Below are positions 1-64,000 of a stretch of 64,000 nucleotides of DNA, one piece after another; position 1 is the first letter of the stretch, and each line of letters opens with the position of its first letter. Made by a program: the position numbers and the translations under genes. The notes under the pieces were generated by a model. The model searched no databases. It had not been told where the DNA came from and worked only from the letters and a program-made list of their open reading frames with translations. This DNA comes from Lasiodiplodia sp. COLG20 (lineage: Eukaryota > Ascomycota > Dothideomycetes > Botryosphaeriales > Botryosphaeriaceae): positions 3,596,001-3,660,000 of the forward strand of contig VNWV01000001.1 of assembly GCA_009801085.1 (NCBI GenBank). The letters run 5' to 3'.

Positions 1-534
1 ACCTCCTTTGGAGACAGGGCCTGTAGCTTTCTTCCAAAGGGATCCCTTCTTCGTGCTTCATTGGGACAGTCTGGTGTGATTATCAAGCCCCATATTGCAT
101 TCAGAATATCGAGTCTCGTTAAACCATGCAAAAGGGAGCAAGCTTGCGGCTTTGCTGCAGTGATGTGTGGGGAATCTCCGTCTATAGTTTATTCGTTGAT
201 TCTCTTCACGGATAGAACCTCTCCACTGAGTTGAAACACGTTCAATAATTGTGCACCTTTTGCTTTCCTAATACTTAAGGCTACATAGGGTTATCATCCT
301 TTGTGTCATCCAATCATAATACCGCCTCGGCGCATTGTTGGATTGTGTAACATCAATTTCCTGTTGAGATGTCAGCTTACTGATCAGGCTGAACTCCGCA
401 CGGGCTGGCCCTTGTGGCTGCTGCCTGTAGCGAGGTAGATAAGCGGGTGCCTGCTTATTGCTTCCCCCTCATCGCCAACATCTCACGAGACAATTGCTAT
501 CCTTCGCATCATCACCATCCTCAGCCTGTCGACC
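1..534. other. Intergenic, 5' of HET gene
   Basis: No supported gene. The short ORF at 414-605 overlaps the start of the HET gene in another frame and is not convincing. This stretch presumably holds the HET promoter; I see no clear TATA element close to the start codon. Confidence 0.5.
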
Positions 535-2481
535 ATGCTCTGCGCAGTGTGCTTATCGATATTTCGCCAGAAAGAGAAACTTCTATTAGGCCCGCATCAT
601 ACTAGCATTGAACATCTCGAAATGGCAGCACGCTCTGGCTGCAGACTTTGTCTGGCGGTTCAACACAATATTCTCCCAGAAATCAGGAAATTTGATCAGG
701 AGAACGGCGCCCAAGACTGGAAATTTGTTTACGATCTAGCGTTTAATACACTCACCGTCGAAGCAGGAAACGACTATTGTCGTCTTGAACAATCATTTCT
801 CCTTGTGCGCTGTCCTGATATTCAGCACCCAAAAAATCGCAAAGACTTCCAGGACTTAGCTGCTATGGACCTCCTTCATCAGCCATGGCGTGTCAGGCAT
901 GACGATTATTGGCGAGATATTCCTGACAATACAGGACACAGCGATGTTGCCAAGCAGGCGCTTGATTGGCTCCAGACTTGCTTGAAGACACATAGCGCTT
1001 GTGAGTGTGATCTTCAAGCACCTGCGTACTATCCGAAACGGCTGCTCGATATTAGTCCGGATGAGAGCCGCCTCATTCTGACTGCCTCAGGGAGACCATG
1101 CAGCCAGTATGCGACACTCAGTCATTGCTGGGGATCCACCCCATTCTTCCGTCTGTCTTCGAGCAACGAGGAAGACCTTAAACGGCGGCTGCCTGTTGAA
1201 GAATTACCGCGATCGTTCCGCGACGCAATTCTCTTCACCCAGCGGCTCGGCATTCGATACCTATGGATAGACAGCCTGTGCATCCTGCAAGAAGGACCCG
1301 GACACGCCGAGGATTGGAACGAACAGGCCTCTCTCATGCACTCTATCTACTCGAATGGGATACTTAACATCTCAATTCTCCACGCACAAAACCCTCACGT
1401 TGGCGCCTTCAAAACTCGTAATCCAGATACAATACAGCCATGTTACATCTCTCGGTGTGAAGATGGGGTCTATGAAGACATGTGGGCTCTTCTGGACACT
1501 AACACTGATTTTCAAAACGCTATAACACGATCGACGCTCTCAAAACGTGGATGGGTAGTCCAAGAGCGGATGCTCTCGCCAAGGACGATACATTTCGCCT
1601 CCGACCGTATTTTCTGGGAATGCAGATCTGGCAATCTCCTCACGGAATCATACGTTTCAGGCCTGGGGAACATGCAGGAAGTTCAAATTGACGTTGATCT
1701 TTCCATATGCAAAGTGCCAACATCATCCAGACCCCGGGCCTACGAGATTTCATACGCATGGGACCAAGTCATCCAATACTACGCGGCGGCAGAGCTCAGC
1801 AAGCCAGAAAAAGACAAACTGATCGCTATTGCGGGTGTCGCCAGATATTTTGGTACCTTTTTCGATGATCAATATGTCGCGGGCTTTTTTCGCTGTCATC
1901 TTCCGTATAGTCTCCTTTGGGCGGCTTTGATGGAAGATGACTCCTTGCCCCCTGAACTTGCAGTCGGGATTGCCAGCACAACAGCATATCGAGGACCTAC
2001 TTGGAGCTGGGTCAGCACAAATAGCGGGATCAGTTTCCTGCTAGTTGATGTGTATGAGACGCAAGTCACTGTGGAAAGAGTGGATGTGCAGCCTCTGGAC
2101 CAGCAAAACAAGTACGGGCAAATCAAACACGCAGAAATAACACTGTGCGGAGTGTTGCTACCATGTAAGCTAAAGCATGATGCGAACGGTCATTTTCCAG
2201 GTTGGATGGGTATCTTGGAGCAATTTGAAGTCGCTGAAGACGGCACAATACTCCCTGGATCTCAGGATCGGGAAGGGGCAGACGGGCGTTTGAGAATAAT
2301 GCTGGACCGTACGCTCCATCCTTCATCGGAGCAAAGCTTTATGGCCCTACCTTTCGATCGTTACGGAGGACTTCTTTTACGGAGCACATATATACAGGGA
2401 GTCTATACGCGGGTAGGAGTATTCTTAGGTTATGCGAATATCCCTCAGGGTTGTCGTTGTCAGACTGTACAAATAGTTTGA
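535..2481 (+). CDS. HET-domain (heterokaryon incompatibility) protein
   Basis: Intronless 648-residue ORF beginning at ATG 535. The N-terminus (LCAVCLSIF, then a C-x2-C pair near residue 35) and the HET core are both present: YATLSHCWG near residue 190, then RYLWIDSLCILQ about 50 residues on, then SKRGWVVQERMLSPR near 340. These are the conserved blocks of fungal HET domains, which trigger cell death when activated during non-self recognition. A hydrophobic, W-rich C-terminal half (GPTWSWVS near 490) follows, as is usual. No NACHT or repeat domain is attached, so this is the stand-alone class. It ends about 160 bp from the 3' end of a convergent DUF3433 gene. The family assignment is firm; a specific allorecognition role is inferred. 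Confidence 0.9.
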   Translation: MLCAVCLSIFRQKEKLLLGPHHTSIEHLEMAARSGCRLCLAVQHNILPEIRKFDQENGAQDWKFVYDLAFNTLTVEAGNDYCRLEQSFLLVRCPDIQHPKNRKDFQDLAAMDLLHQPWRVRHDDYWRDIPDNTGHSDVAKQALDWLQTCLKTHSACECDLQAPAYYPKRLLDISPDESRLILTASGRPCSQYATLSHCWGSTPFFRLSSSNEEDLKRRLPVEELPRSFRDAILFTQRLGIRYLWIDSLCILQEGPGHAEDWNEQASLMHSIYSNGILNISILHAQNPHVGAFKTRNPDTIQPCYISRCEDGVYEDMWALLDTNTDFQNAITRSTLSKRGWVVQERMLSPRTIHFASDRIFWECRSGNLLTESYVSGLGNMQEVQIDVDLSICKVPTSSRPRAYEISYAWDQVIQYYAAAELSKPEKDKLIAIAGVARYFGTFFDDQYVAGFFRCHLPYSLLWAALMEDDSLPPELAVGIASTTAYRGPTWSWVSTNSGISFLLVDVYETQVTVERVDVQPLDQQNKYGQIKHAEITLCGVLLPCKLKHDANGHFPGWMGILEQFEVAEDGTILPGSQDREGADGRLRIMLDRTLHPSSEQSFMALPFDRYGGLLLRSTYIQGVYTRVGVFLGYANIPQGCRCQTVQIV

Positions 2482-2641
2482 GACCAAACTTCCGCTTAGT
2501 ATTAGGATAAATTCCTATAACAGAATATCCCTTTCAAACGTAGTAGTTTCAGGGCCACGGGATAGCAGGTCCCCACTTCCCACAGCGTGCCTCAGGCGTA
2601 GCCCCTATAATGGTCCTGCAGGACAAATTTACAACACAGCC

Positions 2642-5600
2642 CTACTCACCCTCCTCAACAACCTCAATACCCCACCTCCGCTCGCCACTGCTATCCTCAA
2701 ACCAGCCCAGCTTCGTCTTAACACCCCTCTCCTTCTCCAGGCCCTCCGATCCCCGCTCCCGCACGAGCTGCAGCAGCCTGTCGCTGTGCGCGACCAGGAC
2801 GAGCACGTCGCCCAGACACTCGATGTTGCGGTCGAGGTTGCGCAGGTACTTGCGCTGCAGCGCCGCGATGGCGACGGTCGTGAAAATCAGCCACGCGAGG
2901 ATGGCGACGCTGAGCCAGACGGCGACGGCGTTCATGCGTAGGAGCTCGACTTGAGTCGATACTTCGACGAGGGCGGTGCGATTCGTGTGGGATGGTGGTT
3001 GGGGTGGCAGCGGGAAGAGTTGGTAGCCCTCGCCTGGGACCCACTTGTAGGTCGAGTTGATGCCGTACGGCAGGCTCGCGTTGATTTCTTGGTACACCCA
3101 ACTTGGGGCCGTCGCTGATAGGTTGCTGCTCACGAAGTGTTGGAAGAAGGTCGAGAAGGCTTTCTCGGCGTGACGTTGCATGGTAGACGCGTTCAGAAGA
3201 GCGGTCGGGTCCTTGTTCGCCATCGCGTACATTGAATACGTCATGAAGTCGAGGTTGAGGCCCTGGCTTCGGTCGCGGAAGCCGAAGGTGTCTTGTAGCG
3301 TGGTCGTGCTTCCAAGCAGAGCTTCTATAAACATAACACCGTAGTTACTAAGCGATTGATCATTATTCAGTCAGCTAATTGTCTCCAAAAAAAAAAGCCA
3401 TCATTGCATTTCCCCAAAAGTTGACTTACAGCCCAGTGTAGTTTGCCTCAGCTGTGGAAAGTCGCCTCTTCTCCGGTGATAAGGCGGATTGTTTACCAGG
3501 GCCACGGTAATCTAAAAAGGCGTCATTCCATGCCTCCGTAGCGTTTACAGTCCCGGCTATGATGCTAAAAGAGTGCACTTCCCCACTGCGTGGGTCAAGC
3601 GTAACATTGGCAACCGTGGACTCAATTATTGGCTGGCAGTGGAGAGCTTGTACGGAAGGAATTTCCTTGTATATGGCTGTCCTATTCCATGTCTCGGAAG
3701 TGAACATTAAATCGCCGTGAATCCACTTCGTCGTCAAGGTTAGCGGCCATGTGAAACCCAGAAAGGGCCAGAAATTGCTGGGGTTTGGAGCTATTGGGAG
3801 ATCTGCCGTCCAATACCCCAGTGCAGAAGGTCCAGTTCCCTGTTCCGCGGAGCGATTTAGACAACATTGAACGTCAAGCCCATCTGCTAAATATGTCGTG
3901 TTGAAGAAGTTGGCCCCCGACCATGGGTTCGGCGGGCCCAGTCGGTACGCCGTTTCGAGTCCTTCTGGGATCGAATTTGTATTCAGGTGCATCGTGAGAT
4001 TGACCAGCGTGAGCCAAGAAGATGTGTCAGCTAGTTCTTCATAGCCACTGCATTTGACGCGACCACGGACTGCTGGAGTGGTCAACGATACCGTAACCTC
4101 TGGGGTGAAAGGAGAAGCCCCTAAATCTTGAGTAAGTTCTTTGTCGATAGAACGTGTTAATTCGAGGGGTACAAAGCTCCAGCCGTCCTTGCTCCAAGGT
4201 GGTTGAGATCCATTCAAAGCCAGCTGAATCGTGGCACTGTACAACCAGTTTGTGGCATCGCCGAGGTAAAATGTGGGGAGAAATGACCGTACGTATGCTA
4301 TTTTATCGCTCAGGCGTGACTGACAAGACGGACAATCGATGATGTAAGACGTCCGGCGTAGTTCGAGCTGTCTGTCGGCTTCATGGACTCTGATGATATT
4401 GCCTTGGCCGCGCTGAAATAGGGCGGACATAGCTATGGTGACTGAGATAAACATTAAAATGCAGATCACAGAAGCTCATTGTGGCACTCACAGATTGGTG
4501 TCAGAGACGTTCCGATTGCGATAAAACACAGCGTCCAGTGCTTATTATTAATGGCCATCCAAGCAGCGACAAACCAGTACGACCCCTCGTAGGTCAGGCT
4601 GGGACCTTCTGCCACAGCAGATGGACCTGCAGCCATTGAGACAAATGGTTGTAGTCTGCGGAACAATACATCCATTGCATCCCACCACAAGGATATGCCG
4701 ACTGACAGCAAGGTGGCAACAATCGGGAATGGCGTTATAGCTGGCATGTGATGATCGAAAATTGAAATATCTGTTTGGTAGACGAATGCTGTGTTGTAGA
4801 GAAGTGACTTTGATGCGAAGGAATATAGGATAATTATTGCCGTGAGCAAAGCTGTCAGAAATAGAATTAAAGGGCCAAGGGTTCGCAGACGCAGTAGCCC
4901 CGGTCTGCAGTCTTGTTCGAGATTGAGTGCCAATCCTTCTATAAAGTTGCCTTGTAAGATAGTGTGGTTGCTAAAACGCATTTTGCAAACTTACTTGAGA
5001 GATCATCATCTACAGCATGGCACAAGTGAAGTCCGTTAGGACCGGTGGAAACTGCATGGTCTCCAGTGACCCTGGAAAGATCCTGAAATGTAGGTAACTC
5101 TCCACTCATTGGAACTGGTATCATAAACACAGCTCCTATGGCTGTTGAGGGGTCAACTCGTACGTTGAGAGGCCGACGACCCTTCCAGACGCAGTTCCAG
5201 ACGATGAGCATTAGGCACAGTTCCAGGACCAGGAATACCATGATTGTGATTGAGGTGCCTGTGATCAATACAACACGTCTTTCAATTGCATCGACGTCTC
5301 CAATGAAAGTCTTCGATTGGACCGATCCATTCTGAAGTATGGAGTACTGGAGTACTTCACCAAACAGCCGTTGCTTGACCGCCTTGGCTTTTGCTAAAAG
5401 ATCATGATCTTCCATCATCGCCGTAAAGTCGAAATTATACAATGCTGCAAGCATAGGACACAGTCCGTAGTAAGCGCCGCCGCTATACGTATACGGTAGA
5501 TGCAAGTATTCCGCCCATGATGGATCAAAAGCAAGACTCTCGAATTGATGCACACTCAGAGAATCATCACTAATAGGCTTACGTTGCTTCCCATGATGAG

Positions 5601-7236
5601 ATTGACTGAAATGGACTGTGGAAGGACTACCGGAAGTGCGTGCTGAAGATTCGACCGTTGCTGTGTAATACGACGAGCGGCAATCCCAGCCACTAAACGT
5701 AAAATTGGACGAAAAGGTGAAATCCGACGAACCGGTTCCCCATGGACTAGAGATAAACATTATTTCATGTCCTTCACAGCCTTCGAAAGACTGGAAATTG
5801 GCTGTAAACTCGCCGTCGCTAAGTGCGGCGGAAGTGGCGTTATTTATCCACAAAGCCCCTCCCAATTGGACTATATCTAAGGGTACATACGCAGTCAGGT
5901 TGTAGGAACATCCGCTTTCGGATTCCAACAACAGCGAGGCGTATGAATCGGGATGGTAAGTGTAACGGCTCGGGACGCGGTACCACGTTTTGTTGATCAA
6001 TGACAATGAGCCGCATTCCATATCTGTAGTTAGGGCCAATGATTCCGCTCGCCAAATGCGTTGGTCGTCTCCCAAGATAGGTCCAACCGGCATCTCGGGA
6101 GCGTCCTTTGGCCAGAATGGGACCACGTAGAAGTTATCCGTGATCCAGGCAGACGTCGACGTATTCTGAAGTAAATGGCCAATAACCCGGAGGTAAGTCT
6201 CTCTTCCCATTGATAGCTGCAATGGAGAATGTGCCCATGGGAGTAGTGTCGAAAATTCAACTTTGCTCGAAACTAGAATGTCGGTGGACTCAAGAAGAGA
6301 CGCTGACAGTGGAGATATTGCCAGAAAACCGATAACATTGATTATGGACGCCGCAATCAGTACCCAGCTCCAGTGACCTCGGTTCTTCTTTTTCGAAAAG
6401 CCGTCAGCAAGCGCAGTCCACCAAGCTCCGGGTACCTTCCAGATTGTATACTTGGCTGGTCCGCCCCCGTCTTTTGCCATTCGAGCAAGAGGTTCAGTTC
6501 TCTTGACGTCGTTCAAGAGCATCGCCGTCATCTGGACGTAGAGAACCGCCAAGACGGAAGGTGTAAAGCGCCACCCCAAGAGGATAAGTGAGCTTCCATC
6601 GTCGCTTCCAATGCCATGGTGTGTAATCGAGTACCACTGCAACGAAAGGAGAATAACCAGTAGGGAAATGGTAGAGACCGTTAGGAGATACAGAAATGGC
6701 TGCTTGAGGGTATAAGGTTGCCAATCGAATGCTTCGTCTGTTAGGCCCTTGCTTCTATTCCGGAGATCCTCTCGCTCCTCATCATGGACCTCTGTTGCAA
6801 GAGAGGTATTGTTCAGGGAAAAATTGTCGCCATGAGTCTCTGTGTTGAGGCAAGCTCTCGACTCATCATCAAAGTCCCGAGGACTGTTCGCGATTGGCCT
6901 GTAGCCATCGTGGTGAAGATGTCCAGAATTTACAAGGCCCGCATCGCCGTTTCCTCTTTGCATCCCTTCGATAATCAGCGAGGCTTGCGAGTTATTCGAG
7001 GTGGCCTGCCTGTCTCGCAGGTCCCACCTAAGAACGACGGAGTCGGAGGATGAGTTGAAAGCGGTCGTGGGGTGTAATGACTCAAGCTCGATGTCGGGTT
7101 GAGAGATCCTGATTGGGACATCGGATTCGCGTTGCGCTGGCGGACAGTCCCTTTTGCTAGCTCTGATTCTTCCACCGTTGCCCGTGGCCCAAGCTTCCAT
7201 TAGTGGTTGTGAACTCTGATCTGAATGAGGTTCCAT
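2642..7236 (-). CDS. DUF3433 large membrane protein, copy 1
   Basis: Four exons by eye: 7236-4995, 4938-4492, 4441-3430 and 3347-2642. The introns (4939-4994, 4442-4491, 3348-3429) have GTAAGT, GTGAGT and GTAAGT donors and all phases close, giving about 1,468 residues. The first ATG of the long ORF is at 7236; the upstream extension has no ATG. A polar N-terminus of about 180 residues is followed by repeated blocks of the DUF3433 type: membrane segments, then RFTPSVLAVLYVQMTAMLLNDVKR, later a second set around LLRLRTLGPLILFL and a last one at VAVWLSVAILAWLIF. Between them lie N-glycosylation-rich presumed extracellular parts. The function of DUF3433 proteins is unknown. It is clearly paralogous to the next minus-strand gene: same intron positions after the SL(T/S)P and membrane blocks, same C-terminal KLGWF...RWG(I/V)EVV ending. 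It carries one extra intron (3348-3429) that copy 2 lacks. Confidence 0.85.
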
Positions 7237-8278
7237 ATCGCGCGATCTGCTGCATAAGCTAAGAATCCACGATTCGGCGCCCTGGATCCGATTTGGGCTG
7301 CAAGTTGGACGTAAGGCTTTCGTGAATTGAGGACTTCTGGGCTCTAGCACCAAAAACAGGGGGCTGCTTGATTTATTCTCTTAGCCTCGTAGTTCACAAG
7401 GGTGGGGCCGATATGTTGTGCGTGTGCACCGAAATGCAGCAGCAGGAAATGATTGGACACGCAGAATCATTCCGAACGAAGTCATTATTCTCCTTACTGT
7501 TGTAGAGTGTTTGACGCCTCTCTGCAATAGGCTGGTGTCACAAACTCGGTGCGGCCTCTTCCCTCTTCATATGGATCTCGGGCAACCCTTGACGTAACAT
7601 TCAGCCCCCAATCCCTTGGCCACAACGCCGTACGACGGTACGACCCTGCCAAAAAACCACTTCAGACAACTCAGCTTGGAAACGGGGCACTGTGTAACCC
7701 CCTTAGGCTGTGCTATCCTGTCATGTGGCTGGTCCAGAATTTTTGAGTATACCTCGGTCTTACCAAAAATAGCTTTACCTTTAGTTGCATATCCACACTT
7801 CCGCACGGAAAGGATAAGTCTGGGCTGCTGATATCGGTCGGCAGATCTAGCTGTTGCTCACCGTTAACGATCGCTACCGATGCTCTCTATTTGCCCATAC
7901 TCCAGATAGAGTGATGCTGCAAGGGCTGATGACACGATGTCTAAGGGGAGTGGAGGGGAAATGCACCTTCAAGTCAAAGATGACGTAGGCAATCTCGTCG
8001 CCTCCGTCCAATCACATGGCTTTATTACGGAATCCCAAAATAGCGACATCAAAATCCTGTCTAGTTGTCAAGACCGTGACTGCCCATTCACATACGCTTT
8101 CTGCAGGTATGCCCGTTATCCCAGCCTTACCAGAATATAAAATCACCGAGCGGAGCAGCAATACCGCAGATAGAGACGACAAAATTGAGAGACAGAGAAA
8201 AAGGACTGATCTGAGCGAGAAACAAGACCCGTTGGTATTTTCCCTTAATTTCTTTTCTCCCTGGCCAGGAGTAAAAAC
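7237..8278. other. Intergenic, about 1 kb
   Basis: No supported gene. It is the upstream region of DUF3433 copy 1 and the downstream side of the HET relic. ORFs of 60-80 residues on both strands show no recognisable family. Confidence 0.5.
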
Positions 8279-9433
8279 CTAACCAATCCGAATGTTCCTC
8301 CGCTTTACAGCTGAAAATCCTATCCTCACCTTTTCGCCGTCAGACCCCTGCTTCGGTTTGCGGGTAAACACTTGACCAATTCCAAGGTTAAGATGCCCGA
8401 TTCTTTGTGCCACGCCATCGATTTCGTCGACCAGGAGGGCAAAAGGGTAATCTCTATGACACTTCAAAGTACCGAGAACAACCGCGGTGAACGTCCGGTA
8501 ACCATACCATCGTTTAACGACACGATGCTCAAAGATTTTGTCGAGAAAATAGGCTGGCGTGTAGCAAGTTTCAAACCCTGCGTTGATGAATTCCGCATAA
8601 AAGCCCGGTTTTCTACGTTTTGCCGTAGCTTTGCAACGCCACCAGGTTGGATCTCCCACGTGGATAAGCCTCAGTTGGATGGTATAAACGTTTCTCAAGT
8701 GGAGGGTTTGACCGATTGCGGAGGGATCGTCCTTCAGGTACGATAGCTCTTCAAACTTCTTCCATGTCATCAATTCGCCATTATTCAGCTCAATGCCAAT
8801 GTCAATTCCACTTTCGATAGACCACGGACCTTGTGACTGATATGGATCCACAGAAGAATTCCATCCAATCGGGCCTTGCCAGCCTGCCCAAGACCAGCTC
8901 GGGAACGGTGATCGGCGAGTAGTGGGTCCACTATTCTTCCAGCAGAGTCCAACGACAAAACCATCCAATGATGACCTCCCAATTGGGGCCATGTCCGTTG
9001 ACTGAGGGGAATGCGCTGGAAATTCGTTTCCACTGTTGCACTTGGAAACCGGAGGAAGCACAGGAACACCCCAAACGTGGTATACTGGATTCTTCAAGTC
9101 TTCAAAAGCACGTAAGATTCCAGAGAATGCATTGAGAGCATCAGAAGGATACGTCAAATCTTTCTTCGAGTACTCGGAAATACGGTCAGCGATGTGCTAT
9201 GGTTTGCTGCCGGCGCTATAAGCAGTTTTGATCCAACGAATCGAGCTGTAACTGTCAGACTCCTCGGCGTTCCGCTGCCACGAGCCAGGGGATCCGTTCG
9301 CTTCAGATCCTGTCGTCATGTCGATGATACAACAGCAAAAGCTAGCTTCACTTTCCGTAAATACGAGCCGTCGCCGGGAGAATCGGAATTCCTGGTAGGT
9401 CCATGCCCGAGAGTTCCACTTTGAATTGCGCAC
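8279..9433 (-). pseudogene. Truncated HET-domain relic with in-frame stop
   Basis: Reading from 9433 to 8279 in a single frame gives the C-terminal half of a HET protein: NSRAWTYQEFRFSRRRLVF, then after an interruption KKDLTYPSDALNAFSGIL and PSWSWAGWQGPI. These match the post-core blocks of HET proteins. An in-frame TAG lies at 9197-9199, one codon ahead of HIADRISEYS; the frame is the same before and after, so a single nonsense change explains it. The HET core itself (the SHxWG and LWIDxLCI blocks) is missing: the open frame begins only 19 bp from the stop codon of DUF3433 copy 2, so the 5' part was lost at or near that junction. TAG could derive from CAG or TGG by a CpA-to-TpA change, the type made by RIP, but this is inference. 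ORFs at 8279-9157 and 9197-9433 might be annotated as two small genes; I think that is wrong. Confidence 0.75.
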
Positions 9434-9451
9434 CGACTTCTATCGCCATCT

Positions 9452-12400
9452 TCAATCCCCATCCCCCCCATCGACGACCTCAACCCCCCATCTCGCCTCC
9501 CCCCGATCACCACCCCCAAACCACCCCAACTTCGTCACCACCTCCCTCCCACCTCCCCCCTCCCTCAACACCCCCAACAACCCCTCACTCCCCGCCACCA
9601 ACACCAACACATCCGCCACACACGCCACGTCCCCCCTCAACACCGCCCAATACCCGCGCTGCCCCACCGCCGCCACAACCCCCGTCGTCACCACCAACCA
9701 CCCCAGAATCGCGACAGCCAACCACACCGCGACATCGTTCATCCGCAGCAGACTTATCCGCGTCGCCGCCACTACCTCCGCCGCGCGCTCCGTCGGCGGC
9801 TGCTGCGTCGGCCACGTCTCCGGGTCGTCGCACGTCGCGCCGGTGTAGTTCCAGAGGCAGCCGGGGAGGGTGGCGGCGAGCGGCTGCCAGGCCCAGCTGC
9901 CGGCGGTGAGGGTGGAGGCGGAGAGGTTGCTGGAGACGAAGTGTTGGAAGAAGGTTGAGAAGGTGGTTTGGGCGGTTGTAAGCATGGTGTGGGCGGAGAG
10001 GAGGGCGTGGGGGTCGACCGAGGCGGCGGAGGACGACGAGGAAGAGGAAGAGGCGAGCGTGTACATGGCGTACGTCATGAAGTCGAAGTTCAGGCCGCGC
10101 TCGTGGTCGCGGAAGTTGAACGTCATGTCATCCGTGTTCTCGGCCACGGTGTCGAAGTCCCAGCCCGTGTAGCCATTGATCGACGCGGCGCGCAGCATGG
10201 AGAGGAGAAAAAGAATGCCGTAGCTGACGGAGACGTTCGACGGCGCTGTCGGGTCTTTCACTTCGTCGCGGTCGCCGTAGTCGACGAAGTTGTAGCGCCA
10301 CGCCTCGTCTGCGCTCGACGGCGGCTCGAGGATTGAGAACTTGGCGACGGCGCCGGTTTGCCGGTCGACGGTCACGTTGGCGGAGCTCTTCTCGATGATG
10401 GGCATGCACTTCAGCGCTTGGACCTGGGGAACTTCGGTGAACAAGAAGCGCGTGGGGCTGGTGTAGATGTTGTCGGTGATGAGGTCCGCGGAGAAATGGT
10501 TGCCCCAGATGTATTTGGTCGTGAAGTTGAATGGCGGCTGGAAGGTGGTGCCGCGGTCGGGCGACCAGTTGCCGATGGCAGCGCCTTTGGGTGGCCAGCT
10601 GGTGCTGCCGTTCTCGCAGCATATGGGCGTGGAGTCGTCTGCAAGTATCGACGTGTTGAAGAAGTTCGGGTACGCCAAGTCTCCGTAGGTTGCCTCTCCT
10701 AATTCGTACGCAGTCTTGGCTTTGTGTGGATTCGAGCTTGCGTTCCATAGCGAAGTGTTTGTCAAGTCCCGTTCCGTGACCCAGGCTGATAAATTATTCA
10801 AGTTTTCATACGGGCTGCATTCTATGCGGCCTCTGATGGCGGGCGTGACGACGGAGATATTGGTTGCTGGAATAACGGAAGAATTCTGAGGTGGGTTGGG
10901 TATCTCGATCTGAGACAGGTCGAGCGGAGCGAAACTCCAGCCATCGCGGCTCCATGGCGGTTGGGACCCGTTCATTGTTAGTTGTAGCGTCGCACTATAC
11001 AACCAATTCGTGGAGAAATTGGTATAGAGGTTAGAGACGATGCGAGCATTGTTGGTACCTGAAACCTGGCCCGTGAATTCCCATTCCGCTCGAAACAGAA
11101 AGGGAATTTGACGCAGTTCAAGGTTTCTTGTCGCGGATAAAGGGTGAACGAGGCTTCCTTGAGTGCGCTCAAACAAGGCAGACATAGCGATGGTTACTAA
11201 ACAGATTAGTACGTATTCTTATCCATCAGTGAAAGGAGTCTTACGAAGCGGCGAAAGGGAAGTTCCTATAGTAATTAAAAACAAGAACCAATGTTTCCTT
11301 GTTGCAGCCCAAAAGGCAGCCCAGGCCCAATACGATGACTGGTACGACAAGTCTATTCCGCGAGAGCGGGGTTGTGGTTTTTCGGCCATGGATAGATATG
11401 GTTGCAAGCGACGGAAGGTTGCGTCTAATGCACCCCACCATAAGCCAACTGATACGGCCAGTAAGGTGGGGATAATAGAGATTGGTGCTATCGTATGAGT
11501 CCCGAAGATTGACACGTCTGTTTCATAGACAAATGCTTCGCTGTAGAGAAGTGACCGCTTGGCGAAGCTGTAGAGAACAATCACGGCTACTGCAAGGGCG
11601 AGAAGAAAGAGGACAAAAGCCGTCAGTGTTCGTAAGCGAAGTACAGCCGGCCGCCAATCTGGCTTTGAAAGTTCGGCTTCCGTAGTTGTTGTATCTTGAA
11701 ACCGTTAGACAATAAACAAATGAAAGTCGGACAGCTTACGCACCTGGGTCCGCTCTCGTGATCTCACTTGATTCATGCAAGACCGACGGTGTGGTGAAGT
11801 ATCGTTTCTCTTGCAGAGCGCCCTTCGTGGAAGCATGCTTAAATGAGTTCTGCGTAGTAGGCGCATTGACGATCAAAGAGGCGACACCCGTAGTCGTGGC
11901 TGGGTCCTGTCGTAGATTGAGGGGTCTGAATCGATGGCCGGATAGTGTCCATAATACTGCAAGTAGGCACAAAGATAGGAAGAAGAATGTCGCCAAAGCA
12001 ATGGCAACTCCAGATGTCACTACAATGCGCGTCGCAACAACTGTCACAGTCCCGTTAATGTTCCTCTCCGGAGCATGCTGCTCCTGAAGAGAATACTGTA
12101 GTACCTCACCAAAGATTCTCTGCTTCACACGAGAGGCCTGAGTGAGCAAATCGTGGTCGTCCACCATAGCCTTGAAGTTGAAGTTGTAAAGAGCTCCGAA
12201 AAGGACCATTAAGCCAGTGTTAGGGGGGCGGCTCATTGATGATGAGGACTCTACCAGGTAGTCTGACCAAGGAAAGCCGAGAGATAGATTTTGAGCCAGA
12301 TTGACGTCTAAGAAGCTGTCGGGAATAGGCGAGCGCTTTTTGCGGTATTCCTCTTCATCGAATACCATCTCGGAAAAAGTGCTGGATATGCGGGCCGTGA

Positions 12401-13772
12401 CGTTCATCTCGGCCATGTAGTAGTTTGCGGAGCATATTTGCGTCACGGGAAGAGCCGTTTCGTTTGTCGGCGCGATTAGAATGAATTCCCTCTCTCCACA
12501 ACCACTAGTCCAATTGGCCGGGGTTAATTCAGTTGTAACCAAGGTCCTGTTGTCGTACCAGGATCCAAATGGCGGATCAAGCCGGAATTCATGCGTGCAT
12601 CCATCGCCAGAATCCAAGACTGCGACGGTGATGTCTATAGGTATGTCGCTGACGTTCATCTCTTTCATCCTGATCAACGACATCGTCTTGCACTCAAGTT
12701 CAGTATTCAAGACCGTGGTTTCAGCTTCCCACTCCTGGGGAGTCGTTGCCAAGAAAGGTCCAAGAGGAGCACTCGGTCGATCAGAGGGCCAGAAAGGGAT
12801 GATTGTGTAGTCGTCGCTTATCCACGCAGAAGTTGAAACATCCTGTAGGAGATGACCAATGGTCCGCAACATGGTCTCCCTTCCACTCGTCGGCGAAATA
12901 GGGCCTTCGGGCGCCATGCGAGAAAATTGGCCGTCGGTACTGACAGAAATATCCATCGGCTCCAAAAGTGAAGATGACAGCGGTGACACCACCAAAAATC
13001 CGATTATGTTGATGAGGGCAGAGGAAACGAGGACCCAGCTTCTTCCTCCTTTCTTTGAGAAGCCGTCCGCTAGGGCATTCCACCATGCTCCTGGAGCTCG
13101 AAGTATGCTTGAGTATGCTGGAGCACCTCCAAACTTGGCCATCTGGGCGAAAGCCTCGGTTCTTTTGACGTCATCGAGAAGCATCGCAGTCAGTTGGACG
13201 TAAAAGACGGCGAGGAGAGAAGGGGTGAAACGCCATCCGAAGAACTGCATCGTTGAGTCATCGTCGCTGCCCAATCCATCATTTTTGACCGAGTAGTGGA
13301 GAAGTAGAGACACGAGGAGAAGTAGGGTCAACATTGAGACAGCGAGAAGTGCGAGAAACCACCATCGGAGGGTGTATGGTTGCCATGAAGCCGCGTTATG
13401 GCCGACTCTTCCAGAGTCCTCCTCAAGAGCCTCATACTTGATCGAGTTTCGATTTTGATAGCCTCCCGGACCAGGATGTGAGACATAATTGTGGGGCGGA
13501 AAACTGCACGTGACTGGCTCAGAATATGGCTCAGCCTGATCGTAATTTCGGATGCTCGAAGCCTTCGTACTACTGGTGGACTCGGCTTCTAAAATTTGTC
13601 TTTCCGGTTCACGAGGATGCGTAGATAGATCGTCTTGTCTTGATATCCCTTCCTGCGAGTCCACTGGGTGTTCCAGGTCCTGTCCAGAGTCGGCGGAAAG
13701 CGGGTATTGAAGCAGAGGTATTTCGACCTCGGCGCTATGGCTCTTTCTCACGGATGGACGGCGAGACTCCAT
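9452..13772 (-). CDS. DUF3433 large membrane protein, copy 2
   Basis: Three exons by eye: 13772-11744, 11694-11245 and 11196-9452, introns 11695-11743 (donor GTGCGT) and 11197-11244 (donor GTAAGA, branch TACTAATC, acceptor TTTAG). The phases close exactly to 1,407 residues. Order: polar N-terminus to about residue 130; paired membrane helices (WWFLALLAVSMLTLLLLVSL); RFTPSLLAVFYVQLTAMLLDDVKR; glycosylation-rich outer part; a helix near 610; then a second DUF3433 unit with AVLRLRTLTAFVLFLLALAV, an outer region, and a last helix (VAVWLAVAILGWLVV). A serine run of about nine residues near 1,170 is unique to this copy. The 3' end is strongly C-rich on the plus strand (9470-9700) and encodes a glycine-rich tail. 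Paralog of copy 1 in tandem; role unknown. Confidence 0.85.
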
Positions 13773-14307
13773 TTTGGGTGGTTGAAACGGCGGGCGCCAG
13801 ATTCTCAGAGAGCTGCGAGATGGCAGTCATTCCGACCGTCTAGATGGGTTCCTAAGACTTCCAGTACGACGAGGCTGTGAACTGTGGCATTGCAAGACGC
13901 GAGGCTAAGCTAAAATGTGCTAAAATCTGACAGGTCACGCCCCAACACGTCTGCGTGAGTTGCATTGATCTTACTGGTCATGTCAAACCGCATTGCTTTT
14001 GCGGCCCCCACGTTGAAGCCTCATTTCAAGGTTTTGGATAATCCCTGCTGAAATTCCTTGGCTACAGCCTACTAGCATGGCTCTTGGGCATGATCTGATT
14101 TTATGCTTACCCCGCGGTTCCGTCTTGGTCTTTATATCTTTATAAAATGCCTAGGCGCTTATGTATTTCTTGTTTTTCGTAAAAGTGCCTACATCGTATG
14201 CTTTTCTACTTTATGGCGGCGCCCCAGGTCTATTAATTATCTCCACTATGTGTTGAGGGGATTTCAAGACTTGCGGATTCTTGATTTGAGGTAGGTCTCG
14301 CTGTCTT
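13773..14307. other. Intergenic, 5' of DUF3433 copy 2
   Basis: No supported gene; AT-richer from about 14040. Presumed promoter of DUF3433 copy 2. Confidence 0.45.
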
Positions 14308-14952
14308 TTACCTGAAGTTGCTGATTGCGGAGGAAAAGAACCACTTCCGTTGTCTCACTCCATTTTCGCGGATGGAAACTGGGGGCATCTGTGATCCGCT
14401 TTGAGAGTCACCCGCCAGATTCCTATTTGAAGGAATTGGTATTTTTCTCTCCATATAATATTTGATAGTGCGGATGGAGTTCTCCAAGATCTGTTTCGAA
14501 AGGTAAGTCGGCAGTAACTTGGCCAAGATGAGAAGGAAGTATGCAGGAACTTCATGATTGTCCTGAGAGTGCCTCTGTCTCCTCTTTGTTATCCGAGGAT
14601 ACAAATACCCAAGAAATTCCCCAAGGCGGATCATGCATTTCTTGAGCGGGTAGAAGAATAGAGTGAAAACGGGGTGATAATGGACAATGTGAGTGATCAC
14701 TACGGGTGAAAGCTTTGCTGCCAGCAATTGGAGTTGATTGCTAACTTCGAGTTGACCACAAAGGCCAAAGCTGTCTAAGGAGTGTGGCTTGTACATGTAG
14801 GAGAGTTTGTACAATCCAGCGTGCTCAATGAGCAAGTGCGTCCAACAGATCTTAGAAGTCACCGATCTCGCTGTCTCGAGCCCTCGGAATCGGTAGCGCT
14901 TCGGATCACTGCCCAACTTCCTCACCCAGTGGAGGTTTCGCCGGAACACCAT
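14308..14952 (-). CDS. Hypothetical ORF, 214 residues (doubtful)
   Basis: Open frame from ATG 14952 with no recognised family, no signal peptide and no clear domain; it is basic and contains one hydrophobic stretch (VVITHIVHYHPVFTLFFYPL). It starts only 15 bp after the stop of the micro-exon peptide gene on the same strand. That peptide's spliced frame cannot run into it, because every splice combination of 3-nt exons keeps the TAA at 14967-14969 in frame. It may be 3' UTR of that gene, a separate gene or chance. Confidence 0.2.
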   Translation of the reverse strand: MVFRRNLHWVRKLGSDPKRYRFRGLETARSVTSKICWTHLLIEHAGLYKLSYMYKPHSLDSFGLCGQLEVSNQLQLLAAKLSPVVITHIVHYHPVFTLFFYPLKKCMIRLGEFLGYLYPRITKRRQRHSQDNHEVPAYFLLILAKLLPTYLSKQILENSIRTIKYYMERKIPIPSNRNLAGDSQSGSQMPPVSIRENGVRQRKWFFSSAISNFR

Positions 14953-14966
14953 GGCAAGGTCCGTGC

Positions 14967-15411
14967 TTACTGTAATTATGTTAGGTATAATTCGGATAGA
15001 AGGCGGAAGTGGGACTACTTACACACTGTAGTATCGTCCATCCCAGAATGGGTAGTGGTTAGTAAAAGAGCGGAAAGGATTGATAGTAATAGGGCTAAGC
15101 TTACGCACTGTATTGGGTTAGAACATATACAACAGCATGAATAGTTGGAGGAGTACTTACTTTCTGATTTAATCATTGCCAAAGTGAGGCATGCGGTTAG
15201 TCCAGTTACAATGAATCAAGAGTAAGAAGCTCACGTTGTTACCGCAGCACCTGGCGCGGTTGGCGCAACCACCGGGGCAGCGAGGATCGTACTGCCTGGC
15301 GACGAGGTTCTCAATAGGCTCGGCCTCGGCGACGGCTTCGGCGTCGTGGGCCAGAGGAGTGGCGGCGGCAAGGCCGACGAGGAAGGTCATGGCGATGTAA
15401 AGGAACTTCAT
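14967..15411 (-). CDS. Small secreted cysteine-rich peptide with three one-codon micro-exons
   Basis: Exon 1 (15411-15235, 59 codons) starts MKFLYIAMTFLVGLAAATPLA, a clear signal peptide, followed by an acidic A/E-rich pro-region, the sequence LVAR, and a short cysteine-rich end (C-x3-C-x5-CC). Four consecutive introns follow: 15234-15164, 15160-15108, 15104-15026 and 15022-14970. Their donors are GTGAGC, GTAAGT, GTAAGC and GTAAGT; each contains a CTAAC branch site and ends in CAG. Between them lie exons of exactly three bases: AAA (15163-15161), TGC (15107-15105) and TGT (15025-15023); the last exon opens with TAA (14969-14967). The product is 62 residues and gains Lys-Cys-Cys, bringing the mature part to six cysteines, C-x3-C-x5-CC-x4-CC. 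Reading through the first intron instead would give an 80-residue protein with an odd cysteine and a non-conserved tail. Likely an extracellular disulfide-rich peptide; function unknown, an effector or antimicrobial role is only a guess. Confidence 0.75.
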
Positions 15412-15518
15412 GTTGTCGGTGGAAAAGGTGGCAGCTGGAAGCTTGAGGTTGTGAGGTGATTTGTTGGTGAAGTGGTGGTGTGGTGGTTTGGTGCCTCTTC
15501 TACCGACTGCCGTCCCTC

Positions 15519-15526
15519 TTTATATA
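15519..15526 (-). promoter_or_regulatory. TATA box of the cysteine-rich peptide gene
   Basis: TATATAAA on the minus strand, about 108 bp upstream of the start codon at 15411, preceded by a pyrimidine-poor GTGGTG-rich leader. Spacing suits a strongly expressed, inducible small secreted protein gene. Confidence 0.55.
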
Positions 15527-16406
15527 CCTTCGTAAGTAGCTCAAGAAAGCGCCGGGAGTTATTCGTACTCGGCGAGTTTCCGAACTCTATGAGTATCGCT
15601 TAGGCATGTTTACCATGTGAAACAGTTATTGATGCACAGTTTGTCAGTGACAGCTGTCTTCTCCATTGGCATTACTGTGCTCTGAAGCGTGGCGTTTGTC
15701 AGGGCGCTCCATTCAGACATGAGTCAAAACTAGCTTTATTAAGGAACGCAGCTAATAGGACTTTGTAGACGCTCTAGAACCGCTGGTGTATTCATAAATA
15801 ACGCGCGAATAACAGATGAGGATCAGATCACAGTAAACTCAAATTTAAAGCTTAACGGAGCCTCGCCTGAGGCACGGGCACTTTCGGTTGACCGCTTTAT
15901 GACTAAATAGAACCTTATTCGATGGGAGAAAACCCAATGCACGTGTCATGATGAAATTGTGTCCTAAACCTCACGCCATATGCCTGGGCTACAAAAGAGG
16001 AAATATGAGGTGCACAACGATCTTTCTGTTTTTGCCGCACCTTACATTCTCAGCTAGTACTTTTTGACTCGGTGAAAGTATGGTTAAGACTACCTGAATC
16101 AAGAATACGAGAGAGTGAGGTGGACATTGGCACGACCCATGCGGGGTGGCCCCTGCGGCTCGGCCAATGCGGGGCAATAGGCGGCGTCCGACAAGCTTGG
16201 GAAAAGAGAGCTTTCATTCTTACCTTTTTGCCAGAGGAGGCCCGAGGGAAACTTTTTCGGTCCGTCCCGAGGCGGCAGCGTCGGCATTCCTCCCGAGAAG
16301 CCACAACTTTATTCCCCCTGATTCCACGGAATGTGTGCGCCCGCCGGACAATATTGTGGGGGATGGTCCAGAGCATATGTAGTCTATAGTAGTAGTCCTG
16401 TATAGG
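15527..16406. other. Intergenic, about 0.9 kb
   Basis: Nothing supported. Short ORFs at 16050-16390 on both strands look like chance reading of GC-richer sequence next to the 3' end of the arylsulfotransferase-like gene. Confidence 0.45.
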
Positions 16407-18434
16407 CTAAGCATCACTATCCGTGCTTTCAACCTGCTCATACCCCCTCCTGATCCTCCTCCTCCCCCGCGACTCATCACCACCACCACCCAGTCTCGCG
16501 TACAGCTTCGGCACCGCCCAAAGCGACCCAACGAACCCAATCACCAGCACTAGCGCCACCAGCTGCGGTAGGACCTGCCACGCCAGCCCCGGCAGCTCCT
16601 TTCGGGGCTGCACGGGGTAGCGCGTCCGGCCTCCGACAAATCCGCCATCGTACCCAACCGCATCCCAATCCACGTCTGCCGGTCCCATCTTCCTACTAGG
16701 CGATGCGGCACTATCCGCGAGCATAGCGGGACAACCCCACTCATCGCAAACATCTCTGAGTCTGCCAGCGGGCACGAAGGTCCTGCATATCCGCGACCTC
16801 CGGATGGCCTTCCCATCCCTCCCCACCGCTTCGGCGAAAACCCACCGCGCGTACTTGTTGGGCATACGAACGCGAGTCTCGAACCCGGTCTTGTTCGCCG
16901 TCCTGAGCAATTCCCAAGCCTTGCTTCCCGCACCCCTTTGATCACCATCCTGACCCTCCTCCGCCACGGAATAAAAGTTCCACGCCGCCACCTCCGTCGC
17001 CCCGTTCCACGACACGTAGAAGATGGTCTCGGCTGCAGACGTGTCGTTGTGCGCGTAAGCGAAGACGGCGGGGCTGTCGTGCGGCGTGGCAGTCCAGTTG
17101 TGCTTGCGCACGCGGTAGCTCATGATGTCGCTGTCAGAGGCATTGGGCGCGAACTGGCCCCACAGCACCGTCTTGCTGGCGCCATCGTCGCCGGGCGCGT
17201 GCTCGGAGAAGAACGGCCACTTGCCCCAGCCGACGAAGGCGTTGTCGCTGGGGAGGAGCTGCATGCTGCCCTGCGAGCCGGAGAGCATCTGGTGCGATGC
17301 GTTCTCGGGGAAGTGCGTGGAGAGGAGGGAGGCTGTGTGAGAGGTGTGGTCGAGGGCGATGACGAGGCCGCGGGAGTGGGGGGATGTTGGGGTGGTGAGG
17401 CCGTCGTCGCTGGCGTTGTCGAAGTGGGAGAGGGTGGTGTGGGTGGTGTTGGAGGTGAGGGCGCGGACGTCGTGTTGGCTGGAGAAGGTGAAGTCCGCGG
17501 CGGCGTAGTGGTGGGGGAGCGTGTGGTTGGAGGGCTGGCCGCTGAGCTGCCATACGACGTGGCCGTCCGCCTGGGAGATTTTGTAGATGGTGGACGTGTG
17601 GCGGGATGAGATCAGGTAGTCGCCATCGCTGGTTTTGTCGATGGAGTTGAGGTGGAAGTAGTCCCATGGCGTGCCGGGGTCGAGGCCGTTGCCGCCGATG
17701 GTGGTTGCGCCGGGGAGGACGACGGCGTTGCGCGGGCTGGTCTCCTCGTGCTCGAGGCTGGACCATTCGAACAGGACTTCGCCGGTGGAGATGCGGATTT
17801 CCTGGAAGATGGACTCGGATATCCACCCGATGCGGTCTGTTACGCCGAATGGACTCAGGTCGTACGGTACGACCTTGTAGATGGATATGAGAGCGCTGCG
17901 GCCGTCCACCACACGGAACTCGTGCATGTCTCCGGCGCTCATAGTTGAGCCCCCGACTTGAACAGTTGCGGCAATGCGGTACGTTGAGTCAAGGATAATC
18001 CCCACCCCGCGTCCGAAACCGCGATGAGATGCGCCGAGGAAGAAGCATAGATGGTCTCTTGACTTCCACTGGCAGACGTGCGGATTGTTCGCGAATACAC
18101 CGCCGAAGTCGGCAGCGCCCGCCCAGACTAATTCCTGATTTGTTGTTAGTGAAACAAGCGCGGATGGATAAGATTCAAAATACCCCGGAGTTGTCAAAGA
18201 TATACGGCCCCGCATCTATACTGGACATCTCGGTATGACTCCATGGTGCTAGGAAAATGTAGCCAGGAGTGACTGCACTCTCATCAAAAACGGTAATGTT
18301 GATAGGTGGCGGGTTGATGTCTGGCCGCTGAAAAGCAATCAGTGGATAGGATTGCTGACTTCTCAGATTACACTTACTGAGTAATAGAACGGAGCCGAGG
18401 CTATGAAAGCACTGCTTCCATTGGTCGAGCCCAT
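16407..18434 (-). CDS. Arylsulfotransferase-like (ASST family) membrane protein
   Basis: Exons 18434-18378, 18327-18184 and 18134-16407; introns 18328-18377 (GTAAGT...TTTTCAG) and 18135-18183 (GTATTT, branch CACTAAC, CAG). The joins restore family blocks: YYS/RPDINPPP and DNSG/ELVWAGAADFGG. Typical later blocks are HEFRVVDGRSALISIY, GGNGLDPGTPWDYFHLNSIDK, GDYLISSRHTSTIYKI and FSSQHDVRAL, the signature of the fungal arylsulfotransferase family (Pfam Arylsulfotran_2), a six-bladed propeller. One C-terminal membrane helix (WQVLPQLVALVLVIGFVGSL) and a short basic tail end the protein, so it is probably a type I surface protein with a large outer domain. About 642 residues. The start is uncertain: frame upstream of ATG 18434 stays open for six hydrophobic codons back to an acceptor-like CAG, so a signal-peptide exon may be missing. 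Sulfotransferase activity in fungi is not established. Confidence 0.8.
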
Positions 18435-19938
18435 CAGTGTGGTAACGATAAACTGTCAGTGAATAAATTACTTTCAACGTATGGATCGCAGCTTTGTTCG
18501 GCTTATGTCAGGGGGCCGGCAAAGTGGGCTGAACAGTCTCAATTCGGCACTATGAGAAAAAGTGCTACGAAGGAGAAGAGAAGGCAACGAATCGAGAGAC
18601 CTCTAAATCACTCGATCTTGGCGTGGGTGCTTCAGCACCGGCGTAGACCGATAGTAGAGCATCGCTTAACACCAGTTCTCCTACTGGTAACTACAGACTA
18701 TTAAAAGCATCCAAGCTTTTATCACTAGGTTTCACGCTATTCTCGGCTAGTTCCTACCCCATGAACGGGCCGGCCGCCCACCGGGGGACGGTCGTGCGTT
18801 ACAAGGTACCTTTATACGAGCGAGCCAATCAGATCCCCGGAAAAACGAGCGTGGGTGGCTGGCCCGTTCATAGGAGGTATTTGTATAACCTTATTCAAAA
18901 TGATACTTCTAGAACTTCAGCTACGGAGTACCTCCGTGCGAAGATACGAGCTATCTGCTTCAGCTGTGCTCCATCCCCTAAGCATGAATCAAACCTCACT
19001 CCATTTTCCCCTACTGCATTGACCATCTCGCTGCGGACCTGTCACCGCAGTGAGCATGCAAGAAAAATTTCCGCACTGTTCTGACTCCTTCTTCAGAAAA
19101 CCTATGCTTTATTGGAAACAGCCTTCTCTCCAGCTCTCTTTGAGCGATTGAATTGGAAAACACTTGCTGCAATCATGCATGTGCGGAAGTGAAACGGGGA
19201 GTGATGTCCGCAAGCAATTTGGACACACCAGTGAGTGAATAGTATTGGAATACCGAGAGATGGTGTCATGTGAAAGCCTTGGTCGATACGCGTGGAAACG
19301 CTGGGGCAGATATGCAGCGCTGCGAAACAGCAAAAGTAAAGGCCCGGGTCGCCCGCTTCAGACGAACGCGAATAGACAAAATAGAGCGCAGACAAACACC
19401 ACAATTTTATTCAATACATCGTTGAAACGGCAGTTTCTACTTCAATATTGAGATTTAAATGGTTTTCTTGGTCCTGCTTCTCCACCTTTAGAGGTGGGCT
19501 GATGGCACACAACATGAATGGGAATTCCCGAGGTCACCTCCATGGGGCGGCGGGTACTTCCGAGCAGGATCGCCAATATTTTCCCATGGAGGTTTCCCGA
19601 TTGGACTCGATCGTCTATCGAGTTGACATCTTGGGCGCTGATCCCGGCCCCAAATTCCCGCTGACTACCCCTCTTCTGTTCAACCATCCTATCATGTCGT
19701 ACGTATAACTTGATTGATCACCTTGCAGAACAATGCTGACGCGAGCAATCAGATCATCCAACAACATGAACAATCCTCCATCCCACCAGTTCAGCTCAAG
19801 CTGCTTCGTCATGCACAAATCTGTTTTAGCACATGCGCCACACAACTGCATCGCAAGGCTGAGGCTCTTGCTGACATGTATATTTCTGGTAGGGCAGTCA
19901 GACCCTTTGTGACACGTATGCGCAACCAGTTGCCCGCC
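18435..19938. other. Intergenic, about 1.5 kb
   Basis: No gene supported. Contains the imperfect inverted repeat at 18760-18871 described separately. ORFs on both strands (for example 19615-20034 minus) are shadows or chance. Confidence 0.5.
18760..18871. repeat. Short inverted-repeat element, MITE-like
   Basis: The left arm starting at 18761 (ATGAACGGGCCGGCCGCCCAC) is matched by the reverse complement of the right arm ending at 18871 with 19 of 21 positions identical, the two differences being G/A. The arms enclose about 70 bp. A short non-autonomous DNA transposon or a cruciform-forming element is possible. No clear target-site duplication is seen and no second copy was noticed in the window. 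Confidence 0.45.
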
Positions 19939-22900
19939 ATGTTCATTCTTCTCCCGCTTTTTATGTTCTGCAGCGTGGCCATCTCGCAACGCTTGACAGG
20001 CGTGCAGGGTACGTCGCTCTAACACTCTGTACAAATAATTTCAATATGCGAACGCATTCTCACAAATATCAGGTGCAATCGCAAACAACACTCTCTGGCT
20101 GTTTGGTGCTAATGTCATGTCGACTGATGGCTCCATCATCTCGTCCTGTGAGACGCCTTGAGACAGCTTCTGGGAATCTCAAGTGACCAGAAACAGCAAA
20201 CAACCTGACGATATTTAACCTGAGTCAAAACTTTACTGCCACAGACCCAGAAAGCCCTCGATCTTTGGGTCCTCAAAATGGCCTACCAAGTGTTTCGTTT
20301 GGCACCATGTGGAGCAACCAAATCGACAGGTTTTGGTTGTTCAATGGAAAGCAACTATGGCGGTTTGAGACAGGCATATGCACGTGGACTGAAGTACAAG
20401 ACTTCTGTCCAAGGGGAAACAACATCGAGAGAGTTGCCGGTGTCGGACTCAACATTCCGTCCAGAGCAACGGGCTATTACCTGGGTGGGTATTCGGCAGA
20501 CGATAATTTTACAGACCGCCGGTACTTTCACAACATGGTCGTTTTCAACATGGCTAAAGAGAAGACGAGCTCCATAGACCTACCAGATTATGTACCGATC
20601 ATTGCTCCAGGACTAGTATACCTTGATATCGGAGCCGAAGGCATGCTCGTAGTCATCGGAGGTCAGACTGAGAAGAATGGCACACTCGAATACGTAAGTA
20701 TAATTCAGCTGGACTTGCTACCGGATCTAATCAGCCCGTGCAGTCAAGTCTCCAGGTTGTTTACTTCTACGATATTGCTTCGGGAAGATGGATGTCGCAG
20801 TCCACCACTGATGTCCTTGGCCGAACCGACAGCTTTTACGGCGCTTACGACATTTACTCTCCCGGTATTCCATCCGAGCGCTGCAGCATGTGCACCGTTG
20901 TTGGCACAGCTCCTCCTCACACCGTCTTCAATATCTACGTGTTTGGCGGCCAGAATGATACTGCTACTCCTGGAGACATCTGGGCTCTCACGATGCCAGG
21001 GTGAGCACACTCAATATTCAATGCAAAACAACGCTGATTGTTTGAATAGAGCCATTTGGATTAGAATGACCACCAATGACATCACCAACAACCCAAAGTC
21101 CGGGATGTCATGCAATCTCATACATGACAGGTATGTCCTCATGTATGGTGGATGTTGAATGGAAGGTGGCAACAAATGCCTCAACTACGGTTGGAATCCG
21201 CTTCTCTACTACATCATCGCCGGTGACTACTGGATGGCAGACTGGAATTGGCACTACAACCCTAACGCTGCTGGATACAATGTGCCGAAGCAAATATTCG
21301 ACGTTGTTGGTGGAGAGTAAGTCTGGCTCTTGCCTACTCCATAACATGGCAACTCACCATGTGTAGCCCAGGGCCGTGGGGAAACACCACCGTCCGATCT
21401 CCCAAATTCACCAGTTACAACGACAGCTTGCTGAAACAAGCCTTTATGCCCCCAGCACCTACACTCGTCAACCATTGCTTAATCGCTTGGGAAATAACCC
21501 TTCCAATTCTATTCGGCATCCCCGTATGGTTGTTTGGACAATCTCTTTGGGCCAGGTATGTGCGTGGTAGACGCGATGTCTTCTGGAACGACAAGTTGAA
21601 GCCACCTTCCATCGCGCTGCTATTTGCATGCACCGCGGGGTTAATTATAATCGTCACCTCGCTCTGGCTGATCAGCTACCTGGAAGACCCCGACACGAGC
21701 AGTAAGACCCGCCGTTCTCAGTAACCAAAACCAACCCGATTGCTGACTCTCTCGTCCGGCAGCCTGGACCAGTGGCTCAGAAGCCAGTGGCATCTGGACC
21801 GGTGACGAATGGAACACGACCTTCACGCCGGCTGCCGGGAGCGGGCGGTCCATCAAAGGCCTCTCCCGGCTGTACCTCGACAAGGGCGCATCGGGCCAAT
21901 GGGACCGGCACAACGCTACGCAACGCTTGGGGCCGAGGGCGTATTTCATCTGGACGTATCTCCCAAGCATCATCTTCGTCTCGTACGGCCTTTTCTGGCA
22001 GGTCATCGACGGCGAGACGAAGCGGCTGGAGAAGTGGCGGCAGATGGCGCGGCCGGACGGGTGCTCGGCGGACAAGTCGTTGTGTTTCGACTACCACGAG
22101 TTCTGGAGTCCGCTGGCGCTGCTGCAGGCCCTGAGGTATAGGCAGTGGGCGGTGGTGTTCTCGAGCGTGGGGTACTTGCTCGCTGCGATTGCTATACCCA
22201 ACGTTCAGAATTACGTTTTCACGTGGCATATTTTCGCCGGCAACGGGCTGGCTTGGGGCGGGATTTATACAAGGCAGGTTGCGTATGCGGACGCGTACTG
22301 GTCGAAAGTTCTCTTGGCCGCGCTGGGTCTCAATCTTGCCTGCGTGCTGGGTCTTTACTGGTCTCTGCGGAAGTATCCAGCATACCATGAGGAGCCAAAC
22401 GGTATTGCTTATGTTGCCTCCCTCACTATCGACGACGACAACGCTACTGATCTTCAGAGTGTCTTCTCTGCCAATGGAGTCAAGAAGGAATACCGACATG
22501 ATCGGTTCAAACTGGAAGCCTCTGATGACGGCACACATGCACGACTCATCCGAACAGGGAGGATAGACGCCGAGTTGGCACATCCATGGACAGAAGGGCT
22601 CCTCAAAGCTCCAGCACATGCTTTCAGAGCTGTTCCCAACCCGCATTCGCTTGCTGAGCATGTGGAGCAGAGGTGCTGGTGGCCATGGAAAAAGATCTTT
22701 GACCTGACGTTGTTGATATGCTGGAATCTGGGGCTCGGCTTGACCTTGGGCGCAGCATGCTACATACTCCGCGAAATCACTTCGCCCGAGCAGAAGGTGG
22801 CTCAGAATTACCGGCTTCCCTGGTCGCCGAATCTGTATCTTGTGGTCGGAGTATCCATACAGGTAAGACCTCTGCCACACTTGGGGCATCCTCAGACGGG

Positions 22901-23490
22901 ATTAAATAACCCGTGCACAGTCTCTGTACCAATTCTTCGAGCGCCGAGTCCGCGCAGCCACAGTCCTCTTCGCGCTTTCAGCCGACGAACAACCCCCACG
23001 CATCCTCTACGAAGACTGGACAAACACCATACCTTTCGTCGACATCATCCAAGCCTTCCTCCACGGCCATGTATTCCTCGCATTCACTCTGTTCGGCACT
23101 GTTGTATCGATAGCGTACACGATCATGCTCGGCTCTTTGCAGGTTTCCGCCAGTTTCTACGGCGCGACGACTTACACCGCCGACGTCGACGGTGTCATTG
23201 CCATCGTGGCCTTTAACGCGTATTTGCTGGCTATCAGTATGGCCGCATTAGGGGCTTATGTCTTCAAGATGTGGAAGATGGAGTGGAACGTAAGGGGCCA
23301 GACCACGCTCGCCATGCAACTGACTTTTACCTTGTGGTCGAATGGATTGAGAGGGGACATGAGAAGGGTTGAGAGAGTGGATACAATGAAAGAAAAATTG
23401 AGAATACTTCGGGGCTCCAAGTATAAGTTTCAGAAGGTCTCGAATGCGCCGGACGATCTTCAGGGTAGTATCGAGAAATGTCTGGAATGA
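19939..23490 (+). pseudogene. Kelch ectodomain + DUF3433 membrane protein, interrupted by one TGA
   Basis: Eight exons by eye: 19939-20008, 20073-20147, 20197-20693, 20744-21000, 21050-21316, 21367-21701, 21763-22862 and 22921-23490. All introns are 49-64 nt and phases close to 1,057 codons. Order: signal peptide (MFILLPLFMFCSVAIS); kelch-type propeller to about residue 380 (LWLFGANVMS, YYLGGYSADD, MLVVIGGQTEK, IYVFGGQNDT, YVLMYGG); a helix (IALLFACTAGLIIIVTSLWL); then DUF3433-like blocks (FIWTYLPSIIFVSYGLFWQVIDGETKRLE; LRYRQWAVVFSSVGYLLAA) and C-terminal helices. Codon 336 is TGA (21156-21158), inside the last kelch blade and immediately followed by ATG, with clearly homologous coding on both sides in the same frame. 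No intron placement rescues it: the only short candidate (donor at 21131) breaks the frame. Either a young pseudogene, a sequencing error, or two products. The third DUF3433 locus in the window. Confidence 0.7.
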
Positions 23491-24006
23491 ACGTTGCAGT
23501 ATAGTCGTTTATGTAAACAATTTTCCGTATCTATCTTTGTGCTGATTGTGGCATTGTATGTAATGACGAGGATGGACTCTTTCAGCATGACTTTTGTAGA
23601 GGTTATCATGAATTGAATTTGAGCTGGCATTCATGCCAACAACACGGAATATTTAGTTTAGCTACGACTACTATTTACGCGTGACCGCAGTTGTAATCAG
23701 GCAGCAGCCAGGCTGAGTTATCGTCCCGACGATGTACAGCTGATTATATCCAATGGAATGGGGTCAGGCATGGCGAGGTGGGGCTGTCGCTGCCTCAGCC
23801 TCGCCTCGCCCCGCCAGATGAGCCCCACCACGATCAGCTCCGCTCTCTCGGCCCTCTCATCTGCTGAAACTTTTCTTTTTATCTTGTTAAAGACTGCTTG
23901 AATCTCCCACACTGCCTACCTGCTTATGGTTATCCCTTACCTCTATTAAAGCTTCGTTTTGTTTTGCTTTTCCACCGGGGCCGCCAAAGTGCATTCAAAT
24001 TGAGAG
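23491..24006. other. Intergenic, promoter side of PNP_UDP gene
   Basis: No ORF of interest. Pyrimidine-rich stretches occur just upstream of the PNP_UDP start (23870-23980), common in fungal leaders. Confidence 0.45.
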
Positions 24007-25140
24007 ATGTCCGAGACACCTGGACAGAAGCGCCGACCCCCACGCAGCCAATACGCGGTCGGATGGATTTGCGCCGTGGAGACCGAGGTTGTAGCAGCTC
24101 TCGAACTCCTGGATGAGGAGTACCTTCCACCTCCTTCGGACGGGGCGAACGACAACACCGTCTACGCCTTCGGCCGTATCGGACAGCACGACATCGTTGT
24201 TGCATCTCTGCCAAAGGGAAAGTACGGTACGACCTCGGCTGCTAGCGTCGCGAGGGACATGCTGCGCAGCTTCCCGACTATTAAGTTTGGATTGATGGTT
24301 GGGATAGCTGGCGGGGCACCGTCGGCAAAGCACGACGTTCGACTGGGCGATGTTGTCGTGAGCGCGCCTGACAAGCAGTCTGGTGGTGTGGTTCGATACG
24401 ACTTCGGAAAATCGATACAGACTAAGAAGTTCCAGCGCACTGGGTCTCTGAACGCTCCCCCTCTGTTCCTCCTTAGTGCTGTTCAGATGCTGTCGACCGA
24501 GCACAGACGAAAGGGCCATCGCATCGCCCAGACAGCCGAGCAGCTCATCGAGAACAACGAGAATCTGGAAGAGGAATTTGAGAGGCCTGCACCAGAGACA
24601 GACCGCTTGTACCTCTCGACATACATCCACCAAGACGACGAAAGGAGTTGCAAAGAAGCGTGCGACCAAGGAGAGTCGAAGCTGGTCCCCCGTCCCGAAA
24701 GAACCAGGAACAAAAGGAACAAGACGGCGATTCATTACGGCTTGATCGCGTCCGCGGACAAACTGATGAAAGATGCTGTGGTCCGCGATGAATTGTCTCA
24801 GCAGGAGGACATCCTTTGCTTTGAGATGGAGGCAGCGGGGCTGATGGACCACTTTCCCTGCCTTATCATCCGCGGTATCTGCGACTATTCGGACACGCAT
24901 AAAAACGACATCTGGCAGGGATATGCCGCTGTGGCTGCCGCAGCGTATGCAAAAGAGCTCTTGTTGGCCATTCCCGTGACTCAGGTGCAGGAAGCTCAAC
25001 CTGTGACTCTTGAACAGGTTCCGCCTCCTGCCTATACGAAGCAGGTCAACAACTTCTTCGGAATGTCTAATCAGTCTGGAGGGCACTCCATCTCTGGAAG
25101 TTCTTTCGAGTCAGGTGGTGGAACCATCAACATCGGATAG
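24007..25140 (+). CDS. Stand-alone PNP_UDP-family protein with C-terminal amyloid-like motif
   Basis: Intronless, 377 residues. The nucleoside-phosphorylase fold is full length: YAVGWICAVETEVVAALELLDEE near residue 17, GRIGQHDIVVASLPKGKYGTTSAA near 56, GLMVGIAGGAPS near 95, LGDVVVS, then IHYGLIASADKLMKDAVVRD near 245, CFEMEAAGLMDHFPCLIIRGICDYSDTHKND near 275-305. This is the fungal version usually fused to the N-terminus of NLRs. After a short proline-rich linker the last 33 residues are G/N/S-rich (NNFFG...SGG...ISGSSF...TINIG) and resemble the N-terminus of the NACHT-WD40 protein encoded 645 bp downstream on the same strand. By analogy with HET-S/NWD2 and other fungal pairs, the tail would be templated into an amyloid fold by the receptor, activating the enzyme domain. 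The domain call is firm; the signalling role is inferred. Confidence 0.85.
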   Translation: MSETPGQKRRPPRSQYAVGWICAVETEVVAALELLDEEYLPPPSDGANDNTVYAFGRIGQHDIVVASLPKGKYGTTSAASVARDMLRSFPTIKFGLMVGIAGGAPSAKHDVRLGDVVVSAPDKQSGGVVRYDFGKSIQTKKFQRTGSLNAPPLFLLSAVQMLSTEHRRKGHRIAQTAEQLIENNENLEEEFERPAPETDRLYLSTYIHQDDERSCKEACDQGESKLVPRPERTRNKRNKTAIHYGLIASADKLMKDAVVRDELSQQEDILCFEMEAAGLMDHFPCLIIRGICDYSDTHKNDIWQGYAAVAAAAYAKELLLAIPVTQVQEAQPVTLEQVPPPAYTKQVNNFFGMSNQSGGHSISGSSFESGGGTINIG

Positions 25141-25785
25141 GAGTCAGTCAGGATAATCCGAGTGGGAGGACTCGTTGTATTCCAGTATTTTCCTTTTCTT
25201 TTTAACAAAAAACCATGTCGAGGTTATTCATCCGCATATTTCTTCGAGTCTAAAAGAAATATCAATGCGCAAGAACAGGCTATTCCTATAGACAGCAGTA
25301 TCTCTCGCCTCAAATTGATGTCACGCTTCATACCTCGCGTGCCAATCAAAAATTTAATTGTGGAGACTACTTCCGCAAATATTCGAGTTTTGGAGAATTC
25401 GCAGTTTAACCTCGCGATGGTAAGCACAATGCTATTCCTTGCTTTATCACAGGGTTTAACTCTCCCTCGATATTGCTTTGATGGTTCTAGCGAGTGCTTC
25501 AGGTAGGAATCAGTCCTTCGCCCCCACGCCTGCCCCAGCACGCGAACGAGTGGGGCCAGCTGAAAAACAGAAAAAAAAAAAAACACGTGTGCAACGCAGA
25601 CACGTCGGAAAGCACTCCGTACACGTCGACACGTTATCTAGTCGATCTTGACTTCGAGCGTGTGAGGTGCATCTCACTCCCAAAGATTTCCCAAGCCCGA
25701 GAACCTCGATACTTCACTTCAGGAACGACCGGACCACGCACTCTTGTAGCGCAAATGTGCGCGATGACGCTGCACAAATCGCAAC
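25141..25785. other. Spacer between PNP_UDP gene and NLR
   Basis: No gene. Contains a poly-A run near 25570 and the probable NLR promoter. Confidence 0.45.
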
Positions 25786-28700
25786 ATGGCAGGCCAATCG
25801 AACAACTTTGACGGGACGAGTGTGTCGGGAGGTTTCAATGTGCAGGGGAACCAGTTCAACGGACCTGTCAACATTGGAGGTAAGGCTGGAGAGCAAGGAA
25901 AGGATTCGTCTCTCATATACTAAGTGATGCAGGGTCAAGTCGCGATGATACGGACGACCTCCAGTACCTTCGTCTATTGAAAATTGTGAACCCTGAAGAC
26001 GAGAGGAGACGAATTCTCACAGTCAAGGACCAATTGGTGACAGCATCTTATTCCTGGATACTTGAGGACAAAGATTTTCAGTCCTGGCTCAATGAGGATA
26101 CGAATCACCTACTCTGGATCAAGGGTGGACCTGGAAAAGGAAAGACCATGATGATGGCTGGCCTCATTGACGTCCTGTCCGAACCAAGAAACTCAAAGGG
26201 CACTGTCGCCCTATCTTACTTCTTCTGTCAGAACTCAGAAACTGAACTTCGTAAGGCTACCTCAATCGTGAAAGGCCTTATTTACATGCTGGCCTTCCGA
26301 GAAAGGAGCCTAGTTCACCACCTCAAGGAGGCGTACGAAGCAGGCGGAAAAGAGGTTTTCACAGGCCCGAGAGCGCTCTCTGCTCTGTGGGGCGTCCTGG
26401 AGGTCATGTTGAGAGATACTCATGATGCAAGAGTCTACCTTTTAGTAGATGGACTGGACGAATGCGATAATACAGAGGTCGACGAGTTCCTGTACCTGTT
26501 GAGCCGTCGCAATAGTGCCACACTCAACAGTATCAAACCAGGGAAAATCAAGTGGCTCGTCACAAGCCGACCTCTTCCACGAATCGAACATATCATCGGA
26601 CCAGACCAGGACAGGTGTAGGATAAGCCTCGAGATTGAAGCCCAGCGTGTATCCCAAGGTGTTGAAACCTTCATCAATGAGAAGATCAAGGAACTGAGCA
26701 AACTCTGGAATGCAGAGACCACCGAGAACGTCCGCTCCTATCTCCAACAGAATGCTGAAGGGACTTTCCTTTGGGTCGCTCTCGTTTGTCAAAGACTTCA
26801 AAGATTCCCTCCATGGAAGGTGGAAGACGAGCTTACAAAGCTCACAAGTCTTCAGCGAGGTCTGGACTCGTTCTACGAGAGGATGATGCAGGCTGTTCGA
26901 GACGAGATCCCAGAGTACGCAGACTTGTGTATTAACATCCTCCGAACAACGACTCTTGCCTACCGTCCACTTCGCCTGCAAGAACTAGGAACCGTAGTTG
27001 CTTTGCCTAATGAGCTTCAAAGCGACGACTCACCAAGCTTTAAGGCTTTGAGGGACTTGATTGAGCGATGCGGGTCGTTCATACTCGTGCACGAGGACGG
27101 AATCTATTTTGTTCATCAGTCTGCAAAGGATTACTTGAATACGAGGAGCGGCTCCGAAGATTTTGCCTTCGATCGGTTAGAAGAGCACGCTTCAATTGCA
27201 GAAAAGTGTCTTGATACACTGAACTCGTGCCTTAAAGACCATCAATTTCCAGATCCGGCAGCTCTCAGGAAACAAGAGCTAGGTAGAGATGAATTGCAAC
27301 TACTGTCGAGGATCGCCTACGCATGTTCCTACTGGATCCACCATACTCTCGAGTCTGTCGCTCAGACCTCCCTCAAGGACTATATTCCAAACCAAGAAAA
27401 AATCTGCAATCTGCTCGAATCCCGCCTAATTGCCTGGGTCCATGCCTTAAGCTCTCTAAAAGAAGTGACGCCATGCGTCATAACGGTCAAAGCATTGCTG
27501 GATGTGAGTGACCTTGAAAAGTCTAGATAGAACTTGCTAACACCACCACACAGATACAGGGTTTCGAGAGCACAAACCTCTTCTATATGATGCAGGAAAT
27601 GTATCGCTTCCTCCGGCAAAATAGACACATCATTGAAGAATTCCCCAATCAAGCGTACGCCTCCGCTCTTCTCTTCCTGCCGCGATCATCATGGATCCGA
27701 GAAAACTACCAGGACCACATTCCAAAATGGATCAAATTGACAACACGGCTGAAAGACACTTGGGACGCGTGCCTGGAAACACTGCTGGGTCACTCAGAAG
27801 GCGTAGAATCTCTTGCTTTCTCCTCTGATGGCAGCCTCCTGGCCTCCAAATCAAGGGATTGTACTCGGCTTTGGGAGACCGAAACTGGGAGATGTCGTGG
27901 TATGATCAGTCACGATCCATTCCATTATGTTCGTGATATTCTTGCTTTCTCGCCAGATGATCGACTACTCATTTCAGAATCCGAAAACGGCCTCGAGATA
28001 CTGGATATCGCTACAGGCTCTCAGCAACACCTTCCCGTTCGATCATCTCCCTGGGTAAGGTATAATAGCGAATACCTCGCATCTTTCGAAGACGGTTGCG
28101 TCAGATTCTGGAACATTCTCACTGGGGAAAGATGTGGCGGTTTTAAGCCTTGTGGGAAGTATGTTGCTGATTTGGCTTTTTCACATGATGGCAAACGCTT
28201 TGCAGTCGAAGATGAAACCAACATCGAAATTCGGGATCTGGAAACCTCAAACATCGTCGCGACATTTCGAGAGCACTACAACTCCATCAAGTCCATCCAA
28301 TTCTCACCGGACAGCCGCCTCGTACTTTCCGTGTGCTCCACGTGTATCTGGCTTTGGCCTCAAGCAACGGCAAAGCCGGGAAAGAAGCTCGAAAGCCACT
28401 TAGACGAGGTGGGATCCGCTAAATTTTCCCCCGATGGAAGACTCATCTCATCCATCCACAAATCTGAAGCCATTGTGATTCTCTGGGAAACTTCAACCGG
28501 AAACAAGCTTCACGTCTTTACTCCCGAGTCAGCCCTCTGGGGACCAGTTGAGATTTCGCCAGACAATAGAAGAATGGTGGCTCAATATTCCTGGAGCACC
28601 GCAATGTGGGATACTACAACTGGAAAGGAGATTGCAAAAATTCACCTTCCCCCGAAAAGTTTTATGTACTTTGTCAAATGTTCAAAAGAAGGAAACATCG

Positions 28701-30181
28701 TAGCCGAAGTCCATGGCTCGAAAATGAGAATATGGGAAATAGCAACAGGAGATCTCCTGGGTGTTTTTGAGGGCCATTTATTGAGTATTCTGGCCCTCGA
28801 ATTCTCCCCCGCAGGTGGTATCGTTGCCTCTGCATCAAGGGACGGTGCTGTAAAACTTTGGGATTTGAATAAAATCACCCCGAGCCAACCCACGTTCCGG
28901 GACGAAATCACATCGATGAAAAGTCTTACTATTTCATCAGATGGTACCCTTGCTGCGTTCGTATTATTATACGAGTGCATATGTGTTCGGGATCTGAAAT
29001 CAGGATTATCCAGGATCATATATCGCCCTGGACAGTTTGATCCGGGCTTCTATATATCTGACCACGAACTCGTCATTTCACCGGACAAGAATCTTCTTGC
29101 TTGCTATGATGGCTTTAATTTATGGGTCAGAGATACTGAGAAAGGATCATTACTTTACGAAATTTCACGTCCTAACTATCTTATTCGTCGAATTAAGTTT
29201 TCGGCAGACAGTAGTCTTCTCAAGATTGAGTACGTCGACGATAGCGTCCTTGTGGAGAACCATAACCGGGCGTTTAAGAATGTTTTGAGACCATCTCATT
29301 CAGGATCAACTCAATCACAACTCTCTCCTGATGGAAGGTTTATTGTTCAGCTGGAAAAAAGTCTTCGCACTGTTTGTCTTTGGGAACGAGAAGAAGAGTC
29401 CGAGCAAGAGACTTTTAGGTTTGAACTGGGAGGATCAGGCGGCATTGCTACATTCTCGCCAGACAATAAGTTCATTGCTTTTGTCTCAAGAGAAAATTCC
29501 ATCAGTGTCTGGGAAATAGAGACGGGGGCTTGTCACAACGTCTCCTCGAACCTTATATGCTCTACTGGTGTGGGTTCGTTCTCTCACGACAATCGCTTCC
29601 TTGCACATGCCTTTGGTCTTCTCAAGCTGATCCCTGGATTCTCACGGGCTCAACCATCCGTTTTTGCGGATCCGGTTAAGTTGGTCACATTTTCGCCAGA
29701 TGCTAGGATGGTTGCAGCAGTTTTGGGTAGCGCGATAGTGCTATGGAAGACACCGTCTAGGCCACCCGCTGTAAAGCTCGAGTACGATCAGAAGCAAGTC
29801 AGCGACATCACTTTCTTACCGGATCGGGACATTCTCATAGCTGGACACGAAGATGGTACGATTCGATCTTGGGATACGAACAACTATGCCTTACTCCACA
29901 CACTCGATACACTAGATTGTCCCCCACGGTTTTCTTTGGATATTAAGAGGAAGTTTCTCTGGACCGGGAATCAGGGATTCTTTGTTGACGAAGTTTTGCA
30001 ACGCCGTAAGGAGCCTGCTGTCACTCTCAAAGATAACTGGGTCTTCTTCAACAGAGAAAGAGTCCTTTGGTTACCCACCGAATTCACGCTTGCTGACCAG
30101 TCTGGGTGGATTGGATCTGACAAGTCTTTGACTGTTTTAGGTCCATCCTGCGAATTGACGATTGTCCAGTTCGATATTTAG
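25786..30181 (+). CDS. NACHT-WD40 NOD-like receptor with N-terminal amyloid-like motif
   Basis: Three exons: 25786-25879, 25933-27503 and 27554-30181 (introns 53 and 50 nt, donors GTAAGG and GTGAGT). They give 1,430 residues in frame. Residues 1-32, encoded mostly by the small first exon, are G/N/Q/F-rich (NNFDG, SGGFNVQGNQF, PVNIGG) and match the tail of the neighbouring PNP_UDP protein. The NACHT domain follows, with Walker A GGPGKGKT (about 96-103) and Walker B YLLVDGLDEC (about 199-209), then a helical region and, from about residue 620, roughly 14 WD40 repeats (FSPD, LWETETG, LWD-type endings), enough for two seven-bladed propellers. The repeats are diverged from one another, unlike the near-identical hypervariable repeats of HET-E/D types. 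Expected role: ligand sensing by WD40, oligomerisation by NACHT, amyloid templating of the partner by the N-terminal motif. Confidence 0.9.
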
Positions 30182-31188
30182 CATCCTGCTTCATCGAACG
30201 GTGTAGTAGTGTCACGTTAGCCTTCATAGACTTAGGAATATGAAAGACATGATGAAGATGCTTAAACCCCGTTTGTCGAATTAAGTTTCTTGAAGAAGGT
30301 TCTTGGGCGTCGCCCGTAATGCCTACGAATTTGTGGAAGCTTCCACGCAGAGCCTGGAAGTAGTCTCGTTCGTGCCCGGACCGTTGAGAGAGAAATTCTT
30401 TTTGAATGAAGGACTTAATGGGCTAGATTGTGAGTCAAGGAAGACGTCGCTGTGTCTCCATGAGAAGGAATATGGCAAGGTACATGACATGAGCATCATG
30501 TGTTGATCGTTGAGTGTGCGCTGCTGCAAGCTGCTGGAAAGAGTCGGAATAGCTGTAAGGATTGTGGCAGCATGGAACAAAAGCAAAATGACAAGATTTT
30601 GCGATGCAAGATCATGAGAAAGGCCCTTATTAAATCATGAACTATGCAAATGTGGGTATATTGTTGTTGAAGGTACGCTAACGTGCTCGTCAATGAAGTG
30701 TCATCCGATAACGAAGTCACATCGACACATGTTCTATTGAAGATCGAATTAAATCCACGATTGACGCAGTAGCACTTCCCATCAAACACATCAAACACCT
30801 CGGCGATCTGATATACTCATCACCAAAGACCGCTACGGATCGACCCACCATCATGATTTCCGAACAAACCTAGAACATCCTCAGTTCTGAAATTTGGCGA
30901 ACTAAAGGCATACTGAATTTTGTAAGAAAAGAAGAGACAAGAGAAAAAGAAGAACTCTAGGCAACAAGAAACCCGGGAATCCACAAAATTTTCTGTCCCC
31001 CATCAATCCGGAAAACGCCCAGCAACAACAAAGTCAAGGAGCTTGTTCTCTCACACACCGCCGTGTCCCGCCCGCAACAGGTCGTCCGACGTATATCTTG
31101 GTGTCCGCCGCTCCAGCCCCAGCAATCCGTCCTCCTTCCACCCACCTCCACTAATCCACGGTCGTCGTCGGCATCGGGGAAAGGGCGA
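30182..31188. other. Intergenic, about 1 kb
   Basis: Nothing supported; small ORFs on both strands have no family features. Separates the NLR from the convergent NSA2 gene. Confidence 0.5.
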
Positions 31189-32536
31189 TCAGACGAGGAG
31201 CACGCTTGGTACACCAGTTAGTGTGCCGAATGAGATGAGCAACGGGGGAAAGGGTGTTTCGACTTACGCGTTCAGGCAGCCGTCGTTCTCAGGGTTGTCT
31301 ACTGGGTGTCAGCTTGATCCGCCAAGGGTAGTATAGAAAAAATGGTCTGGCTGGCTTACTCGTGACCTGGGCCCAGCGGCCCCAGACGACCTTGCCGGTC
31401 GTGGTGGTCAATCCCAAGTCGCTGACGTTCACCTCGATGATGGTACCCTTGGTCAATACGCCGAGCTGGGTGTAGAGCGTTGCTTGAGGGTTCTTCTTGA
31501 CCTGTGGTCCGGTCAGATATCAGGCTCCAATTGACGTGATATTTTGAAAAACTTACTGAGATGATAGGCAGTTGAACCGTGACGCCGAGCTCAGGGTGAG
31601 TGACGTTGGCCTTCTTGTATCTGCTTGAATGAGACATGTATGTACTGATTGACACAGGAAAGAAAGCTGACGTACCGCAGGCCCATAGGACGGATAAACC
31701 GCTCGAATTTCACTGGCTAAAGAGGCGTAAAAAAGCGTTAAAGACTGCATCTTCTCAAAGGCTTGATTGGACTTTGTGGGTTTAGAGAAGCTCGAAGGAG
31801 TCCCCAGAAGGGTCGAAAAATCGCAAAAAAGTCCAGAAACGAGTGGAACTTACGCGTCTCGTGTAATCGGCACCCACGAATGTGGGTTTGGTCTGCAGCG
31901 CCCTTGTCAGTATTGTTTCTCCAAGAGATATGGGTAGGTGGAGGCTGTGGTTGATGCTCTGGCGGACCGGGGAACGGTCCGGCAGCTCGGCAGACCCGAA
32001 GACCGCAACAACCAAGGAACGGGTGAACATACGATCATGCGCTTCCAGCTCTTGTGCTTCCTCTTCCCGCTCGTAATGGCCTTAAACCTACGATACTGTC
32101 AGCAACTCAATTCCTCACGCACAGCACTATTGGATTCTCACATCTCCTCCTCTGCAATTCCCTTCACCTTAGGCAACGGCACAGCAAAGCGCGCAGCCTT
32201 CTCATTCCGCTTATTCTTGATCTGCGACGACAGCGCCTTGGCATTGTTCTGATCGGAGCGGTCGAGCAGGTACTGCGGGACGGCTTCCTTGGACGGTTCC
32301 TGGGCGTCGGCAGATTTGACGTTGCGCTGCTCCTTCTCGCGGATCTGCTTCTTCATCTGAATCTTCTCCTTGCGCCTCTTCTCCTGGTAGAGCTTCGCGC
32401 GCAGGCCGCGCAGGTTCTGCGCATCCTTGGACGCCTCGTGGCGCTCGCGGGCGGCGCGCTTGCGGACGCGTTCTTCGTGGTCGAATCTCCGGCCGTGCTC
32501 CTTGCGGAACTTCTCCATGTACTCGTTCTGCGGCAT
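31189..32536 (-). CDS. NSA2: Ribosome biogenesis protein NSA2
   Basis: Eight exons: 32536-32142, 32087-32033, 31892-31854, 31716-31676, 31620-31557, 31501-31360, 31298-31268 and 31204-31189. They sum to exactly 261 codons (260 residues), the standard length. Conserved landmarks: [23 protein letters not shown] at the start, [24 protein letters not shown], the TKPTFVG block, [36 protein letters not shown] and the [14 protein letters not shown] end. NSA2 is a nuclear/nucleolar component of pre-60S particles related to the eS8 fold and needed for 27S pre-rRNA processing. The last intron (31205-31267) must end in AAG to give the invariant LNAVLLV terminus, showing that this genome uses AAG acceptors. 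It is the only clear housekeeping gene here. Confidence 0.95.
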
Positions 32537-33245
32537 CTTGGCGGTTGTGAGGGGGGCGGAGGCGAGGTGTGGCGGGGGGAGGGGAGTTGGTGATGCGGGC
32601 GTCGGAGGCTCAAGTGAGGATCTGGTACTTCCATGGAGTCGAGAATTTGGGCGGATAAATTGTTTCGCCGAGCGCTTATCTCTTATCGGCTCCGCCGAGC
32701 CTCAGGGCCTCCTCCGCCGCCGCTCCGCACCTGTCATCCCTGCACACCACGTGCTTGACGGATCCGTTTTCTCGAATCTGAGTCTTTCGCCTTTGGGATA
32801 TCGTCGTAAGAGCTACATGGAACAAAATTCCCGTATTGTCATTTTGGAATTTGATTTGAGATAACAATTTCCATAGGCCTCAAAGCCGTCAAATTAACGT
32901 TTTTTTCCTCGAGCGTCCGTGCTTTTTCCTTGCTTTATTGCGCTCGTGTGGACGTTTTTCCCTTCGGCATCTTCGACCCTGCGTCTCTTCTGTCCGCGCA
33001 GCTACTTGGCCCCTGCAGCGCTTCTTTCCGTGCGGGCTGTCAGTCCTTGGTGGGGTTCGTAACACAAAATCCATTCCGATGTATGTACACATTAAGCTCA
33101 ACGGCGCCATGAAGTACGAGGCCAGTGGCCATGTCCATGCCATACTACATACTCGCAGCTACAAGAGAGCCTCGCTTAGCTTCATCTTCACACCGCAAAC
33201 ACTGCACCCTTCACAGCACCCAACTGAGCGAACTACTCTCTTGCC
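32537..33245. other. Intergenic, NSA2 promoter side
   Basis: NSA2 leader and promoter; no other gene supported. Small ORFs are GC-rich shadows. Confidence 0.5.
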
Positions 33246-34314
33246 ATGCCGCGAGAAATATACAGCACACCACTCGGTCCTCTGGCCAATTCCGTAGTCG
33301 ACATCTCCACCGTTGCCAAACCAGGCCACTACCGCCTAATTGATTGCTCCCACTGAGTGCAGCACCAGTCTCTCGGCATCTACGAGTCCAAGCCCCCATG
33401 GCGGCCATCTCCTACTCCCGCCTTCCCTACGTCTGGCACGGAAACGCCTTTTGACGCAACCACAAGTCCACCCGACCCCAACGCCTTTGTCGTCAAAGGC
33501 GCAGAAGGTCATGGAGCCGCCACGCCCCGTGGTCCTGCTCAGGTAGGAACGCGGACCCGGCGCGTGGCGGGTTCCCGACGGCGCGGCGAAGGGGGACGGT
33601 TGCGGAGGTCGTCGCACGCAAATCGGCCGCGGCACCGCCGCGTGAGGTGCTCGAGGCTTGCACCTACCCTGAGGCTTTGGACTGGACGGCTGAAGACGGC
33701 TCGACGACACGCGGTGATATCTCTGCCGACGTTCATGAGTGCGTTGTCAGATGACTGGGGCGTGGGTCGCCTTCGTGCGGCATGGACACGCCGACCAGCC
33801 CGAAGCAAGAGCACATGCGCTGTGGCAGAACGTGTACTGGCGAGCGTCGTCGCGGTCGGTGGACATGGTGTTGGGCGTCATGGGAATGTTCGGCGTCGCG
33901 TTGGGCCCATGCGCATTCGAGCCGCACGACAGGGTAGGCGCGACGATAGCGCTCGCGATGGAAATACTCAGGAGAGGAGGGGAGCCTACTTTGCTGGCCA
34001 TGGCGGACGACGTTCCGCCCAGTCGCTTCCTCTCTGCTTTCCCCAAGTTTCCTGCAACTGACGTCACTGGCACCGTCGACTTTTCGACAGCGACCGACAA
34101 TCAGATGTTTGACTTGATGTTATGGTGGGTTAATGACCTGGCTGATTCGAGTATGGGTGACGACGGCTATGGGTCCCTTTCGAGCAGAGCCGCGTCCGTC
34201 GTTGATACGGGGGAGATCGTCGAGAAGATAACTTTCCTGTCGATACAGAACGACGACCTGCGTGCTAACAAGTTTTGTGTCGGGGTGGCCGCCAGGAACG
34301 GCAAGATTTGGTAG
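33246..34314 (+). pseudogene. Degraded HET-family gene
   Basis: Begins MPREIYSTPLGPLANSVVDI from ATG 33246, a typical opening of one subfamily of fungal HET proteins, and hits TGA at 33354-33356. Coding-like sequence continues with changes of frame: QSLGIYESKPPWRP, AISYS...YVWHGNAF (the HET SYVW block), FVVKGAEGHG. The region that should hold the LWLDRLCI block and the following core is absent. The last part is a long open frame, 33739-34314, with YWRASSRSVDMVLGVMGMFGV, DRVGATIALAMEILRRGG and FPKFPATDVTG, the characteristic C-terminal part of the same subfamily. So the locus has at least one stop, frame changes and a central deletion. Only the 191-residue tail ORF could be mistaken for a gene. 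Confidence 0.6.
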
Positions 34315-34739
34315 ACTCTCCAGAACAGTGACTCGCACCTCACTGAAACGCACGCGGCGTTCATCAGATTCCTCAGGCATGCCCGTGACTACTACCGAGC
34401 AGAAATGCCGGCGTCAAATTCAGGACCTTTCAAACTTCCTCATTAAAGCTCATTTCGGGCAATCATTGCTGAGCGGCACGCGCCGGGCAGACTCCATAGA
34501 TCTGGGGCTGCCACTCTGGGCGAGTGCTTCGATCCGGTCTTTGAGAGGAAGTGGCACGAACTGCGCTTATCTATTGGAGGTCCTGACTACCTTCGTCCTG
34601 GGACTTTTCGTGGAGATACACTCTTGTGTACGTAGGACTACAAAAAATCACCCACATGGTCAAAGTCTGTGTTTCATTCCCGATCCTTCATGCATTGATA
34701 CCGAATAAAATACTTCTGAGCTTGTCTTGCTGTTGAATT

Positions 34740-35160
34740 ATGATGAAAGAGTCGCAACATGCTCAAGTTAGAAAAGACGTAGATGAATGGTCCAACCGGG
34801 CCTGCACACCGCGCTGTTCCCCTCATTGCTGTTTAAGCGAGCCCCCAGCAGCACATCCTATCTGAAAAGGAATGGGAAATCGAAACACCTTGAATCGAGC
34901 AGCGAGGGCAATCATGTGGATTCCTCCAGGCGAGCTAACCAGATTGTCTTCGGCAATTCGCTGAGTGCTGGTCTCGGAAATACGCTCTTCACCCCACCTT
35001 ATCATCGCGTTGATGCTGCACGTCTATTTTTGTAAGCGTCATTCATCATCAGCGATCTGCATGTGTGATTCCACTATGGCCGACCTCCATGAGGGATACG
35101 CGTAAGCGATGCGGGGTATAATTGATACCGTAAATGCCAATGTAGTGTGTTTGTTCATCG
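34740..35160 (+). repeat. Diverged duplicate, copy 1 (HET-s-like tail fragment)
   Basis: Shares extended similarity with 38690-39110, clearest where the stop codon and downstream sequence run GTAAGCGTCATTCATCATCAG here and GTAAGCATCATTCATTATCAG there; most differences are C/T or G/A. In this copy the frame ending at TAA near 35033-35035 encodes a basic stretch with SSRRANQIVFGN, which looks like a HET-s-type repeat core. It is probably the 3' remnant of a motif-bearing gene; no intact 5' part was found because an in-frame TGA lies upstream. Confidence 0.45.
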
Positions 35161-35324
35161 TGAGGGGTTTATTTACTGCTCATCTTGGACCACATGTGAA
35201 TACTATACTTGCGGCTATTGAAATCATCACCACTGAGGGAGGTGGCAAGAAGGAGTCACTTATGTTGCTTCAGTCAACGTGACGCCCAGTTGAATGATAT
35301 ATTTCATATGGAACAATACAATCC

Positions 35325-36386
35325 TTAAGGACATGAGCCACGCAGCCAAAAGAAGCCCACCAGTGAACTTGTGTCTTTGATATCCCCATTCCATTGGTTG
35401 CTTTTGCCTTTTGCACAGATATTGAACCAAGAAGAATGTCCACGTGGACCGTCTGAAGGACCGAATCCAAAGCTACCGTTAATCTGACTAGCCTGGTCAC
35501 ACGCTGTTATTTCCGAGTATTTGCTGCCTCCATCATACCACCCGTGCTCTCCAGAAGCCTCATCATAGCTGTTCATTTCCTCGCCTGTATTGTCTTCTTC
35601 TAGTAAGACCTGCTCCGATATGCACGAACCGTCTTTAAACTCCTCTGGACCCGTTCTCTCGCGAATGAATAAGGCATCTGATTGAACGGCACATGCACCT
35701 ATCTGCACCAACTGTGCTTCGTTAGCTAATGTTCTCTAGAAGATGGGTAAGTTGCATACATTGTGGGGAACTGGCTCGTGCACATGTCTCTTCTCACTTC
35801 CACAAGAGGAGCAATATCTGTGTTCAGACGATACCACGGTGTTTTCTTGAATTCTTCTGCTCTCCTCCGCAATTTCTGTGCAATCCTGAAGGTTCTTCTG
35901 AATGTTCTCGAGCTGCCCCTGCAAACGTGGGATTTTCTCAACGTTGGACTGAATTCCTACGATCAGACTCCCAAACTTCCCCAACAGACAGAGCGTGAGA
36001 CAGCTCTTGTCGCGCTCAAGATCTTCGAATCCCCGGGAAATGGCCGAGTCCGCTTTCGGAATGTCCAGAATCTTCCTACACTTCTGCAACTTGTTGGCCG
36101 AACCCGCAAAGAAGTTGGTTCTCTCGAACGCTTCCTCGATGGACTTTGTCGTCTCGGCGAGAGAAAGCAAATGAGACTCGATCAGGTCCGAATGGAGTCC
36201 CTCGGTCTCCCTGATTAGCTCGGCCAACTGGACAACCTGCTGTACTTGTATATTGTGACGGCGATATCGCTTCGAGGAGTGCGCGGCGTTTTGGGAAATG
36301 TCTTGTAGTATCGCAATCAAATTTGCCGAGTACTGCACGAGCTGCGAAATACTGGCAACGATTCCGATCGCTTCGAGGCCAGACAT
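35325..36386 (-). CDS. SesA-like protein with two C-terminal HET-s-like repeats
   Basis: Exon 1 36386-35760 (209 codons), intron 35712-35759 (GTATGC, branch GCTAAC, CAG), exon 2 35711-35325; 337 residues. The first ATG gives MSGLEAIGIVASISQLVQY, the usual opening of the SesA/HeLo-like helical domains that precede or partner fungal NLRs; the domain runs to about residue 160 (GFEDLERDKSCLTLCLLGKFGSLI). A polar, acidic linker follows. Two motif copies sit near the end: ACDQASQING with its Gly at 288 and AKGKSNQWNG with its Gly at 318, followed by an aromatic pair (GFFW) a few residues before the stop. HET-s likewise has two repeats and a terminal aromatic pair. Expected role: membrane-active or cell-death effector triggered by an NLR. 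Paralog of the gene at 49500, with an exon 1 of identical length. Confidence 0.75.
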
Positions 36387-37335
36387 GGCACGATTGTGAT
36401 TGGACAAATTGAGAAATGGGCGCTGAACATTCTAGAGAGCCACGCTTGACACTGAGCTGAATTTTAGAGGGTCCGCCGGCCCTCGTCTCGTCGTTCTCGC
36501 TCGCACCTCTTCCTCTTTAGCGCTGCCACCACTCACCGCTGTACACGTTGTGGATGCCTGTCGGGCAGTAAGCACCTGAGGAAGTGGCGCAGCGTCTTAC
36601 ATGCATGATTGGGAAGCTGCGTGTGGGCTGGTCGCTAGTCGCTGGTCGCTGGTCGCTCGACGTGTGCCCGGCTGAAGGACGATACGAAGAGATATCATTG
36701 GCACAAGGAAGGCACCGGGCGCAGTCCGGGTGCATGTTCGTTGCTGTACAGCATATGTGGCAGTGAGGCAGTCAGCCGAGCTAGAAAAACTTAGAATGAT
36801 GCGAGTATCGAGCATGGCGTAAGCCTTCAGCCAACGAGCACGCTGAGTTGAAACATTTTAATAACACGGAACGCACACTGCTACGAGCGTAGGGAGCTAC
36901 CTGTGTGCTCTTCAAATAGCGAACAGGATGAAGGCCGTGTTCTCGATTCCTTTGAATTCATAAGGCTGACGTTCAGCCTGGCGATATCGCCTGGTCCTGG
37001 ACAATAACATCATCAGTAAAGCAGCGCTCCAAGCGTCTCAACCTCAGACGCTTCGAAGAGTACCTACCGAAGATATTCACTCCTTTGCCGGAGTCACACG
37101 GCGTTTTGCCTCCGTTTGCCCTCAATACGATCTTATGCCGCCCGAGAGGTAATAGGAGACGCCAAGAGCGGGGTAACAGCGGGTTGAACTCTTCACGGTC
37201 AGCGAAATACACCAGCTACTGAGTTTCCAGAGCAATTCGACTCGCAAAGTAAGTTGTAGTGAGCTGAGCAGAGTACGAGCATTTACTTACGATGCCTTTT
37301 CGAGCTGTATGGACTAGACCACGCTCTAGAACATC
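36387..37335. other. Intergenic, about 0.95 kb
   Basis: No gene supported. Contains a four-fold 7-bp tandem repeat (GTCGCTN) at 36631-36658. Confidence 0.45.
36631..36658. repeat. 7-bp tandem repeat
   Basis: Four head-to-tail copies of GTCGCT plus one variable base. Simple repeat with no obvious function. Confidence 0.7.
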
Positions 37336-37665
37336 ATGAACGGCCATTCAAAGGCGCCAAGCATAATTCCCAACACTGGGAAACCAAGAACGACAGTGCT
37401 GAACGATCCCAAAAAGGGAGCGAAGAACAAAGATGGCACAACACTGGAGTATGGGAAGACTGTCAGCGTAGCCACAGACACATATACGGGCATGCATGCC
37501 TCAGAGTCCTCAAACCAGTTGAATGGATCGGTCGGACCGCAAGTCCGTCTCACAAATACTGTTAGAAAGAACTGTACATCATCAGGTGATTCGAGTCAGT
37601 TTAATGGTTCGATTGATAAGCTTCCAGATGGCTTCTTCTACAATAGGACGATGGAAAAGAAATAG
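37336..37665 (+). CDS. Small protein carrying only two HET-s-like repeats
   Basis: 109 residues from ATG 37336. The first 50 residues are polar and basic without a known domain. Two copies of the motif follow: HASESSNQLNG (Gly 64) and SSGDSSQFNG (Gly 91), then DGFFYNR near the C-terminus, again an aromatic pair after the second repeat. The motif agreement with four other loci in the island is the main reason to accept this frame; the opposite strand also has an open, hydrophobic frame (37326-37553) that I regard as a shadow. No effector or NACHT domain is attached, so it could be a truncated remnant or a free seed or decoy peptide. Expression is unknown. Confidence 0.5.
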   Translation: MNGHSKAPSIIPNTGKPRTTVLNDPKKGAKNKDGTTLEYGKTVSVATDTYTGMHASESSNQLNGSVGPQVRLTNTVRKNCTSSGDSSQFNGSIDKLPDGFFYNRTMEKK

Positions 37666-39899
37666 CGCAGTGTGTGCCCTTGGAGGTTTTCTTTTTCTTT
37701 TTCTTTTTTTTGACATTAGTTTATGCATCTCAACTCTGAATGAACAGTTACAACCAAATGTTCATGTTAAAAATATGAATTCATTAGCCAGCGCCGTAAC
37801 CAATGCAACATAATATATAGAATGTCTTTCGAGTTTAAATGTACAAGTAAATGGTAGTGAAAGACTAATAAAATTGTATAATTTATGTTCTATTCTTCTG
37901 TCATCCACCCTTGCATCCATTCTCATTCCCCGAAAGCCATCATCAAACGGCCCATTTAAGTAAGTCTAATTGATGCACCCATCTCCACATGGTCAAGGAA
38001 AATCGCATGCATTTTGGTGTCACTTTCAGTTACCGTGGGCGGCCGATTCTGCTCAATCCCGGGTCATAAATTCTATGTCGAAATACGCCACATTCGAGCT
38101 CAGCCTTGCCCCTTCAGCTAACACAGCTAAATGAAAAACAATTTTTGACGCTCATTATCTGTTGTGCGAACATAATATAGGTAATAGGTTGCGCAAAGAG
38201 TATGCCTATGAAAAATCGACGTTTTACCGTAAGGCATATTCATGTTGATACTCCGGCTTCTGCTCCTCGTCGGAATCATCACTCGTAGGCAACTCAAGCC
38301 TTACTGTGCTGGTGGTGGTACGTGTAAGTCCTACTCGTTCGTCTCATCCCCGCTAAGAACGTCCTAGCTAACGATACTCCTCGCGCCGCGCCAACAACCA
38401 CGCCAAGGACGTGCCTACCTGAGCGTCACTCGACACAGCCACGCAATTGAAGATTTTAGAACCGGGCTCTGTTGCCCGGCAGAGAGTTCGGTGGTGTGGT
38501 TTCATGATCACTCATTTACAGACACGGCCTTACAGACGGCCCCATACAATAGTTCGCAAGGGGCGACGGCGGTGGTTATCATGAGAAACAAGAGCAACGC
38601 GGCTTATCGGAATCGCCAATAACATGTCTGATTAGTTAAACGATAATGCGATGTGCAGCTTGGAGGCGCCAGTTCCGGCAAAGAAACTTGAGACAGCAGC
38701 AGAGTATGGAGCGAAGATTAAAGAAACATGAAAAAGATGTGAAAAATGGACCGAATAAGCCTACAAACTTAAGGACTCCCTTCATTACTGCGCGGTTAAG
38801 CGAGGTCGTGACGGCACACACGATTTGCAGAGGAGAAAGGAATTGAGACACCTCGAATTCAATAGCAAATGAAATCAGGCCATACATGTCAATTCTGTTA
38901 GATGGGTTGAAATGACTGTCTTGATGATTCGCTAGTTGAATTCAGCAATAAGCCCCACAAACAGCCTTTGATTACTTCTCTGCTACGCCTGTATTTGTAA
39001 GCATCATTCATTATCAGTGATCTACATGGGTGACCTACTCACGCAGACTTCCCTGGCGAGGGACATGTGTCACAATGAGGGGTATGACTAATAAGGGAGA
39101 GAATTGTAGAGCGCGCTTACCTTGAGCAACCTATACGACCATGTTGAGGCAAACAGCGAATATTTTGCGTACGACCTATGACGAAATGACATTCAGGAGA
39201 GTGATGATAAGGAATAGGCTTTCTTCTATGCCTACGGGTATACGTCGTATGAGGTCGAAACCGAGTTACATAAGATGTATTAGATGAGGCTGAAGTTCTT
39301 CCATTTCTAAATCATCTCAAAGTTCACGCAGAACGACTCAGCGCGTGCCACGTCCAGAGCAAGTTCGCGGGCTCAAATATTCTGCAGCCCGCTATGACTG
39401 CACCTCTGAAGATCGAAAGTGAGGGTAATAAATTAGAAATAGCCGAAATTGAAAATGATGGGCGGCTGGGGCTTTGGGATGCAGCCGAGACCAGGATTTG
39501 TGGTTGTCATTTGTGCTAAGAATGAGATTTCGCCCCATTGCAACAGTTGCCACCTATGCAAGGTAACTTGTGCGCGTGTCTTGGATCCATTCGCTGCATG
39601 CATAGCCTTGTGCGACGAAATGAGGTGTCTCTCAGGCGGCCAAGCATTAACCTGGTTGGAGGGCAAGAGGCGAGGCTGATGCATGTAGACGCCCAGTGGT
39701 TGTACGACACCTCCATTGCATCCATGCTCAACCTGCACCGGTCGCATCGGTGCATGCCAGTCTGACATGAGTATTAGTCGCGTTCCACCATTGCCACAAT
39801 CTTGGCGGCCATAAAGCAGCTCTTAAAGGTGCAGTTCACTAGCATTTCCTGCGTGGAGCTAGATCGAACATACTCCATCCTCCTCCTGTATTTGCACCG
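37666..39899. other. Gene-poor, AT-richer stretch, about 2.2 kb
   Basis: No intact gene. Holds a poly-T tract near 37700 and the second, more degraded member of the 34.7-kb repeat pair (38690-39110). ORFs near 39430-39770 on both strands overlap each other and show no family features. Confidence 0.5.
38690..39110 (+). repeat. Diverged duplicate, copy 2
   Basis: Aligns by eye with 34740-35160 (for example AAAAAGATGTGAAAAATGGA here against AAAAGACGTAGATGAATGGT there). It is AT-richer and has stops in the frame that is open in copy 1, consistent with C-to-T type decay of a duplicated sequence. Confidence 0.45.
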
Positions 39900-40960
39900 A
39901 TGCAACCATCAGCTGTCGCTGCGATGGTAAGTTTCAAAGAAAGAGATGGCTAGGTGCACCAACATACTGAATTTAAGAACCAAGGCTGAGTTTGGAACGA
40001 TAGTCAACGTAGTTGAGCTCGCGTCCATCTGCATACGTGTCGTTCAGCAGATTCAACAAGCGTACAACAATTTCAAGGACTTGCCAAAGAGCATAGCGGC
40101 AGGTAGAACACAGCTAAACAACTTACTCCAAACCTTGCAAGCGATCAAAGATACCAGAGGCCTTCAGACCGAGAGCATAGTGGAGCAGCTCGATATAATC
40201 TCCGAAACTGCTGAAATAATACATAGACATCTCGACAGCCGCGTAAAGCTCCAGAGCAAGCGCGCTCCTCGGAGATACTTGCGCGTTTTCCTCTCTTTGG
40301 CGTCAGAGGACCAAAAACTTCTTAAACTTCAGGGACGGTTGAGCTCTGCCCAAACTGAATTGGGTCTCCGAATCCAGGTTGAGCACTTCACGATGACTAG
40401 CAAGATGAAGGAGTCCATGGCGCTTCAGAAATTTGAACCTCCGGGGGATGTTGTCGTTGCAAGTACGCGCGACGTTGCTCAGAGGCCAAGCCAGCAGATC
40501 AGTGAGTGCACCCTCCATAGTTTCATTCAGGCATTAACGGCGGCACGAAGGAGATGTTTCGAAGGCCGATGCACCAGTCAAGGACGGCGATCATCCAGGG
40601 CCGAGTCCACCTACCGAAAAACCAGCCACCGAAGGCCATTTCACCGAAACTGCCTCTGCCGAAGGACCACAGACTTGCCCTGGCGGTCATCGATACGATG
40701 GTCGGGTAGAGGATGGAGCAGTCGTGAACATAGGGAACCAAGTTGAGGCCATAACGGAAGAATATCACTACCCCGCAGCGAGTTCCCATCAATATAAGAC
40801 CGTCTGGGGCTCTGGTTCTGTTGGACAGGCGGGAGACAGGCTTATTAGCAGCCCTAAGTCGGATTTCCTTCTGGAGGCGGTCAAGAGGAAGGTGCCAAAG
40901 GCAAGCCAAAGGTCAAACGATGATCAATCCAGTCAATCCGATCAAGCCGAGGATGGTTGA
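39900..40960 (+). CDS. SesA-like protein with HET-s-like tail
   Basis: Proposed exons 39900-39926, 39985-40501 and 40551-40960, 317 residues. The N-terminal helical domain is SesA-like (FGTIVNVVELASICIRVVQQIQQAY, LPKSIAAGRTQLNNLLQTL, VEQLDIISETAEIIHRHL). Both introns need AAG acceptors (39984 and 40550), unusual but also required in NSA2 in this window. With the second intron the frame continues through a polar, proline-rich linker into DGAVVNIGNQVEAI (Gly 243), which lines up with the HET-s core A-R-V-x-x-G-N, and then HQYKTVWGSGSVG, possibly a weaker second unit. Without that intron the product would stop early. It lies tail to tail with the NACHT-ankyrin gene, only 276 bp away, and is a natural candidate for that receptor's effector. 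The start and first exon are uncertain; ATG 39946 is an alternative. Confidence 0.6.
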
Positions 40961-41236
40961 ATGGGCTTGAAAGTGAAAGGGTGGTCAATCTGATTCGCGC
41001 ATGATGGAGGGAGTGAGGGAGCTAGTTATGTTACCTTGTTTCTCATGCTGGATAGTTCTCTATGTACCTCAGTAATTCTCTTCTTTTGAAAGAGAACAAG
41101 GATGCGATGCAAGTATTAAGAACATCATTATTCATGAACCCCTTCATTCAGACCAGCATCTCGGCAACCAGACAACTGTGACTTTCATTTGATTGTTTTG
41201 TCGTAAAAACCCTGGCGCCTCCAAGCATTGTGCAGT

Positions 41237-44200
41237 TCAATTGGACTTGTTCATATGATAATCCCCTGAATAATTAGCAAAATTTCGATCGCAAAGAAAC
41301 GAAGTACTCACCATCTTCCAACTTTTTTCGCAAGCCGGCCATAAATGACTTCCATACTTGAAGACGATGCTCCACAATGTCCGGAACCCCACCAGCATAG
41401 AACACAGGAAAATCAATAGTAGAGGTGTCATTAACACGGATGTTGCTATCATCCCGATATATATTTTGACCTATCGTACCGGATATGATGGCGAATTGGT
41501 GCGGTTGTGTCGGCCCGGGTATTTTGACCACGATGATATTGCCGCACAAAGCTCTTGAGTTCTCATGCAGTGAGACATTTTTGAAGGATAATTTCGGCAT
41601 GCATAAGAGGAGTTTCCACAGTGGAAGTAGATCTGATGGAACCCCTTCTCCTACTCTGGAAGTAATATCCGCAGTCTCACAAGCGTCGAACGAATTCTCA
41701 TTGCCTGGAGTGACCCAAAAGCCCTCAAGCCCAGGATACTCCGCCAGGTGACGAGGTATGTGTGGTTGGGGAAAACTCCAGGATTGTTCAAGCGTTGAAT
41801 TGCTCTTTGGGTGTTGTGCACTTGGATGAGCGATTTCTAGTTTGGCTCCTTTTTTGATGAACAAATTCACAATATCTTTGACTCGGCCCTCGATAGCATA
41901 GCCGAGCGCGGTATACTGAGACCTGTCCTTTGCATCGATACGGTTGCTTTTCTCCAGAAGAGATCGGATGACCTTCACCTTCTGATCGTGTAGCTTTCGA
42001 AGATGTTCGAGAGCATCCAAGGGATTTTCAACAAGCAGAATGTTTCCGAGTATCATCCGGGCGTCATCGTGCACACTCATCCCCTCAAATTCAGTCACGC
42101 CACGAGTGCAACATTTCGCTGCCCACATCAATGGTGTGACACCATCACCATCTTTGGTGTCGGGGCTAGCGCCACACTTGAGAAGTAAATTGACCATATC
42201 CGCGAGACCACTTTCTGCGGCATAAGAGAGGGCTGTCCTCCCCTTGCAATCCTGAGAGTCGATACTCTGTGTGCGGCTAATGAGCAGAGCCACCGTAGAC
42301 CACGTCAGTCCGATTCGACCTTGTATTGGCGTAGGAAGCAGGAACGTTTCACCGTTCACAGACCGTGCTTTGCCTCGAGCAGAAGCGCCAGTATGTTCAC
42401 TTCGAGTTACGATCGGTTTTACGTTCTCATCCCATGTCGGCAATAAAGACAGCGTGGTGCCATTCACTTGGAGGGAATTTCCGCGGGCCTCATTGTCGGA
42501 ATGTTTCCAATCAATCTCATAATGAGAAAGGGCCAAGAAGAGAGGTTTTTGGTCAACCTTAGACTCGCAATCCACAACTGACATTTCCTGCAGGAGGAGT
42601 GCGACAACCTTCCAGGATATAGTACGGAATGACCAACCCAATGACGTCAGGTCGTAATGGTCCTTTCTCCGAAAGTCTGCCTTGTTCTTCAGAAGAACCT
42701 TAGCTACCGATTCATTGTCAGCTAAGGCAGCAATGGTGAGAGGTGTCGGCTTTGTTGCGCTGCAGTGATCCACTTCAGCCCCACAATCGAGGAGCATCTG
42801 GGCAAGTTCCTCACTACAGGGATGGACGAACCCTGAAACGATCTCCAGCAAACAGTTTCGCCGATAGGGCAGTTTCTCAAGGGCTGTCGTGAAAGATCCA
42901 AGCTTACTTGCGACAAGTGCAATAGCTTCGGTCGTGTGTGTCTCCATATTCTCAATCGAATAATGAGCGATATCTCTGGCTTCCAGGGGCATGTTTTCTT
43001 CGTTGTTCTTCAGGAAATCCGGATCCCAGGAGCCAAGGACCTTGAAGCATATCCGGAAGAGCAGATAATTGGAATGAACAGGATCAACGCACCCTGATGC
43101 GCGTGTCCGTAAAACCCGGTTCGTCAAAAGATGAGCGCCCTCAATCAGGTACTCCCGGACAGTCGGATGAACGAAATGGAGGGTTTGTCTCTTGTGATCC
43201 CGACGGACAAGGTCGGAACGACGTTTGATGACATAACCCAAACCATGATTTTGGTCCAGTGTTGATGCAGGTTCTTCCAGATCCTCCGATCTCAGACTAT
43301 AACATAGCAAGACCTCCTTTATGGTCATTGGTTTTCGAGCCGTTGATAGAAGTTGCAAGATGAAATGCGTGTCCTCTACCTCTTCCTGGGGGATCTTGTC
43401 AAGGATATCGTCATACAGATCAAACAGCTTATGAGGTATCTGTCTGAGAATTTCTTTGACGGGGGGTTTTCCTTCGTGATTCTCCAATCGTTGAATGGCA
43501 AAGTGAGTCCACAGAAATGTTCCCCCAGAAAGCTCGCGTAGGGACTGTTCAGCCTCTTCCTTCCAATCTTCCCAGCCCTTGTCTTCTGCAAGGCTTTCCA
43601 CTCGTGTAGAAATATAAAGATCAAGATCTTTCTTGATGCTGTCGAAATCCATCTTGACACATTGATCATCGGAAGGTAGCCGTGGTCGGAAAGGAACGTC
43701 AATGTTTCCCCTAGGGCTAAGAAATTCTTGGATTGCCTCGACACTCCTGCAGCTGACAATCGCTTTGAGCACAAGATCTGGAGCATCCAGCCAGTTCCTC
43801 AATTTGCGAAGAAAGTCCGTTCGAGAATCCGCGTCGCATTCATCTAGGCCATCAATTATCATGATCACTCGGCCTTTCTTGAAACGCACGAGGAGTTCAC
43901 GGAGTCTATCCGCAAGGAAATCAATATTGGCCAGAAGGTCATCGAGAGGCTGGGGTTGATCGCGGATATCTTTCTTAAACATCTCCCAGGGCTCATCATT
44001 GCGGCATAGTTGCCAGATGAGAGCGCGCAAAATTTCGATGGCCGAGGTAGTTTTGCAGTCCTGTGAGTCGCAGAAGTAATGAAATATCATTGGCCGGCCG
44101 AATGTGCTGGAGTTTCTAGACAATTCGTTCAGAAGAAAGAGCGACATCACCGTCTTTCCAATGCCGACGTCGCCCGTTATCGCAAGAAGTTGACTCTTTT

Positions 44201-44486
44201 CGTGCTTATTCCACAGGACAAATTTCTCGCAATCAAGGATCCATCTGCACGTGCCCTTGACACTTTGCGTGGTCGTTCGAATACGCTCTGGGCGGTCGTG
44301 AAATAAGTGATTGAGGGGGACATGTCTTTTCTCGAAATTGTCCTTGTCATCTGCTTCAAGAGCAAAGAAAAAAAAGTCAGTTCAGAAGCTTCAGTCCGCC
44401 TTGTTGGGGTAAAACTAACCTTTTAGGAAGATGGTGTTCCCCTGATGCACAACGCAATTGTAAAATCTCCCCAGGTAAGTCGACAT
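41237..44486 (-). CDS. NACHT-ankyrin NOD-like receptor with internal HET-s-like repeats
   Basis: Exons 44486-44420, 44350-41312 and 41265-41237 (introns 69 and 46 nt); 1,044 residues in frame. The 22-codon first exon encodes FYNCVVHQGNTIFL, which fits the HET-s core (Gly 16) and sits where NWD2-type receptors carry their single trigger motif. NACHT: Walker A GDVGIGKT (82-89), Walker B VIMIIDGLDECD (about 184-194), TFLWTHFAI later. Ankyrin units start near residue 460 (TPLTIAALADNESVAKVLL, RTALSYAAESGLADMVNLLLKCGA, TALGYAIEGRVKDIVNLFI). Inserted among them are four more copies of the motif: EARGNSLQVNG (Gly 653), ARGKARSVNG (Gly 689, exactly 36 residues on, the spacing of the two HET-s repeats), VHDDARMILGNI (Gly 791) and LHENSRALCGNI (Gly 959). 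The first pair splits an ankyrin unit between its two helices. Role: receptor with built-in amyloid-type repeats; the mechanism is inferred. Confidence 0.8.
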
Positions 44487-45511
44487 TGTCTTATAAGATG
44501 ATGGGAAGAGCTTTGGTGTGAGGTCTCTTCTTGCTACTTGGGATGGAAATAGTTGGGAAAGGTAAGAAACGTGGTGTGCTTTTTAAACGGAATGGCGAGA
44601 AAAAAAAAAAAGTGACTGTTAGCCTACAAGCCTTGCCGGTAGCTTGCACTGGCCTTATTTATAACATTTATGTACGAGATGAATGCCCCACTTTACTTAA
44701 CATGTCACGTAACTGCTCCTATGCACTGATTGGATTTGTGGCATATTATTGACACTATGTAAAGGAATCCTTCAGACTCCCGGGCGCCCCGCATTTGCTG
44801 ACCAGTGCTTATCAGCCCCGCGACTAACTTTCCAAGCTCAGCCCCTCCACCCCATGCAATAAGCAGAGCCACACAGTATCTGAAATCGTGAATCTAAGTG
44901 GGTATTAATACACTACGTGGTTAACCTCTCTTTGCAGAATAGCAGACATAGAGAAGTAGTATCAGCAGATATTATACTACGTGACAAAATTCCGAACATA
45001 CAACCTGGGGTAGTCATAATAGTGCAATAAGTAACTTTTCAGCCTTGCATTCCTTTAGCTTACACATGTCGCACCAAGTAGCCCTGCCGACATCTGGCTT
45101 GCGTCGACCGCAGTAGGCTACTTTTTTTTAAGCGCATGAAACCATGCGGCTGGGCTTTGTGGCCCAGAATTTCCATCTTTATTTGCCTGCTTCTATGTAT
45201 GGGTAACAAGAAGAAGGGCGGCGCTTAATAACACGCGTTATAAGACTACGTCACTATACGGAGACTGCTTACAATATAAAGCTCCGTGACATGGTTTCGA
45301 AAAGGATTATAGCGTACAATGGTGATGAAAGTCGGTACATTAGAATAGGTTATACCCCCCAACGTTGCTTATACTCGCGTGTTTCCCACATTGCTAGTCT
45401 AATACATTGATAAAGATTCTACATGAACATCGTTTCTACTACTCGTAGGATCATGCATCAGTCTTATTCGGCATCTGTTCGTCTTCGTTGATCGGTTATG
45501 TCTTTTTCATA
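44487..45511. other. Intergenic, about 1 kb
   Basis: No gene supported; AT-rich with many TpA steps around 44880-45450, compatible with RIP-like decay. Contains a poly-A run near 44600 and a poly-T run near 45122. Confidence 0.45.
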
Positions 45512-45922
45512 CTAACGATTCCGGAAGAAGTCTGGGGACCACGAGTCCCCATTGATCTGTTGGGAGTGGTGATCCGCAACATTGTGATGCCAATGTCCCG
45601 ACCCCGGTGGTACTTTTCCGTCTCTCAAAAAATCACCATTTAGCTGCAGTGAATGACCTAGGGCTTCATTATGGTCGTGTGTGCGACGGCTGGAAGCGTT
45701 GTCTTTATTGTCGTCGTTAATTTTGCCGTTGTTGTTGTTGTCCTCCTTAGACTGCTCCACTCCCTGCTCCTTGGAGCGATCAGGCATCTTCGTATTTGAG
45801 CCGAGATGTGGATGCTGTTTCTCAAAATCCTTCCTCCAAGGGACGACTGAGAGTCCTGGTGAAGTAGTCGGCGGAACATCTTGCTCGTCCGATTGTTGAG
45901 GAGACGGCTCCTTGGAAGTCAT
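45512..45922 (-). CDS. Small protein with two HET-s-like repeats
   Basis: 136 residues from ATG 45922. Polar, disordered N-terminal part with an N-run near residue 62. Two motif copies: NEALGHSLQLNG (Gly 96) and NVADHHSQQING (Gly 125), then SPDFFRNR at the very end. The terminal aromatic pair after repeat two parallels that of HET-s (FW) and of the small protein at 37336 (FF). No enzymatic, HeLo or NACHT domain. It could be a last exon of a larger lost gene, since a GTAG-like acceptor precedes the ATG, or a free-standing motif protein. Confidence 0.55.
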   Translation of the reverse strand: MTSKEPSPQQSDEQDVPPTTSPGLSVVPWRKDFEKQHPHLGSNTKMPDRSKEQGVEQSKEDNNNNGKINDDNKDNASSRRTHDHNEALGHSLQLNGDFLRDGKVPPGSGHWHHNVADHHSQQINGDSWSPDFFRNR

Positions 45923-48900
45923 GTCCTACCCACAAATCAGTCGACACGCGGAGAGCCGTATGAGTACACTCACCGCCAGCCTAGACATGCGCCCCTCTGC
46001 GTTGTGGGGGATATCAAAGCTCGCCGTGCTTTCGGAGTTCATGCGCGATCAGCAGGAGAACTTGTTTATCCTCGAGATTTGTTGGAGAGCTACGTCATAC
46101 CTGGAGGGTAATGTTCGGCTTAATTATTTTGCCGCGCCAATAGCAGCACCCGGAATTTGATACCGTAAGGCACCCCTTGTAGCCGTATGCCAGCTTCATA
46201 TTCTCTTTACATTGTATCGAATTCTATCCGTGGGGGGTCACCGGTGACTTGCAACGTATTAACCAACAGGCCCTTACTGTCGTAAACAAGTTTGCCAGTC
46301 TTATTTCCGATAAATCCGGGAGGAGCGGGAGTCTACTCCAGTAGTAAATGGCAGAGTTGATGCCACTCTGGGAAAGCAAGGCAGATTTGACCTGTTACTA
46401 CTGGCAGTTCATGCGAGGAAACTGTATAGCGAGGCTGAGGCTCAGCATCGCAGGAGAGTGGTACGACGGTATTCGTGTGCTGCAGCCCCCATAACCGCAG
46501 CAGATCTAATCATCATTCCTGGTCGGCCGCATCAGGCTGAGCTGGAGCCTAACGCAGCGAAACACCGCCAATCATTACATCCCGGATATGGTGTAACAGG
46601 TGCATGTGCAGCTGCTGGGGCAGTGCAAAAAGAAAAATTAGACGGAGAGCGAAAGACATGCAAGGCTGAGCGTCGTAGCGAGTGCCACGCGCACGACCCG
46701 CCCGTCAATCGCGGGTTGCCACGCTGCCACGACTGCATATGTAACGAGGCAGAACAGCAGGAACAATAACTTTGGTACCTTAAATTTTTGTCCGTTTACG
46801 CTAAGATATGATGTTTGGACACCTGGGTGTCCCCATACAAAAGATGAAACAACAGAGATGATGTGTTCCATCCGCCAAACTTTTGAAAGTTAGCTTATAC
46901 TTCACAACAATAAAAATTGAATGTGTATCCGTAATGAAGTTATAGGATATTGTCAGGTCAGTGAAATATATTACGATAGTAGCCGCATCTTGAAGACCGT
47001 AACTGTTCTAGGAAATTACAGCAAAAAAAAAAAAAAAAGATAAACCCGTAGTCTGACGCCAGTTGGTATAAGCAATGCTGATAGACATGGAAATTGAGAC
47101 CATTTATAGATGAGGTAATTCAAGGCTGAAACTCATCCCCGTGGGGACACGCAACGCCAACTATGTACTGCAGATGCCCTGTAATCCGCCGATCTTAAGG
47201 CATTATAAATCTAAATTATCTACGGATTTTACATCCATTGAAGCTCGGCTCCGCCTCTTTGCCCTCCGCCTCTTTGCCCTCCGCATGTCCGCTTCTCTGG
47301 TGGCATGGCGAGATTATTACTATACAATGCACGATTATGTTGACATGATATCAGGCCACGAGAGTTGTAGTCTTAGACGAGATTGCGGTATGAAACCCGG
47401 TCAAAAGAAAGAAGGCCATAATTTGACCCACAGAATAGGGTGTAGACGATTGCGGAAGATTGCTGAACTTCGTTGCTTGGCCTCCCATGGCGTATCATCA
47501 ATGGGATCAGGCCCCAGACTGTGTAAGTGGCATCCTCAAATAACCGATCAATCTTTTTCGCTGTTCCTGTCGACCAGGTCAGAGACTTGCAGACAGGAAA
47601 TCCAATGCCACTGACGACGAGCTGAGACCCGCTCTATTAAGCGCCCGTTCAACAAGCTCCGGGACCCTGGTATTCGATCGCTGCTCGATATCTGATAATG
47701 GACTCGTCAACCACTTATAAGAATACTCAGTACAGAACAGTTGGGCGACGTACGTATACGGACAACGTGGTATTCGAGGAGGCAATTAAGTTAAATGGTA
47801 CATCAGCAAATTTTCTAGCAAGCTGGCAGCGTAAACTGAGCTAACAGAGCGGAAATTAACGGATACCCTTTACTGTAACTCGAGTTGCTATTAGCGCCTC
47901 CCGCTCTTTCTACTCTTTTTACTCTTTTTACTCTCCCTACTTTTCTTACTTATTCTACTTATCCCGCTTATTCCGCTTATTCCGCTTATTCTAATAGTAG
48001 TTTAGTGTACGTTCTTTTATAAATAATACGAATATACGAAGATATAAAGACGTAAAAGAATATATAAATATACGAATATACGAATAAACGAACGAACGAA
48101 CGAATATTAGTCGCCGCCGAAATATACGTCTGCGTCAAATTTTTACGAATTACGTATATTTCGACTTACTTTTATAATAGCTCATTTCACCCGCTTCGCC
48201 TACTACTTACTCATTTCTCTAACCTCGCCTGCTACTTATTCATTCCTTTAGCCTTAACTGCTTATAGCCCGTGCCTCGCGCTTCGCCTGCTAAACCTTAA
48301 TTTTGAGCCTGGGAAATTTGCTGATGTAGTATCGGAACCAGGGAACTCACCGAGCATGGCTACGCCTACTCGCACTGGAGCAATAGTAGACCTACCGGGA
48401 AGAGTCGGCATGTCGACGGAGACATCTTCGACGCATCTGTATTCAGTTCTAAGAGGTGGTGTTGTATGATACACCTTTACCGCCAGCGATTGATACGGCT
48501 TTCTTTCAAGTGCAGCTTCTGAATATAGCATTCAATCGACTTCATGTGCTCCACGTTCAATGGTCTGACGCATCAGCAACTTTAATATTTCTATAATAGT
48601 TTACAAATGCAATTTAGAAACTGAGTAGAATGTATTCCGTCATGTATTAGTCTAGTATCTCTAGCCATAATTACATACACCCGGCTCGCACTGAAATTTC
48701 AAGTCGATGGAGATCATAGATGCATACCTGAATGGAAGCCTAGGTGCGCTATTAAATTTACGCTTTGTATGAATCACCACCGTCTTGTATCGGCCGCCTG
48801 TCTAAGCCAGAGTGGGCTTACAGAACAGAATTTTCAGCCCTTCGCAAATTTAAGTCCGCTTTACGGTCCTTTTATGCAAGGCTGTTTGGAGAAAAGGAGA

Positions 48901-49499
48901 GGATGTGAGTTGGGTGTGGATTTGGCTCCTTTTGCAACTCAATTCAAATTACCGTAATTTTATTAGTGCAAGATGCATAAGAAACCTACCAGTACAGTAC
49001 AGTACAGAGCCTGGAGATTTAGCCTATTGCAGTTGAAATATGCGCCCTGAAAACCACATTACGAGGCCGAAGTCCAGCCCCACCCAGTGCGAGCCGCATG
49101 CTGCAGCTGCTTGCCTGCTCTATTATTCTGTTGCAGTTGCGTGCGTCTACATCAATCAACTTCGATCGTAAGGGCAGTATTGTGATACTCGGCTGCATTA
49201 GAACTAGCGTGGCGTTGCTTCGCCTCCTTTTGTTCTGGGCTCCCCACATCCCAGCTGCCTCCTCTTCCAATGGAAGGCGACACAGCCCCGCGCTTAGCCG
49301 TGCGAGCCCCACCTTTGGGACTCCACAAATCAAGCAAGGCATACATGGCATCGCCTAAGTGGGCGTTCTATTGCGATCATAACGAGCATGCGAGGCTGAG
49401 GAATGCAATGCTTTGCCAGGGAGTATTCACATATCCATCGTGGCGTCGCGTCTCCCCTAATTTTCCTTGTTATGTACCTTTCTCTTCAATATCCCTGAC
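45923..49499. other. Gene-free stretch, about 3.6 kb
   Basis: No supported gene. Contains a 16-base poly-A near 47022, a 15-bp tandem duplication (GCCTCTTTGCCCTCC) at about 47254-47284, the low-complexity block 47885-48115, and a short TACAG microsatellite near 48990. ORFs such as 48262-48531 (minus), 47141-47614 (plus) and 49019-49351 (minus) have no recognisable family. Confidence 0.5.
47885..48115. repeat. Low-complexity pyrimidine / AT-rich block
   Basis: From about 47895 to 47995 the plus strand is almost all pyrimidine with repeated CTTTTTACT and CGCTTATTC units. It is followed by an A/T-rich stretch with ATACGAATATACGAA repeats and four CGAA units near 48090. It may be a decayed transposon end or simple-sequence expansion. 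Confidence 0.6.
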
Positions 49500-50611
49500 A
49501 TGTCCGGTCTTGAGGCAATCGGAGCGATCGCTAGCGTCTCGCAGCTTCTTCAATATACGGCGACCCTTATCTCCAAACTTCACTCACTGTACCGCAATGT
49601 TGAACAATCCGGAAAACGCTGCAAGCTGTATCGGGAGCAGATCAATCAACTCTTGAACATAGCGAGTCTCATAGATTCATTACGAGAAGTACTGCACTCG
49701 GAGGTTATTACCACCCACGTCCAAGCGCTTTTGAGGACCATCGATAATATTAACAAAGAGCTGAGACAAAGATGCGCCGGTGATCTTTCAAGAAGATGGA
49801 GAAGATACCTAGAAGCCGTGCGGTGGGGAAAAACAGAAGAGGCCATCCTGAGGGGCTTTGAGGACCTCGAAAGAGACAAGAACTGCCTTACCCTATCTAT
49901 TCTGGCAACTTACGGTACCCTTATATGCCGAATCGACAGGAATGTTGGAGATGGCCTTCCCCAACTACAAGCCCAAGTCGGAAAGATTGAGCGGACGTTG
50001 AGCAACTGCTCCATCTCTGTAAACGAGAAAGAGAGAACCGAAGAAATTTCCGCCTTTCCCAACAAGAGTGATTGTCCTCATCTAAACCGCTTCAGAATGC
50101 ATAAGGCTAACGGATACAACAAAGAAGTACGTACTGGTAATTTTCACACTTCTCAGAAACATGACAAATCTGCAATGGATATTGACAATATTCAAAGGTT
50201 ACGATCCGAGGTCTGCGAGATGTGCAACCGGTGTCGCAAACCGAAAACTCCAACGGGCATGAACTTGCTGAAACGCAGAGCGCCGACGGATTTTCCGATT
50301 CCATGTCCGAATCCCGCTTCTCCATACAACTACGCAGTCCAGCAAGGAGCGACAGCTACGAAATCATTCCGGAGACCACTCTTACCGACGAGTCTCCTCC
50401 ATCAAATCAATCATGGTCAGGGAACACGGCTTCCGAGGCGGCCGTACAGATAAACGGAAATGTTGGGAAAACAGATGCCATCGACTCAACCCTTGCCAAC
50501 TGCTGCTGGAGTCAGAACGAGGCCAAGGGCCAGAGCAGGCAGGTCAACGGGGAGATCTTGGATGCCAAATTTGCTATCATGTTTTTATGTCCGACCCTTT
50601 CAAGCCCTTGA
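49500..50611 (+). CDS. SesA-like protein with two C-terminal HET-s-like repeats (paralog)
   Basis: Exon 1 49500-50126 (209 codons), intron 50127-50197 (donor GTACGT, acceptor AAG), exon 2 50198-50611; 346 residues. The start MSGLEAIGAIASVSQLLQYTATLI and the block GFEDLERDKNCLTLSILATYGTLI mirror the gene at 35325-36386, whose exon 1 is the same length to the base. The linker is polar. Two repeats close the protein: NTASEAAVQING (Gly 296) and NEAKGQSRQVNG (Gly 327), the second aligning well with HET-s repeat 2 (E-S-R-V-x-x-G). If the intron were not removed, the frame would run on to 50453 and lose the repeats, so the repeats support the AAG splice. Expected role as for its paralog: cell-death effector under NLR control. 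Confidence 0.7.
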
Positions 50612-51921
50612 ATTATCATCGGAACGCTTTCTTAACCTACTAGAGCCCCACGCACGCTTTACGGAGTTTTGTCGAGATCTCACGTCTACTGTTCGTAATG
50701 TACTGGAGGAATTTTGGCTGCATTCATTGTACAACACCTTGGCAATATCATATTTCACACTCAACTGAACCGCCTGGTGTCTTGATGGCAGTAGCTGCAG
50801 AGTGCTTCGCCGCATCCTTGCCTTCCTGTGTGCTTGCAGTCTGACCACCCTCTCTCTGCTCAACGTGGCACCAGCCGGATCAGAAGACCACTGCGAGGCT
50901 GACAACGAGGCGCACGGCAACTGAAGGGGATGCGCGAGGCAGAAATGTCCCCACTCCTGTGTGAAATGAGCGGCCAAAGATATGCATGCATGCTGCAGCA
51001 GCGGGCGCGCATGCGAGAAAAAGAGGCTGGGAGGGGAGTGGTGGGAGCACGAACGTCGGCCGGGGGAAGCCGGGGTGATGCGGCGAAGCAAAAAGCCCCC
51101 AATCGTGTGTAACCGCCCGTACATCCTGGCTTTTTCGTCAGTCAGCCACGCGCCCGCCACGACGCCGGCTCGCATGCGGGACGGTGCAGTGATGTGCAAG
51201 CGAGGATGGCGCGCAACGATGGCTCGGACCGGCGGAGATCGCATCATCGCCGATTGCGAAAGAGCAGCCAATTAGGGGGAGGACCCCGAGGCTTGAGCCG
51301 CACGGCTGAGATTCTTCGTGCTTTCCGGTACGCGCTGCTTCACTCACGCTTTATGCACTTATACGCATCTTTGTTTTTCTTCTAGGGTGTACACTGTCCT
51401 TTGAAGACTATGCTTTAAGGCCTCTTGAATCATTTGTTCCACTTTCACTTCATGGTGTTTCATTCAGCCTTTCATGTAGACCAATAAACACGTTTTAATT
51501 GATAGTAGTAAGGTGACACCTTATCACTGGTCCGAGAAACGCAGTACGACAGACCATTCAACCACTACGCTGGACGTCAGCTTACACAAGGGCAAGTGTT
51601 TTGTTTTCCGAGGCTGAGTGGAATATAAAACATGGCCTCCGCCAGGCAGCTTCAGTTTTGCAATATTAAATCTTGAACATCACAGAAACAAGCTATCAAA
51701 GGAGGGATTTTTACATGTATATAAACGCACGTAGCATTCATCAATGATGAAGACTTGAGCAACCCGAAAAAGAATACTGGCATCTGATCAGTTAAACAGA
51801 AAAGTCCCATACACATTGCTAGCCAAAAGATTTGGCGCTATCTATCTATTGTGTGCCCTATCCTCACAGAAGAATATATGTACTTGGTCTATACAAAGAT
51901 TACGGTGTAGTAGAAATGTAT
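50612..51921. other. Intergenic, about 1.3 kb
   Basis: No gene supported. The 223-residue minus-strand ORF 50600-51271 overlaps the end of the SesA-like gene and has no family features. Confidence 0.45.
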
Positions 51922-52637
51922 TCAAGCCGCAGTCACAGTGTCAATCATCACGCTCGCCGGGGTCACACCGAGCCTCGTTGACATCTCCGCCGACGTCGCT
52001 GCATCCGTCGCCTTCGGAGTCCTGCACCTGGACACCAGCTTACTTCCTTCTGTTCTGGATCTGCACTCCAGACCAGGTGCACATCCTCCATCCTCGTTAC
52101 AGGTCCAGCCCTCCAGACACGCAGCGGTGCAACACTTTCCCTCAGGCCAGCATGGCACAGTTATTGTCTTCTCAGCGATGCAGACTGACTGCGCATCGCA
52201 CATATCGTTCGGAAAGACCGTCTTGCCGTGACGTGTACATGTCGAGAAGGCACCATCCCAGTAGAGAACTGTCGTGTTCGCGCGCGCGTTCTCAACGGCC
52301 TGGTACACAGGTGGTGTAATCGACGCCGCCAAGATTGCGAGAACAAGGAAGACTGCACCGATGGTGGTGTATGGATGGTGTTTGAGGAACCAAGGCTTGA
52401 GGCGCTGACGCCAGAGATTGATGAACGGTCGAGTTGTGGCTCTCAGGGAGCAGAAAATGATGTTGTAGGTGCGGGAATGATCGTGATAATCGCTATTCAC
52501 TTTTAGCTCTCTGTTCGTTCCATAAGACGTGTGTTAGATGCTGACCCATTGTACTGCCTTGAACTCCCGTAGGCTGAATTATCAGACCATTGCCTTTCCT
52601 GAAAAGCCTGAGGCCTCGATTCGAGGGGTGTATCCAT
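51922..52637 (-). CDS. Single-pass membrane protein with cysteine-rich outer domain
   Basis: The main exon (52510-51922) encodes a short basic inner part, one membrane helix (TIGAVFLVLAILAASITPPV) and an outer region of about 100 residues with about a dozen cysteines (CTRHGKTVFPNDMC, CWPEGKCCTAACLEGWTC). An upstream exon from ATG 52637 (MDTPLESRPQ) can be joined in frame through a 44-nt intron, 52511-52554, with a weak GTACAA donor, branch CTAAC and acceptor CAG, giving 223 residues. Unspliced, that first segment reads DNSAYGSSRQYNGS, a perfect match to the island's repeat consensus, and then stops at 52503-52505. The two readings are exclusive: either the motif is coding in a short ORF or part of it is intron. 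Family not recognised. Confidence 0.5.
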
Positions 52638-54448
52638 GTTTTCCTGGCGGAGATTCAGATACAGTGACTGCAACAAGAGGAATTGATTTACACAATATGT
52701 AGGAGAACAGATAAGAATAGATTCTGATGATGGAAGTTCAAAGATATGGAATACCGTTATATACTTCACCTGCTGTCGAAGGAGCACAGCTCATTCATCC
52801 GATCACGCGCCCATTGTAGCCGCCAGGATCTGGTGTGGTGGGTCGGACCTTGACCTTGACCCTTCTGCTGGATCCTGGCGTTGGTAATCTTGATTGAAAG
52901 AGGGAATATGCAAATGCATTGAATTGGAAACTGAACATTAATGCATCGTGAACAACACGTAAACCTTTAGTGACACCGGGCTCTGATCATTTTTGCAACT
53001 GCAAAGGCTCAGAAACTTCCAATCATTAACATAGTAACACTGCTAAGCGGGGGATAGGCCTAAGGGTTCTGTCGTCAACTATAGCCAGGGAGAAAATGAA
53101 TAGTACACTATTCAGCTCAGATGTTCCGTTCTAGCCCCACAGTGAATAGTACGCTTCCGAAGCTGTCTTTCGGAAGGAATAAGGCAATCAAGCCATCTAC
53201 GAAAAGCAGAAGCTCTATTATTTCGGGAAAAGACTATCAGTGGGTTTGCCGTAAAGAGATGAGGCGCAGATCTGATCTCGCAGCGTGGTCTGGAAGTAGG
53301 CAAATAAGCGAATTGCTTTTCTCCTACCCCTGTATGTACAGTCGGCACACAAAGGATGTGAACAAGTTACGGGAATAAGGACTTGCCGAGCGCCATCGCC
53401 TAAAATAGCAATAAAATTTGTAACTGGATCCTTCTTCAAGTTACAATAATGGGAATGAACTAAAAGGGTCGGATTACGGCTACAGATGGCGAATCAGGCG
53501 TAGAGCCACAGTCGTGAAACCCGCTGCGAACATGCTGCCTTCGAATCGGAATATGACTATGGTGAGCACAGCCTCCAAAGGCACTGTGGCTACTGGCATA
53601 CTACCGGTTATCTTACCCTGCAGGAGTTCGTGTTGAGAAGAAGTGTGGATTGCGTAGCGGCCAGAAGCGTCTGGCAAAAATAGTCAGCCTGCCGCGTGTT
53701 GCCTGATTTCCTGCCGTCGGGCCAAGAAAAGCTGTCTCGCCGACTATTCCTTCAAGCTTCTTTCAGCCAGCCTCATGCTGGCCAGACGCATTCTTCAGGT
53801 AGGTAGGGGTCGAAGACTGACTGGTCACCAGCTTCACCATTCCTTCCGCCATGGCACGCCTGTGGCGTATCGCGCAAATGTGGAGCGGAAGCTCGGTCGC
53901 TCGTGAAGAAAATCCGCTGCATTGGTTGACCTTTTCCCTTTTTGTAAAGTATGGGAATCACTAAAAATGGCGCGAACCTTAAGAGGTAATTCCAATCGCG
54001 ATCATAAAACTGTGGGTAAAGCATTACGAAACCAACCTTTGAGCCTTATCGCCATAGCCGCAGTCATTTTCAAAAGTTGTTGGCTCACAGATTTCCAGGA
54101 CGTACAGACGCCTCAATCAGACGTAGAAAAATTACAGGTCATTTCAAAAACTTCGGAACACTCTTTACTCTTTTATTGAATTGCAAAAGTACGACAAAAT
54201 ACTCCGGTTTAGTGTCAGCATGGAACTTTATGTTTCTGAAATCTTCTTATACTCAAGGCGGAAGCACAAGAAGAGACTGAGATCAAGGTAGATATAAAAT
54301 ACGATATCCAGTCCTTATCATTGGTTCAACAACCATTGAGCATTTCATCTACAATTAATGCTAGTTTCTTGCCATCATTATCCTCGTGGTATATGGAGAC
54401 ATAACTCGAATTTCGTATATAATAGCCAAATGAATTGCATTACTGGCC
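52638..54448. other. Intergenic, about 1.8 kb
   Basis: No supported gene; only short ORFs without family features. AT-richer towards 54180-54440. Confidence 0.5.
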
Positions 54449-55717
54449 TCACAAAGTGACAACGATCTTCTGTGCCGACACGCCTTGTTTATGCCTTTCC
54501 ATAGCACCCTGAAGTGCCTCCAACCCGGAACCAAAGACGAGAGGGTCAGGCTTGGCCCGGAACAGCCCCTTTGCTAACGCCTGCGGGAGATACTTGCGCC
54601 AGACGGCATCTGCAACGTGCTCATTGTCCGGAAGGGGAATCGTGTATGACACGGCTGTTTCGAGATATCTCAGCAAACCAGCGTTCCACAAACAGAAGGG
54701 CTTGCCGTGTAACTTACTCATGAGAGGCTGAATGCTCTTTGGAATGTTCTCCGGGAAGGGGTACAACACTACAGCTACCTTGGCGGGCTGGAAATCATCC
54801 AGAATGGCGCCGATCTGATTGTAGGTACCCTGCTCGGAGATGCAGTCGAAGACGCCAACGAAGCTGTCCGCCCGCTTGTCCAACGCCGTGACAATCTGAT
54901 GATTAGCGTCTGGAGATCTGTAATCGAACACTTCATTCGCGCCGAGAGACCTGACGAAGTCGTGATTGCGCGCCGACGCGGTGGCGATGACATACAGGCC
55001 GGAGGCCCGAGCAAGCTGGATGACAGCGGTGCCGACGGAAGACGCGGCGCCCCATACGAGGAGAGTACCGTTGTCCGTAGTGGAGCGGGTACCGTCGGCT
55101 GGGGGTAGAGGAAGATTGAGAACAGTCTTTCCGTAGAGACCGGCTGCCGCGGTTGAGAGAGCCAAGGGGAGGACGACGGCCTGTTCGAAAGAAAGATCGT
55201 CGGGTATCGGAGACACCAGAATCTCGGGTACGCAACTGTAGAGCTGGAAGCCACCGTTGCCTTGGTTCTGGCTCAAGATGGCGTGGCAGAGACTATTGAC
55301 TTAAATGAGCGGGCTGTGCGCGTTTTATTGAGGGGCGATGTTTGAAAAGACGTACGCTATCACGCGCTGGCCTTTTTTGAGACGAGTTACGCCCTCTCCG
55401 ACTTCTTCAACAACGCCAGCAATGTCGGAACCGAGGATGGCAGGATAAGTGACAGGCAGAGTCTCTTTATCCCTGTGTCTGCTTAGCGCTACTCTCTCTC
55501 GATTAGTGAAGGGATCTTACTGGATGAGCCAGTCGATTGGGTTCTGCACAGATAATCAGTGTTGTATATAGTTTCGTGAAAGAGATGTGCTTACAATTGC
55601 CAACGCAGCGTTCTTAATGACGACTTCTCCAGGTCCAGCCTTCCAATCCGGAGCTTCTGCCACCTTGAGGGGCTTCACTCGCGGGCCATTAATCCAGGCT
55701 GCTTGATTCTTCGTCAT
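54449..55717 (-). CDS. Zinc-type alcohol dehydrogenase-like (MDR) oxidoreductase, CipB-like
   Basis: Four exons: 55717-55595, 55543-55521, 55472-55356 and 55292-54449; 368 residues, all phases close. N-terminal GroES-like fold (GPGEVVIKNAALAINPIDW, YPAILGSDIAGVVEEVGEGVTRLKKGQRV), then the nucleotide-binding fold with LVWGAASSVGTAVIQLARASGL (G-x-x-x-x-x-G-x-x-x-x-Q-L-A). The cysteine/histidine ligands of the catalytic zinc and the four-cysteine structural zinc lobe are absent, so it is an NADPH-dependent enoyl- or quinone-reductase type rather than a true alcohol dehydrogenase. Exon 2 is only 23 nt. Similar genes serve as enoyl reductases in polyketide clusters and in phenolic catabolism; the substrate here is unknown. 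Confidence 0.85.
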
Positions 55718-56721
55718 GGTTTGTGGAAAGAAGAACAAAGTTTCTGCAGAACAAAGTTTGTTTGCTTCTTTGAGTTGGCAGGCTTCTCTTCTTCATTTAT
55801 AAGAAGCGCAGCGAACGGAGTTGAGAGGATTGCATTCCTCAGCTGCTCACGGTGACGAACATCATAGAAGCGGATTGATAAGCGGACTGAGAGGAAGCTC
55901 CACGAGTCAAGGCGGTTGAACGCGAGCAGGCTCGCTGTCGCGCCTTCATGGCGAGGCTAAGTCCGCCGGATGCAGCATTTGAGACCGTGCGCCACGGGAT
56001 TCTTACCAATCGGCTGGGGTATTATACGCTTTGGCTAAAATAAACTTTTAATTTCTTATACGATGAGGTCTTTATCAGCCGAGAAATGTTGAAGTCATCA
56101 AGGTGCAGGTAATGGTGTAGTGCGTGGTCGGCCGAGGTAAATCTTCGGAAGGACGTTCTCAAAACAAGTGGCTCCACTAGCAACAATAAGGGTTAAGCGG
56201 AAGCTAGAATCTCTTTGTTCCGCCTATTGGCTGCGGATGCTAACGGAATCTATGGAGGATTGGATCCGACTACAGCTTTTAATTTATTTTGAAGCCCAAA
56301 CGGCCCAGTCTTCATCTAAATGTGTCTCAGCCGTTGCGTCGACATAAAACTCTTTGGCTTTGCACGGTGGTTTCTATGATTTCATATTACACGAGACTAA
56401 TGTGAGCAATGCTGCTAATGTTGAAAGGTTAAATGGTCTTCACGGTGTTAGTGATCACCGCTATCACTGGAAAGATTCCACGTCTAAAAAAGATCCTTCC
56501 TCGCAACAGTTTGAGATCACGCTTCAGTACAGGAATTCAGACTTTTGCAGTAAAATTTCGTCTACGCAGATTGTATTTGTAACGTCACTCTTACGCTAAT
56601 AAACATAGTCTCTTGCATCCATGGATAATCTTCCGTATCGCCAATGAAATCTGTCACAAATATCAGCGCCAACCCAAGAATGAAATTATCTACAAATCAT
56701 TTGCACACCTAGATCTATCCT
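55718..56721. other. Intergenic, about 1 kb
   Basis: Promoter of the MDR gene and 3' side of the EthD gene. No gene supported. Confidence 0.5.
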
Positions 56722-57075
56722 TCAGGGACCGCTACCAAGAACCTTCTTCTCCTTGGAGAAGATTGGCACAGCGCTGGCGAATTTTGGAATGTCGGCGTAG
56801 ATGAGCTTGCCGGTCTCAGAATTGTGCAGAGACTCGAAAGCCTCGGCAGTGGTCCATTCGACGCGGGTGGCGACCTCGTAGATACAATCGGCAGCCAGCT
56901 CGACAACCTCCCACTTGAGGAAATCGTCTGGGTAATGTTTTGCGATCAGAGGCATATGGTGCTTGACGTAGTACTCCTTGTCGAACATGGAACCCCTGGG
57001 GAAGAGGACCTGTTCTGGTATGAATATACGCTCGTCTTATAAGTAAGGGAAACATACGAGGTACTTGACAGTCAT
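56722..57075 (-). CDS. EthD-domain protein
   Basis: Exons 57075-57058 (MTVKYL) and 57009-56722, intron 57010-57057 (GTATGT...CAG); 101 residues, the usual size. The single dimeric alpha/beta-barrel domain is recognisable: VLFPRGSMFDKEYYVKHHMPLIAKHY with the conserved HMPL, WTTAEAFESLHNSETGKLIYADIPKF and the terminal ...GSGP. EthD proteins act as small cyclases, dehydratases or stabilising partners in degradation of ethers and in polyketide tailoring. Its position between oxidoreductases and a monooxygenase suggests a pathway role. Confidence 0.85.
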
Positions 57076-58042
57076 TGTGATGGTTGAGTGGGTTATCTCT
57101 GAGTGTGAGAGAGGGAAAAGAAAAGCTGGTGTTTGAAGATATTTACCGCAGAATGGCCCTTTATTTAAAGAATTCAAAGACTGTTTCTGGGAATCATCCA
57201 GAGACTGGCTTCCACGTTGCGGACATGGCCGAAGTTTAGCCTCGGTCAGCTATCGGCGTACAGCTCTATCGTGGAACGTGGCAGGCTACCTCCTTGATTC
57301 CATAGAGCTTAAAATTAAAAATATGGCTACCGAAGTACTGGGAGCTAATGCCAACCAAGCAGAGACGAGTCTTCGAGTCAAACACGACAGGCGGCTTCAC
57401 CGAAAGACTTGATCAAGTTCTGACGAGATTTCCTCCTCAGAGGCCTCAACTGGTAAGAGTCGTCGGCAATAATCCAATATCGATGGGGAAACGCGAGACT
57501 TAAAGACTTTGATCGAGCATGATACAAGGCGGCTAAGCAAAAGTCAAGTTGATTCAATGATGAACAGCGAACTGCCGATCCAATCAGATTTTGTAGTGAC
57601 TTGATTAAGGCACGAGCCTAACCATATCGGCGACCCGGGCATGCGGGGCCTTCGGAATGTGCGGAGCTTAGATTTAGCTACCTAATGATAACATGCCGAA
57701 TCTTACCCTTTTAACATTAAACGCTAGTGCTCGACGGAACGACTCAAGTGTCGGTGACGACACGCCCATCCTTAGAAATCGAGGAGCACGGGTCTCCTCC
57801 GCCCTTCTAACCACTCCCGAAGAATACCCTCGCTCAGAAGTTGTACCTTCGGCGCTGTTGCACTTTTCTATGACGCACTTTCGGCGATGAACTCTGCTTA
57901 ACAAACAAACTCGGACTTTCGAAGTGCCTATCGCCGTCCGTTACCATGATGTCTTCCGTTTCAACTAAGCGTCCCCTATGTATATAGCGCTATCATCTGC
58001 CAAGTATCGCATCATCACTCTGCAGAAAACGAGACACCGAAA
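57076..58042. other. Bidirectional promoter region between EthD and SDR genes
   Basis: About 0.97 kb between two divergent genes. Two overlapping ORFs near 57674-57904 are not convincing. A TATATA-like element (GTATATAGCG, about 57978-57987) lies some 60 bp before the SDR start. Confidence 0.5.
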
Positions 58043-58974
58043 ATGGCATTTTATCTCATCACGGGCGCTTCGCGCGGCATCGGCCTGACGCTTGTCACCA
58101 TGTTGGCGGCCAAGTCAACCTCCGAAGTGGCCAAGGTATACGCAGCTGCTCGCAGCGAGTCTGAAGCTCTGAAGAAAGTTATCGCCAGCGCCGCGGGTCA
58201 GGTCGTCTTCGTCCCGCTCGAGGTCACATCGCAAAACAGCATCAAGGCGGCTGCGGCCAAGGTTGACGAGCTGCAGGCGGGCAAGGGCCTGGATGTGCTC
58301 ATCAACAACGCCGGAATTATGGAGGCACCCGTCCAAGTCGACCAGTGGTATGTTTCATCACCTTCATTCATGAATTCCCCACTGAAAAAGACAGTGATGA
58401 CCTTCCCGATGTTCTGAGTGTCAATGTTGTAGGAGTACACAACGTGACGAGGGCATTTCTGCCGCAGTTGAAGAAGGGAACCCAGAAGAAGATCATTAAC
58501 ATGTCAGTTACTCCCAAAAAGCCCACCAAAGTCACCCTTTCTCTCCTTTAGCAAGACACTTACGCTCTGCAGTTCCTCCGCCCTTGGATCCATGGGCTGG
58601 GCGCACTTCAGCGCTCTCACCCCAACTCCCGCGTACAAGGTCTCCAAAGCCGCCCAGAACATGCTCACCGTGCAGTACGCGCAACTGCTGGAAAAGGACG
58701 GCTTCACCGTCGTCGCCATCACTCCCGGGGTAAGTTCATATCCTTCCGTCCTCTCTCCCCCAGCCACGCTGACTGAAGTTTGAAATAGTGGCTCCGGACG
58801 GACCTTGGTACCTCGCACGCGGACCTGTCAGTCGAGGAAGGCGCGCAGGCTACGCTGGACATCCTGATGAACGCCACACCCAAGATATCGGGGAAGTTCT
58901 TCAACATTCATGTCCCTGGCTGGGAGAACAAGACGGGCTTTAGCAAGTATGATGGGTCTGAGGTTCCGTGGTAG
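58043..58974 (+). CDS. Short-chain dehydrogenase/reductase (SDR)
   Basis: Exons 58043-58347, 58395-58502, 58573-58729 and 58789-58974; 251 residues. Rossmann motif TGASRGIG near residue 8, VLINNAGIM near 90, catalytic serine in the INISSALGS block, and Y-x-x-x-K in AYKVSKAAQNML. The C-terminal block ITPGWLRTDLG is restored by the third splice. The second intron uses a GTCAGT donor. A classical NAD(P)-dependent carbonyl reductase, close to fungal ketoreductases of the sniffer / C-factor type. Divergent from the EthD gene and tail to tail with the FAD monooxygenase, so the three could be co-regulated. Confidence 0.88.
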
Positions 58975-59143
58975 ATGTCAATCCTCAAACGGTGCACTGG
59001 AGGATTGGCTGTTGTACATACTTGGAGGATGAAGTTGTCTTGATGAGCAAAGTTCCTGTTGCAATGCTTCACAATTGTCGCTGAAAACAGGGTGTGGTAT
59101 TCAAATATCGCTACACTTGCATTCAATTCCCAAAACAAACGCT

Positions 59144-60955
59144 TCAACCAGACGCAGACAAATAAAGAACCTTATCCAAAATCTCAGGCCACCTCTGCAA
59201 AAGCCCATCATCCTTCTCCCCTCGCCACGCCACAATGCCATCCGGTCTCACCAGCACCGCCCCCTCTTCACTGACGTTGCGCTGCCTCGCCCAACTGCCA
59301 TCTACATCCTTCCATCCCTCTTCCCCAACAACCTCCACTCGCACCAACTCCCCCTCAAACCCCTCCCACCCCGTCTTCCCCACCACCAACAACATCTTAC
59401 TCGCCGGCACCAAATCCCTCACCGCAACCCTCCTCCCCTCATTTTCCACCCACGCATGCGGCAAATGATGCCCCGGCAGCGTCGAAACATGATAAAACTC
59501 AGTATCGAACTCACCATCCTCCCTCACCTGCCCCGCATGCTTACACCCCTCCCCCTCGCCCCAAAAGTCCGCCTGCGGATAAAACCACCCCACCTCCGTC
59601 CCCGGCGCCTTAAACTCCGTATCCAGCGTCTTCTGCGCGGCGGCGACCGCCTCGCGCTTGGCGCGATGCTCCGGATGGCTCTCGTCGAAGAAAGGCGCGA
59701 TAGCCGCGGCGTTAGCCTCGGGGCTGGCGTCGCCGCTCATGCCGAGCGCGCGATCCATGTCGAGCGAGTGGCTGCGCAGGTTGTGCAGCGACGACGCGGC
59801 GACGGCGCGGCCGATGGGGCGGCGCTCCGCGTCGAAGCTGTCCAGCAAGCCGTTGTACTTCGCGGGGTGGGAGAGGGCGAGCTCGAGTTTCCACACCAGG
59901 TTGAACACGTCCTGCACGCCCGTGTTCATGCCCAGCGCGCCCCACGGCGGTATACGATGCGCCGCGTCGCCGGCCAGGAAGATCCGCCCGCGGTCGCCGA
60001 CGCGGTACCTTTCCGCCGCGATGGCGTTGACGTTCCAGTGGCTCAGGCTGACGATGTCGACCGGCAGCTCCGGCAGGTTCAGCGTCGCGCGCAGCCGTGC
60101 GACCATCGTCTCTTGATCAAACGCCTTCGGATCACTCGCGATCAGCGCGCAGGCGAAGACCCATTCCTGCTCCTCGGGCGCGTGGTCAGCGAGCGGCCAC
60201 GGGCCGATCTGGTACAGGAAGCCCGTCCGCGTGCTGCCGCCCATGGATGGGTGCGTGAACCAGGTCAGGAAGTTGCGGGGGTCGGGGTGCAGCGTCCGGA
60301 GGAGGGGGGTGCGGATGTGCGCCGTCACCATGTGGAAGATGTCCGTCTCGCCGTCCCACGCGACGCCGAGGTGGTTCGTCAGGCTGCGGCCGCCGTCGGC
60401 GATGATGGCGTAGCGGGCGTGGATGTGTTGGGTGTCTGCCGGGTCGGTGGATTTGGTTGGTTTGACGGTTAGGACGACGTGGTCTCCCGCTTCGACGACG
60501 TCCGTCACCTCCATGCCGTAGTGGATGCCGTCCGGATTCAGTTCCCGCGCGCGCCGCGAGATGAGCGGCTCCAGCCGTATCTGCGGGAGGATGGCGTAGC
60601 GCGACGGGCTGTACTGCGCGTACTCGTCCGCGTACTGCCCCAAGCCCCACGCATCACGCGAGTAGATCTCGCGGCCGGACGAGCCCAAGTCAGTATACCA
60701 TGCGGTGCGGCCGGCGATGTCGGACGGCGCGGCGACCTTGTAGATGGCCTGCTCGAGGCCCATGGTGCGGAAGATCTCCATCGTGCGCTGGTTGATGCCG
60801 CATGCTTTCGGGTGGATCGACGTGCCGCTGTGCCGCTCGAAGACGACGTTGGGGATGCCGCGGAGGGAGAGGAGGATGGAGGCGGAGAGGCCGACGGGCC
60901 CGCCGCCGATGATGGCGATGGGGTGGATGGGGGTGGGGGGTGAGGAGGGAGACAT
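59144..60955 (-). CDS. FAD-dependent aromatic monooxygenase (PheA/TfdB type)
   Basis: Intronless, 603 residues from the first ATG at 60955. Flavin motifs in order: GGGPVGLSASILL near residue 18, the D-G motif in AIIADGGRSLTNHLGV near 200, and GDAAHRIPPWGALGMNTGVQD near 335. The C-terminal thioredoxin-like fold typical of phenol 2-monooxygenase relatives is present (HAWVENEGRRVAVRDLVPASKMLLVVG). It should hydroxylate a phenolic or polyketide ring using NAD(P)H and O2. The strand opposite carries a 465-residue open frame that is a shadow of this GC-rich gene. A 19-base poly-T tract lies about 45 bp upstream (minus-strand poly-A leader). Confidence 0.88.
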   Translation of the reverse strand: MSPSSPPTPIHPIAIIGGGPVGLSASILLSLRGIPNVVFERHSGTSIHPKACGINQRTMEIFRTMGLEQAIYKVAAPSDIAGRTAWYTDLGSSGREIYSRDAWGLGQYADEYAQYSPSRYAILPQIRLEPLISRRARELNPDGIHYGMEVTDVVEAGDHVVLTVKPTKSTDPADTQHIHARYAIIADGGRSLTNHLGVAWDGETDIFHMVTAHIRTPLLRTLHPDPRNFLTWFTHPSMGGSTRTGFLYQIGPWPLADHAPEEQEWVFACALIASDPKAFDQETMVARLRATLNLPELPVDIVSLSHWNVNAIAAERYRVGDRGRIFLAGDAAHRIPPWGALGMNTGVQDVFNLVWKLELALSHPAKYNGLLDSFDAERRPIGRAVAASSLHNLRSHSLDMDRALGMSGDASPEANAAAIAPFFDESHPEHRAKREAVAAAQKTLDTEFKAPGTEVGWFYPQADFWGEGEGCKHAGQVREDGEFDTEFYHVSTLPGHHLPHAWVENEGRRVAVRDLVPASKMLLVVGKTGWEGFEGELVRVEVVGEEGWKDVDGSWARQRNVSEEGAVLVRPDGIVAWRGEKDDGLLQRWPEILDKVLYLSASG

Positions 60956-61652
60956 TGCGGCGGGGTCCGGAAAGGACAATGGCTGGGGATGTGGGTTTGC
61001 CTTTTTTTTTTTTTTTCTGTGATTGCCGTGGAAATGTGATATAAGAGCAAGAGCTGGAGGTTATCAAACAAAAAGATGAAACGATGTTTTCTTTACTTCA
61101 GACGGTCCCTGAGTCAGTTCTTCTCCGATCACGGATGACGTGACGGGCAAAAGTAGGTGTTGATCATGCAAGAAAATAGTGTTCAAAGGAAGAAGAGGGA
61201 GATTGTCCCAAGGAAATTTTATTGTCTTCATAATATAGGTTGTCGGCAGTTTGTTTAGCATCCGCGTCCCGCTCACGTCAGGGTCCAAGCGGGGTACTGG
61301 CGTTGTGGGGTTCGCCCGTCGTCAAACTCTCGCTTGGCTGTCAGCATTACTCAGGAAACAAGTTCGACGTGCACTTCAATGAGTCTTGAACTTCTCGGAA
61401 GATGTGACCACAAGCGGAGCAGAGTCGGCCAGGCCACGGACGATGACGTCTGCTGAATCTGATAACTTGTCGTCGAAATGAGCCTCAACATGCTGCGCCT
61501 CATCGCTGCGAGAGTTGCTTCTCTTCCACGCCCCCAGAGTGACTGCCGAGTGCTGACTGTGATATTATTAGTCCAAGGAAAGAGCTGACATGCGGAAACT
61601 TTAAGTAATAATAGAAGAGAGAGGGTACGAGAGAGATACGGATGTCGGGTAG

Positions 61653-61698
61653 CATCGAAACTTAATCTGCGCCATCATCGAAAGTCAATCTGCGTCAT
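61653..61698. repeat. Two direct copies of a ~20-bp unit
   Basis: CATCGAAACTTAATCTGCGC at 61653 and CATCGAAAGTCAATCTGCGT at 61676, period 23 bp, three differences. Could be paired regulator sites or a small duplication. Confidence 0.5.
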
Positions 61699-62204
61699 CA
61701 CAGCCTCGGTGGCTGAAGACAGGACGAGGGGATGCCCTGATGAATGATCTCATTCTAATACCTAGGCGACTGTTCGGCTGATTAAACAGGCGACGTCTGC
61801 GGCTTAACTAATAAGCGATGAGCGAATTGTTGCTGTGGAATTTTGGCCCCGCCTATCAGCCGAAACCTTCCTTTTATGCGTGGCGAATTTGCCGCAGTAA
61901 CGGAAAATAATCCGACTTCAACCATGCACCTCTGCCCTGGATGAAGCCAGTGAGGAACGTCTCAAGACTTGCCACGATGCACACTCGAAATCGCCCCTTT
62001 TCTAGACCGCCAAAATGCATGCACGAAAAAAGTAAGTGTGCGGAGTGGTGGTGGAGTGGCACGAATGGGGCACAGAGATACGAAGTGCACGGCCAGGCCC
62101 AGAAAGAGCCCGGTGGATCGGAGCGTGCAGAAGACGGGAATAAAACATTTGATACAAAACAGCTGCGGTTGGCTGTGATGCAACAGCAGCGCCGATATCG
62201 CTCC

Positions 62205-62230
62205 TGCGGCGCCGTTCAGACGGCGCCGCA
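62205..62230. promoter_or_regulatory. Perfect GC-rich inverted repeat upstream of MFS gene
   Basis: TGCGGCGCCGT, loop TCAG, ACGGCGCCGCA: 11-bp arms without mismatch, about 520 bp before the MFS start codon. It contains CGG/CCG half sites of the kind bound by Zn2Cys6 regulators; binding is only a suggestion. Confidence 0.35.
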
Positions 62231-62747
62231 CGAGCTTTGCCGACCACGACTTGACTCCCGAGGTCCAATGCCAGCAAAACCACCCGCATCTTCAGTCCGC
62301 TGTCGGCGATGCCCCTGGCTTTGCCATGCGGATCGAAAGCCCGTGATAAGCAGGCCAGAAGCTTGGTCCACGCACAGGCGCGGCTACAACGGCAACCAAC
62401 CCGCAAGAAGGCGCCCAAGCCCCAAATGCTTCGGTGATCCGCGATCCACCCGCCTCAGAGTCCACCCCGAAGTGGACTTTCATTACCATCTGTCAGAAAT
62501 CTTTCAATTCACCGGTGCTAGGATCTGCATCTTTGACAACCTTCGAAATTGACTCATAAGCAAATGCATTCCTCGCCATTCGCTCGTGTTTTTTAAACTC
62601 AAGTGCACTGCCTGTGGTTGATGCAACATCAGCTTGTAGCAGCTTCCATGTCTTCGTTTCCGATTCTTCATGTATAAGAAGCCTTGACCGTGATATTCTC
62701 CGGTTTTATCATTTTCCAATAACAGTCTCTTGGCTGCCTCGCACGCA

Positions 62748-64000
62748 ATGTCCCGCTTCGAGCCCATCTCCGCGCCCAGCGCCGCGGTCGAAGAGGGTCA
62801 GGAGGACACACCCACACCACGCCCGCCTCCACAAGCAAAAGCCAAGACGTCGCCGCCCTCGGGAGCGGACCGTCGCGGATCGGACGCCGATGGCATCGAT
62901 CTGGAGAAGCAAGCGACCGTCGACGAGGCCAGACCCACCCTTGAGCACACCATCTCCCATGTCCCGACGCACGACATCGCCCACGTCCCCACCACCCAAA
63001 CCGGCGGCCCGCCTATTAGCGACGAAATCTACGACAGGTTCTCGCTGACCCGCAAAAACATCATAACGGCTGACCTCTCTTTCTGCGGCTTCCTGGCGCC
63101 CATCTCCAGCACCACTGTGCTCGCAGCCATCCCCGAAGTCGCCGAGACGTACGGTAGCAATGGTACAACGATAAATATCAGCAATGCTCTGTACATGTTA
63201 TTCATGGGTGTCTCGCCCATGTTCTGGGGGCCCATTGGCCAAGTGTACGGTAGAAGATGGGTACGTACGCACAAAACACTTTTCTTTTCGCCCATGAATA
63301 TTTCGATTGAACCGCTGGTCTAATTTCCATTCCGCAGGCCTCTCTCGGCAGCGCAGCGCTCTTCACTGCCTTCTCCGTCGGCACGGCGCTGGCACCCAAC
63401 CTCGCCTCCTTCTTCATCTTCCGCATCATGACCGCCTTCCAAGGCACCTCCTTCCTGATCATCGGCTCCGCCTGCATCGGCGACATCTTCCGACCCGTAA
63501 GCCACAACTCCCTCCCCCCCTCCCCTCCTCTCCTCCCCCCACTAACACCGCTTCTCCAGACCGAACGCGGCACAGCCCTCTCCTGGTTCCTGTCGGGCAC
63601 GCTGGTCGGGCCGGCCTTCGGGCCCTTCATCGGCGGCATCATCGTGACGTTCCGGTCGTGGCGCGACATCTTCTGGCTGCAGACGGCGCTGGGCGGCTTC
63701 GGCTGCGTGCTGATTTTGTTCTTCCTGCCCGAGACGACGCACTACAAGCGGTCGGTCGAGTTCCAGGGCCTGAAAGCCGCCGACAAGGCGGCCAAGATGT
63801 GGCAGTGGACGAACCCGTTCCGCGTGCTCAAGCTGTACCGCTACCCGAACCTCATTACTGTCGTAAGTTTTGCCCCTGCCCCACCCCCCGTTGCCTCTTC
63901 CCCACCAGGCAAGTCTGACACGCGCAACCAACAGGGCCTCGCCTCCTCCTCCCTCGTCTGGAACATGTACTCGCTCCTCACCCCCATCCGCTACGTCCTC
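62748..64000 (+). CDS. MFS multidrug-type transporter (DHA1 family), partial
   Basis: ATG 62748; exons 62748-63260, 63338-63496, 63560-63862 and 63935 to beyond the window edge. A long polar N-terminus (about 105 residues, with FSLTRKNIIT before the first helix) precedes membrane helices. DHA1 landmarks: VLAAIPEVAETYGSNGTTINISNALYMLFMGVSPMFWGPIGQVYGRRW, RIMTAFQGTSFLIIGSACIGDIFRP, TERGTALSWFLSGTLVGPAFGPFIGGII and FWLQTALGGFGCVLILFFLPET. Helices up to about the sixth are present; the gene is cut by the end of the sequence, not by mutation. It probably exports or imports a small molecule made or used by the neighbouring enzymes. Confidence 0.88.

Follow-up and report, generated by a model that had tools for sequence, protein, structure and literature searches.

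A putative secreted six-cysteine peptide gene with three serial single-codon exons in Lasiodiplodia sp. COLG20

In the 64,000-nucleotide stretch analyzed here (hereafter the window) of DNA from Lasiodiplodia sp. COLG20, a member of the plant-associated Botryosphaeriaceae, the minus strand carries at 14967..15411 a 59-codon exon, four complete introns, and an in-frame TAA; the spacers between the four introns are exactly AAA, TGC, and TGT, and the TAA directly follows the final acceptor. We regard this arrangement, with a probability of approximately 0.83 and on the evidence of sequence, as a genuine, lineage-restricted gene that would encode a small secreted six-cysteine peptide by means of three single-codon exons. 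An earlier note on this DNA had proposed the four introns, the AAA, TGC, and TGT gaps, and the in-frame stop, and all of these elements lie on the minus strand where the note had placed them. Its gene model of three single-codon exons and a Lys-Cys-Cys end is supported by the sequence, from which we infer the splicing itself.

Predicted gene structure, peptide, and order of splicing

Exon 1 (15235..15411, minus strand, 59 codons) begins with the ATG at 15411 and ends with Asn-Asn at 15235; a TATA-box-like TATATAAAG, as read from the sequence, is located on the same strand at 15518..15526, approximately 107-115 bases upstream of the ATG. The exon encodes a hydrophobic N terminus that appears signal-like by eye, an acidic pro-region ending in ...VAR|Q, and a core that opens with Gln-Tyr-Asp-Pro-Arg-Cys, with cysteines at residues 45, 49, 55, and 56. 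It is followed on the minus strand by intron 1 (15164..15234, 71 nt, GTGAGC donor, CTAAC and CAG separated by 32 nt), the AAA (Lys) micro-exon (15161..15163), intron 2 (15108..15160, 53 nt, GTAAGT, 9 nt), the TGC (Cys) micro-exon (15105..15107), intron 3 (15026..15104, 79 nt, GTAAGC, 32 nt), the TGT (Cys) micro-exon (15023..15025), intron 4 (14970..15022, 53 nt, GTAAGT, 10 nt), and the TAA that opens the last exon (14967..14969). The distance from branch to acceptor thus alternates along the chain (32/9/32/10 nt). Each intron contains a single CTAAC, and the first AG downstream of it is that of the terminal CAG in all four cases. Judged by a GT donor, a CTRAY branch, a YAG that is the first AG past the branch, and a fungal length, all four introns are of the U2 type.

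The three internal exons are all 3 nt long and in phase 0, and two of them encode cysteine. The spliced reading yields C-x3-C-x5-CC-x4-CC, the six-cysteine pattern that had been described in the earlier note. The product would consist of exon 1 plus Lys-Cys-Cys-stop (62 aa); once the signal had been removed and the acidic pro-region cut off at Arg-Gln, a basic peptide of 23 residues would remain, the six cysteines of which may form three disulfides. A basic, six-cysteine, secreted peptide of 23 residues fits an antimicrobial or host-directed role. Exon 1 matched no Pfam family at E values up to 0.01, and the 23-residue core matched no PDB sequence at E values up to 10. A dikaritin-type RiPP cluster was considered and rejected, since of the UstYa (DUF3328) matches listed for the genome, which has at least 22, none lies in the window; the nearest of those listed on the same contig is approximately 490 kb from the gene. 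Several UstYa (PF11807) matches are clustered on each of contigs C7, C34, and C57, which are possible RiPP loci.

In the preferred model, the four canonical introns would be taken out in separate steps, with AAA, TGC, and TGT remaining as exons. In intron-defined fungal splicing, a 3-nt exon can survive if the adjoining introns leave one after another. Introns 2 and 4, which are 53 nt long and have the branch 9-10 nt from the acceptor, would probably be removed before introns 1 and 3. From the branch of intron 1, and likewise from that of intron 3, the next donor is 35 nt away, and a complex assembled on this branch would leave both neighbors recognizable, while the intron 2 branch is just 12 nt before the intron 3 donor, so that introns 2 and 3 would be mutually exclusive until intron 2 has been removed.

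The consequences of intron retention were enumerated over 16 patterns. The eight that retain intron 1 all end at one stop within it; in seven of them a junction still lies beyond this stop, and the eighth has no junction left. Expression may thus be gated by the removal of intron 1. An initial extension of this rule to introns 2 and 3 was dropped on testing for the patterns in which either is kept alone, and a stop ahead of a remaining junction is likewise absent when intron 4 is the only one retained. The products are 100 aa with intron 2 alone, 75 aa with intron 4 alone, and 90 aa with introns 3 and 4.

The 32-nt stretches between branch and acceptor fold into small hairpins in intron 1 (15174..15193, minus strand; -5.6 kcal/mol, z -1.38) and intron 3 (15038..15055, minus strand; -5.4 kcal/mol, z -1.03), both of which are weak. 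The whole introns fold no better than shuffled sequences (z 0.21 and 0.24), and the intron 1 hairpin is not part of the best whole-intron fold. The known part of the corresponding Macrophomina intron 1 stretch folds at near -5.5 kcal/mol, a value matched by 5.5% of simple shuffles. These individually weak hairpins are a hint only.

Several other features were noted in the window. A 214-aa open reading frame without a Pfam match (14308-14952, minus strand) begins 14 bases past the TAA of the peptide gene on the same strand; this frame may be fortuitous, may be a gene in its own right, or may serve as an alternative end. On the 5' side, the peptide gene is adjoined by an arylsulfotransferase-family gene (PF14269; 16407-18215, minus strand). 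Further away are two DUF3433 (PF11915) genes with one match each (4939-7353 and 11736-13772, both on the minus strand), which are possibly tandem paralogues, and a gene for a HET-domain (heterokaryon incompatibility) protein (535-2481, plus strand).

Chance expectation and genome-wide context

The chain does not appear to be a product of chance. Under a strict intron definition (GTRAGY, CTAAC, first AG = CAG, 45-100 nt), the whole window contains two introns on the plus strand and four on the minus strand, the latter being precisely the chain. The earlier note had considered a chance placement of the chain to be unlikely, and this view was borne out by a simulation in which a first-order Markov model of the window generated 1,764 Mb of sequence without producing even a chain of two strict introns. 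A medium definition gave 47 two-chains and no three-chain, and a loose definition gave 920 two-chains, one three-chain, and no four-chain. In a real-sequence sample of 264 kb, which comprised the window and 20 other 10-kb stretches, 11 strict introns were detected, and the only pairs spaced by 0-30 nt were the three of the chain. The medium definition found 96 introns in the same sample, with one other close pair, at a 7-nt spacing (L019).

Genome-wide, the pattern CTAAC-4..18-CAG-NNN-GTAAGT gave three matches, none of which was the peptide locus, versus three in a reversed control, and the same pattern with GTRAGY gave 12 versus 17. As these matches do not exceed the reversed control, the genome shows no enrichment of 3-nt exons built in this way. 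Among the 12 GTRAGY matches, the peptide locus is alone in combining a GTRAG donor 45-60 nt upstream with the lack of an earlier AG and with a CTAAC/CAG intron downstream. The pattern sees short branch-acceptor gaps only and, being blind to long branch distances, covers just the TGC junction at the peptide locus; within this scope, no second locus matched equally well in the 43.5-Mb genome. A cysteine-specific pattern, CTRAC..YAG-TGY-GTRAG, had a single genome-wide match, the peptide locus, versus two in the control. Three other loci among the 12 matches (L024, L025, and L033) are weaker candidates. At approximately position 1501 of L025 (minus strand), a possible micro-exon of 17 nt is flanked by CTAACTTATAG and GTAAGT; a GTACGT donor precedes the end of the matched acceptor by 66 nt, and a CTAAC/TAG intron follows.

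A search of the genome with a 501-base stretch of the locus matched only the locus itself, with no DNA copies elsewhere. Introner-like similarity between the introns beyond their splice motifs was not detected (p > 0.2 for all six pairs); an origin by intron duplication was rejected as having no support, the score of the whole unit being inflated by common splice motifs. No convincing paralogue was found in the genome, where the second match was weak (L002, 41% identity over 32 residues, E 0.0149).

Homologues and the fit with Macrophomina

Two protein searches covering approximately 5.8 billion sequences, with the same result, identified five homologues, the named one being the NCBI model B0J12DRAFT_701177 of Macrophomina phaseolina (P0005). 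Exon 1 is 81-100% identical to the five over 59 aa, and its four cysteines are invariant in the four exon 1 sequences that were aligned. The homologues part directly after the Asn-Asn that precedes the intron 1 donor. Four of the five models then run into intron 1 as VS..., as expected from a GTRAGY donor read through, and the fifth, the Macrophomina NCBI model, uses other splice sites; the expectation in the earlier note that annotation pipelines would miss the structure thus holds for the database homologues. The read-through tails differ in length and sequence (VSFSILLFF, VSLLILLCSSGDRLTTCPTG, and VSFLLLILCNWTNRMPHFGND), with two of the four being alike (P0002 and P0006, both 80-aa open reading frames). 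No orthologous DNA was found among viral contigs or prokaryote genome contigs, and an antisense open reading frame over introns 2-4, searched as a proxy for such DNA, had no homologue at E values up to 10.

Macrophomina DNA was deduced from two protein models, P0004 and P0005, rather than read directly. P0004 is a read-through open reading frame with an exon 1 identical to that of P0005, and the two represent two frames of one DNA, for which one of the 12 offsets tried was consistent. This offset fixes the Macrophomina DNA as ...[AC]GACTAACCACATGCCCGACGGGGT..., which indicates that the CTAAC branch of intron 1 is kept there. By hand counts from the proteins, the branch-acceptor distance of this intron is approximately 31 nt in Macrophomina and 32 nt in the window.

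The tail of P0005 has 42 aa, ends in ...PEMRKPNLIFDIIHSFTNKATTWDGQYNSVK, and contains PEMRK and NSVK. On sequence grounds, the same blocks give the best account of the Macrophomina model, with introns 2 and 4 spliced and intron 3 retained. If Macrophomina DNA reads CAG|AAA|GT...AG|TGC|GTAAG...AG|TGT|GT...AG|TAAR and is spliced in this manner, the junctions AAA|TGC|GTAAG and AG|TGT|TAAR would dictate E, M, R, and K at the first and S, V, and K at the second in the frames concerned; the tail has all of them, and the E-M-R-K of P0005 runs unbroken across AAA|TGC|GTAAG. When the tail was shuffled 2,000,000 times, 116 shuffles contained a pattern of the PEMRK kind and 100 one of the NSVK kind, the patterns having been framed after the match was seen. 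Within the retained intron 3, both species have SFTN, which lies over the branch, WDG, and, at the TGT junction, SV; in the preferred reading, and by a hand count from the protein, the intron is 76 nt long in Macrophomina, with 32 nt past the branch, as in the window.

A blind spliced alignment of P0005 with the window DNA (flat penalties, any GT-AG pair, nine settings) recovered the intron 2 acceptor, before TGC, in eight of the nine settings. The intron 2 donor was recovered in none, and position 15209 was chosen as the donor in all nine instead of that after AAA. Both sites of intron 4 were exact in six of the nine settings and in none of the three with the highest intron penalty; one setting picked an acceptor at 15095|CCC. 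The AAA position reads ARA in Macrophomina under the preferred reading, such that by the code alone AAA could be AGA there, and the TGT position could likewise be CGT. The last intron could be absent in Macrophomina if its donor base has been lost. A further possible reading of the tail, with MRK from ATGAGAAAG, would place a poor GAG acceptor before AAA. It was set aside as less probable than the AAA|TGC|GTAAG reading, under which four residues are identical, the acceptor is CAG, and the branch-acceptor spacing is conserved. Orthologues lacking the KCC end had been named in the earlier note as evidence against its model. The deposited Macrophomina protein does lack KCC, and in this respect the evidence is against the model, while the deduced DNA, which is in its favor, fits AAA, TGC, and TGT at the same junctions.

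Alternative readings, known systems, and significance

As an addition to the preferred model, the phase-0 micro-exons may be skipped in combinations to give forms with four, five, or six cysteines, a possibility that we consider on sequence grounds to be rather unlikely, at perhaps one chance in several. The frame is intact in each of the eight inclusion patterns, with translation stopping at one common TAA, and schistosome micro-exon genes, the micro-exons of which are described as mostly symmetric (PMC4671649), provide a precedent; however, the splice sites look strong throughout, which favors full inclusion, and the cysteine codons appear to be conserved, as those of a constitutive product would be. 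More speculative is the idea that the single-codon exons act as a splice-set code, in which zero, one, or two cysteine exons (with the lysine exon) set the disulfide valence and hence the shape or dimerization of the peptide, with the hairpins of introns 1 and 3 timing or conditioning the splicing.

The remaining readings dispense with part of the chain. If intron 1 alone were mostly spliced and the other intron-like blocks rarely used, the product would end in KVSTPPTIHAVVYVLTQYSA; the tail is open past exon 1 and the automatic Macrophomina model (P0005) lacks the full chain, but this reading would leave unexplained three further perfect introns at 3-nt spacings as well as the agreement between genera around TGC and at the TGT/TAA junction, and is very unlikely. 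Simple read-through into intron 1, to an 80-residue protein such as P0002 and P0006, is hardly to be expected, because callers that ignore introns yield such open reading frames by design and the tails vary among homologues in length and sequence, in contrast to the conserved exon 1. A transcript that keeps intron 3 alone would enter the downstream 214-aa frame and encode 308 aa, the sole long product among the 16 retention patterns (the others giving 62-100 aa). That this form, which includes a hydrophobic stretch, is a meaningful protein seems highly improbable: the two frames would agree by chance in one case out of three, the downstream frame has no Pfam match, and the Macrophomina model, which also keeps intron 3 in the preferred reading, does so in another frame with a stop soon after. 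Nested introns that are excised stepwise are known in Pezizomycotina, as described for stwintrons (PMC6616335), and the block could in principle be a complex intron of this kind, removed whole and leaving no or one micro-exon. However, every donor, branch, and acceptor in it is whole and uninterrupted, with the introns 3 nt apart and no element split by an internal intron, and removal of the whole would waste two apparently conserved cysteine codons; we attach very little credence to it.

Exons of 3 bp are already known as single cases, as are runs of consecutive micro-exons that differ in size. Schistosome micro-exon genes are described as encoding small secreted proteins, with a longer exon at the 5' end for the signal peptide and a run of short exons, the lengths of which were divisible by 3 in 26 of 33 cases in one set (PMC4671649). 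All three internal exons of the fungal gene are likewise shorter than 36 bp and symmetric. The schistosome genes have a central run of micro-exons of less than 36 bp between flanking exons, with splice variation proposed, whereas the fungal gene has three one-codon exons at the extreme C terminus and, its last exon opening with TAA in the full form, does not have a 3' flanking coding exon. The bicycle genes of aphids, putative effectors with many very small exons that are poorly found by sequence searches (PMC9168663), are reported to have approximately 17 exons on average, with nearly all internal exons in phase 2, in contrast to the three 3-nt, phase-0 exons here. In Trichoderma virens, Xlr2 contains a functional micro-exon that was missed by the JGI annotation, and the authors state that none had previously been described in filamentous fungi (PMC11121469); that case, also from a filamentous ascomycete, differs in being a single 20-nt exon of a transcription factor with glucose-dependent inclusion. 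The 3-bp exon 2 of Ganoderma lucidum gpd (PMC8379801) is a single one, at the 5' end of a basidiomycete housekeeping gene. Human RPS24 has three consecutive micro-exons at its 3' end (PMC11162997), but of mixed sizes (3, 18, and 22 bp) and in an intracellular ribosomal protein, and Drosophila homothorax (hth) has a conserved 3-bp single-codon micro-exon, as do others named in the same paper (PMC7392893), but only one, which is an alternative to a 48-bp exon. Among the matches listed in searches of open-licence PubMed Central on micro-exons, stwintrons, and 3-nt exons, no case of several single-codon exons in series was found, nor was any article in that collection found on Macrophomina phaseolina together with microexon.

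If it is spliced as predicted, the gene would provide an extreme test of intron definition, with alternating branch-acceptor spacing and three serial exons whose length leaves no room for contacts that bridge an exon. It further suggests that a class of small, secreted cysteine peptides is invisible to current annotation, as in the deposited Macrophomina protein, from which the Lys-Cys-Cys end is missing. Other peptides that plant-associated fungi secrete may have been given wrong gene models of the same sort.
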